Origin: an uncultured Paraburkholderia sp.
GTDB taxonomy: Bacteria; Pseudomonadota; Gammaproteobacteria; Burkholderiales; Burkholderiaceae
Reading direction: 5' to 3'
Assembly: GCA_940746715.1 (NCBI GenBank)
Contig: CALNWN010000012.1
Coordinates: 90,415-154,414 of the forward strand
DNA: 64,000 nucleotides
Position numbers and translations under genes: made by a program. Under the pieces are notes generated by a model. That model did not search any database and was not told where the DNA came from. It saw only the letters and a program-made list of their open reading frames with translations. Each line of letters opens with the position of its first letter. Within the stretch, counting starts at the first letter, position 1. Positions 1 through 64,000 of this stretch are shown piece by piece.

Positions 1-273
1 TATCGCGTTTCGGCAATCAATCTGTCGCGCGGTGCCAGCTTCTTGCCGAGTTGAAACCCGGCTCGCCGGTGCGGCTTTTCGGGAAAGGCGGGCAAATCGC
101 TATAGCTGGAACACTAGCCAGCGAATTTCTTTTTCCTGCGTCATAACCGCCTTCCATATACAAAATCATATACGCGACTTCCCGCCGGGTCAAGTCATTC
201 GCGACCCGGCGATGAGCTGTTTCGGTATCTGGAGGGCGTCTATTGCACCATTCGTCCGTTCGGCCAATCCAAT
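1..273. other. Non-coding stretch at window start
   Basis: No convincing gene. The listed ORFs here are short, low in similarity to anything I recognise and overlap both strands. The only structure is a perfect 9-bp inverted repeat (CGCCGGGTC at 183-191, GACCCGGCG at 203-211) with an 11-nt loop and no T-tract. It probably represents the region downstream of aroG. Confidence 0.5.
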
Positions 274-303
274 AAAAAACCCGGCTCACCGAGCCGGGTT
301 TTT
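274..303 (-). terminator. Rho-independent terminator of aroG
   Basis: AAAAACCCGGCTC-acc-GAGCCGGGTTTTT forms a long, nearly perfect hairpin with A/T tracts on both sides, so it can act in both directions. It lies about 40 bases beyond the aroG stop codon in the direction of aroG transcription. Confidence 0.9.
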
Positions 304-341
304 GTTGCTGCAAAGCGCGCCTTGGATGCTGACGAAGCCGA

Positions 342-1415
342 TCAGTTGCCGCTTCCGCGCGCCACGCGGCGCTGCTTGACCGCTTCCGCGAGATCTTCCG
401 GGACGGCGACGCTTTCATCCCAGCCGATGCACGCGTCCGTCACGCTCTGGCCGTACGTCAGCGCGCAGCCTTCCTGCAAATCCTGGCGGCCGGCCACGAG
501 ATGCGATTCCACCATCACGCCGACAATTCGTTCGTCACCCGAAGCAATCTGACGGCCGATGTCCGCGCACACCGGAATCTGGTTCTCGTGTTTCTTCGAG
601 CTGTTCGCGTGGCTCGCGTCGATCATCAGACGCGCGGCGAGCCCCGCCTTGCCGATGTCCGAACACGCCGCATTCACGCTATCCGCGTCGTAGTTCGGCG
701 TTTTGCCGCCACGCAGGATGATGTGGCAGTCCTCGTTGCCGGCCGTCGACACGATCGCCGAGTGTCCGCCCTTCGTGACCGACAGGAAATGGTGCGGCTG
801 CGAGGCGGCCTTGATAGCGTCGACGGCAATCTTCACATTGCCGTCCGTGTCGTTTTTGAAGCCGACCGGGCACGACAATCCCGGGGCGAGTTCGCGGTGC
901 ACTTGCGACTCCGTGGTGCGCGCGCCGATCGCGCCCCACGAGATCAGATCGGCGATGTACTGCGGGCTGATCATGTCGAGATACTCGGTGCCGGCCGGCA
1001 GCCCCAGCTCGTTGATGCGCAACAGCAGCTCGCGCGCGGTGCGCAAACCTTCGTTGATCTTGAAGCTGTTGTCCATATGCGGGTCGTTGATGAGCCCTTT
1101 CCAGCCCACCGTGGTGCGCGGCTTTTCGAAGTACACGCGCATCACGACTTCGAGTTCGCCGGCAAAGCGCTTGCGCTGTTCGACGAGACGCCCCGCATAT
1201 TCCATCGCGGCTTTCGTGTCGTGAATCGAACACGGCCCGATGATTACGATCAGCCGGTCATCCATGCCGTGCAGAATGCGATGCATGGCAGTGCGCGAGC
1301 TGTAGATCAGGTCGGACACCGCTTCGTCGCACGCGAACTCGCGAATCAGGTGCGCCGGAGGCGTGAGCTCTTTCAATTCGCGAATGCGGACATCGTCGGT
1401 GTTGTGCGGGGGCAT
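342..1415 (-). CDS. aroG: 3-deoxy-7-phosphoheptulonate (DAHP) synthase, class I
   Basis: Condenses phosphoenolpyruvate and erythrose-4-phosphate to DAHP, the entry step of the shikimate pathway to Phe, Tyr and Trp. The 357-residue protein is full length for the AroG/AroF/AroH family. The metal-site motif GPCSIHD is at residues 60-66, the substrate loop YFEKPRTTVGWKG near 95-107 and GARTTESQ near 165. I start at the ATG preceded by AGGAG (1415), not at the upstream ATG of the ORF track (1466), which would add 17 residues unlike the family. It stands alone behind an attenuation leader (1508-1700) and ends at its own terminator. Which aromatic amino acid inhibits the enzyme cannot be read from sequence alone. 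Confidence 0.96.
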   Translation of the reverse strand: MPPHNTDDVRIRELKELTPPAHLIREFACDEAVSDLIYSSRTAMHRILHGMDDRLIVIIGPCSIHDTKAAMEYAGRLVEQRKRFAGELEVVMRVYFEKPRTTVGWKGLINDPHMDNSFKINEGLRTARELLLRINELGLPAGTEYLDMISPQYIADLISWGAIGARTTESQVHRELAPGLSCPVGFKNDTDGNVKIAVDAIKAASQPHHFLSVTKGGHSAIVSTAGNEDCHIILRGGKTPNYDADSVNAACSDIGKAGLAARLMIDASHANSSKKHENQIPVCADIGRQIASGDERIVGVMVESHLVAGRQDLQEGCALTYGQSVTDACIGWDESVAVPEDLAEAVKQRRVARGSGN

Positions 1416-1507
1416 GTTGTTCTCCTGAATCGGTTCGTAGCGTGTTCGCGCGGGCGGCGCGTGCAAAACAGAATGTTCAAAGGCCGATTGGGCAAAGACC
1501 TGGGGGC

Positions 1508-1540
1508 GAAAAAAACCGCCAGACTCGCTGGCGGTTTTTC
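1508..1540 (-). terminator. Attenuator terminator of the aroG leader, with a competing antiterminator
   Basis: On the minus strand CCGCCAG-cgagt-CTGGCGG is followed by TTTTTTT, an intrinsic terminator about 90 nt before the aroG start. The segment CAGACCGCTGGCGG inside the leader-peptide frame (complement of 1583-1596) can pair with the terminator 5' arm and loop (complement of 1520-1534) as a 14-bp helix with one bulged A. The two structures exclude each other, as in classical amino-acid attenuation. A smaller helix, GGTGTT/AACACC, lies between them. Confidence 0.88.
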
Positions 1541-1565
1541 GGGAATTCTCGGTGTTCTACGTGCA

Positions 1566-1634
1566 CTAACACCCCTCTCGATCCGCCAGCGGTCTGAGAT
1601 ACCAAAAAAAGTAAAAGTAAAACTTGGCGGACAT
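1566..1634 (-). CDS. Aromatic-amino-acid leader peptide of aroG
   Basis: A 22-codon ORF (MSAKFYFYFFWYLRPLADREGC, shown here because it is the whole peptide start to stop in short form) has eight consecutive aromatic codons, FYFYFFWY: four Phe, three Tyr, one Trp. The frame appears only as the tail of a longer track ORF. It lies about 30 nt after a promoter and just before a terminator/antiterminator pair, in front of the first enzyme of aromatic biosynthesis. This is the standard layout of pheL/trpL-type leaders. No strong Shine-Dalgarno is visible upstream of its ATG. The stalling role is inferred. Confidence 0.85.
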   Translation of the reverse strand: MSAKFYFYFFWYLRPLADREGC

Positions 1635-1671
1635 GGCGAAATGGAGTCGCTGGTCAAAAAGGGTGAGTGAC

Positions 1672-1700
1672 TTTATAACCCGGGTAAGCGCGCCTGACAA
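1672..1700 (-). promoter_or_regulatory. Sigma-70 promoter of the aroG leader transcript
   Basis: On the minus strand TTGTCA (complement of 1695-1700) is separated by exactly 17 bp from TATAAA (complement of 1672-1677). This places the transcription start near 1665, about 30 nt before the leader peptide ATG. Confidence 0.8.
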
Positions 1701-1775
1701 GCGGCGCAGGCGGAAAATGCGGAAAACCCGCATACTCCCCGCGTTGTGTGCACGAAGTATGCGTCGGCTCAATTT

Positions 1776-3242
1776 TCAAGCGGTGCCGCCAACCGTCATC
1801 CGGTCGATGCGCAAGGTGGGTTGGCCCACGCCCACGGGCACGCTCTGGCCTTCCTTGCCGCATACGCCCACGCCCGAATCCAGTTTCATGTCGTTGCCGA
1901 TCATGCTCACGTACTTGAGCGATTCCGGGCCGCTGCCGATGAGCGTCGCGCCCTTCACGGGGTAGGTGACCTTGCCGTTCTCGATCATGTACGCCTCCGA
2001 GGCCGAGAACACGAACTTGCCGTTCGTGATGTCGACCTGGCCGCCGCCGAAGTTCACCGCGTACAAGCCGTTTTTCACCGACTCGATGATTTCCTGCGGA
2101 TCCTTGTCGCCGTTGAGCATGTAGGTGTTGGTCATGCGCGGCATGGGCAACGCCGCGTACGATTCGCGACGCGCATTGCCTGTCACCGGCATTTTCATCA
2201 AGCGCGCGTTGAGCGTGTCCTGGATGTAGCCCTTCAGAATGCCGTCTTCGATCAGCGTGGTGCACTGCGTCGGGTTGCCTTCGTCGTCGATATTGAGTGA
2301 GCCGCGGCGGTTCGGCAGCGTGCCGTCGTCCACCACGGTGACGCCTTTCGCGGCGACCTGCTCGCCGATGCGTCCCGCAAATGCCGACGAGCCCTTGCGG
2401 TTGAAGTCGCCTTCGAGACCGTGGCCGATCGCTTCGTGCAGCAGCACGCCGGGCCAGCCCGGTCCGAGCACGACCGTCATCGCGCCGGCTGGCGCCGGGC
2501 GTGCTTCCAGATTCACAAGCGCAGCGTGCACCGCGTCGTCGACATAGCGCGACAGCACTTCGTCGGTGAAATAGCTGTAGTCGAAGCGGCCGCCGCCGCC
2601 ACCGCTGCCGATCTCGCGGCGGCCGTTTTGCTCCGCGATTACCGTGACGGAGACGCGCACCAGCGGCCGGATGTCCGCCGCGAAGCCGCCGTCGCTGCGC
2701 GCGACGAGCACGACGTCGTATTCGCCAGCGAGGCCTGCCATGACCTGCTGGATGCGCCGGTCGCGGCCGCGCGCCATGTGTTCGATGCGCTCGAGCAGCT
2801 TGACCTTGGCGGTCGCGTCGAGCGAATGCAGCGGATCGGCGGGCAGGTACAGATCGCGCCCGGCAATGCCCGTCAGCGACGACGCCACCTTGATCTTCTG
2901 CTTGCCGCCGCCGGCCTTGGCAATGGCGCGCGTGGCGATGGCCGCCTGGCGGATCGCCTCGGGCGACAGGTCGTCCGAATACGCGAAAGCCGTGCGGTCG
3001 CCCGACACGGCGCGCACGCCGACGCCCTGGTCGATGCTGAAACTGCCCGACTTCACGATGCCTTCCTCGAGACTCCACGCCTCGCTGCGCGTCGCCTGGA
3101 AATACAGGTCCGCGTAGTCGACGCGATGCGTAAAGATTTCGGCCAGCGTGCGGGTGAGCAGCGATTCGTCGAGACCGTACGGCGTCAGGAGGATGTCCTT
3201 GGCGGTGGCGAGATTACGGATACCGGGTTCGATGATGTTCAT
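1776..3242 (-). CDS. tldD: TldD metalloprotease subunit
   Basis: Subunit of the TldD/TldE (PmbA) zinc protease, which degrades unfolded peptides and, in enterobacteria, matures microcin B17 and degrades CcdA. At 488 residues it matches the family length. The HExxxH zinc motif is visible as [11 protein letters not shown] in the middle of the protein, and the glycine-rich C-terminal domain ends in [10 protein letters not shown]. It is the last gene of yhdP-nit-tldD, a conserved order in Burkholderiales; E. coli also has yhdP next to tldD. Its partner tldE/pmbA is not in the window, as is usual. Confidence 0.95.
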
Positions 3243-3332
3243 GCGAAGTATGTTCTGCTCGATACGAAGGATTCGGTTAGCGCGACCGTCACTCCATGCG
3301 TGAGGCGCGCCGCAGTTTCAATGTCAATCTTG

Positions 3333-4241
3333 CTAGCTCAGCACTCGATGACGCCAGGCGGGCAGGCTCTGCCTCACCTCGTCGATGCGCGCGCGTTCGA
3401 GCGTTCCCGCGACCACGCCGGCGCCTTCGTCGCGCACCGCTACGATCTCGCCCCACGGGTCGACGAGCATACTGTGGCCCCAGGTGCGGCGGCCGTTCTC
3501 ATGCTTGCCGCCTTGCGCGGCGGCCAGCACGTAGCACTGGTTTTCGACAGCGCGGGCGCGCAGCAGCATTTCCCAGTGGGCCCGGCCCGTCGTGTAAGTA
3601 AACGCCGACGGCACCACCATCAGCGTGCAATCGCCCATGCGCCGGTACAGCTCAGGAAAGCGCAGATCGTAGCAGACCGACAGGCCGACACGGCCGAACG
3701 GCGCCTCGAAGGTGCGGACCTCGCCGCCGGGGCAGATGGTGCGCGCCTCGTCGAACGATTCCTCGCCTTTTTCGAAGTTGAACAGATGGATCTTGTCGTA
3801 GCGCGCGGCCTCGTTGCCTTGCGGGTCGAACACAAGCGTGGTGTTCAATACGCGCGACGGCTCCGGCGCCGTGATCGGCAGCGTGCCGCCGATCACACAC
3901 AGCTTGTGGCGGCGCGCGGCCTCGGCGAGAAAACGCTGGATCGGGCCGTCGCGGTAGGCCTCGCGCACGGCGAGCTTGTCGGTGTCCTTAAAGCCCATGA
4001 AGCAGAAGTACTCGGGCAGGAGGACGAGCTGCGCACCGTCTGCGGCGGCTTCGGCGATCAGGCGCCCGGCTTCGGCGAGATTGCGCTCGCGATCCGGCGT
4101 GCTCACCATTTGCAGCGCGGCGACGCGGAAAGTGCCCGGAGCGCCGCCCGCCAGCGCCCGCCCGGCAGCATGTGGCGCAGCGGCGGACGAGGCGTGGGAC
4201 GAAGCAGGGGACGAAGATGAAGGGACGTGTGTTTCGCTCAT
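3333..4241 (-). CDS. Carbon-nitrogen hydrolase (nitrilase superfamily amidase)
   Basis: The 302-residue C-N hydrolase has the Glu-Lys-Cys triad visible: Glu in LLPEYFCFMG, Lys in YDKIHLFNFE and Cys in GLSVCYDLRFPELYR. It most resembles the Nit1/NitFhit-like branch, where members hydrolyse deaminated glutathione or other omega-amides; the exact substrate here is an inference. The start is set at MSETHVPSSS (4241); the longer ORF-track start adds 27 residues without family similarity. A low-complexity Ser/Ala/Pro tail of about 35 residues precedes the catalytic domain, which begins at FRVAALQM. It lies between yhdP and tldD on the same strand. Confidence 0.88.
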   Translation of the reverse strand: MSETHVPSSSSPASSHASSAAAPHAAGRALAGGAPGTFRVAALQMVSTPDRERNLAEAGRLIAEAAADGAQLVLLPEYFCFMGFKDTDKLAVREAYRDGPIQRFLAEAARRHKLCVIGGTLPITAPEPSRVLNTTLVFDPQGNEAARYDKIHLFNFEKGEESFDEARTICPGGEVRTFEAPFGRVGLSVCYDLRFPELYRRMGDCTLMVVPSAFTYTTGRAHWEMLLRARAVENQCYVLAAAQGGKHENGRRTWGHSMLVDPWGEIVAVRDEGAGVVAGTLERARIDEVRQSLPAWRHRVLS

Positions 4242-4381
4242 GAGCGTTTCGGAAAACTCCCGACAAGGCGGCGCGACACCCGGCGCCGCATGCTCCGCCC
4301 GGAAAGTGCCCGCCGGCTGCACTGACCAGCGCGCTCGGGGCGCGGCGAGTCAGGCGGTCGGTTGGGCGCGCGGCTCGAAGC

Positions 4382-7300
4382 TCAGTTGGCGCCGACGGTC
4401 GAAGCTGGAGTGTCCATCTTACCCCGATCGCTCCTGACCCGCTCGATGTGCGGTTTCGACCACGAGCCCGTGATCGCGTATTCGCGCGCAAACGCGTGCG
4501 ACATCGATTTGCTGAACGCGAGGTCGGCCACCAACGCACCGAGGCCGAGCAGCGGATTGACCACGGCAGCCGCGACAACCGCCGCGCCTGCGCTGACCGT
4601 CGGCACGATCTGCACGTGCAGGTCCTGAGTCTCCTGCGCCAGATCGACCGAGCCTTTCATTTCCGCGCGCGCGGGCGCGGTCACCATTTCAAAGTTTTCG
4701 GTGCGGCCGATGCCGTTGCGGATCTGCGCCGTTCCGGTGACGTGCTCGAACGGCAGACCTTCGCCGATCACGTCGCGGAAATTGAGCGTCGCGAAGCGCG
4801 CGAGGCTTTGCAGGCTGAGCACGCCGAGTAGCTTCGCGACGCCCGGATCGACCTTGAGAATCTGCCCGTGGCGCAGATCCACGGCGACATTGCCGTTGAG
4901 CGTCGGATAGTCGATCGCGGTCGGGCCGCCGCGCCACACCATCTTGCCCGTCAGCGTGCCGCTGCCCGCCTTCAGCGTGCGCGGCTGGCCGAAGCGCTGG
5001 AGCAGGCCGCCCGCGTCCTTGATGTCGAGCTTGAAATCGAACACGGTGCGCCGCGGCGTGGTTTCGTCGGCGGTATTGCCGAGCTCGGTCGAGGTGCGCC
5101 AGTTGGCCGTCGCAGTGAGCGTGGCCGACGGATTCGCGATGTCGAGCTTGTCCAGTTGCCAGACCGGCACGCCGTCTTCGGTGAAGTTGTGCGCGGCTAC
5201 TTCGAGCCGCCCGATATTGCGGTCGCGCACGATCAGCTCGTTGACGACGAGATCGATCGACGGCATGTTCTGCGCCGGCGCCGAGATGGCCTGGCCGAGC
5301 AGATCCTTGTCCGCGACCGACGGAATCACCACGCGCGCAAAGCGCGCCTGCAGCGTGCCCGGCGAGGCCTTGTCGGCGCCCGGCAGCCACGACACGTGGC
5401 CCGACACGTGGTTGGACGCGATATTCGCTTGCCATTTGCCGTCCGCATGCGAAGCGCCGACGATCACGCTTTCCCAGTGGCGCTTGAGCAGCGTCAGGGT
5501 GCCGATGTGCAGCGCGAAGCGGCTCGGCAGGAATTGTGCGACGGTCGGGTTCGGGGCGGCCGGCGCGGCCGGCGTGGGCGAAGACGGCAAAGCGGCCGAA
5601 GACGGCGAAGCGGCGCGCGCTTCGTTGCTGCGCAATTGGGCAACGAGCGCGCGCCAAGCGTCGGCGTCGAAGGCGTCCACGTCGACCGCGGCGATCACGC
5701 CTTCGGACGGCAAGTCGGCCGGCCGGTTCACGCCGATGGCGCCGCGCACCACCGTCAGCGGGCTTTTCGGCTCGTAGTGCAGCAGATAGCGCGCGGCGAT
5801 GGGCCCGAAGTTCAGTTCCGCGCGCTCGAGTCCGCTTTCGCCGGCGAGCGTCGACGGACCGGCGGCAAGGCGCAGCGGCATGGGCGTGCCGACCGGCTTG
5901 TTGAACGGCGCGGGGAAGTCGAGCGCAAGGCCGGTCAGATCCGAGTTGGCGGTCACTTGCGGCAGCTTGCCCTTCTCACCGCGCACGGTCAGCGCATACG
6001 GCGCGCTGCCGCTCATGCGCGTGAGCACCTGCGCGGCCGGGCCATGCAGGTCGAGGCCGCGCGCGGCATCCACCGCGATATGGCCGCCCAGGTCGAGCGC
6101 GTAGGTGCCGTCGGGTTCGAAGCCGCCGCTCGCCCGCATGTCGCCGCCCAGAAACTGCGCGGTGAGGCGCTCGGTCTGCGCGCTGTGTTCGGTGAAGCGC
6201 ACCTTGCCCTTCACTTGAGAGAGCGGCGGCACATTCTCCACGCTCAGCCGATTGTTCTGGAAGCCGAGCGCGCCTTCCACGCCGATATGCGGTTTGGGCG
6301 TGCGCGGCACCGTCAGCTTGAGCGCGAGCGAAGCCGGCCCTTCGGCGCGAATCTTCTCGGTTTGATGCCGCGCCATGATGCCGAGCGAGCTTTCGTTCAC
6401 GTAGTCGAGCATGTCGGCGAGCGGACCGAGGCCGTCGCCCTTGATGACGAGGTTGGACTCGCGCGTGCCGAGATCGTCGATCCTGCCGTTCACGCCGCGC
6501 AACGCCACACGCTTGTAGCGCGCGCGGTCGATGTCGAAGCGCAGCACGTTCTGCCTGATTTCGAACACGCCGTCGATGCCGTCGAGCGGCGGCCAAACGT
6601 TCGGCGTGCCGTTGCGCATCTTGCGCGGCGGGTACGGCGTGGGGTCGAACTTGCCGCCCTTGAAAGGCGCGACGATATGGAAGATGCCCGCCTCGGGATC
6701 ACGCGAGTAGGGGAATTTCGTCAGGTCGCCGTGCACCTCGATCTTCGCGCCGTGCGACATGCCGGCCTGCAAGCCGTGGCCGAGATAGATGCGCAGCTTC
6801 TCGCTGATACTGGTCGGCAGATAGCGGACGATGCGCGACACCTGCGCGCGCTCGAAATCCGCCGTCAGATCCAGCGAGCTGCGGCCGTGGCCGGGGTTGC
6901 TGTAGTCAGCGCTGGCGGTGGCCGCGACGTCCGCGTTGGAGACGCCCAAGTCGGCCAGCTTGACCGTGAACGCCGGGTGCTTCTCGCCGGGCGCCTTCGG
7001 CGAGATGGTCCAGTCGGCACGGCCATGCAGGCGGTCGAGTTTCAGGCGCGGATCGTCGAATATGCCCGGCAGCGTGATCGCGACGTTGGACGTGTCGAGC
7101 GTCGCGCTACCGTGACGCTGATCGGCATCCACGCGGCCCCACAGGTTCTCGATGCCCGGAATGCCGGCGCGCGGATGATTGCACGCGGTGAGCCCGGGCG
7201 GCGGTTCCTGCGCGGCGATGCTGATGCCTTGCAGATCGCCTTGGAAGCGATAGCGCTCGATCGGCTCCGCGCCCGTCGCGTGCCGGTCGCCGCCGGGTTC

Positions 7301-8608
7301 GCCCGATTCCGGCTTGCCGCGCTCCACTTCGATTACGTAGTTGGCGACGAGCCCGCGCGGGTTATAGCGCACGAGATTGTTCAGCAGCGGCCGCGGCAGC
7401 GGCAGCGCGCGGCTGAATTCCGCGAGAATGCCCAGATCGACGCGGTCGCCGGAGACGCTGATCAACTGCCCGTTTTGCTGCGACGCCATCCGGTAGTGCC
7501 CGTTCAGCGTGTGAAACGAGAGTGTGCGCGTGAGCGGCGTACCGTCCTCGAGCGGCGGCTGGCCGAGTTCGGCCCGCAGGTCGTTCAGTTGCAGCGTGTA
7601 GTCGCCTTGCTGGGCTTCCACGCGCCAGCCGAAATTCGCCACCGGCAAAAGCAGCTTGGGCTGCGTGGGCCGCACGCGCAGGGCGACATCCGCGCCGGCC
7701 ATCTGGCCGCTTGCCGAGCTCATGCGGCCGTCGGCGAAATCGACCCAGATCGCATTGTCGATGCGGCCGGCAAATGTCTCGATCGGGAATTTGACATAGC
7801 GCGCGAGCGTGGGCAGGTCGACGGGGCCGGTCGACACATAGGCTTGCCCCTTCCAGTTGACCGGCTTGCCGATCGCCGAGAGCGGCGCATGGCGGAAGTG
7901 CGTGCGGAAATCGAGCGGGCCGTGCAGCAGCTGGCCGTCCGACGGCGCCTGAAGCGCGAGGCGGTGATCGTAGCCGTCGTTGAGAATGGCAATGCGAATG
8001 TCGTGCAGCGCGAGTTCCGGCGCGTCGCGCTGGGCGTCGCGCCAGCGCAGCACGCCGCCGCGCACCACGATCGCCTCCTGGCGCACGAGCCATGTCGAGA
8101 GGATGTCGTTGCCGCTATGACGCGTCGGCACCGGCACGCCGGCGACCGACAGCACGCCGTCGCCGCCGCGCGCGATCAGCACGTCCGGCTGGTTGACAAT
8201 CAGGCTCGACAGCACCGGGTGAAACTGCCACAGCGAACGCCACGACAGCGTCGCGGTGGCGTGCGGTATGGTCAGCGCGGGCTTGCCATCACGGTCGCGA
8301 ATCACGAGGTTCGTGATGTCGAGCCCTGGCTGGAAGCCCGTCCAATGCGGCGCGAGTTTGCCGATGGTGAACTGCGCGTGCAGCTTGTCGGAGACGGTCG
8401 CCTCGATGTGCGTCCGAGCCGTTGACTCCACGCGCGGCAGTACCACATAACGCAAGCCGAGAAAGAGCCCCGCCGCGATGAAATACAGGACGAGCGCGAG
8501 CGCGAGAACGACGTGAAGAGTCCGGCGCAGCACGACGTGGTCGCTTCCGCTCACAGGCCGGGCCTGCCCGGTTTCCTGCGGGTCGGCGGATTCGTTTCGC
8601 TCGGACAT
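4382..8608 (-). CDS. yhdP: YhdP family AsmA-like envelope protein
   Basis: A very large (1408-residue) AsmA/TamB-like protein of the TIGR02099/YhdP family. In E. coli YhdP works with TamB and YdbH in phospholipid transport to the outer membrane. A single N-terminal membrane anchor (about residues 28-52, LHVVLALALVLYFIAAGLF) is followed by a long periplasmic beta-rich region. The C-terminal part holds the conserved AsmA-like segment ending in a second hydrophobic patch (SAGAAVVAAAVVNPLLGLGALVA). The start is MSERNESAD (8608); the ORF-track start 59 codons upstream reads through the intergenic region. It is the first gene of yhdP-nit-tldD and is divergent from glnE. The frame is intact over 4.2 kb, notable given decay elsewhere. 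Confidence 0.93.
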   Translation of the reverse strand: MSERNESADPQETGQARPVSGSDHVVLRRTLHVVLALALVLYFIAAGLFLGLRYVVLPRVESTARTHIEATVSDKLHAQFTIGKLAPHWTGFQPGLDITNLVIRDRDGKPALTIPHATATLSWRSLWQFHPVLSSLIVNQPDVLIARGGDGVLSVAGVPVPTRHSGNDILSTWLVRQEAIVVRGGVLRWRDAQRDAPELALHDIRIAILNDGYDHRLALQAPSDGQLLHGPLDFRTHFRHAPLSAIGKPVNWKGQAYVSTGPVDLPTLARYVKFPIETFAGRIDNAIWVDFADGRMSSASGQMAGADVALRVRPTQPKLLLPVANFGWRVEAQQGDYTLQLNDLRAELGQPPLEDGTPLTRTLSFHTLNGHYRMASQQNGQLISVSGDRVDLGILAEFSRALPLPRPLLNNLVRYNPRGLVANYVIEVERGKPESGEPGGDRHATGAEPIERYRFQGDLQGISIAAQEPPPGLTACNHPRAGIPGIENLWGRVDADQRHGSATLDTSNVAITLPGIFDDPRLKLDRLHGRADWTISPKAPGEKHPAFTVKLADLGVSNADVAATASADYSNPGHGRSSLDLTADFERAQVSRIVRYLPTSISEKLRIYLGHGLQAGMSHGAKIEVHGDLTKFPYSRDPEAGIFHIVAPFKGGKFDPTPYPPRKMRNGTPNVWPPLDGIDGVFEIRQNVLRFDIDRARYKRVALRGVNGRIDDLGTRESNLVIKGDGLGPLADMLDYVNESSLGIMARHQTEKIRAEGPASLALKLTVPRTPKPHIGVEGALGFQNNRLSVENVPPLSQVKGKVRFTEHSAQTERLTAQFLGGDMRASGGFEPDGTYALDLGGHIAVDAARGLDLHGPAAQVLTRMSGSAPYALTVRGEKGKLPQVTANSDLTGLALDFPAPFNKPVGTPMPLRLAAGPSTLAGESGLERAELNFGPIAARYLLHYEPKSPLTVVRGAIGVNRPADLPSEGVIAAVDVDAFDADAWRALVAQLRSNEARAASPSSAALPSSPTPAAPAAPNPTVAQFLPSRFALHIGTLTLLKRHWESVIVGASHADGKWQANIASNHVSGHVSWLPGADKASPGTLQARFARVVIPSVADKDLLGQAISAPAQNMPSIDLVVNELIVRDRNIGRLEVAAHNFTEDGVPVWQLDKLDIANPSATLTATANWRTSTELGNTADETTPRRTVFDFKLDIKDAGGLLQRFGQPRTLKAGSGTLTGKMVWRGGPTAIDYPTLNGNVAVDLRHGQILKVDPGVAKLLGVLSLQSLARFATLNFRDVIGEGLPFEHVTGTAQIRNGIGRTENFEMVTAPARAEMKGSVDLAQETQDLHVQIVPTVSAGAAVVAAAVVNPLLGLGALVADLAFSKSMSHAFAREYAITGSWSKPHIERVRSDRGKMDTPASTVGAN

Positions 8609-8804
8609 GCTGCGGCGGGTGGGCGTATGGTAGTTTTGCGAATTAACGACGAAATGTAACACACGGGAAAGCGTCGACAGGACTTCCTGAAAACCCTGTC
8701 TGCACGCTGCCGCGCGACCCGCATCGGCGTTCGGCAACCCGTCGTGCGACGAGCCGGTAATCCACGGTTCATGCCAATCAAGCAACGAGCGAGCCAGACC
8801 TTTG

Positions 8805-11597
8805 ATGACTCACGCCACCCTCCTGAGTTCCAGCTATTCACATTACGCGGCGCGCGCCGTGGCGGCCCGCCCGCAACTCGTCGTGCAGGTGGCGGAGCTT
8901 GCGTCCGAGCCGTTGACGCGCGAGCGCATCGACGCGCGCTTCGACGCGCTGTGCGCCGAAGCGGCAGGCGGCTCAAGCGCACCGCTGACCGAAGACGCGC
9001 TCAAACGCGCATTGCGCCAGTTGCGCACCGAGGTCTTCTGCGCGGTGATGGAGCGCGACCTGGCGGGCGAGGCGGATGTCGCCGAAGTCACGGGCGCGAT
9101 GACGGATCTCGCGGAGACAGCAATCCAGCGCTCGCTGGCGGTACTTTCCGCCGAGCTCGAAGCGCTGTTTGGCGAGCCGCGCGGCCCGCAGGGCGAGCGG
9201 CTCACGCTCGGCGTGGTCGGCATGGGCAAGCTCGGCGGGCGCGAGCTGAACGTGTCGTCGGATATCGATCTCATCTTCATTTATGAAGAGGACGGCGAGA
9301 CGGCGGGCGGCCAGCGCGCGCCGATTGCCACGCAGGAGTTTTTCACGCGCCTCGGCAAGCGTCTGATCGGCGCGCTCGCCGAAGTGACCGCCGACGGCTA
9401 CGTGTTTCGTGTCGACATGCGCTTGCGGCCGAATGGCGATTCCGGGCCGCTTGTCTGCAGCCTCGGCATGCTGGAGGAGTATTTCTACGTGCAGGGCCGC
9501 GAGTGGGAGCGCTATGCGTGGATCAAGGGACGGCTGGTTTCCGAAGGCGCGAGCGAGTCCGCTCAGCGCTTGCAGAAACAGCTGGATGCGCTCGTCACGC
9601 CGTTCGTCTATCGCCGCTATCTCGACTTCGGCGTGATCAGCGCAATCCGCGCGCTGCATCTGCAGATTCGCCAGGAGGCGCAGCGCCGCGCGTCGATGCG
9701 CCCGGACAAGGCCGACGACATCAAGCTCGGACGCGGCGGCATCCGCGAAATCGAATTCAGCGCGCAGGTGTTCCAGCTGATTCGCGGCGGCCAGGACGCC
9801 GGTTTCCGGGTGCGCCCGACGCTTGCCGTGTTGCGGCACGCGGCGACGCACGGGCTGATCGACACGTCCGTCTGCGTGAAGCTCTCGCAGGCGTATCGCT
9901 TTTTGCGCGAGCTCGAACACCGGCTGCAATATCGCAACGACGCGCAGACTCACGCGATGCCGGTCGATCCGGAAGAGCGTGCGGCGCTCGCGCGCGCAAT
10001 GGGCTGCGACGACTATCCGATGTTGATGGAACGGCTCGACGCGCATCGCGAATTCGTCGAACAGCAGTTCGACCAGATTTTCGCCGACAAGGTGAGCGGC
10101 CGCGACGGCTGCGGCGCGCCCGAAGACGGCGCGGCCGCTTGGGTATGGAGCAGCGCGCTCGCGGACGACAGCGCGGAAGAAGCATTGTGCGCGCGCCTCG
10201 TCGAACTGGGTGTGGCCGAGCCGGCAGACCTGCTCGCGCGGCTGCGCGGCGTGTGGCAGTCGTCGCGCTATGCCGGGCTTGCCGAGCGCAGCCGGCAGCG
10301 CTTCGACATCGTCGCTCAGCGGGCGCTCGAGGCCGCGCGCACGCTGGAGCCGCCCGAGCGGCGCGGCGATACGCTCGCGCGGCTCTTCGACCTGCTCGAA
10401 GCGGTGGGCCGGCGCGGCGCGTATCTGGCGCTGCTGACCGAATATCCGCAGGCGCTGCATCGCGTGCTGTCGGTGCTGGGCGCGTCGCGCTGGGCGGCGG
10501 GCTACCTCCGCCATCCGCAATTGCTCGACGAACTGCTCGACGACGAAGCGCTCAACACGCCATTCGACTGGCCGGAATTCAAACGCACGCTGCACCTGCG
10601 GCTTGCCGCCGCCGACGGCGTCGAGCAGCAGATGGACCTGCTGCGCCACGCGCACCAGGCCGAGGTGTTCCGCATTCTGCTGATCGACCTTGCGGGCAAG
10701 TTGAGCGTCGAGCACGTGAGCGACCGGCTGTCCGAGCTCGCCGATGCCGTGCTCGACGTCACGCTCGAAGCCGTGTGGAACCAGTTGCCGAAGCGCCATC
10801 GCGAGGCGCCGCGCTTCGCGGTGATCGCCTACGGCAAGCTGGGCGGCAAGGAATTGGGCTATGCGTCGGACCTCGACGTGATCTTTCTCTACGACGACCC
10901 GGACGCCGCCGCCGACATCTATTCCACCTACACGCGCCGGCTGATTACGTGGCTGACCACCGCGACCGGCGCGGGCACGCTGTTCGACATCGACCTGCGC
11001 CTGCGGCCGAACGGCGAGTCAGGCTTGCTCGTCGCCGATCTGGACGCGTTTCGCCGCTATCAGTTGCGTGAGGGCGATGCGGCCAACACCGCGTGGGTGT
11101 GGGAACACCAGGCGCTGACCCGCGCGCGCTACTGCGCCGGCGACGCGCAGATCGGCGCGCAGTTCGAGGCCATCCGCGAACAGGTGCTGACGACGCCGCG
11201 CGACGCCACGCAGCTCGCCGGAGAAATCGCCGAGATGCGCGAGCGCGTGGGCACGGGACATCCCAACCATACGACGCTCTTCGACCTGAAGCATGATCGC
11301 GGCGGCATGGTGGATATCGAGTTCACGGTCCAGTATTGGGTGCTGCTGCACGCGGCGCGCGATCTCGAGCTGATCCGCAATACCGGCAACATTGCGCTCC
11401 TGCGCGAGGTGTCGCGTCTCGGGCTGATGAGCGAGGCGGAAGCGGAGACCGTCGGCGTGGCCTATCGCACTTACCGGAAGCTGCAGCACAAGCTGCGGCT
11501 CGACGGGATGGAGAAGGCGCGCGTGGAGCCGGCGCTGGTCGCGGCCGAGCGCGACGCCGTGTTCGGGCTTTGGGAGAGGGTGTTCGGGGAGAGCTGA
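8805..11597 (+). CDS. glnE: Bifunctional glutamine synthetase adenylyltransferase/deadenylase
   Basis: GlnE adds AMP to glutamine synthetase, or removes it, in response to PII and glutamine, and so sets nitrogen assimilation. It is about 930 residues, the usual length. Two nucleotidyltransferase domains each show the GxGKLGG(R/K)EL...SDxD signature: GMGKLGGRELN near residue 140 (deadenylase half) and AYGKLGGKELGYASDLDVIF near residue 675 (adenylylase half), joined by a helical regulatory region. There are two tandem ATG codons; I take the second (8805). The gene is monocistronic, divergent from yhdP and convergent with recN. Confidence 0.95.
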   Translation: MTHATLLSSSYSHYAARAVAARPQLVVQVAELASEPLTRERIDARFDALCAEAAGGSSAPLTEDALKRALRQLRTEVFCAVMERDLAGEADVAEVTGAMTDLAETAIQRSLAVLSAELEALFGEPRGPQGERLTLGVVGMGKLGGRELNVSSDIDLIFIYEEDGETAGGQRAPIATQEFFTRLGKRLIGALAEVTADGYVFRVDMRLRPNGDSGPLVCSLGMLEEYFYVQGREWERYAWIKGRLVSEGASESAQRLQKQLDALVTPFVYRRYLDFGVISAIRALHLQIRQEAQRRASMRPDKADDIKLGRGGIREIEFSAQVFQLIRGGQDAGFRVRPTLAVLRHAATHGLIDTSVCVKLSQAYRFLRELEHRLQYRNDAQTHAMPVDPEERAALARAMGCDDYPMLMERLDAHREFVEQQFDQIFADKVSGRDGCGAPEDGAAAWVWSSALADDSAEEALCARLVELGVAEPADLLARLRGVWQSSRYAGLAERSRQRFDIVAQRALEAARTLEPPERRGDTLARLFDLLEAVGRRGAYLALLTEYPQALHRVLSVLGASRWAAGYLRHPQLLDELLDDEALNTPFDWPEFKRTLHLRLAAADGVEQQMDLLRHAHQAEVFRILLIDLAGKLSVEHVSDRLSELADAVLDVTLEAVWNQLPKRHREAPRFAVIAYGKLGGKELGYASDLDVIFLYDDPDAAADIYSTYTRRLITWLTTATGAGTLFDIDLRLRPNGESGLLVADLDAFRRYQLREGDAANTAWVWEHQALTRARYCAGDAQIGAQFEAIREQVLTTPRDATQLAGEIAEMRERVGTGHPNHTTLFDLKHDRGGMVDIEFTVQYWVLLHAARDLELIRNTGNIALLREVSRLGLMSEAEAETVGVAYRTYRKLQHKLRLDGMEKARVEPALVAAERDAVFGLWERVFGES

Positions 11598-11695
11598 GGC
11601 GGCCTGGGTCTCGGCGTGCGTTTGCTCGGCTCGCGCGGCAAGCGGGCGCCGCGGCCAGTCGCGCATCAGCGAGTGAATTGCGCCGGTGACGAACA

Positions 11696-11721
11696 GCAAG
11701 TACCGGCGGCAAGTACCGGCG
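11696..11721. repeat. 13-bp tandem duplication
   Basis: GCAAGTACCGGCG occurs twice without a gap in the glnE-recN convergent intergenic region. It looks like a slippage duplication; no function is evident. Confidence 0.7.
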
Positions 11722-11772
11722 GACGCCCGAGCAAGCCGATTCGGCCGCTCGCGAGCCCCGACGCAGGACCGC

Positions 11773-13443
11773 CTACGCCGCCAGCATTTCCTTCGCGTGC
11801 TTGCGCGTGGTCGGCGTGATCTCGAGGCCGCCCAGCATGCGCGCGACTTCCTCGACGCGGCTCGCCTTGTCGAGCGACACCACGCTGCTCACCGTGCCGC
11901 CCTTGCCGTTGCCGGTTTTCGCGATCTGGAAATGATGGTCGCCGCGCGCGGCAACCTGCGGCAAGTGCGTCACGCACAGCACCTGGCGAGCCTCGCCGAG
12001 CTGATGCAACAGCCGCCCGACCACTTCGGCGACGCCGCCGCCGATACCTGTATCCACTTCGTCGAAGATCAACGTCGGCGTCGGGCTCGCGGCACTCGCG
12101 ATCACGGCCAGCGCCAGACTGATACGCGCGAGTTCGCCGCCGGAGGCCACCTTCGCCAGCGGCCGCAGGGGCACGCCCGCATGACCCGCGACGCGGAACT
12201 CGACCTGCTCCAGTCCGTGCGCGCCGCCTTCGGGCAGCGGGACGAGCGCGACTTCGAAGCTGCCGCCTTTCATGGACAATTCCTGCATGCCCGTGGTGAC
12301 CGCGGCGCCGAGCGCCTTGCCCGCCTTGGCGCGCGCCTTGGAAAGCTTCTTCGCTTCCGTGACGAAGTCTTCGCGGGCTTTGGCTTCGGCTGCGTGCAGG
12401 CTGTCGAGGTCCGCGGCGGCGTCGAGCGCGGCCAGCTGCGCGCGGCGCGTTTCGTGTTCCTCGGGCAGCGTTTCGGGCTGCAGGCGGAACTTGCGCGCCG
12501 CCGAGTGCAACGCGTCGAGGCGCTTTTCGACCTGGGCGAGCCGGTCCGGGTCGAGTTCGAGCTTCTGCGCGTAATGGCTCAACGAGTAGGCGGCTTCCTG
12601 CAATTGAATCTCGGCGGGCTCGAGGGCGGCCAGCACGTCGTTCAACGCCGGGTCGATTTCCGCCAGATCGCGCACCTTGGAGACGATCGACGAAAGATGC
12701 GTGATCATTGCCTCGTCCGATTCGGAGAGCGCATTGAGCGCGCCTTGCACGCCGTCGATCAGATTGGCCGAATGCGACAGCCGCCGATGCTCCGCGTTGA
12801 CCTCTTCCCATTCGCCCGGCTGCGGTGCGAGCTTGTCGAGCTCGGCAAGCTGCCAAGCGAGCCGCTCGCGTTCCAGTTGCAACTCGCGGTCGCGGGTTTG
12901 CGCATGCTCGACCGCCTGCACCTTCTCGCGCCACGCGTGCCACGCGCGTGTGACGTTGGCGGAAAGTTCGGTCAGGCCGGCGTGCGTGTCGAACAGTTCG
13001 CGCTGCGCGTCCGGCCGCATCAGCAACTGGTGCGCATGCTGGCCGTGAATGTCCACCAGCATTTCGCCGACCTCGCGCAGTTGCGCGAGTGTCGCCGCGG
13101 TTCCGTTGATGAAAGCGCGCGAGCGGCCGTTCGCATCCACCACGCGACGCAGCATGACCGTGCCGCCGTGCTGGCCGTCCGCCGCGGAGGCGCTCAACGC
13201 CTGCTCGTCGAGCCACTCGTCCACTTGCGCGTGCGTTTCGAATTCGGCGGTGATGTCGGCGCGGCTCTCGCCGGTACGCACGACGCTCGCGTCGGCGCGC
13301 GCCCCGAGCGCGAGCGCCAGCGCGTCGATCAGGATCGACTTGCCGGCGCCGGTCTCGCCGGAGAAAACGGTAAAGCCGCTGTCGAACTCAAGGTCGAGCG
13401 CGGCGACGATGACGAAGTCGCGTATCGAGAGGTGGCGAAGCAT
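11773..13443 (-). CDS. recN: DNA repair protein RecN
   Basis: SMC-like ATPase acting in recombinational repair of double-strand breaks. It is 556 residues. Walker A GETGAGKS is at about residues 29-36, a long central coiled coil follows, the ABC signature region lies around ASGGELARISLALAV, and Walker B is TLIFDEVDTGIGG near residue 470. It is downstream of nadK on the same strand with an 80-bp gap, a common pairing in Burkholderiales and enterobacteria. I see no clear LexA box in the gap. Confidence 0.96.
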   Translation of the reverse strand: MLRHLSIRDFVIVAALDLEFDSGFTVFSGETGAGKSILIDALALALGARADASVVRTGESRADITAEFETHAQVDEWLDEQALSASAADGQHGGTVMLRRVVDANGRSRAFINGTAATLAQLREVGEMLVDIHGQHAHQLLMRPDAQRELFDTHAGLTELSANVTRAWHAWREKVQAVEHAQTRDRELQLERERLAWQLAELDKLAPQPGEWEEVNAEHRRLSHSANLIDGVQGALNALSESDEAMITHLSSIVSKVRDLAEIDPALNDVLAALEPAEIQLQEAAYSLSHYAQKLELDPDRLAQVEKRLDALHSAARKFRLQPETLPEEHETRRAQLAALDAAADLDSLHAAEAKAREDFVTEAKKLSKARAKAGKALGAAVTTGMQELSMKGGSFEVALVPLPEGGAHGLEQVEFRVAGHAGVPLRPLAKVASGGELARISLALAVIASAASPTPTLIFDEVDTGIGGGVAEVVGRLLHQLGEARQVLCVTHLPQVAARGDHHFQIAKTGNGKGGTVSSVVSLDKASRVEEVARMLGGLEITPTTRKHAKEMLAA

Positions 13444-13523
13444 GGAAGTCGTCTGTGAGCTTGGTATTCGGGTTTCACGTACGCGGGTTTCACGAACGGC
13501 GCCGGGTTCCGGCGTCCCGCCGG

Positions 13524-14426
13524 TCAGGGCTTGGCGTCTTCCTCGTGCGACGGGTATTCGTTCCAGTGAAGCTTCTTGCGCAGCGTGGCGTAATAGCTGT
13601 AGCCGACCGGATGCAGCATCGGCACGGTATGACGCGAGCGGCGCACCTCGATCGCGTCGCCAAGTTCGAGCGAGGTGAACGACTGCATGTCGAAATTGAC
13701 GTTGACCTCGCGCCCGGACACGATCTGGATGCTGACCTTGGAGTCGTCCGGCAGCACGATGGGGCGGTTCGACAGCGCATGCGGGGCGATCGGCACGAGC
13801 ACGATGCCCTGCAATTGCGGATGCAGAATCGGCCCCTGCGACGACAGCGCGTAAGCGGTCGAGCCGGTCGGCGTGGCGACGATCAGCCCGTCGGAGCGCT
13901 GGTTGTACATGAAGTGGCCGTCCACCGAAACATGCAGTTCCGCCATGCCGGAAAAGCCGCTGCGGTTGACCACGACGTCGTTGAATGCCAGAGCGTGGTA
14001 GATCGGGTTGCCTTGGCGCATGATGCGCGCCTCGAGCAGCACCCGCTCCTCCCGCTCGAAATTTCCCGACAGCATTTGCGGCACGATCTCACTCATGTGC
14101 GAGATCGGGATGTCGGTAATGAAGCCCAGCCGGCCGTGGTTGATGCCGATGAGCGGCGTGCGGTACGGCGCGAGCTGCCGGCCGATGCCGAGCATCGTGC
14201 CGTCGCCGCCGAGCACGATCGCCACGTCCGCGCGCGCGCCGATCTCGGCCGGGCGCAGCGCCGGATAGTCGGTCACGCCGATTTCCGCCGCGGTGTCGGC
14301 TTCGAAAACGACTTCGAAGCCGCGCTTCGCGATGCACGAGGCGAGCGCGGTCAGCGGCTCGCGGATGCCCGGCGTATTGTTGCGCCCGACGAGCGCGACG
14401 GTCTTGAACTGGCTGGTTACTTGCAT
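13524..14426 (-). CDS. nadK: NAD kinase
   Basis: Phosphorylates NAD to NADP using ATP. The 300-residue protein has the diagnostic [11 protein letters not shown] loop near residue 70, [11 protein letters not shown] just after, and the conserved [11 protein letters not shown] motif in the second half. I start at [16 protein letters not shown] (14426); the upstream ORF-track start adds 41 residues of intergenic translation. It is divergent from hrcA and upstream of recN. Confidence 0.95.
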
Positions 14427-14744
14427 GCCGGCATTACACCATAGGTAGGGCCTGAAAAGAACCGCGCCGGGACCCTGCGGGCGGCCGGCCGCAGCGGGCC
14501 GTGAGCGCAGTCCGGGATTATCGTTAGAATAGTGAAGCCTTGATGACATGTGCGCCGGCCAAACTGCACCGGCGCACTGCCGGCCGGGCCGCCGGAAATA
14601 GGGCAGACGGCGCGCCGGACGAATTGCTGCGCGTGGCCCTGAAACGGGCGCAAGGCGCGGTCCTGCCGGGCGGCCGGAATGCGGGCGGCGAGGGGCGCGC
14701 TGGGCGCTCGCGGTAGTCGCATCATTGAGCTAAAATTTTTCGCC
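14427..14744. other. nadK-hrcA divergent intergenic region
   Basis: 318 bp without a gene. It holds a perfect 9-bp inverted repeat, GTGCGCCGG (14550-14558) with CCGGCGCAC (14569-14577), and A/T-rich candidate -10 elements toward hrcA (TAGAAT near 14535, TAAAAT just before the hrcA ATG). No CIRCE element (TTAGCACTC-N9-GAGTGCTAA) is present, so HrcA does not obviously control its own gene here. Confidence 0.5.
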
Positions 14745-15765
14745 ATGCTAGATCCTCGTGCACAAACCCTCCTGAAAACCCTGATCGAGCGCTACATTGC
14801 CGAAGGTCAGCCGGTCGGCTCGCGCACGCTGTCGCGCTATTCCGGCCTGGAGCTGAGCCCCGGCAACCATCCGCAACGTCATGTCGGATCTCGAGGATCT
14901 GGGGCTCGTGATCAGTCCGCACACTTCCGCCGGCCGCATTCCCACGCCGCGCGGCTACCGTCTTTTCGTCGACACGATGCTGACGGTCGAATCGTCCGCA
15001 GACGAAGAGGCGGTGACCCGTACCGTCAAGACTACGCTGCAGGCAGGCGAGCCGCAGAAAATCGTCGCGGCCGCGGCGAGCGTGCTCTCGAATCTGTCGC
15101 AGTTCGCCGGTGTGGTGCTCACGCCGCGGCGCAGCCACGTGTTCAAGCAGATCGAATTCATGCGGTTGTCCGACAAGCGCATTCTGCTCATCATCGTGAC
15201 GCCGGAAGGCGATGTGCAGAACCGTATGATGGCGACACAGCGCGACTTTTCGCCGTCGGAGCTGGTGGAGGCGTCCAACTACATCAACGCCCACTTTGCA
15301 GGCCTTTCGTTCGACGAAGTGCGCCGCCGGCTGCGCGAAGAAATCGACCAGTTGCGCGGCGACATGACGACGCTGATGCACGCGGCCGTCACTGCGAGCA
15401 CGGACGAATCGGACACCGGCGAGACGGTGCTGATTTCCGGCGAGCGCAATCTGCTGGAAGTTGCTGATCTTTCCTCCGACATGGCGCGCCTGCGCAAGCT
15501 GTTCGATGTGTTCGACCAAAAAACGAGCCTCCTTCAGTTGCTGGATGTATCGAGCCATGCCGCCGGCGTGCAGATCTTCATAGGCGGCGAGTCCAACCTC
15601 GTGCCGATCGAGGAAATGAGCGTCGTTACCGCGCTGTACGAAGTGAACGGCAAGATTGTCGGCACGCTCGGCGTGATCGGCCCGACGCGGATGGCCTACA
15701 ACCGCGTCATCCCGATTGTGGACATCACCGCGAGACTGCTGTCTCTCACGCTTAGTCAGCAATGA
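14745..15765 (+). pseudogene. hrcA: Heat-inducible transcription repressor HrcA, frameshifted
   Basis: HrcA represses class I heat-shock genes by binding CIRCE operators. The N-terminal winged-helix reads [21 protein letters not shown]...LELSP in one frame. The rest ([27 protein letters not shown] to the stop) continues in the next frame. The family sequence [13 protein letters not shown] is restored by removing one C from the CCCC run at 14858-14861, so a single-base insertion splits the recognition helix. The remaining 290 codons are intact. Either a true pseudogene or an error in a homopolymer; in either case the ORF track start at 14881 is not a real start. Confidence 0.88.
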
Positions 15766-15944
15766 GCCAGCCGTAGCGCGTGACTGCCGCGGCGGTCGAT
15801 CCGGCACATCATGCGGGAGCGCGCGCCGCTTGCCAATTAGCCGAACGGCCAGGGGCGCTTCAGGCGCGCGGCGCAAGGGCGCGCCGCTATAATGAATTCC
15901 ACCTTGTTCCATTGCCCGCCTTGAGCGGTTACCCCTGCCAGCCT

Positions 15945-17015
15945 ATGCGCTTCGACCTCGAGCGGCCTTTGCAGAACGCCACGTCGCACCGTGTTGCCGT
16001 GCTGTTGATCAATCTCGGCACGCCCGACGCGCCGACGCCGCGCGCGGTTCGCCGCTATCTCGCCCAGTTCCTGTCCGATCCGCGCGTGGTGGAGATTCCC
16101 GCGCTCGTGTGGCAGGTTATTCTGCGCTTCCTGATCTTGCCGTTCAGGGGGCGGGCGTCCGCGAGAAAATATGCGGCGGTGTGGATGCCGGAAGGCTCGC
16201 CGCTGCGCGTCTACACGGAAAAGCAGGTGGAAGGCTTGCGTCATCTGCTGCAGCTGAACGACTACACGGTGCTTGTCGACTACGCGATGCGTTACGGCAC
16301 GCCCGGCATTCCCGCCATGCTGAATCAGCTGAAGCTCGCGGGCGCCGAGCGCGTGCTGCTCATGCCGATGTATCCGCAATATTCGTCGTCGACCACGGCA
16401 ACCGCTTTCGACGACACCTTTTCCGCGCTCAAGCGCATGCGCAACCAGCCGGAGATCCGCACGGTGCGTCAATACGCCGATCATCCCGTGTATATTTCGG
16501 CACTCGCCGCGCAGGTGCATCAGTACTGGCACCTCCACGGCCGGCCGGATTTTGCGGCGGGCGACAAGCTGATCTTGAGTTTTCATGGCGTGCCGAAGCG
16601 CACGCTCGATCTCGGCGACCCTTACCACGACCAATGCCAGAGCACGGGCGCGCTGCTCATGCAGGCGCTTGGACTGACGCCGGTGGAATGCCGCATTACC
16701 TTCCAGTCGCGTTTCGGAAAGGCCGAATGGCTGCAGCCCTACACGGCGCACACGTTGAAGGAACTGGGCGCGGCAGGCGTGCGGCGTGCTGATGTATTTT
16801 GTCCGGGCTTTACCGCCGACTGCCTGGAGACAATTGAAGAAATCGGCATCGAAGTGCGGGACGAGTTCCTGCACGCCGGCGGCAAGGAGTTCCACCGCAT
16901 TCCTTGCGTAAACGCGTCGCAGGCGTGGATTGCCGCGCTCGGCGAAATCGTCGCGCAAAACCTGCAAGGCTGGCCGGTGCAAGCGGTCCCCGTACCGCAC
17001 AACACAGTGGCTTGA
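15945..17015 (+). CDS. hemH: Ferrochelatase
   Basis: Inserts Fe2+ into protoporphyrin IX, the last step of protohaem synthesis. At 356 residues it is intact. [18 protein letters not shown] near the N-terminus and [17 protein letters not shown] (catalytic His) in the middle are typical. [16 protein letters not shown], with the conserved Glu, lies near the C-terminus. Start ATG at 15945 gives the family N-terminus [11 protein letters not shown]; the track start at 15780 is intergenic. It lies between hrcA and hslR on the same strand. Confidence 0.96.
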
Positions 17016-17023
17016 CGAGACCG

Positions 17024-17431
17024 ATGAATTACAGGATTTCAACCGAACCAGGCGCGAAGCTGCGCATCGACAAATGGCTCTGGGCGGCGCGCTTTTTCAA
17101 GACGCGCTCGCTCGCCGCGGATGCCGTCGAGAAAGGCCGGGTGCGCATCGGCGGGGCCACTGTGAAGCCGGCCAAGGACGTGCGGGTTGGCGATCTCGTT
17201 GAAATCGAGATCGAGCGCCTGGTGTGGCAGGTGCAGGTACTGGGCGTGTGCGACGTGCGCGGCCCGGCTACCGTTGCGCAGACGCTCTATGCGGAAACCG
17301 CTGAAAGCCGCGCGAAGCGCGAAGCCGAACATGAGCGCCGCAAGACGTATCGCGAGCCGGCCGAGGCGCTGCACGGCCGGCCGACCAAGCGCGACCGCCG
17401 CATTATCGACAGATTTTCAGGTGGGGATTGA
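17024..17431 (+). CDS. hslR: Ribosome-associated heat shock protein Hsp15 (S4 domain)
   Basis: Small (135-residue) RNA-binding protein of the Hsp15 family, which binds 50S subunits carrying nascent chains after heat stress. The S4 domain spans about residues 13-75 (LRIDKWLWAARFFKTRSLA...GRVRIGGATVKPAKDVRVGD). The tail is basic (AKREAEHERRKTYREP...KRDRRIID). It begins 8 bp after hemH and is probably cotranscribed. Its last 29 bases overlap a possible small antisense ORF. Confidence 0.92.
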   Translation: MNYRISTEPGAKLRIDKWLWAARFFKTRSLAADAVEKGRVRIGGATVKPAKDVRVGDLVEIEIERLVWQVQVLGVCDVRGPATVAQTLYAETAESRAKREAEHERRKTYREPAEALHGRPTKRDRRIIDRFSGGD

Positions 17432-17564
17432 ACAGTTGTTCGATGGTCGCGTTCACGCCGCCGTATTCGGTGGTGTGATCGTTGACCGCCCCGGACATAC
17501 AGATGGTCGTGGTGCCCGCAACAAGTACCAGTGCGACCACCGAGATTGCAAAGGTCAGCTTCAC
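17403..17564 (-). CDS. Possible 53-residue secreted/membrane protein
   Basis: Below the ORF-track limit and starting with GTG. AAGGGGG lies 4-5 nt before the GTG at 17564. The product has one hydrophobic segment directly after MK (LTFAISVVALVLVAGTTTI) and then a short polar region with two Cys (CMSGAVNDHTTEYGG...KICR), like a signal peptide or anchor plus a small exported domain. It converges on hslR and overlaps its 3' end by 29 bp. I do not recognise a family. Confidence 0.45.
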   Translation of the reverse strand: MKLTFAISVVALVLVAGTTTICMSGAVNDHTTEYGGVNATIEQLFNPHLKICR

Positions 17565-17792
17565 GGTACCCCCTTCTGGGATGGTGCAGGAAAGAAACGA
17601 GCTAGCCGGGTGGGAATTGCAAAGGGGCGGAAAGGATTACGTCAGATTAGGGTTAACGAGGTTTTCCGCGCGTAACTGGAGCATAGGTCACTTGTTTGCT
17701 GCGCTCAATCTGAATCTGATTGCGTCGCGCTAATGGTTGTAACTGTGCATTTCCGCCAGCCGCCCGCCGCTTTGAAAATTTCTGCGCAGGCG
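17565..17792. other. Region between the small ORF and the grpE promoter
   Basis: No gene supported. ORFs in the track here lack similarity and ribosome-binding sites. The region would contain the promoter of the small minus-strand ORF. Confidence 0.4.
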
Positions 17793-17820
17793 CTTGAAAC
17801 GGGCGTCTGCGGCCCCATCT
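17793..17820 (+). promoter_or_regulatory. Sigma-32 heat-shock promoter of grpE
   Basis: CTTGAAA (17793-17799), a 13-bp spacer, then CCCCATCT (17813-17820) is an essentially perfect match to the RpoH consensus CTTGAAA/CCCCATnT. It lies about 120 bp upstream of the grpE ATG. Confidence 0.9.
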
Positions 17821-17938
17821 GCCGTTCCAATACGTGGTGGCGTGTCTGAACTTCTGTCGCGATTTTGCAACGCACAAATCGCGGCAGGCTCGTGCTTCGC
17901 CGCCGTTGGCTTTTAAATTTTTAACGACTTTCAGCGAC

Positions 17939-18523
17939 ATGGAAAACACGCAAGAGAACTCGACGAGCCAGAATCCCACGCCCGCGGACGAAACCGCGCG
18001 CCCGGCCGCCGAGGCGGCCACGCCCGAGCAGGAAGCCGCAGTGAGCGTCGCCACGGACGCGCCGGCAGCGGGTGCCGAAGCTGCGTTGGCTGAAGCCCAG
18101 GCGAAGATCGCCGAGTTGCAGGAGAGCTTCCTGCGCGCCAAGGCCGAGACCGAAAACGTGCGCCGCCGCGCGCAGGAAGACGTGGCGAAGGCGCATAAAT
18201 TCGCGATCGAGAGCTTCGCGGAACATCTGCTGCCGGTGATCGACAGTCTGGAAGCTGCCGTCGCCCTTTCTTCGGACGACCTCGTGAAAGTGCGCGAAGG
18301 CGTCGAACTCACGCTGCGCCAGCTGACCGGCGCGCTGGAAAAGGGCCGCGTCGTCGCGCTGAATCCGGTTGGCGAGAAGTTCGACCCGTACCGCCATCAG
18401 GCTATTTCGATGGTGCCGGCGGATCAGGAGCCCAACACCGTGGTCGCCGTGCTGCAAAAAGGCTTTGTGATCGCCGACCGCGTGCTGCGTCCGGCGCTCG
18501 TGACAGTGGCCGCGCCCAAGTAA
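17939..18523 (+). CDS. grpE: GrpE nucleotide exchange factor
   Basis: Drives ADP release from DnaK. The protein is 194 residues. An acidic, Ala-rich disordered N-terminus (1-40) is followed by the long dimerisation helix (about 45-100, [28 protein letters not shown]). The beta domain follows, with the signature [35 protein letters not shown]. Start ATG at 17939 matches the family; the longer track start reads the promoter leader. It is the first gene of grpE-trx-dnaK-dnaJ behind a sigma-32 promoter. Confidence 0.96.
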
Positions 18524-18603
18524 GCTTGCAAGCCCGTCACGCTCGCAGTAGGCATTCCGCCGTCAGATAGCAGGTGGGACTCCGTCAGCAGGTGAACACC
18601 GTC

Positions 18604-19053
18604 ATGGCCAATGTTCCCGTCGATGCGACTGCGTTTTCGGTATTCGACATGAAGGAGCTGAGCGCCGAATCGTTCGACGCCGGCCTCGCCGAAGCCGGCG
18701 ACGCGCTCGCGGTGGTGTTCTTCTGGGGCGTCGACTGCTTCAACTGAGAAATCGCCAAGAAAGCCATGCTGGCGCAGCCGGCGGCGATTCGCGCGCTGGG
18801 CCTGCGGTGGTTTCACAGCAATGTCTACGAGCACCGCGAGCTGGGCCGGCGCTTCATGCTTCACGGCGTGCCCACGTGGTTCTTCTTTTATCGCGGCAAA
18901 CGGCTTGGCCGGGCGACCGGCTGGCATGGGCTTGGGCAGTTCGAGGCTGCGGTGGCCGCGGCGCGGGAGAAGATCCGGGCCGGCGCGCAGGCAGGCGGCG
19001 CGGCTTCGGGCAAGACTTCAGCCAGGACTTCGGACGAGGGCTCGGCCGATTGA
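18604..19053 (+). pseudogene. Thioredoxin-like protein with an in-frame TGA at the second active-site Cys position
   Basis: Reads MANVPVDATAFSVFDMKELSAESF...VVFFWGVDCFN-TGA-EIAKKAML...VPTWFFFYRGKRLGRATGWHGL. It is a thioredoxin-fold protein of about 149 codons lying between grpE and dnaK, as in other Burkholderia. The TGA (18745-18747) falls exactly where the second Cys of a CFNC redox motif is expected; TGC to TGA is one substitution. Either a nonsense mutation or, less likely, a selenocysteine codon: a weak CGCCA/TGGCG hairpin follows but does not resemble the bacterial SECIS element. The C-terminal tail is Gly/Ala/Ser-rich. Confidence 0.75.
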
Positions 19054-19084
19054 AAAAAATTAAAGACCGCATCGTAAAAGAGGT

Positions 19085-19113
19085 CTTGAAAACGATGCGG
19101 ACGCACTTATGTT
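19085..19113 (+). promoter_or_regulatory. Possible second heat-shock promoter upstream of dnaK
   Basis: CTTGAAA (19085-19091), 14 bp, then CTTATGTT (19106-19113): a good RpoH -35 and a poor -10. It lies about 95 bp before the dnaK ATG and could give dnaK extra heat induction independent of the grpE promoter. Confidence 0.45.
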
Positions 19114-19206
19114 GAGTGCAGGTATGAATTCAATGCGGATCGCCTTGCCGCTGAACCGGCAAACAGGGCGCTTCCCGCAGCGATCAAAGTCAGGAGATTA
19201 GTAAAA

Positions 19207-21165
19207 ATGGGCAAAATCATCGGTATCGACCTCGGCACGACCAACTCGTGTGTGGCGATCATGGAAGGCAACACGACCAAGGTGATCGAGAACTCGGAAG
19301 GTGCGCGCACCACGCCGTCGATCATTGCTTACATGGAAGACGGCGAGATTCTCGTCGGCGCGCCTGCCAAGCGTCAGTCGGTCACGAACCCGAAGAACAC
19401 GCTGTACGCGGTGAAGCGCCTGATCGGCCGCCGCTTTGAAGAAAAAGAAGTGCAGAAAGACATCGGTCTGATGCCGTACAAGATCATGAAGGCCGACAAC
19501 GGCGACGCATGGATCGAAGTGCGCGACCAGAAGCTCGCTCCGCCGCAAATCTCGGCAGAAGTGCTGCGCAAGATGAAGAAGACCGCTGAAGACTACCTCG
19601 GCGAGCCGGTCACGGAAGCGGTGATTACGGTTCCCGCGTACTTCAACGACAGCCAGCGTCAGGCCACCAAAGATGCCGGCCGCATCGCCGGTCTGGAAGT
19701 GAAGCGCATCATCAACGAGCCGACCGCAGCGGCTCTGGCGTTCGGTCTCGACAAGAACGAGAAGAGCGACCGCAAGATCGCGGTGTATGACCTGGGCGGC
19801 GGTACGTTCGACATCTCGATCATCGAAATCGCGGACGTCGACGGCGAAAAGCAGTTCGAAGTGCTGTCCACGAATGGTGACACGTTCCTCGGCGGTGAAG
19901 ACTTCGACCAGCGCATCATCGACTACATCATCGGCGAGTTCAAGAAAGAGCAGGGCGTCGATCTGTCGAAAGACGTGCTCGCGCTGCAGCGCCTGAAGGA
20001 ATCGGCTGAAAAGGCCAAGATCGAGCTGTCCTCGAGCCAGCAGACCGAAATCAACCTGCCTTACATCACGGCTGATGCGTTGGGTCCGAAGCACCTGAAC
20101 CTGAAAATCACGCGCGCCAAGCTGGAAGCGCTGGTTGAAGACCTGATCGAACGCACGATCGAACCGTGCCGCATGGCGATCAAGGACGCGGGCGTGAAGG
20201 TCGGCGAAATCGACGACGTGATTCTGGTCGGCGGTATGACCCGTATGCCGAAGGTGCAGGAGAAGGTGAAGGAGTTCTTCGGCAAGGACCCGCGCCGCGA
20301 CGTGAACCCGGACGAAGCCGTGGCCGTTGGCGCTGCGATTCAAGGTCAGGTTCTGTCGGGCGACCGCAAGGACGTTCTGCTGCTCGACGTGACCCCGCTG
20401 TCGCTCGGCATCGAAACGCTCGGCGGCGTGATGACGAAGATGATCAACAAGAACACCACGATCCCGACCAAGCACTCGCAGGTCTACTCGACGGCTGACG
20501 ACAATCAGAGCGCCGTGACGATCAAGGTGTATCAGGGCGAACGCGAAATGGCAGCGGGCAACAAGCTGCTCGGCGAGTTCAACCTGGAAGGCATTCCGCC
20601 GGCACCGCGCGGCACGCCGCAGATCGAGGTGAGCTTCGACATCGACGCGAACGGCATTCTGCACGTCGGCGCGAAGGACAAGGCGACCGGCAAGGAAAAC
20701 CGCATCACGATCAAGGCGAACTCGGGTCTGTCCGAAGCCGAGATCGAGAAGATGGTGAAGGACGCCGAAGCGAACGCGGAAGAAGATCACAAGCTGCGTG
20801 AGCTGGCCGACGCCCGCAATCAGGGTGACGCGCTCGTCCACAGCACGAAGAAGGTGCTCACGGAATACGGCGACAAGCTGGAAGCCGGCGAGAAGGAAAA
20901 GATCGAAACCGCGCTGAAGGAGCTGGAAGACACGCTCAAGAGCGGTTCGGCGGACAAGGCCGCGATCGAAGCCAAGATCGAAGCAGTCGCCACGGCCTCG
21001 CAGAAGATGGGCGAGAAGATGTACGCCGACATGCAGGCTTCACAAGGCGCCGAAGCTGCGGCAGCAGGCGCGGCGGGCGCGAGCGCGGGGGCATCGGCGG
21101 GCGGCGCGAGCCAGCAGCAGGACGACGTGGTCGACGCCGAGTTCAAGGAAGTCAAGAAAGACTGA
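19207..21165 (+). CDS. dnaK: Molecular chaperone DnaK (Hsp70)
   Basis: ATP-dependent chaperone of 652 residues, intact. The ATPase domain begins [16 protein letters not shown] and includes the phosphate loop [14 protein letters not shown]. The linker [19 protein letters not shown] lies near residue 390, followed by the peptide-binding domain and helical lid. A Gly/Ala-rich tail ends in [14 protein letters not shown], the usual proteobacterial C-terminus. The ATG follows AGGAG. Partners grpE and dnaJ flank it. Confidence 0.98.
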
Positions 21166-21190
21166 AGCCAGGTCGCATTCCGACCGTAAA

Positions 21191-21215
21191 GCCGCACACG
21201 GGTCATGTGTGCGGC
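21191..21215 (+). terminator. Hairpin in the dnaK-dnaJ gap
   Basis: GCCGCACAC-gggtcat-GTGTGCGGC is a perfect 9-bp stem 26 bp after the dnaK stop, without a T-tract. It may stabilise the dnaK 3' end or reduce read-through into dnaJ rather than terminate fully. The rest of the 271-bp gap shows no gene. Confidence 0.45.
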
Positions 21216-21436
21216 CCGGCTGCACAAGGGACCGCGACCCTTCGGACGCGGGAACGTGCAAGAACGGTTATCACGCCTGGCGAGCCTTTTAGGCTTTCCG
21301 GGCACATTTGTTTTATGGAGGGCGTTGTTTTTAGCCGCATTCAGGCGGCGTGAACAGCGGCCGGACGAGTCGTGAGACTCCAGCATTCAAGAGGAGCCAC
21401 CGCGCGGCACTCTCGCGGGGGGGGCGTTGAACCGAT

Positions 21437-22576
21437 ATGGCGAAACGGGATTACTACGAGGTTCTGGGCGTCGCAAAGAACGCAAGCGACGACGAAATCA
21501 AGAAGGTTTATCGCAAGCTGGCGATGAAGCACCACCCCGACCGCAATCCGGGCAACAAGGATGCGGAAGAGCATTTCAAGGAGGTGAAGGAAGCCTACGA
21601 AATGCTCTCGGACTCGCAAAAGCGTGCCGCGTACGACCAGTATGGTCACGCGGGCGTCGATCCGAACATGGGCGGAGCCGGCGCGCAGGGCTTCGGCGGT
21701 TTTGCGGATGCCTTCGGCGATATTTTCGGCGACATCTTCGGTCAGGCGGCCGGCGGCGCGGCGCGCGGCGGCGGTCGTGCGGGCCCGCAGGTGTATCGCG
21801 GCGCGGACTTGCGCTACAGCATGGAAATCACGCTGGAACAGGCGGCGCATGGTTACGACACGCAGATTTGCGTGCCGAGCTGGGTGTCGTGCGAAGTCTG
21901 TCACGGTTCGGGCGCGAAGCCCGGCACCAAGCCGGAAACCTGCCCGACCTGCAGCGGTTCGGGCGCGGTGCGCATATCGCAAGGCTTTTTCAGCATCCAG
22001 CAAACCTGTCCGAAATGCCACGGCACCGGCACCTATATTCCTGAGCCCTGCGCCCACTGCCACGGCGCGGGCAAGGTGAAGGAAACCAAGACACTCGAAG
22101 TCAAGATTCCGGCAGGCATCGACGACGGCATGCGCATCCGTTCCGCCGGCAACGGCGAGCCGGGCATCAACGGCGGGCCGTCGGGCGATCTGTACGTCGA
22201 GATTCATATCAAGCAGCATGCGGTGTTCGAGCGCGACGGCGACGACCTGCATTGCCAGATGCCCATTCCGTTCACCACGGCGGTTTTGGGCGGCGAAATC
22301 GAAGTGCCGACGCTGGCGGGCCGCGCAAGCTTCACGGTGCCCGAAGGCACGCAGTCGGGCAAGACGTTCCGGCTGCGCGGCAAGGGCATCAAGGGACTGC
22401 GCTCGAGCATTGCCGGCGACCTGTACGTGCGCGTGCAGGTGGAAACGCCGGTCAAGCTCACCGAGTCGCAGCGCGACCTGCTCAAGCAGTTCGAGAAAGC
22501 ACTGGTGGAAGGCGGCGCGCGGCATAGCCCGCAAAGCAAGAGCTGGTTCGACCGGGTAAAGAGCTTCTTCGATTAA
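21437..22576 (+). CDS. dnaJ: Co-chaperone DnaJ (Hsp40)
   Basis: Stimulates DnaK ATPase and delivers substrates. It is 379 residues, type I. The J domain (1-70) has the HPD motif in [11 protein letters not shown], followed by a Gly/Phe-rich region (about 75-120). Four CxxCxGxG zinc repeats follow ([32 protein letters not shown]), then the C-terminal substrate-binding domains. It lies downstream of dnaK after a 271-bp gap with a G-rich stretch just before the start. Confidence 0.98.
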
Positions 22577-22611
22577 CGGCGGTTTGAAGTCGGCGGTAAG
22601 CATGACGGCAG

Positions 22612-24455
22612 ATGAGCGCGGCGCGCCGCTCAAGCCGTCTCTACACGGGCTTCGTGCATGAGCGCGTGTGTGCGGACGCCGCGCAACTGGAAGCGGTTTG
22701 CGAAGCAGCGGCCGCCGACATGCAGGCGGGCCTGCATGCCATCGTGCTCGCCGACTACGAGTTCGGCCGGCATCTTCTCGACGGAGAATCGGCGCCGTCT
22801 TTCAAAACGCAGCATGGCGATGCCACGCTGCGTTTTTTATTGTTCGAACGCTGCGAAAAGCTTTCGCGCGACGAGGTCGACGCGTGGCTCGTGAAGCGCG
22901 ACGGCGGGCTCGCCGAGCCGTCGGTGGCGGGCACGGCGAATGTGCGCGAAAGCGTCGAGCCGGACGAGTTCAACGCGGCCATCGCCGCGATTCATGCCGC
23001 GTTGCGCGCGGGCGATTCCTATCAGGTCAACTACACCTACCGGCTCGGTTTCGACATGTTCGGCTCCCCTGTCGCACTGTATCGGCGGCTGCGGGCGCGT
23101 CAGCCGGTTCGCTACGGCGCGCTGATCGCGCTGCCGGGCGGCGCGTGGGTGCTGTCGTGTTCGCCTCGCCGGAGCTCTTCGTCGAAAAGCATGGTGCTAC
23201 GTTGCGCGCGCGTCCGATGAAAGGCACGGCGCCGCGCTCGGCGGATCGCGCAACCGACCGGGCCGCGGCCGAATTCCTCGGCAGCGATCCGAAAAATCGC
23301 GCCGAAAACGTAATGATCGTCGATCTATTGCGCAACGACCTGTCGCGCGTCGCGCAGACGGGATCGGTCAGGGTGCCGGCGTTATTTTCCGTCGAGCCGT
23401 ACGCGTCCGTTTGGCAAATGACGTCGACGGTGCAGGCCGATTTGCGGCCCCGCACGTCGTTCGCCGGCATACTGCGCGCGCTCTTTCCGTGCGGCTCGAT
23501 CACGGGCGCGCCGAAGCATCGCACGATGCAGTTGATCGACGAACTGGAAAGCACGCCGTGCGGGCTGTACACGGGCGCGATCGGCTGGCTCGACGCGGCT
23601 TCCGAGCCGGCAGGCGCCAATCAGAATGCCTGCGGCGACTTCTGCATGTCCGTGGCCATCCGCACGCTGACGTTGAAGCCGTCGGCGTGAGCGGACGTGT
23701 TGCGCGGCACGATGGGTGTGGGCGCGGGCATCGTGCTTGACAGCGTCGCGCAGGACGAACACGCCGAGTGTCGATTGAAAGCGCGCTTTTTGACGGGCGC
23801 CGAGCCCGGCTTCGAGCTCTTCGAAACCCTGTATGCGACGCGGGAAGAGGGCGTGCGCCATCTGCCGCGCCATCTCGCGAGACTTTCGGCGAGTGCCGCG
23901 ACCCTCGGTTTTCCATTCGATGCGAAACCCATTCGCGCGCAGATTGCAGCACAGTGCGCGTCTTTGCCCGCGCAGACTGCCCACCGCATGCGTCTCGCGC
24001 TGGCCAAAAGCGGCGCGACGCAGATCACAACGGCGGTCCTGACGCCGCTGCCCGAGTCGACGGTCGGCGTGCTGCTGGCAAGCGAACATGATTTCGCGAC
24101 CATGCAAGCCGGCGATCCGCTCTTGCGCCACAAGACCACGCGCCGCGCCGAGTACGACCGCGGCTGGCGCGAGGCGGAGGCGAAGGGCGCTTTCGATACG
24201 CTGTTCTTCAACGAACGCGGCGAGTTGACGGAAGGCGGCCGGTCGAATGTGTTCGTGAAGCTGGCGGGACGCTGGTGGACGCCGCTGCTCAGATCCGGCG
24301 TGTTGCCGGGCGTGATGCGCGGGGTGTTGCTCGAGGAAGACACGAGCCTGCAAGCGGCCGAGAGAGTGTTGACGCGGGCGGACGTGCTGAATGCCGAAGC
24401 GCTGATGATCTGCAATGCGCTGCGCGGGGCGCTGCCCGCGCGGGTTATTCGCTAA
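22612..24455 (+). pseudogene. pabB: Aminodeoxychorismate synthase component I / lyase fusion, broken
   Basis: PabB (with a glutaminase) makes 4-amino-4-deoxychorismate; PabC releases p-aminobenzoate for folate. Here both are fused, as in other Burkholderia. The PabB part runs from SRLYTGFVHERVCAD to NQNACGDFCMSVAIRTL; the PabC part (from MGVGAGIVLDSVAQDEHAECR) contains FETLYATREEG, LFFNERGELTEGGRSNVFV. Two lesions: a tandem 5-bp duplication TCGCC-TCGCC at 23161-23170 shifts the frame inside LSCSPELFVEKHG, and an in-frame TGA sits at 23688-23690 in the PabB-PabC linker. After 23697 the lyase frame is open and could be expressed separately. Removing the duplication restores the family sequence. 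Confidence 0.87.
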
Positions 24456-24537
24456 GCGCTGGTCATGCCTCGCGCGCGCACGCTAGAAGCGCAACGAATT
24501 CGACAACGCGCCCACAAGCCATCTCGGGGCCTGATTC

Positions 24538-25353
24538 TCAAAAGGTATGCTCAGGCCCAGGAAACGTCCCATCCTTCACAGCGCGCACATAAGCTTCCAC
24601 CGCCGCGAGAATGCTCGGCTGTCCCTGCATGAAATCCTTCACGAAGCGCGGGCGTTTGCCGGGAAAAATCCCCAGCATGTCGTGCAGCACCAGCACCTGA
24701 CCCGAGCAGTCGAGCCCCGCCCCGATGCCGATAGTCGGAATGCGCAACTGCTTCGTGACCTCGCTTGCCAGCAGCGTCGGTATGGCTTCCATCACGATGA
24801 GCTGTGCGCCTGCCGCCTGCAGCCCCAGCGAGTCGCGCAGCAACTGGCTCGCGCCTTCCTCGGTCTTGCCTTGCACCTTGAAGCCGCCGAACGCATGCAC
24901 CGACTGCGGCGTCAGGCCAACGTGGGCGCACACCGGAATCGAGCGTTCGACCAGAAAGCGCACCGTGCCGCCGAGCCATTCGCCGCCTTCCAGCTTGACC
25001 ATTTGCGCGCCGGCGCGCATCAACTCGACGGAGCTTCGATAGGCTTCGTCACGCGTGCCGTAAGTGCCGAACGGCAAGTCGGTCACGATCAATGCCGACG
25101 GCCGCGCGCGCGCCACGCTGGCCGTGTGATACGCAATGTCGGCGAGGGAAACCGGCAGCGTGGTGGCCTGCCCTTGCAACACATTGCCCAGCGAGTCGCC
25201 GATCAGCAGAACATCGACGCCCGCGCGATCGAGCAGCGCCGCGAAGCTCGCGTCGTAACAGGTGAGCATGGCGATTTTCTCGCCGGCGTCCCGTATTGCC
25301 TGCAGTTTCGGCACGGTGATCGCATTCCGGCTCGCTTCCTGCAAATAGGTCAT
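24538..25353 (-). CDS. panB: 3-methyl-2-oxobutanoate hydroxymethyltransferase
   Basis: Transfers a one-carbon unit from methylene-THF to ketoisovalerate, giving ketopantoate (pantothenate/CoA pathway). The 271-residue TIM barrel is intact: [32 protein letters not shown] near the N-terminus, [34 protein letters not shown], and [20 protein letters not shown]. It is the last gene of pcnB-folK-dgk-panB and converges on pabBC. Confidence 0.96.
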
Positions 25354-25384
25354 GGGTCAATCCGTTGAAAGAGAGGCGCGCCGC

Positions 25385-26062
25385 TTAGAGCGACGTGCCT
25401 TTGACAAAGAATTCCTTGCGGCCGCGCATGGTTTCGATGCGTTCGGCGAGCAGAGCAAGGTCCGCGTCGGAGTCGAGCGGATTCAGATGTTCGGCGTTGA
25501 CCGTCAGCACCGGCGTGCGGTCGTAGTGATAGAAGAACTCGTTGTACGCGTCGCACAGCGCATGCAGATAGGCTCGGAAATCTGCAGCTCCATCGGCACG
25601 GCGCGTTTCTGGATGCGCGAGAACAGCACCTCGGGACTCGCCTGCAGATACACGACGAAGTCCGGCGCCGGCGCGCTCACCTCGAGCCGCGCGGCGAGCG
25701 CGCGGTACAAATGCCACTCGTCTTCCTGCAGCGTGAGGCGCGCGAAGATGTCGTTCTTCTGCGTCATGAAATCGGCGATGAGCGGTGTGCCCGCCACCTG
25801 TGCCGCGCTCACTTCCTGCGCCTGCTGCGCCCGTTGCAGCGCGAAATGCAATTGCGCGGGCAGCGCATAGCGCGGTGTCGCGATAAAAACGTTCGAGGAA
25901 GGGATTGTCCTGCGGCCGCTCGAACAATTCCTGCATCGACCAGCGTTGCGCGAGGCGCCGCGCGAGCGATGTCTTGCCGACGCCGATCGGCCCTTCGATC
26001 GCCAGGTAGCCGAATGGAGGCCGCAATTGCGGCGCGGTCACGGTGAGCGGTGGTGAATTCAT
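25385..26062 (-). pseudogene. Deoxynucleoside/deoxyadenosine kinase, twice frameshifted
   Basis: dNK/DCK-type kinase: MNSPPLTVTAPQ then a P-loop GPIGVGKTSLARRL near residue 23, and C-terminal YNEFFYHYDRTPVLTVNAEHLNP. The protein is spread over frames. A 2-nt deletion near 25871 (FYRDTARYALPAQL expected) and a 1-nt deletion near 25573 (ELQISDAYLHALCDAYNEFF expected) break it; together they return to the original frame, so the track shows a continuous but scrambled ORF. The start overlaps the folK stop (ATGA). Gene order folK-dgk-panB is conserved in Burkholderiales. The fragment is annotated by family only. Confidence 0.85.
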
Positions 26063-26592
26063 TCGCAGCGGCCCTTGCCGGCATTGAGTGCATTGAGCGC
26101 CGGGCACTGGCACGGCCCTTTGACTTTTTCGATGCGCTGGTCGCGCACGCCCTCGAGCAGCGCGTCGGCGCGGCCGTGCCGCGGAATCACGAGCGCGGCG
26201 TCGATCTCGACGAGCGGCACCAGCGCAAACGCGCGTTCGACAAGGCGGGGATGCGGAACGATCAGATCGGCTTCGTCGATGGATTGATCGCCGTAGAGCA
26301 GGATGTCCAGATCGAGCGTTCGCGGCGCATTCCGAAAGGGCCGCTCCCGGCCGAACTGATGCTCGATCTTGTGGCACAGCGCGAGCAGATGCCGCACGGG
26401 GAGCGTCGTGTCGAGCTTCACCACGCAGTTAAAATAGTCGTCACCGCCCGCGTCGATCGGGGCAGTGCGATACAGGCTCGACTTGGCGAGCACGGTGATG
26501 GTGTGCTGTTGTGCGAGGCACACCACCGCGTCTTTCAGGGTCTGGCGCGCGTCCCCGAGATTCGCGCCCAAGCCGAGATAAGCAACCGTCAT
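26059..26592 (-). CDS. folK: 2-amino-4-hydroxy-6-hydroxymethyldihydropteridine pyrophosphokinase
   Basis: Activates the pterin for condensation with p-aminobenzoate in folate synthesis. It is 177 residues, typical HPPK: MTVAYLGLGANLGD start, SSLYRTAPIDAGGDDYFNCVV, and the signature RPFRNAPRTLDLDILLYGD. ATGA overlap with the downstream kinase gene; 48 bp downstream of pcnB. Intact, in contrast to the broken pabBC of the same pathway 2 kb away. Confidence 0.96.
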   Translation of the reverse strand: MTVAYLGLGANLGDARQTLKDAVVCLAQQHTITVLAKSSLYRTAPIDAGGDDYFNCVVKLDTTLPVRHLLALCHKIEHQFGRERPFRNAPRTLDLDILLYGDQSIDEADLIVPHPRLVERAFALVPLVEIDAALVIPRHGRADALLEGVRDQRIEKVKGPCQCPALNALNAGKGRCE

Positions 26593-26640
26593 GGCATAAC
26601 TTCCTGCAACTATCGTTCGACGGCTTCAGCAAACGCTGCG

Positions 26641-28239
26641 TCAGTCTTCACGCGGGCTGTCGTGGCCCGCTTCGGTATCCGCGCGTTCGGCTGGCGTGCC
26701 GCCCTCCATTCCGTCGCCCGATTTGCGGTTCCTGGCGCCACCGCCGCGCCGCCGTCGTTTTCTGGGGCTTCGGTCCTTCCCGCCTTGCGTGAGCAGTGCT
26801 TCACGCGCCGCGACGTCTCCTTCGATGAACTCCGTCCACCACGCTCCGACGGACTCGTCGAGTTCGCCCGATTCGCAGCGCAACAGGAGGAAATCATACC
26901 CCGCTCTAAATCTTTGGTGTTCCAGCAGCTTCAGCGCGCTTCTTCCGGAACGTTTTTCAAGACGCAGCTGCAAGCCCCAGATCTCGCGCATGTCGGACGA
27001 AAAACGCTTGTGGATGGCGGGCTTCTCGGTCTGCATGTCGAGCACTTCGTCCATCGCGCGATGCAGCGCGGGCACCGGATATTCGCCGTTCGCCTCGAAT
27101 TTCTGCCAGCGCTGCTGCACGTCGTGCCAGAGCAGCGTGGCGAACAGGAAGCCGGGCGACACGGGTTTGCCGGCGCGCACGCGCGCGTCCGTATTGTTGA
27201 GCGCGAGGGTGATGAATTTCTCGCCGGTGGGCTGTTCGAGCACCACGTCGAGCAAAGGCAGAAGCCCGTGATGCAGGCCTTCCTGGCGCAGGCGCTTGAG
27301 ACAGGCGAGCGCGTGGCCGGAGAGCATCAGCTTCAGCATTTCGTCGAAAAGACGCGCGGCCGGCACGTTGTTGATCAGGTCGGCCATATTCGCGATGGGC
27401 GCGCGTGTCGCGTCGTCGATCTCGAAGTCGAGCTTGGCGGCGAAACGCACGACGCGCAGCATGCGCACCGGGTCTTCGCGATAACGCGTGGCCGGATCGC
27501 CGATCATGCGCAACAGGCGCGCGCGCACGTCGGCCATGCCGTTATGGTAGTCCAGCACGGTTTCCGTGGCCGGATCGTAGTACATCGCGTTGATCGTGAA
27601 GTCGCGGCGCGTGGCGTCTTCGTGCTGCTCGCCCCACACGTTGTCGCGCAGCACGCGGCCGCTCGCGTCCACGGCGTGCGTGCGGCGGTCGAGTTCGTCG
27701 CGCTTCAGACGGCGCGGCGGCGCGGCGTCGGCCGCGGGCGGATCGACCAGCGCGCGGAAAGTGGAGGTTTCGATGATTTCCTGGCCGAACTGCACATGCA
27801 CGATCTGAAACCGGCGCCCGATAATGCGCGCGCGGCGGAACAGCTTCTGCACCTGCTCGGGCGTGGCGTCGGTGGCGACGTCGAAATCCTTCGGTTTGAT
27901 GCCGAGCAGCAGATCGCGCACCGCGCCGCCGACGATAAATGCCCGGTGTCCGGCCTGTTGCAGCCCTTCGGTCACACGAATCGCGTTGCGCGAGATGAGC
28001 GTAGGGTCGATGCCGTGCACGTCGTGCGGAATGATGACCGGCACGTCGGGATCGCGCACCGCCTTGGCGGCCGCGCCGCCGCGGGCCGGCTTGCGGCGCG
28101 CGCGGCCGGCCCCCGCGGCACCCTGTGCATTGCGTGCCGGTGCGCTGCCGGTCTCGTCTGCGTCGGCTTCAGCCGGCAGCGTGTCGTCGGCGGATGCGGT
28201 GTCCTGGCCGAATAGCTTGCGAATGAGTTTTTTGATCAC
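26641..28239 (-). CDS. pcnB: Poly(A) polymerase I
   Basis: Adds 3' poly(A) tails that promote RNA decay. The 532-residue protein opens with about 50 residues of low-complexity Ala/Arg sequence, then the nucleotidyltransferase head (FIVGGAVRDLLLGIKPKDFDVATDATPEQV, around residues 100-130). RRDFTINAMYYDP and an RNA-binding helical region follow. A basic, disordered tail ends it (KDRSPRKRRRRGGG). The start overlaps the HAD gene stop by ATGA. Confidence 0.95.
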   Translation of the reverse strand: MIKKLIRKLFGQDTASADDTLPAEADADETGSAPARNAQGAAGAGRARRKPARGGAAAKAVRDPDVPVIIPHDVHGIDPTLISRNAIRVTEGLQQAGHRAFIVGGAVRDLLLGIKPKDFDVATDATPEQVQKLFRRARIIGRRFQIVHVQFGQEIIETSTFRALVDPPAADAAPPRRLKRDELDRRTHAVDASGRVLRDNVWGEQHEDATRRDFTINAMYYDPATETVLDYHNGMADVRARLLRMIGDPATRYREDPVRMLRVVRFAAKLDFEIDDATRAPIANMADLINNVPAARLFDEMLKLMLSGHALACLKRLRQEGLHHGLLPLLDVVLEQPTGEKFITLALNNTDARVRAGKPVSPGFLFATLLWHDVQQRWQKFEANGEYPVPALHRAMDEVLDMQTEKPAIHKRFSSDMREIWGLQLRLEKRSGRSALKLLEHQRFRAGYDFLLLRCESGELDESVGAWWTEFIEGDVAAREALLTQGGKDRSPRKRRRRGGGARNRKSGDGMEGGTPAERADTEAGHDSPRED

Positions 28240-28922
28240 GTGGGTTGAAAGAGTTCGAGGATGCGCCAGCCTTTGGCCTGTGCATGGGCACGCAACGTGT
28301 CGTCGGGATTGGTCGCGATCGGGTCGGTGACCTTTTCGAGCAGCGGAATGTCGTTGTGCGAATCGCTGTAGAAAAAGCTGCGCTCAAAGTCGCTCCAGCT
28401 CTTGCCGAGCGACGCGAGCCATGCCTCGGTGCGCACGATCTTGCCTTCCTTGTAGCTCGGCGTGCCGGTGGGGCGGCCGGTGTAGGCCGAATGCGGCTGG
28501 CCGTCGACGGTTTCCGCTTCGCAGGCGATGAGCGTATCCACGCCGAACGCGCTCGCAATGGGACGGGTGATGAATTCGTTGGTGGCGGTGACCACGCAGC
28601 ACAGGTCGCCGGCTTCGCGGTGCCGCTTGACCAGCTCGACCGCCGCCGGGAGGATGGCCGGCGTGATCACCTCATGCATGTACTGCGCGTGAAAGTCCGC
28701 GAGCTGCGCGCGCGTGTATTTGGCGAGCGGCGTGAGCATGGCAAGCAGATAGGCGTGAATGTCGAGCTTGCCGGCCTTGTAGTCGGCGTAGAAGCGGTCG
28801 TTGTCACGGGCGAAATTTTCGGCGTCGACCATGCCGTGTTTCACCATGAAGCGGCCCCATTCGTGGTCGCTGTCGGTGGGAATGAGCGTGTGATCGAGGT
28901 CGAAGAGTGCGAGATTAGCCAT
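28236..28922 (-). CDS. HAD-IB family phosphatase (SerB-like)
   Basis: 228 residues with HAD motif I ALFDLDHTLIPTDSDHEW at the N-terminus, motif II around VVTATNEF, and motif III/IV in FFYSDSHNDIPLLEKV. The C1 cap and overall layout match HAD-IB hydrolases related to phosphoserine phosphatase; the natural substrate is unknown. It sits between hda (8-nt overlap upstream) and pcnB (4-nt overlap downstream), so translation is probably coupled. Confidence 0.9.
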   Translation of the reverse strand: MANLALFDLDHTLIPTDSDHEWGRFMVKHGMVDAENFARDNDRFYADYKAGKLDIHAYLLAMLTPLAKYTRAQLADFHAQYMHEVITPAILPAAVELVKRHREAGDLCCVVTATNEFITRPIASAFGVDTLIACEAETVDGQPHSAYTGRPTGTPSYKEGKIVRTEAWLASLGKSWSDFERSFFYSDSHNDIPLLEKVTDPIATNPDDTLRAHAQAKGWRILELFQPT

Positions 28923-29658
28923 GGGGGTCTATTTTACTTGAAGCGGCGGACAACGCGGCGGGGCCCTCCTGGCCCGGCGAAGCCAGCATCGTGCGCAAAA
29001 GCGGCAGCGTCACCACGCGCTTCTGTTCGAGCGAAAAGCGGTCGAGCGCGTCGAGGAGCGCCATCAGGCTCGGCATGTCGCGGCGAAAATGCGTGAGCAG
29101 GTAGGCGGGGACGTCGTCGGCGAGCATGATGCCGCGCTCGCGCGCCGCGCGTTTCAGCACCGCCGCCTTGGCTTCGTCCGGCAGCGGCGCGAGATGGAAC
29201 ACGAGGCCCCAGCCGAGCCGCGTGCGCAGGTCCTCGCGCACCGTCATGCCGATGGGCGGCGCGTTGCCGGTGGCGACGAGCGCGCTGGTCGGATGCGCGC
29301 GGACCTCGTTGAAGAGATTGAACACGGCGATCTGCTGCGCGGCGGAGAGGCCGTCGCAATCGTCGATCGCATAGAGCGCGATGCGCGGGTCGAAGGCGAA
29401 CGCGGCGAGGCTGCTTTGCGGACCCGCGAAGCGCGCGTGGCCCGGCGGCGCTTCGTGCACGAGCGCCTGCAGCAGGTGCGTGCGGCCGCTGCCCGCTTCG
29501 CCCCAGATGTAGAAGGTGCGATCGGCGACAGGACCGGCGGCGAGCGCGCTGTCGAGCTCCCGCAGGCGCGTGACGAGCTCGGCATTGGTGCCGGCGAAAA
29601 AATTGTCGAATGTCGATGGCGGCGGCGTGCCGAGATCGAGCGTCAGTTGACGAAGCAC
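28915..29658 (-). CDS. hda: DnaA regulatory inactivator Hda
   Basis: AAA+ protein that, with the DNA-loaded sliding clamp, triggers DnaA-ATP hydrolysis and so limits replication initiation. The protein is 247 residues. The N-terminal MLRQLTLDLGTPPPSTFDNF contains the clamp-binding QLTLDL motif. The P-loop is GEAGSGRTHLLQ, with Arg in place of the usual Lys as in other Hda proteins, and there is a DnaA-like sensor region (LFNEVRAHPTSALVATGNAPP). Conserved purM / perM / hda neighbourhood. Confidence 0.93.
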   Translation of the reverse strand: MLRQLTLDLGTPPPSTFDNFFAGTNAELVTRLRELDSALAAGPVADRTFYIWGEAGSGRTHLLQALVHEAPPGHARFAGPQSSLAAFAFDPRIALYAIDDCDGLSAAQQIAVFNLFNEVRAHPTSALVATGNAPPIGMTVREDLRTRLGWGLVFHLAPLPDEAKAAVLKRAARERGIMLADDVPAYLLTHFRRDMPSLMALLDALDRFSLEQKRVVTLPLLRTMLASPGQEGPAALSAASSKIDPHG

Positions 29659-29680
29659 AGTAGGTTAATGCCGAAAGTAG

Positions 29681-29709
29681 GGCTCGCGTCGCGAAGCGCC
29701 TCGCGAGCC
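29681..29709 (-). repeat. Hairpin between perM and hda
   Basis: GGCTCGCG (29681-29688) and CGCGAGCC (29702-29709) form a perfect 8-bp stem in the 70-bp gap. There is no clear T-tract, so it may be only a partial terminator between the two genes. Confidence 0.4.
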
Positions 29710-29728
29710 GGAACAGCGAAGCGGAATG

Positions 29729-30805
29729 TCAATTGTTGTACAGCGTGCTTTCCAGATAGCTTTGCCGCAACTCGCGCACGGCCACCGACAAAATCGCGCT
29801 GACCGGCAATGCGAGCAGCACGCCGAAAAAGCCGAACAGCTGCCCGAACGCGAGCAACGCGAAAATAACCGCCAGCGGGTGCAGGCCGATCAGCTCGCCG
29901 ACGAGGCGCGGCGTCAGGAAAAAGCTCTCCACGACCTGGCCCACGCCGTAAATCAGCGCGACCGCGCCGAAGCCGTACCAGTTGCCGAATTGCAGCAGCG
30001 CGGCGAGCAGCGCGAGCGCAAGACCGGTCGCGAAGCCGACGTACGGAATGAACACCGCGAGACCCGTGAAAATGCCCACCGGCAGTGCGATCTCGAAGCC
30101 GGCGATGGTCAGCGCGGCCGCGTAAAACACGGCGAGCACGCCCATCACCAGCAACTGGCCGCGCAGGTATTGCGACAGCATCTGATCCATGTCGCGCGCG
30201 AGTTGCAGCGTCTTGACGAGCCAGCGCCGCGGCACCACGCCCTGGGCGCGCAGCAGCATGCGGTTCCAGTCGTACAGCAGATAGAACAGCACGAGCGGCA
30301 CCAGAATCAGATTGCCGATCACCGTCATCATGACGTTGCCGCTCGTCACGATCGAGGTCCACGCATAGCGCGCGACCGTCTGCGCGCTGCCTTCGAGCTG
30401 TCCCATGACGAGGTCGCGCACGCTCGCGAAGTCGAGCGAATCGGCGAGGCCGAGCAGCGCGAGCTTGGGTTGCAGCCACGCGTTGATATGCGCGAACAGC
30501 ACGGGCACCTGCTGCCGCAGCTGCGGCCCTTCTTTCTGGATCACGGCGAACACGAGCAGCACGAGCAACGTCATGAGCAGCGTGAAGAGCAGCATCATCA
30601 GCAAGGCCGCGAGCGCGCGCGGCACGCGCCGGCGCACCAGCCACGCGACGCCCGGCTGCAGGATGTACGCGAGGATCGCGCCGAGCAGAAACGGCGTGAG
30701 AACCGGACTCAGCAGCCACAGCAGAATGCCGACGCCGAGCGCAATGGCGAGCCAGATGAAGGCGCGGCGCTGCACCGGCGTCAGTATCGAGGAGTTCTGT
30801 TGCAA
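29729..30805 (-). CDS. AI-2E family transporter (PerM-like)
   Basis: 358-residue inner-membrane protein with about eight hydrophobic segments, e.g. FIWLAIALGVGILLWLLSPVL at the start, then ALAALLMMLLFTLLMTLLVLLVF. VGFATGLALALLAALL and FGFFGVLLALPVSAIL near the C-terminus are typical of the family. Members export autoinducer-2 or ions; the substrate here is unknown. It is divergent from purM, a neighbourhood shared with E. coli (purM, perM, hda). Confidence 0.88.
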   Translation of the reverse strand: MQQNSSILTPVQRRAFIWLAIALGVGILLWLLSPVLTPFLLGAILAYILQPGVAWLVRRRVPRALAALLMMLLFTLLMTLLVLLVFAVIQKEGPQLRQQVPVLFAHINAWLQPKLALLGLADSLDFASVRDLVMGQLEGSAQTVARYAWTSIVTSGNVMMTVIGNLILVPLVLFYLLYDWNRMLLRAQGVVPRRWLVKTLQLARDMDQMLSQYLRGQLLVMGVLAVFYAAALTIAGFEIALPVGIFTGLAVFIPYVGFATGLALALLAALLQFGNWYGFGAVALIYGVGQVVESFFLTPRLVGELIGLHPLAVIFALLAFGQLFGFFGVLLALPVSAILSVAVRELRQSYLESTLYNN

Positions 30806-30916
30806 AGTTGTTTCCCAGGTGTCGTCGGAACCGGATGATCAAATTCCAGCCAGCCGGCCGGCAACTCTGTATGGGACCAGAGTAAGCGCTGAAGCGCCAA
30901 CTCTGGATCGGCATCG

Positions 30917-30935
30917 GGTAAAATCACATTTTACC
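30917..30935 (+). promoter_or_regulatory. Palindrome at the purM promoter
   Basis: GGTAAAAT-cac-ATTTTACC is a perfect 8-bp inverted repeat ending 20 bp before the purM ATG. It contains TAAAAT, a plausible -10 element. Because it overlaps the expected promoter and is A/T-rich in a GC-rich genome, it is a candidate operator, but no regulator can be named. Confidence 0.5.
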
Positions 30936-30955
30936 GACCTTCGAGCACTCCCCCC

Positions 30956-32023
30956 ATGAATCAACCGAAATCCGCCCCGAATTCCACTGATTCGGCCCAA
31001 GGTTTGTCGTATCGCGACGCCGGCGTGGACATCGACGCGGGCGACGCTCTCGTCGACGCAATCAAGCCCTTTGCCAAAAAGACGATGCGCGACGGCGTGC
31101 TGGGCGGCATTGGCGGATTCGGCGCGCTGTTCGAGGTGCCGAAGCGGTATAAGGAACCGGTGCTCGTGTCGGGCACGGACGGCGTGGGCACCAAGCTGCG
31201 CCTCGCGTTTCAGTTGAACCGGCACGACACCGTGGGCCAGGATCTGGTCGCCATGAGCGTGAACGACATTCTCGTGCAAGGCGCCGAGCCGCTCTTTTTC
31301 CTCGACTACTTCGCGTGCGGCAAGCTGGACGTCGGCACCGCGGCCACGGTGGTGAAGGGCATCGCGCAGGGTTGCGAGCTGGCGGGCTGCGCGCTGATCG
31401 GCGGCGAAACGGCTGAAATGCCGGGTATGTATCCGGACGGCGAATACGATCTGGCAGGCTTCGCGGTCGGCGCGGTCGAAAAGAGCAAGATTATCGACGG
31501 CAGCACGATCGCCCCCGGCGACGTGGTGCTGGGCCTTGCCTCGAGCGGCATCCATTCGAACGGTTTTTCGCTCGTGCGTAAGATTATCGAGCGCGCGCAA
31601 CCCGATCTGAATGCGGATTTCGACGGCCGTTCGCTCGCCGACGTGCTCATGGCGCCCACGCACATCTACGTGAAGCCGCTCCTCGCGCTGATGCAGCAGA
31701 TCGCGGTCAAGGGCATGGCGCACATCACGGGCGGCGGGCTCGTCGAAAACATTCCGCGCGTGCTGCGCGAGGGCCTCACGGCCGAGCTCGATCATCGCGG
31801 CTGGCCGCTGCCGCCGCTGTTCTCGTGGCTCCAGAAGCACGGCGGAGTGGCGGATGCGGAAATGCATCGCGTGTTCAACTGCGGTATCGGTATGGCGGTC
31901 GTCGTGTCGGCGGCGGATGCCGACGCCGCCATCGGTCTCTTGTCCGCAGCCGGCGAGCAGGTCTGGAAGATCGGCGTGATCCGCGAAAGCGCGGCCGGTG
32001 AAGCGCAGACGGTCGTCGTTTAA
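30956..32023 (+). CDS. purM: Phosphoribosylformylglycinamidine cyclo-ligase (AIR synthetase)
   Basis: Fifth step of IMP synthesis. The 355-residue protein is intact: [25 protein letters not shown] near the N-terminus, [16 protein letters not shown] (ATP-binding region), [21 protein letters not shown], and [12 protein letters not shown]. It stands alone on the plus strand, divergent from perM. It feeds the pathway whose intermediate ZMP/ZTP is sensed by the riboswitch at 43 kb. Confidence 0.97.
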
Positions 32024-32115
32024 TTGTTGTCTTCAGGCGCGCGGTAGAGCGCTATAGCCTGCGCGGTGTGAAGAGCAGTCGCCCACGCCGCCGGGTTCCC
32101 AGTATTTTCGCTGCG

Positions 32116-33066
32116 TCAGGCCTCCAACAGCGCTTCGATCACCTCCAGCACGCGCGCCGTTGCGTGCGGATCGCAGCAGTCCACCACCCGCTCATTCATG
32201 CTGCGCAGCCATGTGAGCTGCCGCTTGCACAATTGCCGGGTCGCGAACACGCTCTTGTCGCGCATGGTCGAATAGTCGACGGCGCCATCCAGATGCTCCC
32301 AGACCTGCCGGTAGCCGACGCAACGCATGGAAGGCATGTCCGGCGTCAAGTCACCTCGTTCGCGCAGTTTCACCACTTCGTCGATGAAACCGTTTGCCAG
32401 CATCGCATCGAATCGTTGCTCGATGCGCGCGTGCAGCACGCTGCGGTCCGACGGCTCGAGCGCGATCGGCACGAAGCGCCACTGCGCGGCGGCTTCGTCG
32501 GTGCGCGCGGGCGCGGCGAGCAGCGCCGACATCGCTTCGCCCGTCAGCATGAACACTTCGAGCGCGCGCTGGATGCGCTGCGAGTCGTTGGGCGCGAGGC
32601 GCGCCGCGGTGGCCGGATCCACCGCGGCAAGCCGCGCATGCAGCGCGGGCCAGCCGTCGCGCGCGGCGTCGGCGTCCAGTTGCGCGCGCACCGTGGCGTC
32701 GGCGGCCGGCAGCTCGTTGAGTCCTTGCGTGAGCGCCTTGTAGTACAGCATCGTTCCGCCGACGAGCAGCGGCAGCCGACCGCGCGCCCTGATTTCGGCG
32801 GTGAGGCGCAACGCGTCGGCGCGAAATTGAGCTGCTGAATAGGCGTCGGCGGGATCGACGATATCGATCAGATGATACGGCGCGACCGCGCGCTCCTCGG
32901 CGGTCGGCTTCGCGGTGCCAATGTCCATGTCCCGATAGACGAGCGCCGAATCGACGCTCACGATTTCGACTGGCCGCCGCCCCGCCAACGCGAGCGCGGC
33001 CGCGGTCTTGCCGGACGCAGTCGGTCCGAGCAGGCAGGGAATCGGCGTGGGGTGGCGTGCAGTCAT
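32116..33066 (-). CDS. miaA: tRNA dimethylallyltransferase
   Basis: Isopentenylates A37 of tRNAs reading U-starting codons. The 316-residue protein has P-loop [14 protein letters not shown] at residues about 13-26. [32 protein letters not shown] and [12 protein letters not shown] are conserved. It is downstream of mutL (43-bp gap), the order found widely in proteobacteria. Confidence 0.96.
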
Positions 33067-33109
33067 CGGCGTGCTGGCGCGCGCGGATCGCGTGTCGGGA
33101 AGCCCACGG

Positions 33110-35149
33110 TCACTGGCCGCGCATGAACAGGCGGTCGAGATCGGAGAGCGTCAATTGATACCACGTTGGACGCCCGTGGTTGCATTGATCGGCGCACTCG
33201 GTCGCTTCCATCTGGCGCAGCAGCGCGTTCATCTCATCGAGTGTCAGACGCCGGTTCGCGCGCACGGCGTGATGGCAGGCGAGCGTGCCGAGCAGTTCGT
33301 GCTGACGCTCGGTCAGCACGCGCGAGCCGCCGTATGCGTGCAGATCGGACAACACCGCGCGCGCCAGGGCTTGCAGATCGGCGTCTTTCAGCAAGGCCGG
33401 CACCGCGCGGATCGCGAGCGTGGTCGGCGACAGCGCGGCGAGATCGAAGCCGAGGGCGTCGAGCGTCTCGCGCTCTTCCTCCACGGTGCCGATTTCGACG
33501 GTGTCCGCCTGCATGGTCTGCGGAATCAGCAGCGGCTGGACGGCGATCGTGCGATCGGCGAGCGCGTTCTTGAACTGCTCGTACAGGATGCGCTCGTGTG
33601 CCGCGTGCATATCGACGATCACGAGCCCATGCGCGTTTTGCGCGAGCACGTAGATGCCGTGAATCTGGCCGAGCGCGAAGCCGAGCGGCTGGTCGTCGGC
33701 GGAATGGAAGGCGGGCGATGCATGCGGCGCCGACGCGTTGTACGGCGACGGACCTTCGGCGGCGGAATCGCGCGCTTCGAAAAGCGTCGCGCCTTGCGCC
33801 GTTGCCGCGCTGCTGTCTTTGCGGCCGAACAGTGCGTCGTAGAAGGCGAGCGGCTGCGCGACCGGCAGCGTGCCTTGCGTCATGCGCGACTGGCGCATCC
33901 ACGTGTTGCCCGGCTGCGACGCGGTGAAGCCACTGCCGCTCGAACCGCTCGACGCATTGGCACCGAAGCCGCCCGCGGCGTTCATCGCGCCTGATGCCGC
34001 GAAGCCGGCGCTCGCCGCAGGCGACGCGCCGAAGGAAACCGCTCCATCCGCGGACGCCTGCAGATGCGCCGCGTGGTCGCCCGCGGTCGTTTCCGGCGAC
34101 GCGCCCGCGTGACGCGCCAGCGCGCGCTGGACCGCGTGGAAAACGAACTGGTGAATCGAGCGCGAATCGCGAAAACGCACTTCGATTTTCGAGGGATGCA
34201 CGTTCACGTCCACCGCTTCGGGCGGCAAGTCGAGAAACAGCACATACGACGGATAACGGTCGCCATGCAGCACGTCCTCGTAAGCGGCGCGCACGGCGTG
34301 CGTGAGCAGCTTGTCGCGCACGAAGCGGCCATTGACGAAGAAGTACTGCTGGTCCGAGCGCCCGCGGCTCGCGGTCGGCAGCCCCGCGCAACCGTAGACG
34401 GCGAGCGGACCGGCGGACTTGTCGAGCGGCAGATGAGCCGTCGCGAAGGTTTCGCCGAGAATTTTCGCGACGCGCGCAGGCGGTTCGCTCGCGTTCCAAT
34501 GCTCGATTGCCTTGCCGTTGTGCAGGACCGAAATCGCGACGTCAGGGCGCGCCAGCGCGGCACGCCGGATCTGCTCGAGGCAATGACCGAGCTCCGTCTG
34601 TTCGCTCTTCAGAAACTTGCGGCGCGCGGGCGTATTGAAATATAGCTCGCGGACTTCGATGGTGGTCCCTTGAGTGCCCGCCGCCGGACTCAGGACGCCC
34701 GTTTGCGCATCGACGCGCACGGCGTGCGGCGCGTCGGCCGTGCGGCTCGTGATCGTCATTTGTGCGACCGACGCGATGGAGGCCAGCGCCTCCCCGCGGA
34801 ACCCGAGCGTCGCGACCGCCTCCAGTTCGGCGAGCGAGCGGATTTTGCTGGTCGCGTGGCGCATCACGGCGAGCGCCAGTTCGTTCTCGGGAATGCCGCA
34901 GCCGTCGTCGGTGATCGAAATGCGCTTGACGCCGCCTTCGTCGAGCATGATGCGCAGCGTACGCGTGCCGGCGTCGAGGGCGTTTTCCAGCAATTCCTTG
35001 ACGACCGATGCCGGCCGCTCGACCACTTCGCCTGCGGCAATCTGGCTGATGAGCTGATCGGGCAGGGGCTGGATGGCGTGCAGCGGCCGCGCAGCCGCTG
35101 TGGCGGATGACGTGTCGGCGCGGGCGGGCGTTTCGGAGAATTCGGACAT
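33110..35149 (-). CDS. mutL: DNA mismatch repair protein MutL
   Basis: Couples MutS mismatch recognition to strand incision. The protein is 679 residues. The N-terminal GHKL ATPase shows [32 protein letters not shown] and [16 protein letters not shown] Gly/Ala/Ser-rich linker covers about residues 340-470. The C-terminal domain contains [12 protein letters not shown], which fits the MutL metal-binding pattern DxHA(X2)E(X4)E, and ends [20 protein letters not shown]. That pattern suggests endonuclease activity, as in bacteria without MutH. It is upstream of miaA and divergent from dedA. Confidence 0.96.
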
Positions 35150-35345
35150 GGCGAAATTATAGCGATTCGGGGGCGGCAGCCCGGAAATGGCGGAAACATG
35201 CCGGAGATTTTCCCGGCTCGCCCGGGCACTTTCGGTATCATGACGCGGTCAATTCGCGGCGACGGGCGAGACTTCGCGCCATCGCCCGCCGGTTTCCCGG
35301 CGAACCTATCCGCCGCATTCAATCTCGCTTGATAAAGGACTCTTT

Positions 35346-36011
35346 TTGGACACGCTGCTACATCTCGTCAACCTTGTGCTGCACATCGACAAGTTCCTCG
35401 GAGAATTCATCCACGTGTACGGCGCCTGGGTGTATGCGGTGCTGTTCCTGATCGTGTTCTGCGAAACCGGGCTCGTGATTCTGCCGTTTCTGCCGGGCGA
35501 TTCGCTGCTGTTCATCGGCGGAGCATTTTGTGCTTCTGGACAGATGAATCTGGGGCTGTTGATTTTGCTGCTGTTCGTGGCGGCAGCCAGCGGCAATACC
35601 GTCAACTACATGATCGGGCGAGCGATTGGTCCGAAGGTTTTCAATTCGCGCATTCCGGTGCTGGAGCGTTTTCTGGACCGGCGCGCGCTGCAAAGAACAC
35701 ACGACTTCTATGAAAGGCATGGCGGCAAGACCATCGTGCTCGCGCGCTTCATTCCGGTGGTGCGGACGTTTGCGCCGTTTGTCGCGGGCGCCTCGGAGAT
35801 GACGGTCAGCCGGTTTCAGCTGTTCAATCTGGCGGGCGCGCTGTTCTGGGTGTTGCTGCTTGTGCTGCTCGGCTATTTCTTTGGCAATATTCCTTTTATC
35901 CGTCAATATCTGAATGTGATCGTGCTCGTCGGCATTGGCGCGGCGATTGTGCCGGTCGTGCTCGGTGCGCTTTGGAAGATGATGCGCAAGAGCGCATCGA
36001 AGGCGGGCTAA
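35346..36011 (+). CDS. DedA family membrane protein
   Basis: 221-residue inner-membrane protein of the DedA/SNARE-associated family, implicated in undecaprenyl-phosphate or lipid flipping. TTG start preceded by AAAGGA. Motifs: ILPFLPGDSLLFIGGAFCASG, the RFIPVVRTFAPFVAGASEM segment with the conserved Arg, and C-terminal membrane helices. It is followed by a strong terminator and divergent from mutL. Confidence 0.92.
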   Translation: MDTLLHLVNLVLHIDKFLGEFIHVYGAWVYAVLFLIVFCETGLVILPFLPGDSLLFIGGAFCASGQMNLGLLILLLFVAAASGNTVNYMIGRAIGPKVFNSRIPVLERFLDRRALQRTHDFYERHGGKTIVLARFIPVVRTFAPFVAGASEMTVSRFQLFNLAGALFWVLLLVLLGYFFGNIPFIRQYLNVIVLVGIGAAIVPVVLGALWKMMRKSASKAG

Positions 36012-36084
36012 CGGGTAAGAGGCATTGCGCGGACGGACCGCTGAGGTTTCCGCATAAATTTCCGCACGAGTTGCAGTATGAAAG

Positions 36085-36120
36085 AAACGGCGTCGCGATT
36101 TTTCGCGATGCCGTTTTTGT
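36085..36120 (+). terminator. Terminator of dedA
   Basis: AAACGGCGTCGCGA-tttt-TCGCGATGCCGTTT followed by TTG gives a 14-bp stem with one G-T wobble. It lies about 75 bp beyond the dedA stop codon. Confidence 0.9.
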
Positions 36121-36153
36121 TTGCGGACCGAAAAGAGGGAGCGGGCGCGCCGC

Positions 36154-36528
36154 TCACATCGGCAACTGAGATTCAGAGTACGGCGAGGTCGGAATGACGA
36201 GCGCCTTGCCCGGCGCTGGCTTCGCCGGACGATGCCGGCGGCTGATGCCTTGCCAGGCAAACGCCGCAACGATCGCGAGCGCGTAGGCGGCGCTGCGGAC
36301 CCAAAACGCCGACGGCGTGCTGAACTGGCCATGGCGCGTTCGGGCGTCGGCGAACACGAGAAAGGTGAGGGCGGCATCGAGCAGCACAGCCGTGAGCGCG
36401 AGCGCGGCAAACACGCGCGAGCCGTTGAGCGCAGCGCCCGGTATCAGACGATTACACAGATGGCACGCCACGAGTACGATCGCCAGCAACGCAAGATTCG
36501 AGACGAGATCGAACAGAAAATTGGTCAT
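36154..36528 (-). CDS. Hypothetical small membrane protein
   Basis: 124 residues with about three to four hydrophobic segments: FDLVSNLALLAIVLVACHL near the N-terminus, VFAALALTAVLLDAALTFLVFA in the middle, and FWVRSAAYALAIVAAFAW. A short polar basic tail follows (RRHRPAKPAPGK). I do not recognise the family. It lies alone between dedA and tRNA-Lys; coding is supported by the transmembrane pattern and GC-rich third positions. Confidence 0.6.
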   Translation of the reverse strand: MTNFLFDLVSNLALLAIVLVACHLCNRLIPGAALNGSRVFAALALTAVLLDAALTFLVFADARTRHGQFSTPSAFWVRSAAYALAIVAAFAWQGISRRHRPAKPAPGKALVIPTSPYSESQLPM

Positions 36529-36850
36529 TTCGGTGGAATGAAAGCGCCGCGGGTTGCGGTGTTGCGAGAGCGTCTGTCCCCGCTCATGCAGAGCGGCCGT
36601 GTCAGACGGCGGCGATCATTGCACGTCTTTATGTCTCAATAAATGCTCAGGTTCGCAGTTCGTAGTGTTGTCAGAATGCGTGAAGTTTGCCGGCTGAAAA
36701 GGCCGAAGGCGGCGGGCGAAATTGCAGGGATTATGCGGGCTGCTGCGTTCCGGCTTGTGGTTTTTCGTGAAGGAGACAGGCAGCGGCCGCAGCAGAATCT
36801 GCGACGCAAAAAAACCTAGGACAAAAAGCTTAGGACAAAAAGCTTAGGAC
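36529..36850. other. Gene-free region before tRNA-Lys
   Basis: About 320 bp with no supported gene. Apart from the 14-bp tandem repeats at 36815-36855 nothing stands out. Confidence 0.5.
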
Positions 36851-36855
36851 AAAAG
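36815..36855. repeat. Three tandem copies of a 14-bp unit
   Basis: CcTAGGACAAAAAG, CTTAGGACAAAAAG, CTTAGGACAAAAG in direct succession (36815, 36829, 36843). On the minus strand each unit carries a T-tract (CTTTTTGTCCTAAG), and the array directly follows the tRNA-Lys terminator. Confidence 0.85.
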
Positions 36856-36887
36856 AAAAAGGGCTTACGACGCTGACGCGTGTAAGC
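36851..36887 (-). terminator. Terminator of tRNA-Lys
   Basis: Minus strand GCTTACACGC-gtca-GCGTcGTAAGC is a 10-bp stem with one bulge, followed by CCTTTTTCTTTTG. It begins 13 bases after the tRNA 3' end. Confidence 0.8.
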
Positions 36888-36899
36888 TCTCGAATCTTT

Positions 36900-36975
36900 T
36901 GGTAGGCCGTACGGGATTCGAACCTGTGACCAACGGATTAAAAGTCCGCTGCTCTACCAGCTGAGCTAACGACCC
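36900..36975 (-). tRNA. tRNA-Lys (anticodon TTT)
   Basis: A 76-nt cloverleaf including an encoded CCA. Acceptor GGGTCGT/ACGGCCT, D-arm GCTC...GAGC, anticodon arm GCGGA-CTTTTAA-TCCGT and T-arm ACAGG-TTCGAAT-CCTGT are all present. The acceptor stem has two G-U pairs (1-72 and 4-69). It is cotranscribed in the same direction as the upstream tol genes but separated from cpoB by a terminator. Confidence 0.97.
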
Positions 36976-37065
36976 AAAAGAGAAACAAAATTATAGCGAT
37001 GGCCGCAAGGGGCTGTCAACCGTTCCGCACGTCCGCCAACGACAGAAGAAAGCAATCCAGATAGT

Positions 37066-37096
37066 GAAAAGCCCGGGCATGAGACCCCGGCTTTTC
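37066..37096 (-). terminator. Terminator of the tol-pal operon
   Basis: GAAAAGCC-c-GGG...CCC-c-GGCTTTTC with one C-C mismatch and A/T tracts at both sides. It lies about 100 bp beyond the cpoB stop. Confidence 0.75.
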
Positions 37097-37193
37097 AGCG
37101 AGAGGCGCGACTATCTTTTCGGGCATTGCAGACACTGCGCGTTACTGCAAACTACTCAAACAGAACTGCCGCTGCACGACAACCGCTGCGCGG

Positions 37194-37955
37194 CTACTTG
37201 ATTTGCGACAGCTTGCTTTGCGCCGACTGGGCGACGCCCGAGCCGCCATATTGCGCGACGATCTGTTCGAGCGTCTTCTTGGCCGCAGCCTTCTGACCCT
37301 GCTCGAGCTGATTGTTCGCAATGGCCAGCAAGGCCTCCGGCGCGCGCGGATGCTGCGGATATTTGGCCACGATGCCTTGCCAGGTCGCCGTCGAACCCTT
37401 GTGGTCGCGCAGCGCATACAACGCGTTGCCGAGCCAGTACTGTGCGGTCGGCTGGTAGGGGCTGTTCGGATACTTCGAGATGAAGCTGCGGAACGACGCC
37501 GCCGCATTCTTGAAGTCGCCGTTGCGGAACTGCTGTGAGGCCGCATTGAACGCATCCGTTTCGCCCGGCTGAACTTCGCCCTGGACGCCGTCCACCGTTT
37601 GTTGCTGCGGCTCGAATTTCTTCAGCCGCGTGTCCAGATCGGTGTAGTAGTCCTTCTGCTGCTTTTGCAGCGTGGCGAGCTGATTGCCGATGTCCTCGTT
37701 CTGCCCGCCCAGCGTCGCAACCTGCTGGTTCAGCTGGTCGAGACGGTTGGACTGATCGAGGATCGTGCGCTGCGCTGCCGACAGCTGGCTCGACAGGCTG
37801 TCGGTCTTCGCCCGCAGATCGAGAATGGCCTGGCGGGCCTGATCGTCGTCGAAGATGCCCGCGTGCGCCGGCACAGCCGCGAGGACCGTGCCCGCGACGC
37901 AGGCCGCTGCGGCAAGTCGCAGCGAGGAGAAACGATGCGTCATTCGGCTCATCAC
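37194..37955 (-). CDS. cpoB: Cell division coordinator CpoB (YbgF)
   Basis: Periplasmic protein that links Tol-Pal with PBP1b during septation. The protein is 253 residues. A signal peptide is cleaved after AAVPAHA (about residue 33), followed by a trimerising coiled coil (about 40-110, rich in Q/L/D) and C-terminal TPR repeats (about 130-250, FRNGDFKNAAASFRSFISKYPNSPYQP). It is the last gene of tolQRAB-pal-cpoB, 7 bp after pal. Confidence 0.94.
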   Translation of the reverse strand: MMSRMTHRFSSLRLAAAACVAGTVLAAVPAHAGIFDDDQARQAILDLRAKTDSLSSQLSAAQRTILDQSNRLDQLNQQVATLGGQNEDIGNQLATLQKQQKDYYTDLDTRLKKFEPQQQTVDGVQGEVQPGETDAFNAASQQFRNGDFKNAAASFRSFISKYPNSPYQPTAQYWLGNALYALRDHKGSTATWQGIVAKYPQHPRAPEALLAIANNQLEQGQKAAAKKTLEQIVAQYGGSGVAQSAQSKLSQIK

Positions 37956-37962
37956 CCGTTAC

Positions 37963-38472
37963 TTACTGTTGGTACACGAGGTCGGCGCGGCGGTTTTGCG
38001 CCCACGACGATTCGTCATGACCCGTGGCTTGCGGCTTTTCCTTGCCGAGGCTCACGGCTTCCATTTGCGAGTCCGTCACGCCCATCAGCGAAAGCGAACG
38101 ACGCACCGCTTCAGCACGCTTCTGGCCGAGCGCCAGGTTGTACTCGCTCGTGCCGCGCTCGTCGGTGTTGCCCTGAATCAGGACGTGGCGTTGCGGATGG
38201 CTCTTCAGGTACTGCGCGTGTTGTTGCAGCAGCGACTGGTAGTCGTCCTTCACCGAGTAGCTGTCGAAATCGAAATAGATGCTGTGCTTCGCGAGCGGGC
38301 TGTTCGGGTCGTTCAGCGGGTCGACGTTCACTTGCGCGACATCGTTCGGGTTCGGTTGCGTCGAGACAGCACCGCCCTTGTTCGCGTTTTCGTCGAGCTT
38401 CACGCCCGAATGACACGCGGCCAATGCACCGACCATCAGCACTGCAAATGCGAAGCGAAGTTTGGACATCAT
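37963..38472 (-). CDS. pal: Peptidoglycan-associated lipoprotein Pal
   Basis: Outer-membrane lipoprotein that anchors to peptidoglycan. The protein is 169 residues. Its lipobox is LAAC near residue 19, then a short linker. The OmpA-like domain (about 60-165) contains the peptidoglycan-binding segment GNTDERGTSEYNLALGQKRA. Between tolB and cpoB. Confidence 0.97.
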   Translation of the reverse strand: MMSKLRFAFAVLMVGALAACHSGVKLDENANKGGAVSTQPNPNDVAQVNVDPLNDPNSPLAKHSIYFDFDSYSVKDDYQSLLQQHAQYLKSHPQRHVLIQGNTDERGTSEYNLALGQKRAEAVRRSLSLMGVTDSQMEAVSLGKEKPQATGHDESSWAQNRRADLVYQQ

Positions 38473-38502
38473 TTTTACTCTCCTTGTGTTATTGCATCAA
38501 CG

Positions 38503-39798
38503 TTATTGCATGAAGGGGCCCCAGGACGGCTCGCGTACGCTGCCCCCCTGCACAGACAGGACCTGCCGGGTGCGACCGTCCGTCGAAACCGCGGCCAATA
38601 CGCCACGGCCGTTCACCTGGGTAGCGTAAAGAATGTACTGACCGTTCGCCGCGAAGCTCGGCGATTCGTCACGTGTCGTGTCCGTCAGGCCCGTAGCGGT
38701 TCCGCCTTTCAGGTCCTGGATATACAGCTTGAAGGCGCCGCCGACGCGCGAAATATACGCGAGTTGCTTGCCGTCCGGGCTCGCGCGCGGGCTGGTGTTG
38801 TAGCTGCCGGTGAACGTGACGCGCTGCGCCGCTCCGGCGCTTTCGCCCTGCGCCGACATCTTGTAAATCTGCGGTTGGCCGCCGCGGTCGCTCGTGAAAT
38901 AGATGGTCTGGCCGTCCGGCGAGAAGGTCGGCTCGGTGTCGATCGAGCTGCCCTGCGTGAGGCGGCGCAGGCCGGCGCCGCCGTCCGCGTTGATCGCGAA
39001 AATCTGCGTGTTGCCCGTGCGCGAAAGTGCGACCGCGAGCGTGCGGCCGTCCGGCGACCATGCGGGCGCACTGTTGTTGCCCTTCTGATCCGACACGACG
39101 ATGCGGCGGCCCGTGGGCAGATCGTGAATGTAGACGATCGGCTTTTTCTTCTCGAACGAAACGTAGGCGACCTTGGTGCCGTCAGGCGACCAGGCCGGCG
39201 AGATGATCGGCTCCGGGCTCGACAGCGCAATGTGCGCGTCCTGGCCGTCCGAATCCGAAATCTGCAACTGATAACGGTTGCCCGTCTTGATGACATACGA
39301 CAGCCGCGTGGCGAACACGCCGCGCCCGCCCATCAGCTTCGCGTAGATGTAGTCGGCCACCTTGTGCGCGCTCATGCGCAGGCCGCTTTCCGGGCTCACG
39401 AGCACGAGGCCGCCGAGGCTTTCGCCCTTGACCGTGTCGTAGAGCTTGAAACGCACTTCGTACTGGCCGTTCGGCAGACGGTTCACGCTGCCGGCCACAA
39501 ACGCATTTGCACCTTTCGCCTTCCAGCTGCCGAGATCGACCGAGGCCGTTTCCGGCACGGGCGCCGAACCGGCGTCGATATTGGTGAATTTGCCGCTGCG
39601 CTGCAGGTCCTGACGCACGATGGTGCTGACCTGCTGCGGCGGGTTCGCTTCGTTGGCGAAATTCGCGGTTGCGATCGGAAACTGGGTGGACCCGACGCCC
39701 GTGACGAGCACGTTGAGTTGCGCGTTCGCGGCGCCGCCGACGGCGATCAGGCACGACGCTACAAGTGTCCGCAGGCCTAGCTTGGTCATCAAACTCAT
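38503..39798 (-). CDS. tolB: Tol-Pal system beta-propeller protein TolB
   Basis: Periplasmic protein shuttling between TolA and Pal. It is about 431 residues. The ATG at 39798 (MSLMTKLG) is chosen; the track start six codons earlier is a TTG overlapping the likely ribosome-binding sequence GGGGAA. The signal peptide ends AVGGAANA. The N-terminal alpha/beta domain (25-160) precedes a six-bladed propeller with repeated SPDG(K/R/T) motifs ([41 protein letters not shown]). Confidence 0.96.
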
Positions 39799-39933
39799 GC
39801 TGTATGGATTCCCCAAAAACGGTTTTACTAAAGCTTCGCAACAGCAGACAGACCGGAAAAGCGCTATTTCGTTCCCGAGTGCGCCGCGCCGGGCGAGGCG
39901 CGCAGTCTGCTGTCAAGTTACTTGTCGCTGCCC

Positions 39934-40932
39934 TCAGCCTGCCGGCCGCAACGTAATCCTGAAGCTCGCCGGCGTCTTTCCGTCGATGTCCTGAGGCATC
40001 GGGTCGGAGCGCTGAACGGCTCGCAGGGCCGCATCGTCCCAGGCCGAGTTGCCGCTGCTGTGCGCGATCGTCGCGCTCAACAGCGTGCCGGTCGACGAGC
40101 AGCGAACGGCGATTACGGTTTCGAGCCCCTCGGTCTCGCCGCCCCACGAAATGTTCGGCCTGACCACGCGACAAACCTTGTCCGCATAACCGGGCGACGC
40201 CGCCGTGCCGCCCGAGCCGCTACCCGTTCCGCTTTTGCCGAGGCCATTGCCGGTCGAGCCCGGCGGCCCCGCCATGCCTTGCATCTGCGCAAGGCGCGCG
40301 CGACGTTCGGCGTCGAGCTTTTTCGCTTGCGCCGCCGCTTCCGCCTGGGCCTTGGCCTTCGCCGCCTTTTGCGCCTCCGCCTTCTTTGCTTCCGCTTCGG
40401 CCTGCTTCTGCTGTTCCTCTTGCTGTTCCTTCAGTTGCTGCTGCTTCTTTTGCTCAGCGAGCTGCTGTTGCCGGAGCTTCTCCGCCTGCTGCTGTTGCAG
40501 CTGTTTCTGCTTGGCCGACGCGGCTTTCTGCGCAGCCTGTTCCGCGGCGAGTTGCTGCTGACGTTTTGCTTCGGCTTCCTGCTGAGCCTGCAGCTTCTGC
40601 TGGCGCTGCTGTTCGGCGAGTTGCGCCTCGCGCGCCGCTTCCTGCTGCTTACGCTTCTTTTCCTGCAGCGCGATGTCGGCCTGTTCGTCGCGCACCGGGG
40701 GAGCAGGGGCAACCGGCACGGGCGGAGGCGTGACCGGGCGCGGGATCGCGCTGTCCGGCACTTCCGTCCATAGCTCCGCTTCTGCGCCTTCCGGCGTGCT
40801 GTTTTGCCACTGGATGCCGTGATACAGGAAGAACCCGAGCAGCGCATGCATCACCAGCGCGAACACAAAGGCTCGCCCGGTGCCGCGTTCACGCGGTGGC
40901 TGGAGCGGATATTCGGTGTTCTTACGGATCAT
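39934..40932 (-). CDS. tolA: TolA
   Basis: Inner-membrane protein spanning the periplasm to contact TolB/Pal. The protein is 332 residues. The membrane anchor is at about 21-41 (FVFALVMHALLGFFLYHG) and a Pro-rich stretch around 60-80. A long Lys/Gln/Ala/Glu helix lies at about 85-210 and the C-terminal globular domain runs from about 240 (PGYADKVCRVVRPNISWGG). Start overlaps the tolR stop (ATGA). Confidence 0.95.
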   Translation of the reverse strand: MIRKNTEYPLQPPRERGTGRAFVFALVMHALLGFFLYHGIQWQNSTPEGAEAELWTEVPDSAIPRPVTPPPVPVAPAPPVRDEQADIALQEKKRKQQEAAREAQLAEQQRQQKLQAQQEAEAKRQQQLAAEQAAQKAASAKQKQLQQQQAEKLRQQQLAEQKKQQQLKEQQEEQQKQAEAEAKKAEAQKAAKAKAQAEAAAQAKKLDAERRARLAQMQGMAGPPGSTGNGLGKSGTGSGSGGTAASPGYADKVCRVVRPNISWGGETEGLETVIAVRCSSTGTLLSATIAHSSGNSAWDDAALRAVQRSDPMPQDIDGKTPASFRITLRPAG

Positions 40933-41375
40933 TGCGATTTGACGAGCAATCCAACGCGTTTGACGCCGTGAGCCTTCAGCTCGGACATCACATTCATCAC
41001 GGCTTCATACTTCACGGTCTTGTCGGCGGCGATGACGACAGGCTGATCGGGATGCGACTGCGCGCGATCGGCGATAAAGCCGTTGAGGCCTGCTTTCGTC
41101 ATGTCCTCCTGCTGCTGCGCGCCGGAGTCGTCCTTGTACTTCACGCTCATGTTGCCGTCCGCGCGGATGTTGACGATCACGGGCGGCGTTTGCTGCTGCG
41201 GCGCTGCGCCGCCGACTGTCGGCAGATTGACGATGGACGGCGCGACGAGCGGCGCGGTCACCATGAAGATGACGAGCAGCACGAGCATCACGTCGATATA
41301 CGGCACGACGTTGATGTCGGACATCGCGCGGCGCGAGCGGCCGCCGCGCATGCTGGAGGAGCGAGAGCCTGCCAT
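40929..41375 (-). CDS. tolR: TolR
   Basis: ExbD/TolR family partner in the proton-driven TolQ-TolR motor. It is 148 residues. The single membrane helix is SDINVVPYIDVMLVLLVIFMVTAPL with the conserved proton-relay Asp (IDVMLVLL); a periplasmic domain follows. It lies between tolQ (10-bp gap) and tolA (4-nt overlap). Confidence 0.95.
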   Translation of the reverse strand: MAGSRSSSMRGGRSRRAMSDINVVPYIDVMLVLLVIFMVTAPLVAPSIVNLPTVGGAAPQQQTPPVIVNIRADGNMSVKYKDDSGAQQQEDMTKAGLNGFIADRAQSHPDQPVVIAADKTVKYEAVMNVMSELKAHGVKRVGLLVKSQ

Positions 41376-41385
41376 CGTGGACTCC

Positions 41386-42063
41386 TTAGTGCGCCTGGCG
41401 CTGCAAGATGTTCGAGAACTCTTCGATAAAGGTCTCGAAGCGGATCGCCAGACGGTCGATGTCGTGCGCGTAGCGGTTGTACGCGACCACGGCAGGAATT
41501 GCGGCGAACAGGCCGATCGCGGTGGCGGTCAGCGCCTCGGCGATGCCCGGCGCGACGTTGGCCAGCGTGGCCTGCTGCACGTTCGCGAGTCCGCGAAACG
41601 CATTCATAATGCCCCACACCGTGCCGAACAGACCAATATACGGGCTCACCGAGCCGACCGACGCGAGAAACGCGAGGTTCGCTTCGAGCACGTCCATTTC
41701 ACGCTGGAACGCCGCGCGCATCGCGCGGCGCGCGCCGTCGAGGATAGCGCCAGGATCGTTCAGGCGCCTCTCCTTACCCTTCAGAAATTCGCGCATGCCG
41801 GATTCGAAAATTCGCTCGAGCGCGCCGATGGTGTGACGGTTATTGGCGGCACTTTGATAAAGCGCCTGCAGGTCGCCACCGGACCAGAAATCGCGTTCGA
41901 AACGCTCAGTTTGCGCGCGGGCGCGGCGGATCGCAAACCACTTGCGGAAGATGAAAGTCCACGACAGCAGGGACAGCAGCAGCAGGAGCGCCATGACGGC
42001 CTGCGCCAGCAGGCTCGCATTGAGTACGAGAGAGACGATCGACAGATCTTGTGTAGTGTTCAT
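41386..42063 (-). CDS. tolQ: TolQ
   Basis: ExbB/MotA family proton channel subunit. It is 225 residues from ATG 42063 (MNTTQDLSIV). There are three membrane helices: VLNASLLAQAVMALLLLLSLLSW, LAFLASVGSVSPYIGLFGTVWGIMNAF, and IAEALTATAIGLFAAIPAVVAYN. It is the first tol gene here; the usual upstream ybgC thioesterase gene is absent and an SDR gene lies 29 bp upstream instead. Confidence 0.95.
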   Translation of the reverse strand: MNTTQDLSIVSLVLNASLLAQAVMALLLLLSLLSWTFIFRKWFAIRRARAQTERFERDFWSGGDLQALYQSAANNRHTIGALERIFESGMREFLKGKERRLNDPGAILDGARRAMRAAFQREMDVLEANLAFLASVGSVSPYIGLFGTVWGIMNAFRGLANVQQATLANVAPGIAEALTATAIGLFAAIPAVVAYNRYAHDIDRLAIRFETFIEEFSNILQRQAH

Positions 42064-42092
42064 AAAGGGATGTGCGCGCACTCTGGCGGGCG

Positions 42093-42839
42093 TTAGCCGC
42101 GATGAATGCTCAAACCGGCGAACGATTGCGCGACCGGCATCAGTTCGATCGTGTTGATATTGACGTGCGCCGGGCGCGTGGCAATCCAGTAGATCGAATC
42201 GGCGATGTCCTCAGCCGTGAGCGGCTGCACGTTTTCATAGACCTTGCCGGCTTTTTCGTCGCCGCCGCGGTAGCGCACGTTCGAGAACTCAGTGCCGCCG
42301 CACAGGCCCGGTTCGATGTCGGTCACACGCAGCGCGGTGCCGGCGAGGTCGGCGCGCAGGTTCAGGCTGAACTGCCGCACGAACGCCTTGGTGGCGCCGT
42401 AGACGTTGCCGCCCGGGTAAGGCCAGTGGCCGGCCACCGAGCCCAGGTTGAAGACGTGGCCGCGGTTGCGCTCCACCATGCCGGGCAGCAGCGCATGCGT
42501 CATCTGGACGAGGCCGGTGCAGTTCGTTTCGATCATCGTCTGCCATTCGTCTAGGCTTGCCTTGTGGGCCGGCTCGACGCCCAGCGCGAGGCCGGCGTTG
42601 TTGACGAGCACGTCGACGGCGGCGAATTCCGCGGGCAAGGCTGCCGGGACCGCCTCCACGGCGGCACGGTCCCGTACGTCCAGCTCATAGGGCAGAAGCG
42701 CTTCGCCCAGCTCGTCGGCGAGCGCTTGCAGGCGGTCCTTGCGGCGGGCGGTGGCGACGACGCGGTAGCCACCCTTCACGAAGGCACGAGCGATGGCGGC
42801 GCCGAATCCTGCGGACGCCCCGGTGACGAACACGATCAT
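42093..42839 (-). CDS. Short-chain dehydrogenase (YdfG-like)
   Basis: 248-residue NAD(P)-dependent SDR. The Rossmann motif TGASAGFGAAIARAF is at residues 6-20. NNAG follows in VDVLVNNAGLALG, and the catalytic Ser and YxxxK are in NLGSVAGHWPYPGGNVYGATKAF. It resembles E. coli YdfG (3-hydroxy acid / malonic semialdehyde reductase) most, which is the basis for the subfamily suggestion. The start is the ATG at 42839 after AGGAA; the 1039-codon track ORF is read-through in the antisense of glyA-nrdR. Confidence 0.9.
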   Translation of the reverse strand: MIVFVTGASAGFGAAIARAFVKGGYRVVATARRKDRLQALADELGEALLPYELDVRDRAAVEAVPAALPAEFAAVDVLVNNAGLALGVEPAHKASLDEWQTMIETNCTGLVQMTHALLPGMVERNRGHVFNLGSVAGHWPYPGGNVYGATKAFVRQFSLNLRADLAGTALRVTDIEPGLCGGTEFSNVRYRGGDEKAGKVYENVQPLTAEDIADSIYWIATRPAHVNINTIELMPVAQSFAGLSIHRG

Positions 42840-43041
42840 TGCGGTTTCCTGGTCGGTAGGAGAGAAAGGCCCCAAGCCTACTTCCAATGCGGCGCTGCGG
42901 CAAGGATGAACGAGCCGGATGAGCGGCGGCGCGAGGCGCGCACAAGCGCCGCCGGACAAGCGGTTGGAGGCCGCTGCCGCGCAGTCTTGCCGCCCCTGGC
43001 CCACCGCCTTCGGCGCGCCCTTAGGGGCGGCGGAAAGCCGG
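42840..43041. other. SDR-glyA intergenic region upstream of the glyA promoter
   Basis: 200 bp without a gene; contains the short leader of the SDR gene (minus strand) and GC-rich spacer with imperfect GGCGGC/GCCGCC repeats. Confidence 0.5.
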
Positions 43042-43070
43042 TTGCCTATTCGATCCTCTTCCAATAAACT
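43042..43070 (+). promoter_or_regulatory. Promoter of glyA
   Basis: TTGCCT (43042-43047), 17 bp, TAAACT (43065-43070). This predicts a start near 43077, directly before the conserved 5' strand of the riboswitch. Confidence 0.65.
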
Positions 43071-43079
43071 AACGCGCTC

Positions 43080-43185
43080 ATCCCTGCGTGACTGGCGATA
43101 GAACCGATCCAACCAATCGGGTTCAAGGTGGAAAAACCCACCGTGAAGCGCGGGGTGCCGTTTTGCCGTTCGCCTGGGCAGCCGT
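43080..43185 (+). ncRNA. ZTP/ZMP riboswitch (pfl motif) in the glyA leader
   Basis: The conserved aptamer strands are present in order: GCGTGACTGGCGA (43086-43098), a hairpin GAACCGAT/ATCGGGTTC, a GGTGG-aaaaac-CCACC hairpin, then GAAGCGCGG and CGCCTGGGCAG (43171-43181). GGCGA pairs with TCGCC to close the first domain. These are the hallmark segments of the pfl/ZTP class, which binds ZTP/ZMP accumulating when 10-formyl-THF is short and turns on one-carbon genes. glyA is a known member of that regulon. Confidence 0.88.
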
Positions 43186-43206
43186 GATCCGCGCGCATTC
43201 ATCTGC

Positions 43207-43273
43207 GCTGACGGTGGCTGTCCTGCGTCGCGTGTGCGGCGATTCTCCTTCCGCCACGTCAGGGACAGCCCAG
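43207..43273 (+). promoter_or_regulatory. Candidate expression platform of the ZTP riboswitch
   Basis: CTGACG and GGCTGTCC lie next to each other and have complements CGTCAG and GGACAGCC further downstream in the same order. The two helices are therefore not nested and would exclude each other or form a pseudoknot. There is no T-tract, so control may act on Rho or on translation rather than through an intrinsic terminator. Confidence 0.45.
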
Positions 43274-43352
43274 CCGCCAGCAGCGCCGCGTACCCTCTAC
43301 GCAAGATTCGGCGCACGATCCGGTCAACCTGAAAACACTCAACGGAATCCGT

Positions 43353-44600
43353 ATGTTTGACATAGCCCAAAGCACCATCGCCAACGTCGACCCTGAACTC
43401 TGGAAGGTGATCGAGCTGGAAAACCGCCGTCAGGAAGAGCACATCGAACTGATCGCGTCGGAAAACTACACGAGCCCGGCTGTGATGGCCGCGCAAGGCT
43501 CGCAACTCACCAATAAATACGCGGAAGGCTATCCCGGCAAGCGCTACTACGGCGGCTGCGAATATGTCGACGTGGCGGAACAGCTCGCCATCGACCGTGT
43601 CAAGCAGCTGTTTGGTGCGGAAGCGGCGAACGTGCAGCCGAACTCGGGCTCGCAGGCGAACCAGGGCGTCTTTTTCGCGATGCTGAAGCCGGGTGACACG
43701 ATCATGGGCATGAGCCTCGCGCACGGCGGCCACCTGACGCACGGCTCGCCCGTCAACATGTCGGGTAAGTGGTTCAACGTGGTCAGCTACGGCCTGAACG
43801 AAGCCGAAGACATCGACTACGACGCTGCCGAAAAGCTCGCTCAGGAACACAAGCCGAAGCTGATCGTCGCGGGCGCGTCGGCTTTCGCGTTGCGCATCGA
43901 CTTCGAGCGTCTCTCGAAGATTGCGAAGTCCGTCGGCGCATACTTCATGGTCGACATGGCACACTACGCCGGCCTCGTCGCCGCGGGCGTCTACCCGAAC
44001 CCCGTGCCGCACGCCGACTTCGTTACCACCACCACACACAAGAGCCTGCGCGGCCCGCGCGGCGGCGTGATCCTGATGAAGGCCGAGTTCGAGAAGCAGA
44101 TCAACTCGGCAATCTTCCCGGGCATTCAGGGCGGTCCGCTCATGCACGTGATCGCCGCAAAGGCTGTCGCGTTCAAAGAAGCACTGTCGCCGGAATTCAA
44201 GGCTTATCAGCAGCAAGTCGTGGAAAACGCCCGCGTGCTCGCCGAAACGCTCGTTAAGCGCGGTCTGCGTATCGTCTCCGGGCGCACCGAGAGCCACGTC
44301 ATGCTGGTCGATCTGCGCGCGAAGAAGATTACCGGCAAAGCTGCGGAAGCCGCGCTCGGCGCAGCTCACATCACGGTCAACAAGAACGCGATTCCGAACG
44401 ACCCGGAAAAGCCGTTCGTGACGAGCGGCATCCGCCTCGGCTCGCCGGCCATGACCACGCGCGGCTTCGGCACGAAGGAAGCGGAGCAGGTGGGCAACCT
44501 GATTGCCGACGTGCTGGACAACCCGGAAGACGCCGCCACGATCGAACGCGTGCACGGACAAGTCGCCGAGCTGACGCAGCGCTTCCCGGTTTACCGCTAA
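43353..44600 (+). CDS. glyA: Serine hydroxymethyltransferase
   Basis: PLP enzyme that converts serine and THF to glycine and 5,10-methylene-THF, the main one-carbon source. The 415-residue protein is intact: [42 protein letters not shown], and the PLP lysine in [14 protein letters not shown] near residue 229. It is under a ZTP riboswitch and 6 bp upstream of nrdR. Confidence 0.98.
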
Positions 44601-44606
44601 GCCGCC

Positions 44607-45089
44607 ATGCATTGCCCTTTCTGCCGTCACGCCGACACGCAGGTCGTCGACTCGCGTGTCTCCGAAGACGGTGCGACGATTCGCCGGCGCCGCCGCTGCC
44701 CGGCCTGCGACAAGCGTTTCACGACGTACGAGCGGGTCGAGCTGGCGTTGCCGGCGGTCGTCAAGAAAGACGGTAGCCGCACGGAATTCGATCGCCGCAA
44801 GATTCTCGCGAGCATGCAACTGGCGCTGCGCAAGTGCCCGGTTGCGGCCGACGCGATCGACGCGGCTGTCGCCCGCATCGAGTATCAGCTGCTTGGCAGC
44901 GGCGAGCGCGAGGTGCGCAGCGAGCGCCTCGGCGAGCTCGTCATGAACGAGTTGCGCGCGCTCGATACCATTGCTTACGTTCGTTTCGCCTCTGTTTACC
45001 GGCGCTTCGATCACGTCTCCGAGTTCGAAGACGTGATCGAAGAGTTCCGCCGCGCCTCCTCTCCTCCCAAGCCTTCCCGCAAGCGCTAA
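44607..45089 (+). CDS. nrdR: Transcriptional repressor NrdR
   Basis: Represses ribonucleotide reductase genes when dATP is abundant. The protein is 160 residues. The zinc ribbon is [17 protein letters not shown]...[17 protein letters not shown] (residues 1-40) and the ATP-cone spans about 46-140 ([19 protein letters not shown]). Conserved glyA-nrdR pairing; start 6 bp after glyA. Confidence 0.97.
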
Positions 45090-45290
45090 ACGGAAGCCCG
45101 CCTGGCGCTTCTGACAACTCACGTTTTGCCGCGCAGCCTGACCTGTTCGCATCTGCTGCTCCCGTTGTGTTCGTCGCGTGAATTCTGGCGCGCAATAGCG
45201 TCTGAATGCCACCTGGCCATTCGGCCGATTGTTGGGCCGTCCGCGAATCGCTAGATTGGCTGCATTCGTTGCAAACGTTCAGGGATGCAG

Positions 45291-45829
45291 ATGAAACAAC
45301 ATGCAATCGCTTCGCCGCCGTGCGGCGCATTTACGCTTGCGCGCTCTTTGCGGTGATCGTTGTCATGGCGACGCCATCGTTCGTAGCGTGGCACGTGCGA
45401 GATCAGGTCGATGCACGGGCAAAGGCGCTGGTGTCGACGCTCTCGTATGCGCGCAGCGAGGCATTGCGCCGAGGCGCCCGCGTGACCGTATGCAGAACGG
45501 ACGCTGCGCGGCACTGTCTCGCCGCCGGGCAGCCGTGCGGTAACGGCGTGACCGACTGGTCTTGCGGCTGGGCTATATTAGCGGACCGCGGCGGCACGCC
45601 GACGCTGCTGCACGCACACGGCTCGCTTGCGGCGGTGAGTATCGTCGGCATTCAAACCAATCTGACTTTTACGCCGCCTGCCGGCCAACTCGGCACTTTT
45701 CGCAGTTTCGACATTGCGCCACGAGCGCCATCGAAGGCAACGCAAGGCGATAAATGGCGGCGCTGCATTCGCATTGCGGCGGGCGGCCGGACGCGGATGG
45801 TGGACGGCGCGTGCGGAGCGGCGTCATGA
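45291..45829 (+). pseudogene. GspH/FimT-type minor pseudopilin, frameshifted
   Basis: ATG at 45291 after AGGGAT reads MKQHAIASPPCGAFTLA, the start of a type III signal (G/A-FTL). The frame then shifts near 45341 so that the hydrophobic helix LFAVIVVMATPSFVAW and the rest (DQVDARAKALVSTLSYARSEALRRG, two Cys pairs) continue in another frame. In the track ORF (45206) the prepilin motif is lost. One missing or extra base restores FTLA.LFAVIVVMA. It is first of five overlapping minor-pilin genes. Confidence 0.78.
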
Positions 45830-46281
45830 GCTCGCTGACCGGGCGGTCTTTGCGGCGCGCGCGGTCGCGTCAGAACGGCACGAGGGATGGCGGAAGTTCG
45901 TTGTTCGAAGTGATGCTCGCCGTGGCGGTGATGGCCGTGACTGCACTCGGGCTGATTGCCGGGCAGTTGTGGACGGCGCGGGAGGCGCGTGCCATGGCGA
46001 TGCGCGAACAGGCTGCGTGGATTGCCGATTCGGTCGCTGAGGCGATGTCCGCGCCGTCAGCCAACGAAGCCGCGCTCAACGCCTGGCGCTCGCGAGCGGC
46101 GGCGCTGTTGCCGCGAGGCGACGCGTCGGTCATTGGAGCGGGAGGCGTCTCGGTAGCGCGCGTGACATGGACGGCCTCGCGCAACATGCCGCGAGCCGAC
46201 GATGTGATCGACAAGCCCGAGCCGTGTGGCGGAGTAGACGCGCCCGTGGGCTTCTCCGTTGCACTGGCGTTCGTCAAATGA
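45826..46281 (+). CDS. pilV: PilV-like minor pilin
   Basis: About 151 residues. After MSSLTGRSLRRARSRQNGTRDGG the prepilin cleavage motif is G-SSLFEV (Glu+5), followed by the helix MLAVAVMAVTALGLIAGQLW. ATGA overlaps at both ends with the neighbouring pilin genes. PilV-type pilins prime type IV pilus assembly. Confidence 0.8.
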   Translation: MSSLTGRSLRRARSRQNGTRDGGSSLFEVMLAVAVMAVTALGLIAGQLWTAREARAMAMREQAAWIADSVAEAMSAPSANEAALNAWRSRAAALLPRGDASVIGAGGVSVARVTWTASRNMPRADDVIDKPEPCGGVDAPVGFSVALAFVK

Positions 46282-47090
46282 TGTCGCCGGTGCAGGGTGG
46301 GCGCGGCCATACATTGATCGAATTTGTGATCGCGGTCGCGCTCGGACTGGTGGTAACAACGGGCGTCGTCTCGCTTTACGCGACGCAGCGTGCAGCTTTC
46401 GACCACGCGAGCAATGCGCTGCGTATCCGCGATGCCGGCTTGACGGCGCTGACCGTCGTTGGCCAGCAACTGCAGATGGCCGGCTTCGTACCCGCCGACG
46501 TCGCGCAATATCGCGCGCCGGCGCCCTTATTCGGCTGTTCGGGTGGCCATCCCACGGGCACGGACGACAGCCGGCTGATGTGCGAGACGTTGCCTGGCAG
46601 ATCAGACGGCGTCGCTGTGCGATACGTCGGCGACAGCGTGTCCACGTGGCCGTCGTCCACGGGACAGACAACGGATTGCCTCGGGCAGGCCGTGACGGGC
46701 AGCAGCGCTGCGCTCGGCGACCGCGGCGTGCCGGTAGTCAATCGCTTTTATGCCAAGGCGAGCAGTTCGACTGGCGAGCCGGAACTCTATTGCGAAGGCA
46801 ACGGCAAGACCGGGTCTGCGCAGCCGCTGGTTGAAGGCGTCGAACGCCTGCGCCTCAGGTACTGGCTCGCGGGCGCGGTGAGCGCAGTGGACGCCTCCGC
46901 GGTGACTGCGGATCAGTGGGCGACCGTCGTCGCGGTCGATCTGTGTGTCCTGGTGCGGGGCGCGCCGCAGGGGCAGCGCTCCCGTTATGTCGACTGCGAT
47001 GGCGTGAGTAGCGTGGCGACGGACTTCCGTCCGCGGCAAGCGTTCTGGCGCCGCGTCGCGCTGCGCAATTACGCGGAGGGCGTGTCGTGA
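46278..47090 (+). CDS. pilW: PilW-like minor pilin
   Basis: 270 residues. Type III signal GGRG-HTLIEF (Glu+5) near residue 9, then the membrane helix VIAVALGLVVTTGVVSLYA. The C-terminal region, with LRYWLAGAVSAVDASAV and two Cys, matches PilW family proteins. There are tandem ATG ATG starts; 4-nt overlap with pilV and pilX. Confidence 0.82.
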   Translation: MMSPVQGGRGHTLIEFVIAVALGLVVTTGVVSLYATQRAAFDHASNALRIRDAGLTALTVVGQQLQMAGFVPADVAQYRAPAPLFGCSGGHPTGTDDSRLMCETLPGRSDGVAVRYVGDSVSTWPSSTGQTTDCLGQAVTGSSAALGDRGVPVVNRFYAKASSSTGEPELYCEGNGKTGSAQPLVEGVERLRLRYWLAGAVSAVDASAVTADQWATVVAVDLCVLVRGAPQGQRSRYVDCDGVSSVATDFRPRQAFWRRVALRNYAEGVS

Positions 47091-47718
47091 TCGAAAGACG
47101 TCGCAGAGCAGAGTGCAGTTGCATGGGCGAACCGTGGCGCGGCCGCGAACCGCAATGGCCGAACCGCTGCTGCGGCCGCCCCCGCGGCCGCCGCTGTAGT
47201 CGCGCCGCCCGCCCGCGCCAGCGCGGCGTGGTGCTGGCCATCGTCCTGTTGATGTCGGCGATGCTGCTCGTGACATCCGCGGCGTGGTTCGAAGCATCGT
47301 TCGCGGCGGCGCGCAGTGCAGTCAACGTCCGCGACTACTTGCAGGCTTTTCACGCCGCGGATTCGGCATTGACTTTGTGTGCCCGCAGCGTCATCGGATC
47401 CGCGGGTGTGGGTGTGATCGCGTCGCGCAAGCTGCCCGTGAACCGGCGCAGTGGAAGCTCGAAGCCGCGTTCGAAGCAGCCGCCGCGACGCCCATTGCGC
47501 AATGGCCGGGGTCCGTTCGCGCGCCGCAATGCGTGGTGGAAGAGTGGCGCATCGCCGGCCGCCCCGAGGCGCGGGCGTATCTGCTGACCGCGCGGGGATT
47601 CGGCAAGAACAGGGAGTCGCAAGTGTGGCTGCAGATGCAGCTGGTTCTCGACGGCAACGTAGTCGAACGCCATTGGCGGCGGGTCGCTGCGAGGCCCCTT
47701 TTAACGAGGCGTAGATGA
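47087..47718 (+). pseudogene. pilX: PilX-like minor pilin, frameshifted
   Basis: The N-terminal half reads RQRGVVLAIVLLMSAMLLVTSAAWFEASFA...YLQAFHAADSALTLCARSVIG, typical of PilX (QxGVVLxI-type signal). From about 47410-47430 the family-like sequence continues in the -1 frame (REPAQWKLEAAFEAAAATPIAQWPG...VVERHWRRV). One base is missing. The upstream 46 residues are unusually Arg-rich. 4-nt overlaps with pilW and pilE remain, so downstream coupling could still work. Confidence 0.8.
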
Positions 47719-48146
47719 AAAGGCTGCAGATATCCGCATTCACCTTGCTGGAACTGGTGATCACGCTCGCGATAGTCGCTGTGCTCGCATTGTTCGCCGT
47801 ACCTTCCTATCGCAGCCAGGTCGCACGCGCGCATAGAGTCGACGCGGCCTCGGCATTGTTGCGAGCGGCGCAATTCGTCGAGGGCGCGGCAAGCGACAGC
47901 ATTGTTGCGCTGCCGCCGGGCTTTAACCAGGCTCCGCAGATGGGCGCGGCTGTGTATCGTCTGCGCGTGTTGCCCGCGGACGGCGCCAACGGCGGCTATG
48001 CGATCGAAGCAACACCCGATGAATCAGGGCCGATGCGAGACGACGCATGCGGTGTCTTCACGCTCGACGCGACCGGGATGCGAAGTAACAGAAGCGCGGC
48101 GAACGGTTCGGTGCCGCGCAGCGCGGAATGTTGGGGCACGAGCTAG
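47715..48146 (+). CDS. pilE: Type IV pilin (PilE-like)
   Basis: 143 residues. Prepilin motif SA-FTLLELVITLAIVAVLALFAVPSY with Glu+5; a pilin globular domain with C-terminal Cys pair (DDACGVFTLD...SAECWG). It is the last gene of the minor-pilin operon; no pilY1 gene accompanies the set. No lesion is seen. Confidence 0.85.
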   Translation: MKRLQISAFTLLELVITLAIVAVLALFAVPSYRSQVARAHRVDAASALLRAAQFVEGAASDSIVALPPGFNQAPQMGAAVYRLRVLPADGANGGYAIEATPDESGPMRDDACGVFTLDATGMRSNRSAANGSVPRSAECWGTS

Positions 48147-48199
48147 CGAGTGCGAGCACATGCCATGAAGCATATGCCGCCAACCCTATGCGATAAAGG

Positions 48200-48655
48200 T
48201 CAGCCCTCGTCGCCGGAAGCCCGTGACTCGCCTTTGATCTGCTGCCACACGCGGTACGCTTCCCACGCGGCGAACGCAAGGCTGCCCCACTTGAGTGCGG
48301 GCTTCGCACCCGCAGCGACCGTCGCGTGCAGCGGTTTCGCCAGCACGAGCGACACGAGAGAACTGATGACCGGATATTGCTTGAGAAGCGCGCCAATCGT
48401 GCCTGCATTCAGAAAGCTCGCTTTGGAGCCGCTGCCCATGCGCAGCCCGCCGAAGCCCGGCACGATAAATTTGAGCCAGCTGAAGCGCGTGACGGCCTCG
48501 CGCAGTTCCAGCGTGGCCTCTGCGAGCTCCATGCGCTCGACGTCCGCGCGCACGAGCAACAGTTCCTTGCGCAGGGCTCGCAGGTGCGGTGCGCTCAGGT
48601 CTCGCGCCGGCTGGCGCTTGTTACGGTATGCGGTACTCGAGTAGCTATGGCTCAT
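48200..48655 (-). CDS. DUF3318-like membrane-associated protein (YqjK position)
   Basis: 151 residues. A charged helical N-terminus (LRALRKELLLVRADVERMELAEATLELREAV) is followed by a Gly-rich/hydrophobic stretch (PVISSLVSLVLAKPLHATVAAGAKPALKWGSLAFAAWEAY). It is the third gene of a DUF883-holin-like-DUF3318 cluster, equivalent in position to E. coli yqjK after yqjD-yqjE. The role is unknown. Confidence 0.75.
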   Translation of the reverse strand: MSHSYSSTAYRNKRQPARDLSAPHLRALRKELLLVRADVERMELAEATLELREAVTRFSWLKFIVPGFGGLRMGSGSKASFLNAGTIGALLKQYPVISSLVSLVLAKPLHATVAAGAKPALKWGSLAFAAWEAYRVWQQIKGESRASGDEG

Positions 48656-48795
48656 GGCGTGTCGGCAGTGAGGGAGCAGGAAATGGCGCAGCGAACGACT
48701 TAGCTAACCATCGCAGCAATGGTGGACCTGGCAATGCCTCGCAAATGCTTCACAAGCGTCGCAGCAGGCGAACCGCACTGCAGGCGTCCACGTCG

Positions 48796-49182
48796 CTACG
48801 GTCTGCGAAATACGTCGCGGTCTTTCTCGAATTCGGCGATGGTGGCCTCGAACACCATAGGCGCATTGCGCAGGCCGCTGCGCGCCTTGAGCGCGCACAC
48901 CAATCCCGCAATCGCATAGACCAGCGTGATTCCGGCGAGCGCCTGCCAGCGGTAGGTGTCCCAGAACGCAATGGCGATCAACGCGGTCAGTGCGATCAGC
49001 GCCATGGTGGTCAGCATCATCGCGGCAAGGCCGAGAAAGAGCACGCCGAGAAGGCGATCCTTTTCTTCGGCGAGTTCAATGCCGATCAGCTCAAGGCGCG
49101 TTTGCAGAATGGCGGACACCGAACTGATGATGCGGCGTAACGGACTGTGTTGTTCGCGCTGCGATTGTGTGTCGATCGTCAT
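48796..49182 (-). CDS. Phage holin family / YqjE-like membrane protein
   Basis: 128 residues with two membrane segments (LGVLFLGLAAMMLTTMALIALTALIAIAFW and WQALAGITLVYAIAGLVCAL) flanked by charged ends, the Phage_holin_3_6/YqjE pattern. These are housekeeping membrane proteins in proteobacteria, not phage lysis genes. In line with the DUF883 gene upstream. Confidence 0.85.
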   Translation of the reverse strand: MTIDTQSQREQHSPLRRIISSVSAILQTRLELIGIELAEEKDRLLGVLFLGLAAMMLTTMALIALTALIAIAFWDTYRWQALAGITLVYAIAGLVCALKARSGLRNAPMVFEATIAEFEKDRDVFRRP

Positions 49183-49286
49183 GGCTGTGGGCGTTGCGCG
49201 GATGGGCTAAGCGACGCTCGAGAAACGTGCGCGCCGGGACAAGCGGACCGGCCGGACATGCGCCGGTCCACTCCATTTGGTCGCAT

Positions 49287-49307
49287 GCCGGACGGGAGCC
49301 GTCCGGC
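49287..49307 (-). terminator. Hairpin after the DUF883 gene
   Basis: GCCGGACGG-gag-CCGTCCGGC is a perfect 9-bp stem starting 12 bp beyond the DUF883 stop. It has no T-tract, so it may act mainly in RNA stability. Confidence 0.5.
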
Positions 49308-49318
49308 CATGTGCAGTG

Positions 49319-49621
49319 TTACTTGCGGTTGATCAGGAGACCCAGCAGCACGCCGGCGCCCGCGGCGATGCCAATGGATGCCCACGGGTGCTCGTGTACG
49401 TAGTCGTCGGTTGCGCGAGCAGCCTTTTTGCCTTTCTCGACTACGACGACTTGCACGTCAGCCGCTTTTTCCCTGGCTTGCTTGAGACGGGACAGCGCCG
49501 TTTCGCGCAGTTCCGAAGCGCGCTCGCCCGTTGCGCTTGCGGCCTGTTTCAGCAGGTCTTCCGCGTCCGCGAGGACCGTTTTGATATCCGACATCAATCT
49601 CTCCTTGTTGACTTCCGACAT
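49319..49621 (-). CDS. DUF883 family protein (ElaB/YqjD-like)
   Basis: 100 residues: amphipathic N-terminal helix (MSDIKTVLADAEDLLKQAASATGERASELRETALSRLKQ), then the C-terminal membrane segment HPWASIGIAAGAGVLLGLLINRK. In E. coli YqjD and ElaB tether ribosomes to the membrane in stationary phase. First gene of the trio. Confidence 0.9.
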   Translation of the reverse strand: MSEVNKERLMSDIKTVLADAEDLLKQAASATGERASELRETALSRLKQAREKAADVQVVVVEKGKKAARATDDYVHEHPWASIGIAAGAGVLLGLLINRK

Positions 49622-49971
49622 GGACAGCTCCCCTTCGTCTCACGCTACGCGTGAATCGTAACCAAAGAAACGGCGACTGGCGAGCGCACTGCCCGGTTCA
49701 CCTAGGCGAATGCACGAACCGTTCCTGGCAAGGCGAAACTGCACCCAACACCAACTGCTTAGCCTCGCAGATGATGTTAATGCAGGATGGAGTTGATCTG
49801 TCCCGCAAAGTTTCCACTAAATCGGTGAAAATTACAAAACCGCACAGAGTAGTGAGCCGAAGTTAGTTCGGCATATACGGTCGCTGCCGTATGCTTTATC
49901 TTTGCCAGACCCGGCCGGCAGAAGCCCGCGCCAGTCGTCCGATAGCTTCCAGATACCTAAAGGAGATGCAC
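49622..49971. other. DUF883-peroxiredoxin divergent intergenic region
   Basis: 350 bp, A/T-richer than its surroundings, without a gene. It contains an inverted repeat ATACGG-tcgctg-CCGTAT (49875-49892) about 80 bp before the peroxiredoxin start, a possible operator, and probably both divergent promoters. Confidence 0.5.
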
Positions 49972-50610
49972 ATGAGTCTACGTCTTGGCGATATCGCACC
50001 GGATTTCGAGCAGGAGTCGAGTATCGGCCGCATCAAGTTTCATGAGTGGCTCGGCGACAGCTGGGGCGTGCTGTTCTCGCATCCCGCCGACTTCACCCCG
50101 GTCTGCACCACCGAACTCGGTCTGACCGCCAAGCTCGCCGAGGAATTTGCGAAGCGCAACGTCAAGACCATCGCACTGTCGGTGGACAGCGCCGAGTCGC
50201 ATAAGGAATGGATCAAGGACATCAATGAAACGCAGGCAGCCAACGTCGGATTCCCGATCCTGGCCGATGGCGACCGCAAAGTGTCCGAGTTGTACGACAT
50301 GATTCACCCGAACGCGAACGAAACGCTCACGGTGCGCTCGCTGTTCGTGATCGATCCGAAGAAGAAGGTGCGTCTCATCATCACGTATCCGGCAAGTACG
50401 GGGCGCAACTTTGACGAAGTGCTGCGCGTCATCGATTCGCTGCAGCTCACCGACAACCACTCCGTGGCCACGCCAGGCAACTGGAAGCAGGGCGACGACG
50501 TCGTGATCGTGCCGTCGCTGAAAGACGAAGAGGTGATCAAGCAGAAATTCCCGAAGGGCTACAAGGCACTGCGCCCGTATCTGCGCATGACGCCGCAGCC
50601 GAACAAGTAA
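49972..50610 (+). CDS. 1-Cys peroxiredoxin (Prx6 type)
   Basis: Reduces peroxides with a single peroxidatic Cys. The protein is 212 residues. The catalytic motif FSHPADFTPVCTTELG contains the Cys near residue 47, and SVDSAESHKEWIKDIN and LFVIDPKKKVRLIITYPASTGRNFDEVLRVIDSLQ are typical of Prx6. ATG at 49972 is preceded by AAGGAG at good spacing. Followed by a strong terminator. Confidence 0.94.
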   Translation: MSLRLGDIAPDFEQESSIGRIKFHEWLGDSWGVLFSHPADFTPVCTTELGLTAKLAEEFAKRNVKTIALSVDSAESHKEWIKDINETQAANVGFPILADGDRKVSELYDMIHPNANETLTVRSLFVIDPKKKVRLIITYPASTGRNFDEVLRVIDSLQLTDNHSVATPGNWKQGDDVVIVPSLKDEEVIKQKFPKGYKALRPYLRMTPQPNK

Positions 50611-50662
50611 GCCCGCGGCGAGCGCGTCGGGAAAACGGCGCGTCGTCCACCCGTGAATGAGA

Positions 50663-50691
50663 GAAGGCCGGTTCATTGCGAACCGGCCTTC
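50663..50691 (+). terminator. Terminator shared by the peroxiredoxin gene and gcdH
   Basis: GAAGGCCGGTTC-attgc-GAACCGGCCTTC is a perfect 12-bp stem followed by ATTCTT. It lies between two convergent genes. Confidence 0.88.
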
Positions 50692-50755
50692 ATTCTTACT
50701 GCTCGGGCGCGCCACGCGCCGCCGCCGACAGATCAGACAAGCGCCCAGCAAGACC

Positions 50756-51946
50756 TCAGAAAAACGCCTGAATGCCCGTTTGCGCGCGGCCCAGAATGAG
50801 TGCGTGAATATCGTGCGTGCCTTCGTACGTGTTCACCACTTCCAGATTCACCAGATGCCGTGCAATGCCGAATTCGTCGGAAATGCCGTTGCCGCCCAGC
50901 ATGTCCCGCGCGAGCCGGGCGATGTCGAGCGCCTTGCCGCACGAATTGCGCTTCATGATCGAGGTGATTTCGACGGCCGCCGTGCCCTCGTCCTTCATGC
51001 GGCCAAGGCGTAGCACGCCTTGCAGGCCGAGCGTGATCTCGGTCTGCATGTCGGCGAGCTTTTTCTGAATCAGCTGGTTGGCCGCGAGCGGCCGGCCGAA
51101 CTGCTTGCGATCGAGCACATACTGACGCGCGGTGTGCCAGCACGCCTCCGCCGCGCCGAGCGCGCCCCAGGCAATGCCATAACGCGCCGAGTTCAGGCAC
51201 GTGAACGGACCGCGCAGGCCGCTTACTTCCGGAAAGCGTTTTTCTTCCGGCACGAACACTTCATCGAGCACGATTTCGCCGGTGATCGATGCCCGCAAGC
51301 CGACCTTGCTATGGATGGTCGGCGCCGACAATCCCTTCCAGCCCTTCTCGAGAATGAAGCCGCGAATCGTGTCCTTGCCGTTCTCTTCGAGCTTCGCCCA
51401 CACGACAAAGACATCGGCGATGGGCGAGTTGGTGATCCACATTTTCGAGCCCGACAGCGAATAGCCGCCGTCGACCTTCTTTGCGCGCGTCACCATACTG
51501 CCCGGGTCGGAGCCGTGGTTCGGCTCCGTGAGCCCGAAGCAGCCGATCCATTCGCCCGTGGCCAGCTTCGGCAGGTACTTCTGTTTCTGCGCATCCGAGC
51601 CGAATTCGTAGATCGGCACCATGACGAGCGACGACTGCACCGACATCATCGAGCGGTAGCCGGAATCCACGCGCTCCACTTCCCGCGCAATCAGGCCATA
51701 CGCCACGTAGTTGAGCCCCGGCCCGCCGTATTGCTCGGGAATGGTCGGGCCGAGGAGGCCGAGCTCGCCCATTTCGCGGAAGATTTCGATGTCCGTATTC
51801 TCGTGGCGGAACGCTTCGAGCACGCGCGGCTGCAGCTTGTCCTGCGCATAGGCCGCGGCGGCGTCGCGCACCATGCGTTCGTCTTCGGTGAGCTCCTGAT
51901 CCAGCAGCAGCGGGTCTTCCCAGTGAAACTGCGCGGCCTCGGCCAT
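50756..51946 (-). CDS. gcdH: Glutaryl-CoA dehydrogenase
   Basis: FAD enzyme converting glutaryl-CoA to crotonyl-CoA in lysine/tryptophan/glutarate catabolism. It is 396 residues from MAEAAQFHW. Features: [40 protein letters not shown], and the C-terminal [24 protein letters not shown] with the catalytic Glu and the family's [12 protein letters not shown] signature, which separates it from other acyl-CoA dehydrogenases. Divergent from an IclR regulator 93 bp away. Confidence 0.93.
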
Positions 51947-52039
51947 GACGTATCTCCTGATGCATGCCTGATTCAAGCTTGACTAGAGTTCCGCTATGCG
52001 AAGCAATGTTTTGCAAACGACACCCGAGTGTATCACCCG

Positions 52040-52756
52040 ATGACGCCCGCAGCCACTTTCACCGAACCGCTCGACGAGCGCAAATTCGTCGTCGCCCTGG
52101 CACGCGGGCTCGATCTGCTGCGCGCATTCAAGCCGGGCGAAACGATGCTCGGCAACCGCGATTTCGTCGAACGGACCGGTTTGCCGAAGGCCACCGTCAA
52201 CCGCCTCGCCTACACGCTGACGGTGCTCGGCTATCTCCGGCTCGACGAGGCGCTCGGCAAATACGCGCTGGACGCCGGCGTGCTGTCGTTGGGTTTCGCG
52301 CTGCTCTCGGGCACCGACACACTGGAACTCGCGCGCCCGCACATGCGCGCATTTGCGCGCGAGGTGGGCGCGGCGGTCTCGCTCGGCTGCCGCGACGGCC
52401 TCGACATGATCTATCTGGACACGATCCGCAGCGAAACGGCGCTGACGCTCGGCCTCGCGCCGGGCTCGAGACTGTCGATGCTGACGAGCTCCATGGGCCG
52501 CGCCTATCTCGCCGTGCAGCCGGCCGACGCCGTGAAGGAAATCGCCGCGTTCGGTAGAGAGCGGTGCTGCTATTCGTTTCGCGCCTGGCACGACGACGTG
52601 AACGCCGTTGCGGTGCCGTTTCGCGAGCCGCGCGAGGGACGCTGGCTCGTGCTGAGCTGCAGCGGGCCGGCTTCGTCGATGGGGGAAGAGGTGTTTCGCG
52701 AGAAAGTGGCGCCGCGGCTGAAGGCGCTGGCGCGGCGCCTCGGGGACGCCGCCTGA
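52040..52756 (+). CDS. IclR family transcriptional regulator
   Basis: 238 residues. The N-terminal winged helix (about 18-75) has the recognition part in RTGLPKATVNRLAYTLTVLGYL. The C-terminal effector domain shows the family features ARPHMRAFAREVGAAVSLGCRDGLDMIYLD and LTSSMGRAYLAV. Divergent placement suggests it controls gcdH; this is inferred from position. Confidence 0.9.
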   Translation: MTPAATFTEPLDERKFVVALARGLDLLRAFKPGETMLGNRDFVERTGLPKATVNRLAYTLTVLGYLRLDEALGKYALDAGVLSLGFALLSGTDTLELARPHMRAFAREVGAAVSLGCRDGLDMIYLDTIRSETALTLGLAPGSRLSMLTSSMGRAYLAVQPADAVKEIAAFGRERCCYSFRAWHDDVNAVAVPFREPREGRWLVLSCSGPASSMGEEVFREKVAPRLKALARRLGDAA

Positions 52757-52769
52757 CGCGTGGCGGAAA

Positions 52770-53606
52770 TCAGGCCGCGCGGTCGTGATAGTGCGCGTTA
52801 AAGAGCGGCCCTTGCACAAAGCGCACATCGTATTGCTGCAACGCCTCGAACTGCGGTTCGTCCATCACGCGATTGAAAATGAGCGGAATCCGCAGCCGGC
52901 TCGCGTAGCCGACTAGCGGCTTCACCGTTGCGTCGCGTAACGCAATTGCTGCGTCCATCTTCAGAAAATCCAGCCGCGCGGTGTCCGATACCGACAGAAT
53001 CTGCCCCGCGTTCGACAGATTGCCCGCCACCTTGAAGCCGTAGTGCTGGTAACTCTTCGTCAGATAGCCAAGAAAGGTCTTATGCGCGACGGCTGCCGCC
53101 GGCAGTTCGATCACGATTCGCGACGGATTAAGACCGAACGATATCAGCACACTCGAGAAATGCCGGCCGTGGTCGTACTTCACGCTCTTCAAGAGCCGCT
53201 CGTGCACGCGCAGAAATAGCAGGCCGTGGCGTTGCGCGCCGAAGAAATTGATCGCATGCAGCGCGCGCGACATGCGGTCGAGGGCGACGAGTTCCTGGTC
53301 GTTCGTCGGCAATACGGTCGAAGGCCTCGAACATATCGAACGGCGCGTCGTCGAGCCGCTGCGTGACCGCCTGGAAGCCCAGCTCGTCGCCGAAACGATC
53401 CACATTTCCGCATCCGACGAAAGCGACTGCGCCAACGCGTGCACGCTGATATCGAAGATCGGCTCGTAGGCGCTCGTCAGCTCGAAGTCGGTCAAGCGCA
53501 CAAGCGCGACGTCTCCATGTGCGCCACGCGCCATCGTCAGATGCTTGCCCAGAAAAGGACGCCCGGAGGCGCGCGCAACGAGATCGGGGATGGTCGGCGG
53601 AATCAT
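52770..53606 (-). pseudogene. Degenerate EAL-domain protein with two compensating frameshifts
   Basis: The ORF is continuous, but residues about 68-100 are out of register. Restoring one G near 53401 (AEMWDRFGDELGFQAVTQRLDDAPFDMFEAFDRIAD) and removing one base near 53305 (DDQELVALDRM) recovers an EAL-like protein. The domain begins YEPIFDISVHAL, where the EAL triplet is lost. It lacks the KxDxxG/DDFG metal residues (FLKMDAAI) and keeps FVQGPLFN at the end, so it is not expected to hydrolyse c-di-GMP even if intact. Similar non-catalytic EAL proteins act as binders. Convergent with the IclR gene. Confidence 0.75.
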
Positions 53607-53782
53607 TTAGGCGAATGGATCACTTGGGTGGCGCGTGCGGCACCGGAACAAAGGCGCGTGCACCGCATTCTTCGATGGTAGCAGTCCACGCTGCAGCGAA
53701 ATGAACAAAATGCTCATAACCATATCCGGCGAACGCCTGTCGGGACGGGCTGCGGCGCGCCACGGCCTTCGCTTCCAGAGTA
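53607..53782. other. Gene-free region upstream of hmgA, first part
   Basis: No gene supported. Short ORFs have no ribosome-binding sites or similarity. Confidence 0.45.
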
Positions 53783-53804
53783 TACGTTAATTTTACTTAA
53801 CGTA
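53783..53804 (+). promoter_or_regulatory. Inverted repeat in the hmgA upstream region
   Basis: TACGTTAA-ttttac-TTAACGTA is a perfect 8-bp inverted repeat in an A/T-rich block about 220 bp before the hmgA start. It has the size and symmetry of a dimeric repressor site (IclR or GntR type), but the protein is unknown. TTTACTTAAC at 53792-53801 recurs upstream of aspT. Confidence 0.5.
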
Positions 53805-54019
53805 ATTCGTTTTACTATTCGTAAATCTACCGCCGACCATGGCGGCGGCGAACTCGTGCCGTGAAGGAATCGCATGTTTCGTGCGGCGGCCGTGCGCGTG
53901 CTGACTCGCGTAGCCGCCAAGCGGCGCCGGCGCCGAAAACCGCGTGAGACAAGCCCCGTGAGACAAGTCTCTTGAGACAAACCGCCCCACACAAAACGAG
54001 CATCAACGGAGAACCATGC

Positions 54020-55304
54020 ATGGACACTTCAACACGTCAGCCGGATACGGCCAGCTCGCGGCTCGAGATCGAGCCCGGTTATCAGTTCGGCTTCGGTAAC
54101 GAATTCGCGACGGAGGCTCTGCCGGGCGCGCTGCCCGAAGGGCGCAATTCGCCGCAGCGCGCGGCCTACGGTTTGTATGCCGAGCAGCTGTCCGGTGGCA
54201 GTGCACAAGCCGTTCACGCCGCTGCCTTCGGAGCGGCTCGTCGCCAACTTCGCGGAAGGTCCCGCCGACGCCGCCCAACCAGTTGCGCTGGGACGCTTTG
54301 CCCATGCCGACCGAGCCGACCGATTTCATCGACGGCTGGGTGACGATGGCGGGCAACGGCGCGGCGGAATCAATGAGCGGCTGTGCGATCCACCTGTACG
54401 CGGCGAATCGCTCGATGCAGGACCGCTTTTTCTACAACGCGGACGGCGAACTGCTGATCGTGCCGAAGGCCGCCTCGACATCGCAACCGAAATGGGCCGG
54501 CTCGAAGTGGCGCCGTTCGAGATCGTGGTGATTCCGCGCGGCGTGCGCTTTGCGGTGAGCCTGCCGGACGGCGCGGCGCGCGGCTACATCTGCGAAAACT
54601 TCGGCGCCTTGCTGCGCTTGCCGGATCTCGGCCCGATCGGCTCCAACGGTCTCGCCAATCCGCGCGACTTCCTCACGCCGCATGCCGCGTATGAAGACCG
54701 CGAGGGCGATTTCGAGCTCGTCGCGAAGATGAACGGCAACCTGTGGCGCGCGGACATCGGCCATTCGCCGCTCGACGTGGTGGCGTGGCACGGCAATTAC
54801 GCGCCGTACAAATACGACCTGCGGCGCTTCAACACGATCGGCTCGATCAGCTTCGACCATCCGGATCTGTCGATCTTTCTCGTGCTGCAATCGCAAAGCG
54901 ACACGCCGGGCGTCGATACGATCGACTTCGTCATCTTCCCGCCGCGCTGGCTCGCCGCGGAAGATACGTTCCGCCCGCCCTGGTTCCATCGCAATGTGGC
55001 GAGCGAGTTCATGGGCCTCGTGCATGGCGTGTACGACGCGAAGGCCGAGAGGGCTTCGTGCCTGGCGGCGCGAGCCTGCACAACTGCATGTCGGGCCATG
55101 GCCCCGACGCCGAGACCTTCGAGAAAGCGTCCCACAGCGATACGTCCGAAGCCGAACAAGGTGGGCGACACGATGGCCTTCATGTTCGAAACACGCACGC
55201 TGATCAAGCCGACCCGTTTCGCGCTCGAAACCGCGCAGCTGCAGGCGCATTACTACGAGTGCTGGCAGGGTCTCAAGAAACACTTCAATCCGGAGCAACG
55301 ATGA
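54020..55304 (+). pseudogene. hmgA: Homogentisate 1,2-dioxygenase, multiply disrupted
   Basis: Ring-cleaving Fe enzyme of tyrosine/phenylalanine catabolism. ATG at 54020 gives [26 protein letters not shown]. Lesions seen against the family: about 20 codons with the TAFTAPR...SWLYRIRP segment are missing near 54195; a 1-nt insertion in a C-run near 54262 ([12 protein letters not shown] expected); missing bases near 54465 ([14 protein letters not shown] expected); a 2-nt AG insertion near 55050 ([20 protein letters not shown] expected); a 1-nt insertion near 55152 ([14 protein letters not shown] expected). Intact parts ([42 protein letters not shown]) are unmistakable. Overlaps fahA by ATGA. 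Confidence 0.9.
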
Positions 55305-56461
55305 GCGCAGTGAGCGATCTTCAGGCAACGCTCGATCCGTCGCGCAAGAGCTGGGTCGAGTCGGCCAACCAGCCGGCCAACGATTTTTCGATCCAGAATC
55401 TGCCGTTCGGCATTTTCAGCGACAGCACCAACGCAGCGCGCCGCGCAGGCGTGGCGATAGGCGAAGAAATCGTCGACCTGGCCGCATTGCAGGCGGCGGG
55501 GCTGCTGACGGTGCCGTCGAACGCCGAGGTTTTTGCGCGCGATACGCTGAACGACTTCATCGCCCTTGGCCGCGCGCATGGCGCAGCGTGCGCATCCAGT
55601 TGAGCACGCTGCTGTCACGCGATACCGCCACACTCCGCGACGCCGCCGCGCTGCGCGCGAAGGCGCTGGTGCGCCAGGCCGATGCGCGGCTCCATCTGCC
55701 GGTAGATATTCCAGGCTACACAGATTTTTACTCGTCGAAAGAACACGCGACGAATGTCGGCTGCATGTTCCGCGATCCGAAGAACGCGCTGCTGCCGAAC
55801 TGGTCCGAGATGCCGATCGGCTACAACGACGGACGGGCGTCGTCGGTCGTGGTGAGCGGCACGCCGGTGCGTCGCCGAACGGTCAACTGAAGCGGCCCGA
55901 TCAGGAGCGGCCGGTGTTCGGCGCGTGTCGCAAGCTGGACATCGAGCTGGAGACGGGCTTTGTGATCGGCGGCGGCAACGCGTTGGGCGAGCCGATTGCG
56001 TGTGCCGATGCCGAAGCGCACATCTTCGGCATGGTGTTGCTAAACGACTGGAGCGCGCGCGACATCCAGCAATGGGAATACGTGCCGCTGGGACCGTTCA
56101 ATTCGAAGGGCTTCGCGACGACCATCTCGCCGTGGATCGTCACGCTCGACGCGCTCGAGCCTTTTTGCGTCGCGCAGCCGGTGCAGGAGCCGCAGCCGCT
56201 CGAGTATCTGCGGCACGAGGGCGACCATGCATTCGACATAGCGCTTGAATTCACGCTGCGGCCGCACGGCGCGAAACAGGCGACCACCATTGCGCGGACC
56301 AACTTCAAATACATGTACTGGACGATGGCGCAGCAACTCGCGCATCACACGGTGGCGGGCTGCAATACGCGAGTGGGCGATCTGATGGGCTCTGGCACGA
56401 TCAGCGGTCCGACCGAAGATTCGTACGGCAGCCTGCTCGAACTGACGTGGAACGGCAAGAA
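55301..56461 (+). pseudogene. fahA: Fumarylacetoacetase, frameshifted and 3'-truncated
   Basis: Last step of homogentisate catabolism (fumarylacetoacetate to fumarate plus acetoacetate). Segments [63 protein letters not shown] and [24 protein letters not shown] identify it. The frame breaks near 55583 and near 55875, where one C is missing from a C-run ([13 protein letters not shown] expected). After NGKK the expected C-terminus of about 45 residues is gone and the sequence runs into antisense of an MFS gene, a deletion junction near 56460. Translationally coupled to hmgA. Confidence 0.9.
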
Positions 56462-56534
56462 GCCCCATGATGACGAATTCGGTGGTGCCGATGCCAAAGG
56501 CGGCAACGGCAAGAGCAAGCAGAGGCAAAGGCAT
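56462..56534 (-). pseudogene. 5' remnant of an MFS transporter gene
   Basis: On the minus strand ATG at 56534 reads [20 protein letters not shown] then VIMGLL, the first helix of DHA1/YdhP-type MFS exporters. It then enters antisense fahA. Only about 24 codons survive. It was presumably convergent with fahA; both 3' halves were removed together. Confidence 0.75.
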
Positions 56535-56698
56535 GGCGACGGACTGTGAATCGGCGCGGCGCAAGGCGTTGCGCGGCCGGCGCGCGTTTTCGGGGCGAGA
56601 GCGCGGGCGCCGTGCGGGAGCAAAACAGTCAGGGATTCTACCTAAGTCAAAACGATAGTGCTGCGGGCCGGCGCGGCTGTTGTTCGCAGGTGTTGTTT

Positions 56699-57505
56699 TT
56701 AGTCGAGCGTTTTGCCGTGCCGCCCCGCGCCTTGTGCAAAGCGGGCGGCGCCGGCGATACCCTCGTCGACTACCGCCCGGTATCCGCCGGCGCCTTCGCG
56801 CCGCAGTGCCTCGGCGAAATCGTCGAGCATGCTGTTTTCGAGGACGGAGCGGCGGTCGGCCAGCAGCGCGGCCTGCGGGAACGCGGCCAGTTCGGCTGCG
56901 AGTTGCTCCGCGCAGGCCCGCGCACCGCCCTTGGGCACGATCCGGTTGGCGAGCCCGAAGCTGAGCGCTTCCTGCGCGCTCACGGCGCGTCCGGTGAGTA
57001 TGAGATCGAGCGCGCGCGACACGCCGATGAGCCGCGGCAGGCGAATCGTCCCGCCATCGATCAACGGAATGCCGACGCGGCGGCAGAACACGCCGAGTAC
57101 CGCGTCTTCTTCGACGACACGCAGGTCGCACATCGCCGCGAGCTCTAGGCCGCCGGCGACCGCATAGCCTGCAATCGCAGCGACGACCGGCTTGGTGAAA
57201 CTCATGCGCGTCGGCCCCATCGGTCCGGGGCCGCTGCCGTCCGCGTGGATTTCGTTGCGGCGGGTTTCGTCGGCGAGCGCGCTCAGGTCCGCGCCCGCGC
57301 AGAAGGTCCCGCCTGCGCCGAACAGCACGGCGGCGCGCCACGACGGCTCGGTTTCGAAGCATTGGAAGGCGGCGCTCAGCGCGTCGGCGACATGGCGGTC
57401 GACGGCATTGCGACGCTCGGCACGCTCAAGCACGATCGTTGCTACGCCGTTATCCTGGTTAGCCTCGATGCGCACATATTCGTTGAAATTCCGGGTGTCT
57501 GTCAT
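56699..57505 (-). CDS. Enoyl-CoA hydratase/isomerase (crotonase) family protein
   Basis: 268 residues from ATG 57505 (MTDTRNFNEYVRI), after AAGGA. Oxyanion-hole motifs AAVLFGAGGTFCAGADLSAL and VAAIAGYAVAGGLELAAMCDLRVVEEDAVLG, then RRVGIPLIDGGTIRLPRLIG. Catalytic Glu pairing cannot be assigned confidently, so hydratase versus isomerase is open. Isolated on the minus strand beside the eroded fahA; intact. Confidence 0.87.
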   Translation of the reverse strand: MTDTRNFNEYVRIEANQDNGVATIVLERAERRNAVDRHVADALSAAFQCFETEPSWRAAVLFGAGGTFCAGADLSALADETRRNEIHADGSGPGPMGPTRMSFTKPVVAAIAGYAVAGGLELAAMCDLRVVEEDAVLGVFCRRVGIPLIDGGTIRLPRLIGVSRALDLILTGRAVSAQEALSFGLANRIVPKGGARACAEQLAAELAAFPQAALLADRRSVLENSMLDDFAEALRREGAGGYRAVVDEGIAGAARFAQGAGRHGKTLD

Positions 57506-57690
57506 CGTCGTGTCCTTGAAGGTCCGCGTCCGCCCGTTGAGTCGGGCGGTTGTGCAGCGCTCATGCAGAGCAGTTAATACCGTGGCTTGACATGCTTCTT
57601 TCACAATCGACTCGTAGCGTTAGCGCTCTCTTAACGCGCTGGCGAAACCCGGCCAGCTTATCGAGCCTGCCTTTGCCTCTATCGAATTCA

Positions 57691-58207
57691 TTGTCCGCGG
57701 GTGCGCCGGCCTGCGCGGAGACAGTCTGGATCGTGCCGCTTCATCAGCATTCATGGTACGACCATGTGCGGCTGAAACGCGTCTTTGTCGCCGACGGCAC
57801 GCGGCACCAGGTCGTGGCTGATCGACGTGCGCAAGCTGCTTGCATGCGCCGATCGCGACAATACCGACTATGTGTTGAAGCCCGTCGCCGAATGGCACGC
57901 GGGGAAGGTGCACGGCATTCGCGAGTTTCTCGATCCGGACAATCCGCGCATTCCGCAAATGCCGTACGTGACCATCTCGACGCGTCGCGCGCCGGGCGTA
58001 CTCGGCTGGCTGGGTATCGAGCGCGAGGGCGTGGTGGCGTTTCGCAACGGCCAGCATCGCGCGCGCTATCTCGCCGAGGCCGGCGCGCGCTGGTTCCCGG
58101 TGGAAGTGCATGAGCGCGAGGCGGCCTTGCTGCGCGAGATGTGCGGCGCGCCGGACGACGCGCGCACGGCGATACGCCCCGTTTCGCTGAACGCGGGCGG
58201 CGTTTGA
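57691..58207 (+). pseudogene. Plasmid fertility inhibition (Osa/ParB-like) family protein, frameshifted
   Basis: Frame one gives VWIVPLHQHSWYDHVRLKRVFVADGTRHQVV. The rest (LIDVRKLLACADRDNTDYVLKPVAEWHAGKVHGIREFLDPDNPRIPQ...VAFRNGQHRARYLAEAGA) continues in the next frame after one extra G at 57816-57817. The GQHRARYLAEAGA motif is the ParB/Sulfiredoxin-like NTP-binding signature seen in the Osa-type family, chromosomal members of which occur in Burkholderia. The start is uncertain (TTG 57691 proposed). Function unknown. Confidence 0.6.
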
Positions 58208-58552
58208 AGGCGCGCTCGCCCGGGGACTGAGAAGACCGATCTCAGCGGTTGCGCGCGGCGCGTTGCCAAGCGCGCCGGTTTGTCACGCGGCTTGGTCCGC
58301 GGCTGTCCTCTACGCGATCTCGTTTGTCGTCTTGCGTTGATGGACAGTCACGCACTTCATCGCCTTGCACTGGAACCGCCGTTTCGCTTTAAAGGCGCGA
58401 TTGTGCGAATTCAGGTCATCGCGATAAGCGGGATTCGCGTGAGCAAACCGTCAAAATCGCTATTGAAACAAGTCATGATAAAGCGCACGCGAAGCGCTTT
58501 TACTTAGGTCCATCAATTAAGAAGTCAAGGTTTAATGCCTGAAAAAAGAGCG

Positions 58553-58581
58553 TTGACACGCCCGCTAAATTTACTTAACTT
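58553..58581 (+). promoter_or_regulatory. Possible promoter for aspT-aspD
   Basis: Perfect -35 TTGACA, 17-bp spacer, weak -10 TAACTT, in an A/T-rich block. It would give a leader of about 470 nt before aspT. Confidence 0.4.
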
Positions 58582-58948
58582 AAAAAAGCGCGCGATCAAT
58601 CGGCTCAATTTGCTTGAGCTTCGCGGGCCGATCCCATGGAAAGCGGTGTGCGTGCGGCTTCCTGAGTCGTTCGCCCGGAATCCGGTGCGCTGTACTTTTG
58701 CTTAACGACGCTTAGCGGAACGATTATGTCCGGCAATCGACCCACATCACATTAGAGAAAGAATCATCCGGCTTAATTCGATTGCGAATTTACTCATGCA
58801 GTTTGATAACGGACCGAGAAATTGGCTGCCCGCTATGAGTGCCGAATTGCCGACGACTCAATGGCGGATTGCCCCGTTCACGAGCGTTGCAATCGGCTAT
58901 TCGATTCAATCTCAATTCGTTTCCGTTATCGGCTGCGGGCGCGCGCTG

Positions 58949-58972
58949 GCCGGTCTCGCCGGCGAGACCGGC
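58949..58972. repeat. 24-bp perfect palindrome
   Basis: GCCGGTCTCGCC/GGCGAGACCGGC is self-complementary over all 24 bases, 90 bp before aspT. As RNA it makes a very stable hairpin; as DNA it could be an operator. No T-tract follows. Confidence 0.7.
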
Positions 58973-59062
58973 TAAGCGGTCCGATTGCCGGGCAAGGGCA
59001 GTGCCTGCGCGCGGTCGACGACACATATCGATTAGTAGAACCAACGACACAACGAGGACATG

Positions 59063-62479
<3,417 letters not shown>

Positions 62480-62658
62480 CGCTTGAGCAAGCGTTGCGTG
62501 ACGCGGCATGCGCGGCGCGGTTGCACGAAGCATGGTCAAAAAACTTGCGCAATCGCGCGGATCAGTGAATCATCGAACGACGGCCTTGTCAGCATGACAG
62601 CTGACGAGGCCGTTGGCTCCTGTGCATTCCATCTTGCGCTTTCCTTCAAGTACCGATC

Positions 62659-63890
62659 ATGCCGACTTCATCATTCAACGTTGCGTCCACTGCTGTGCCG
62701 TGCCCGGTTGTCGAATCGCTCGACGCCATTCTTCCCGAAGAGCCGTTGCTGATGATGGGCGCCGGCCCCGTGCCGATCCCCGCGGCCGTCGCGAAGGCCA
62801 ACACGATCGTCATCAACCATTTGGGCGCGACGATGGTGAAGGTGATCAGCCAGGTGAAGACGATGGCGCGCTATGTGTTCCAGACGCATTCGAAATGGGT
62901 GCTGGGCGTCGCGGGGCCGGGCTCGGCCGCGATGGAAATGGCGATCTCCAATCTCGCCTGGGAAGGCACGCGCGTCCTGAGCATCAAGAATGGCTTTTTC
63001 AGCGGACGGATGGCCGAGATGGGCCGCCGCGTCGGCGCGCAGGTGAGCGTGCTGGAAGTGGCCGACAGGTCGGTGGCCAGTCTTGAGCAGATTGCGGACG
63101 CGATTCGCCGCGAGCGCCCGGAGATCGTCACGGTCGTGCAGGGCGAGACGTCGAACACGGTGTGGAATTACCAACTGAAGGACATTGCGGCATTGGCGAA
63201 AGCGGTGGGCGCGCTCGTGATCGTCGACGCCGTCTGCACGTTGAGCACAATGCCGCTCGCGATGGACGCGTGGGGTATCGACGCGGTCATCACCGGTGGG
63301 CAGAAGGGTTTGTCGTCGATTCCTGGCGTCTCGCTGATTGCGTTTTCCGATGCGGCGTGGGAGCGGGTGAAGGGGCGGACGGCGCCGAACGCGCATTGGT
63401 GCCTGGACGCATCGCTCGCGGAGAACTTCTGGCACAACGCGGGGTATCACTACACGGCGCCCGTGTCGGGCGTGCTCGCGTTGCACGAGGCGTTGCGGCT
63501 CGTGTGCGCCGAGACGCTGGAGAAGCGCTTCGCGCGGCACCTGAAATGTTCCGTGGCATTACAGGAGGGCGTGACGGCGCTCGGTCTGCAGTTGTATGCG
63601 CCGAAGGAGTGCCGGTTGAATTCGGTGGTGGGGATCGAGGTGCCCGCGGGCTTGAGTCCGGGCGATGTCTGCGCGCGCATATTTCGCGGCAACATCAGGT
63701 GGAGATTTCCGGGTCGTTCGGATTGCCGATTGTCCGCATTGGGCAGATGGGCGAGCAGTGCCGTGAGCATAATCTTTTCCGGACGGTGCATGCGTTGGGG
63801 CGGACGATGGTGGATCTCGGTGTGAAGGTGGATTTGCCTGCCGGCGTTGCGGCGTTGGAGAGGGGGTTGTCGGGGGCGGGGGCGCTATGA
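62659..63890 (+). pseudogene. Class-V aminotransferase (alanine/serine-glyoxylate type), frameshifted near the 3' end
   Basis: LMMGAGPVPIPAAVAKANT at the N-terminus and ITGGQKGLSSIPGVSLIAFS with the PLP Lys near residue 215 place it in the alanine-glyoxylate aminotransferase family. At about 63675 a 2-nt GC insertion changes frame: CARISRQHQVEISGSFGLPIVRIGQMGEQC...VKVDLPAGVAALERGL completes the family C-terminus in the next frame, ending 63890. Third gene of aspT-aspD-aminotransferase on the same strand, 180 bp after aspD, suggesting shared amino-acid use. Confidence 0.85.
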
Positions 63891-63954
63891 GGGGTTTTTT
63901 GTTTTTTTGGATGGCTGTTTTTTTACCCCCTTGGCCTTTCCTTGAGTTCACGGT

Positions 63955-64000
63955 GGTCTATTGGCGTTGCCCCTGTGCGGGGCGGCACTTACTTTCCTTG
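63955..64000. repeat. Edge of a dispersed Burkholderia intergenic repeat
   Basis: The last bases (GGCGTTGCCCCTGTGCGGGGCGGCACTTACTTT) contain a GCCCC-tgtgc-GGGGC hairpin followed by CGGCACTTACTTTC. From memory this is the left part of a dispersed palindromic sequence common between genes in Paraburkholderia/Burkholderia; the right half would lie beyond the window. Confidence 0.45.

Follow-up and report, generated by a model that had tools for sequence, protein, structure and literature searches.

A putative ribosome-mediated attenuator with a leader peptide rich in aromatic amino acids upstream of aroG in Burkholderiales

Results

Judged from comparative sequence evidence, the aroG switch of the Paraburkholderia DNA analyzed here is very probably a ribosome-mediated transcription attenuator. 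The same reading had been put forward in a preliminary description of this DNA, and it is supported by conservation in 80 of 80 Burkholderia sensu lato loci as well as in many families of Burkholderiales. Three sequence features by which attenuators are recognized occur together: end-product codons are clustered in a short leader, a terminator stands before aroG, and an antiterminator that excludes the terminator lies 3' of the control codons.

The window, by which we mean the whole stretch of 64,000 nucleotides that was analyzed, is from a Paraburkholderia genome, the closest named match of its AroG being that of P. phenoliruptrix (99% identical). The aroG product is an NCBIfam AroG equivalog (585 bits), with AGGAGA at 1426-1421 on the minus strand. 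All parts of the attenuator lie in the interval from tldD (stop at 1776) to aroG (ATG at 1415), on the minus strand as well:

1672..1700, minus strand: sigma-70-type promoter, TTGTCA (1700-1695), 17-nt spacer and TATAAA (1677-1672), by direct reading
1654..1665, minus strand: segment 0 in the 5'UTR, CACCCUUUUUGA, pairing with 1581-1570 to form the outer protector in the MFE fold
1566..1634, minus strand: leader ORF of 22 codons plus TAG, MSAKFYFYFFWYLRPLADREGC, with ATG at 1634, by direct reading
1626..1631, minus strand: segment 1, UCCGCC (codons 2-3), pairing with GGCGGA at 1587-1582, from the MFE fold and swaps
1602..1622, minus strand: control codons F5 Y6 F7 Y8 F9 F10 W11, with near-exclusively synonymous changes in 79 loci
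1599..1601, minus strand: codon 12, Tyr in the window and Y, H or A elsewhere, from codon counts and the stall model
1583..1596, minus strand: segment 2, CAGACCGCTGGCGG, with its core CGCTGGCGG at 1591-1583, from pairing and conservation
1570..1581, minus strand: UCGAGAGGGGUG, the 3' extension of segment 2 and partner of segment 0, from pairing and alignment
1526..1534, minus strand: segment 3 core, CCGCCAGCG, common to antiterminator and terminator, from pairing and conservation
1509..1538, minus strand: intrinsic terminator, AAAACCGCCAG-CGAGT-CTGGCGGTTTT (1538-1512), with seven T (1515-1509), from folding and compensatory changes
342..1415, minus strand: aroG, class I DAHP (3-deoxy-7-phosphoheptulonate) synthase, 357 aa, above the cut-off of NCBIfam NF006723

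The promoter, the FYFYFFWY leader, the CAGACCGCTGGCGG segment and the intrinsic terminator are all present where the preliminary description had placed them. The TATAAA box does not vary among 81 aligned loci, and 77 of 80 loci have a TTG[T/C][C/A]A box in the -35 position. A consensus promoter/terminator scan of the window returned neither a promoter nor a terminator; both calls rest on direct reading plus conservation, and the T-run of the terminator is absorbed into A:T pairs of the stem. A strong hairpin with a T-tract (AACCCGGCTCGGTGAGCCGGGTTTTTT) is also found 3' of aroG, at 270-300 on the minus strand, and is presumably the terminator of the gene.

The leader translates as M S A K F Y F Y F F W Y L R P L A D R E G C stop, and its aromatic run (8/8) had no equal when the window was simulated 30 times with an order-3 Markov model: the maximum was 6/8 and none gave at least 7. 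The positions of the leader ATG and stop are conserved, and changes in the control codons are mostly synonymous: in 79 aligned close relatives, variation at codons 5-8 is exclusively so, and codons 9-11 add to it only one change of F to S, one of F to Y and three of W to G, with codon 11 being TGG in 76/79 Burkholderia sensu lato loci. Codon 12 is TAT in 49, CAT in 23, GCA in 6 and ATC in 1 of the 79 loci, and is probably no control codon, given the ribosome geometry of the stall model described below. As a control run, the FYFYFFWY of the preliminary description accordingly needs trimming: F5 to W11 is conserved, but codon 12 is Y, H or A, and among 42 diverse leaders Trp is present in 28, compared with Phe in 42 and Tyr in 41. 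The distance from the last aromatic codon to GGCGG is nearly fixed across families, with one value in 23/42 leaders and most others differing by codon steps.

The leader is devoid of a Shine-Dalgarno sequence, the energy of an SD-like duplex being about 0 at the leader ATG versus -7.4 kcal/mol at aroG, and anti-Shine-Dalgarno duplex energies revealed none at the leader ATG in any lineage tested. The leader peptide of C. glutamicum ilvBNC is likewise reported to lack a ribosome binding site (cited in PMC4046766). That the U-rich 5'UTR has a role in initiation at the leader is only a guess.

In the window, a 14-bp helix with a single bulge (-27.8 to -29 kcal/mol) joins segment 2 to CCGCCAGCG-A-GTCTG, and this antiterminator and the terminator, both containing the segment 3 core, are mutually exclusive. 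Of 200 dinucleotide shuffles of the leader RNA, 199 fold less well than the original (z -3.1). In an alignment of 52 sequences, the terminator carries compensatory changes at four pairs (CG to UA, AU to GC, GC to AU), with 97% of cells paired and a covariation score matched by 0/500 shuffles. The antiterminator core GGCGG:CCGCC is likewise paired in 97% of cells and tolerates single GU changes, and its flank shows two-sided changes (covariation score matched by 2/500 shuffles); moreover, own terminators pair better on average than swapped ones, with 2/5000 swaps as good, all of these shuffle and swap controls being ones that ignore shared ancestry. The 14-bp, one-bulge antiterminator of the preliminary description thus occurs in the window and some of its relatives, but at that length it is lineage-specific; what is conserved is a core of 5 to 9 bp, in which GGCGG:CCGCC is lengthened to 7-9 bp. 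The broader expectation expressed there, that leader ORF and helix should be conserved in relatives, was borne out, as the leader, the antiterminator core and the terminator are kept, with compensatory changes, in 80/80 loci and many families.

A protector helix, which the preliminary description did not contain, is likely to exist according to the folding models. As folded, segment 2 is locked by the 5'UTR and codons 2-3, with the start codon in a bulge. The pairing probability of segment 0 averages 0.88 over 80 loci, and its duplex reaches -15.3 kcal/mol versus -12.7 +/- 0.29 kcal/mol for shuffled 5'UTRs; in swap controls, which again take no account of shared ancestry, the own partner of segment 0 beats swapped partners (1/5000), as does that of codons 2-3 (2/5000). 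The pairing of codons 2-3 with segment 2 is present in 71% of cells, and its column-wise covariation is not above control. Pairing in the protector would explain why GAUCGAGAGGG is invariant beyond the antiterminator while being unconstrained by protein: in the UCGAGAGGGGUG region, bases through GAGGG are unvarying in a 50-sequence alignment that includes loci with a shifted leader frame.

These frame-shifted leaders represent natural experiments that separate codon function from RNA function. In six loci of Paraburkholderia and Burkholderia (L059, L061, L062, L066, L068 and L071), the frame is shifted 3' of the aromatic codons, giving, e.g., ...FWASQTAGGSRGV in place of ...FWYLRPLADREGC, and segment 2 is nearly unchanged, the sole difference being a C-to-T in L061. 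The stop codon in the six loci is at most a few bases from its original position, and in a further locus (L076), where a T has been deleted and a G inserted, the same TAG serves as stop. Codons preserved in the stall zone, bases preserved in the switch zone and a fixed point of termination fit the requirements of an attenuator.

The leader is found 5' of aroG in 80/80 named loci of Paraburkholderia, Burkholderia, Caballeronia and Trinickia, and a covariance model detected exactly one sense-strand element per genome in 37/37 genus genomes, the second matches in these genomes being the same sites read on the other strand. Weak matches of the model in two genomes (G049 and G057) were taken as chance terminators, with no convincing leader ORF adjoining. 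Among 32 AroG loci from other genera of the family, 25 have leader and terminator, 1 is degenerate and in 6 none was seen; in other Burkholderiales families, an aromatic-rich leader precedes 17/40 AroG loci, and none was detected by the scan in 23/40. Three of the 17 (L172, L177 and L189) have terminator-like hairpins with loops longer than the limit of the scan. Outside Burkholderiales, a leader was present at 1 of the 20 AroG loci sampled (L201). The divergent peptides, e.g., MFASPARHFWFFYWDLTPLAD, MNRAYYFSFFFWFPSLPAKGRN and MRHTRAYFFWYFTRTSG, are all dense in F and Y and often contain W, and the same RNA plan follows 3' of the peptide across families. The attenuator is specific for one DAHP synthase copy: no such leader was found at paralogous DAHP synthases, including that of the window genome itself (L148), and none was found at pheA in the serC-pheA operon. 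Searches with Rfam covariance models gave no match above the gathering score in positions 1-6000 of the window and none up to E = 5 in the leader region, be it to a T-box, a Trp or Phe leader, a riboswitch or any other family.

In a 1.2-Mb genome (G088), the attenuator is degenerate (L119): the peptide reads MLAKFYFIF before a stop, following a single-base loss in the aromatic run, and the terminator is mismatched. This suggests decay in a reduced genome.

The consequences of ribosome position were explored with a simple stall model, in which the ribosome masks the bases from -13 to +15, counted from the P-site codon. As long as segment 4 has not been transcribed, a ribosome stalled at codons 5-10 gives a probability of the 2:3 pairing, P(2:3), of 0.96-1.00, and one at codons 12-21 gives 0; when W11 occupies the A site, the protector re-forms. 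The edge of the permissive stall zone thus lies about where amino acid conservation stops. Once the RNA is complete and at equilibrium, the terminator wins or ties even with a stalled ribosome, so the switch must be kinetic and be decided during transcription. With the ribosome at the stop codon, 7 nt of segment 2 are free and P(2:3) is 0.78 in the model; this partial release during dwelling at the stop codon predicts leaky basal read-through.

Discussion

We infer that the leader is translated, that ribosomes stall in it, and that read-through into aroG depends on particular charged tRNAs. According to the proposed mechanism, RNA polymerase would begin transcription some 30 nt 5' of the leader ATG. 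In the absence of stalling, segment 2 would either be sequestered in the protector, formed with the 5'UTR and codons 2-3, or be covered by the ribosome up to the stop; being unavailable, it would allow the 3:4 terminator to form and aroG would be off. Scarcity of charged Phe- or Tyr-tRNA, and probably also of Trp-tRNA, would stall the ribosome at codons 5-11 and open the protector, and the freed segment 2 could then pair with the 5' arm of the terminator before the 3' arm is made, permitting read-through into aroG.

As to which amino acids count, the safest statement is that the leader is a Phe/Tyr sensor, with Trp input in the Burkholderia sensu lato lineage; sensing of all three aromatic amino acids is what we infer beyond that. 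On the tentative and most far-reaching reading, which we regard as possible although somewhat improbable, the attenuator would be an order-wide integrator, in which a single switch at the shared first step responds to three end products, graded by codon position (Phe and Tyr strong, Trp at the edge of the permissive window), with a leader that lacks a Shine-Dalgarno sequence and a conserved long-range helix that ties the 5'UTR to the end of the leader ORF. It is a serious possibility, falling just short of an even chance, that the same attenuator senses Phe and Tyr but not Trp, or nothing but Phe, and that the Trp codon is incidental. The frequencies of the three residues in the diverse leaders given above point that way, as does the stall model, in which stalls at codons 5-10 free segment 2 and one at W11 does not; however, Trp is retained in 76/79 leaders of Burkholderia sensu lato, and the simple model ignores the sterics of a hairpin closing around the ribosome. 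A response to Phe alone has a parallel in Corynebacterium, where the AroR leader, F-Y-F, answers Phe and not Tyr limitation (available text of PMC11802643); since this leader contains a Tyr codon, the presence of a codon is in itself no proof of sensing.

The conserved features can also be read in ways that do not involve codon-level attenuation. A role of the leader peptide itself, by arrest of the nascent chain or in trans, would account for FYFYFFW being nearly fixed in Burkholderia sensu lato and has a counterpart in peTrpL of Sinorhizobium, a leader peptide able to act in trans (available text of PMC7298713). We consider this very unlikely, as outside the genus complex the order of residues is scrambled (YYFSFFFWF, FWFFYW, YFFWYF) with aromatic density and RNA segments kept, and the part 3' of the aromatic run shifts frame freely. 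It is highly improbable that the hairpin is merely the terminator of tldD, the aromatic ORF a by-product of a T-rich stretch and the aroG promoter located downstream of the terminator. The gene tldD does lie directly upstream of aroG, both genes facing the same way, in the window as in 80/80 close relatives; this synteny is lost, however, in 23/43 of the diverse leader loci, where the upstream DNA examined contains no match to tldD, and on this ground the explanation was rejected. Conserved promoter boxes between tldD and the leader, the synonymous variation of the aromatic codons and the maintained antiterminator pairing also speak against it. The long invariant stretch CUCA..CCGCUGGCGGAUCGAGAGGG in close relatives might further suggest a ligand-binding riboswitch that works independently of translation, which we find barely credible: two pairing partners account for the invariance, no aptamer-like fold is conserved across families and the aromatic codons are conserved at the codon level. 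A riboswitch or other known RNA family was rejected in view of the lack of any Rfam match.

Attenuation at the DAHP synthase step is not a new idea, being known in Corynebacterium and predicted in Acholeplasma. The closest known counterpart is aroR, the leader of the Corynebacterium glutamicum aroF operon, which encodes a DAHP synthase (Neshat et al. 2014; available text of PMC11802643, with the leader also in that of PMC4046766): it too is a ribosome-mediated attenuator with a mixed aromatic leader (F-Y-F), and its read-through increases on Phe limitation and is unaffected by Tyr limitation (PMC11802643). It differs in belonging to another phylum and in having three aromatic residues, none of them Trp, as opposed to seven or eight here. 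The single positive locus among the 20 AroG loci sampled outside the order argues for an independent origin of the Corynebacterium and Burkholderiales leaders. In Acholeplasma, the uORFC-13-1 motif, with Phe codon(s) and a terminator, is predicted upstream of aroF (PMC8632094); like the present element, it combines a predicted uORF and terminator 5' of a DAHP synthase gene, but it is restricted to Acholeplasma and environmental sequences, is a prediction only, and no mixed F/Y/W run has been described for it. The E. coli pheL-pheA and trpL-trpE systems share tandem end-product codons, antiterminator, intrinsic terminator and the protector, which is a likely one here, with the leader studied in this work (PMC11802643), but sense one amino acid each and control terminal branches. 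In Burkholderia cenocepacia J2315, 82 5'UTRs with short transcripts have been mapped, many of them with a terminator, and aroG is not named in the available main text of that study (PMC5688073). The literature searched, which was mostly openly readable and in which absence is no proof, contained no description of a leader at aroG for any member of Burkholderiales. Neither there nor in Rfam did we find the present attenuator family, with its broad distribution in the order and its leader dense in F, Y and W.

The switch would place the entry enzyme of aromatic biosynthesis under attenuation control across a large part of Burkholderiales, Burkholderia and Paraburkholderia included. E. coli regulates its DAHP synthases through the TyrR and TrpR repressors, so that a different regulatory logic, the direct sensing of aminoacyl-tRNAs for several end products at once, would apply to the same step here. 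Leaders without Trp, leaders with shifted frames and the missing Shine-Dalgarno sequence make the rules of multi-amino-acid attenuation testable, and the covariance model is ready for use with an attenuator family that Rfam lacks.

A second leader-like ORF, MFLNKKRSLISIDRGAWPWRRWSR, was observed upstream of trpE in the genome from which the window comes (L217; G000 contig C13, minus strand, near 113759). A crude scan detected no simple terminator at this ORF, and its motif TGGCCCTGGCGTCGCTGG is identical in most of the genus genomes searched.
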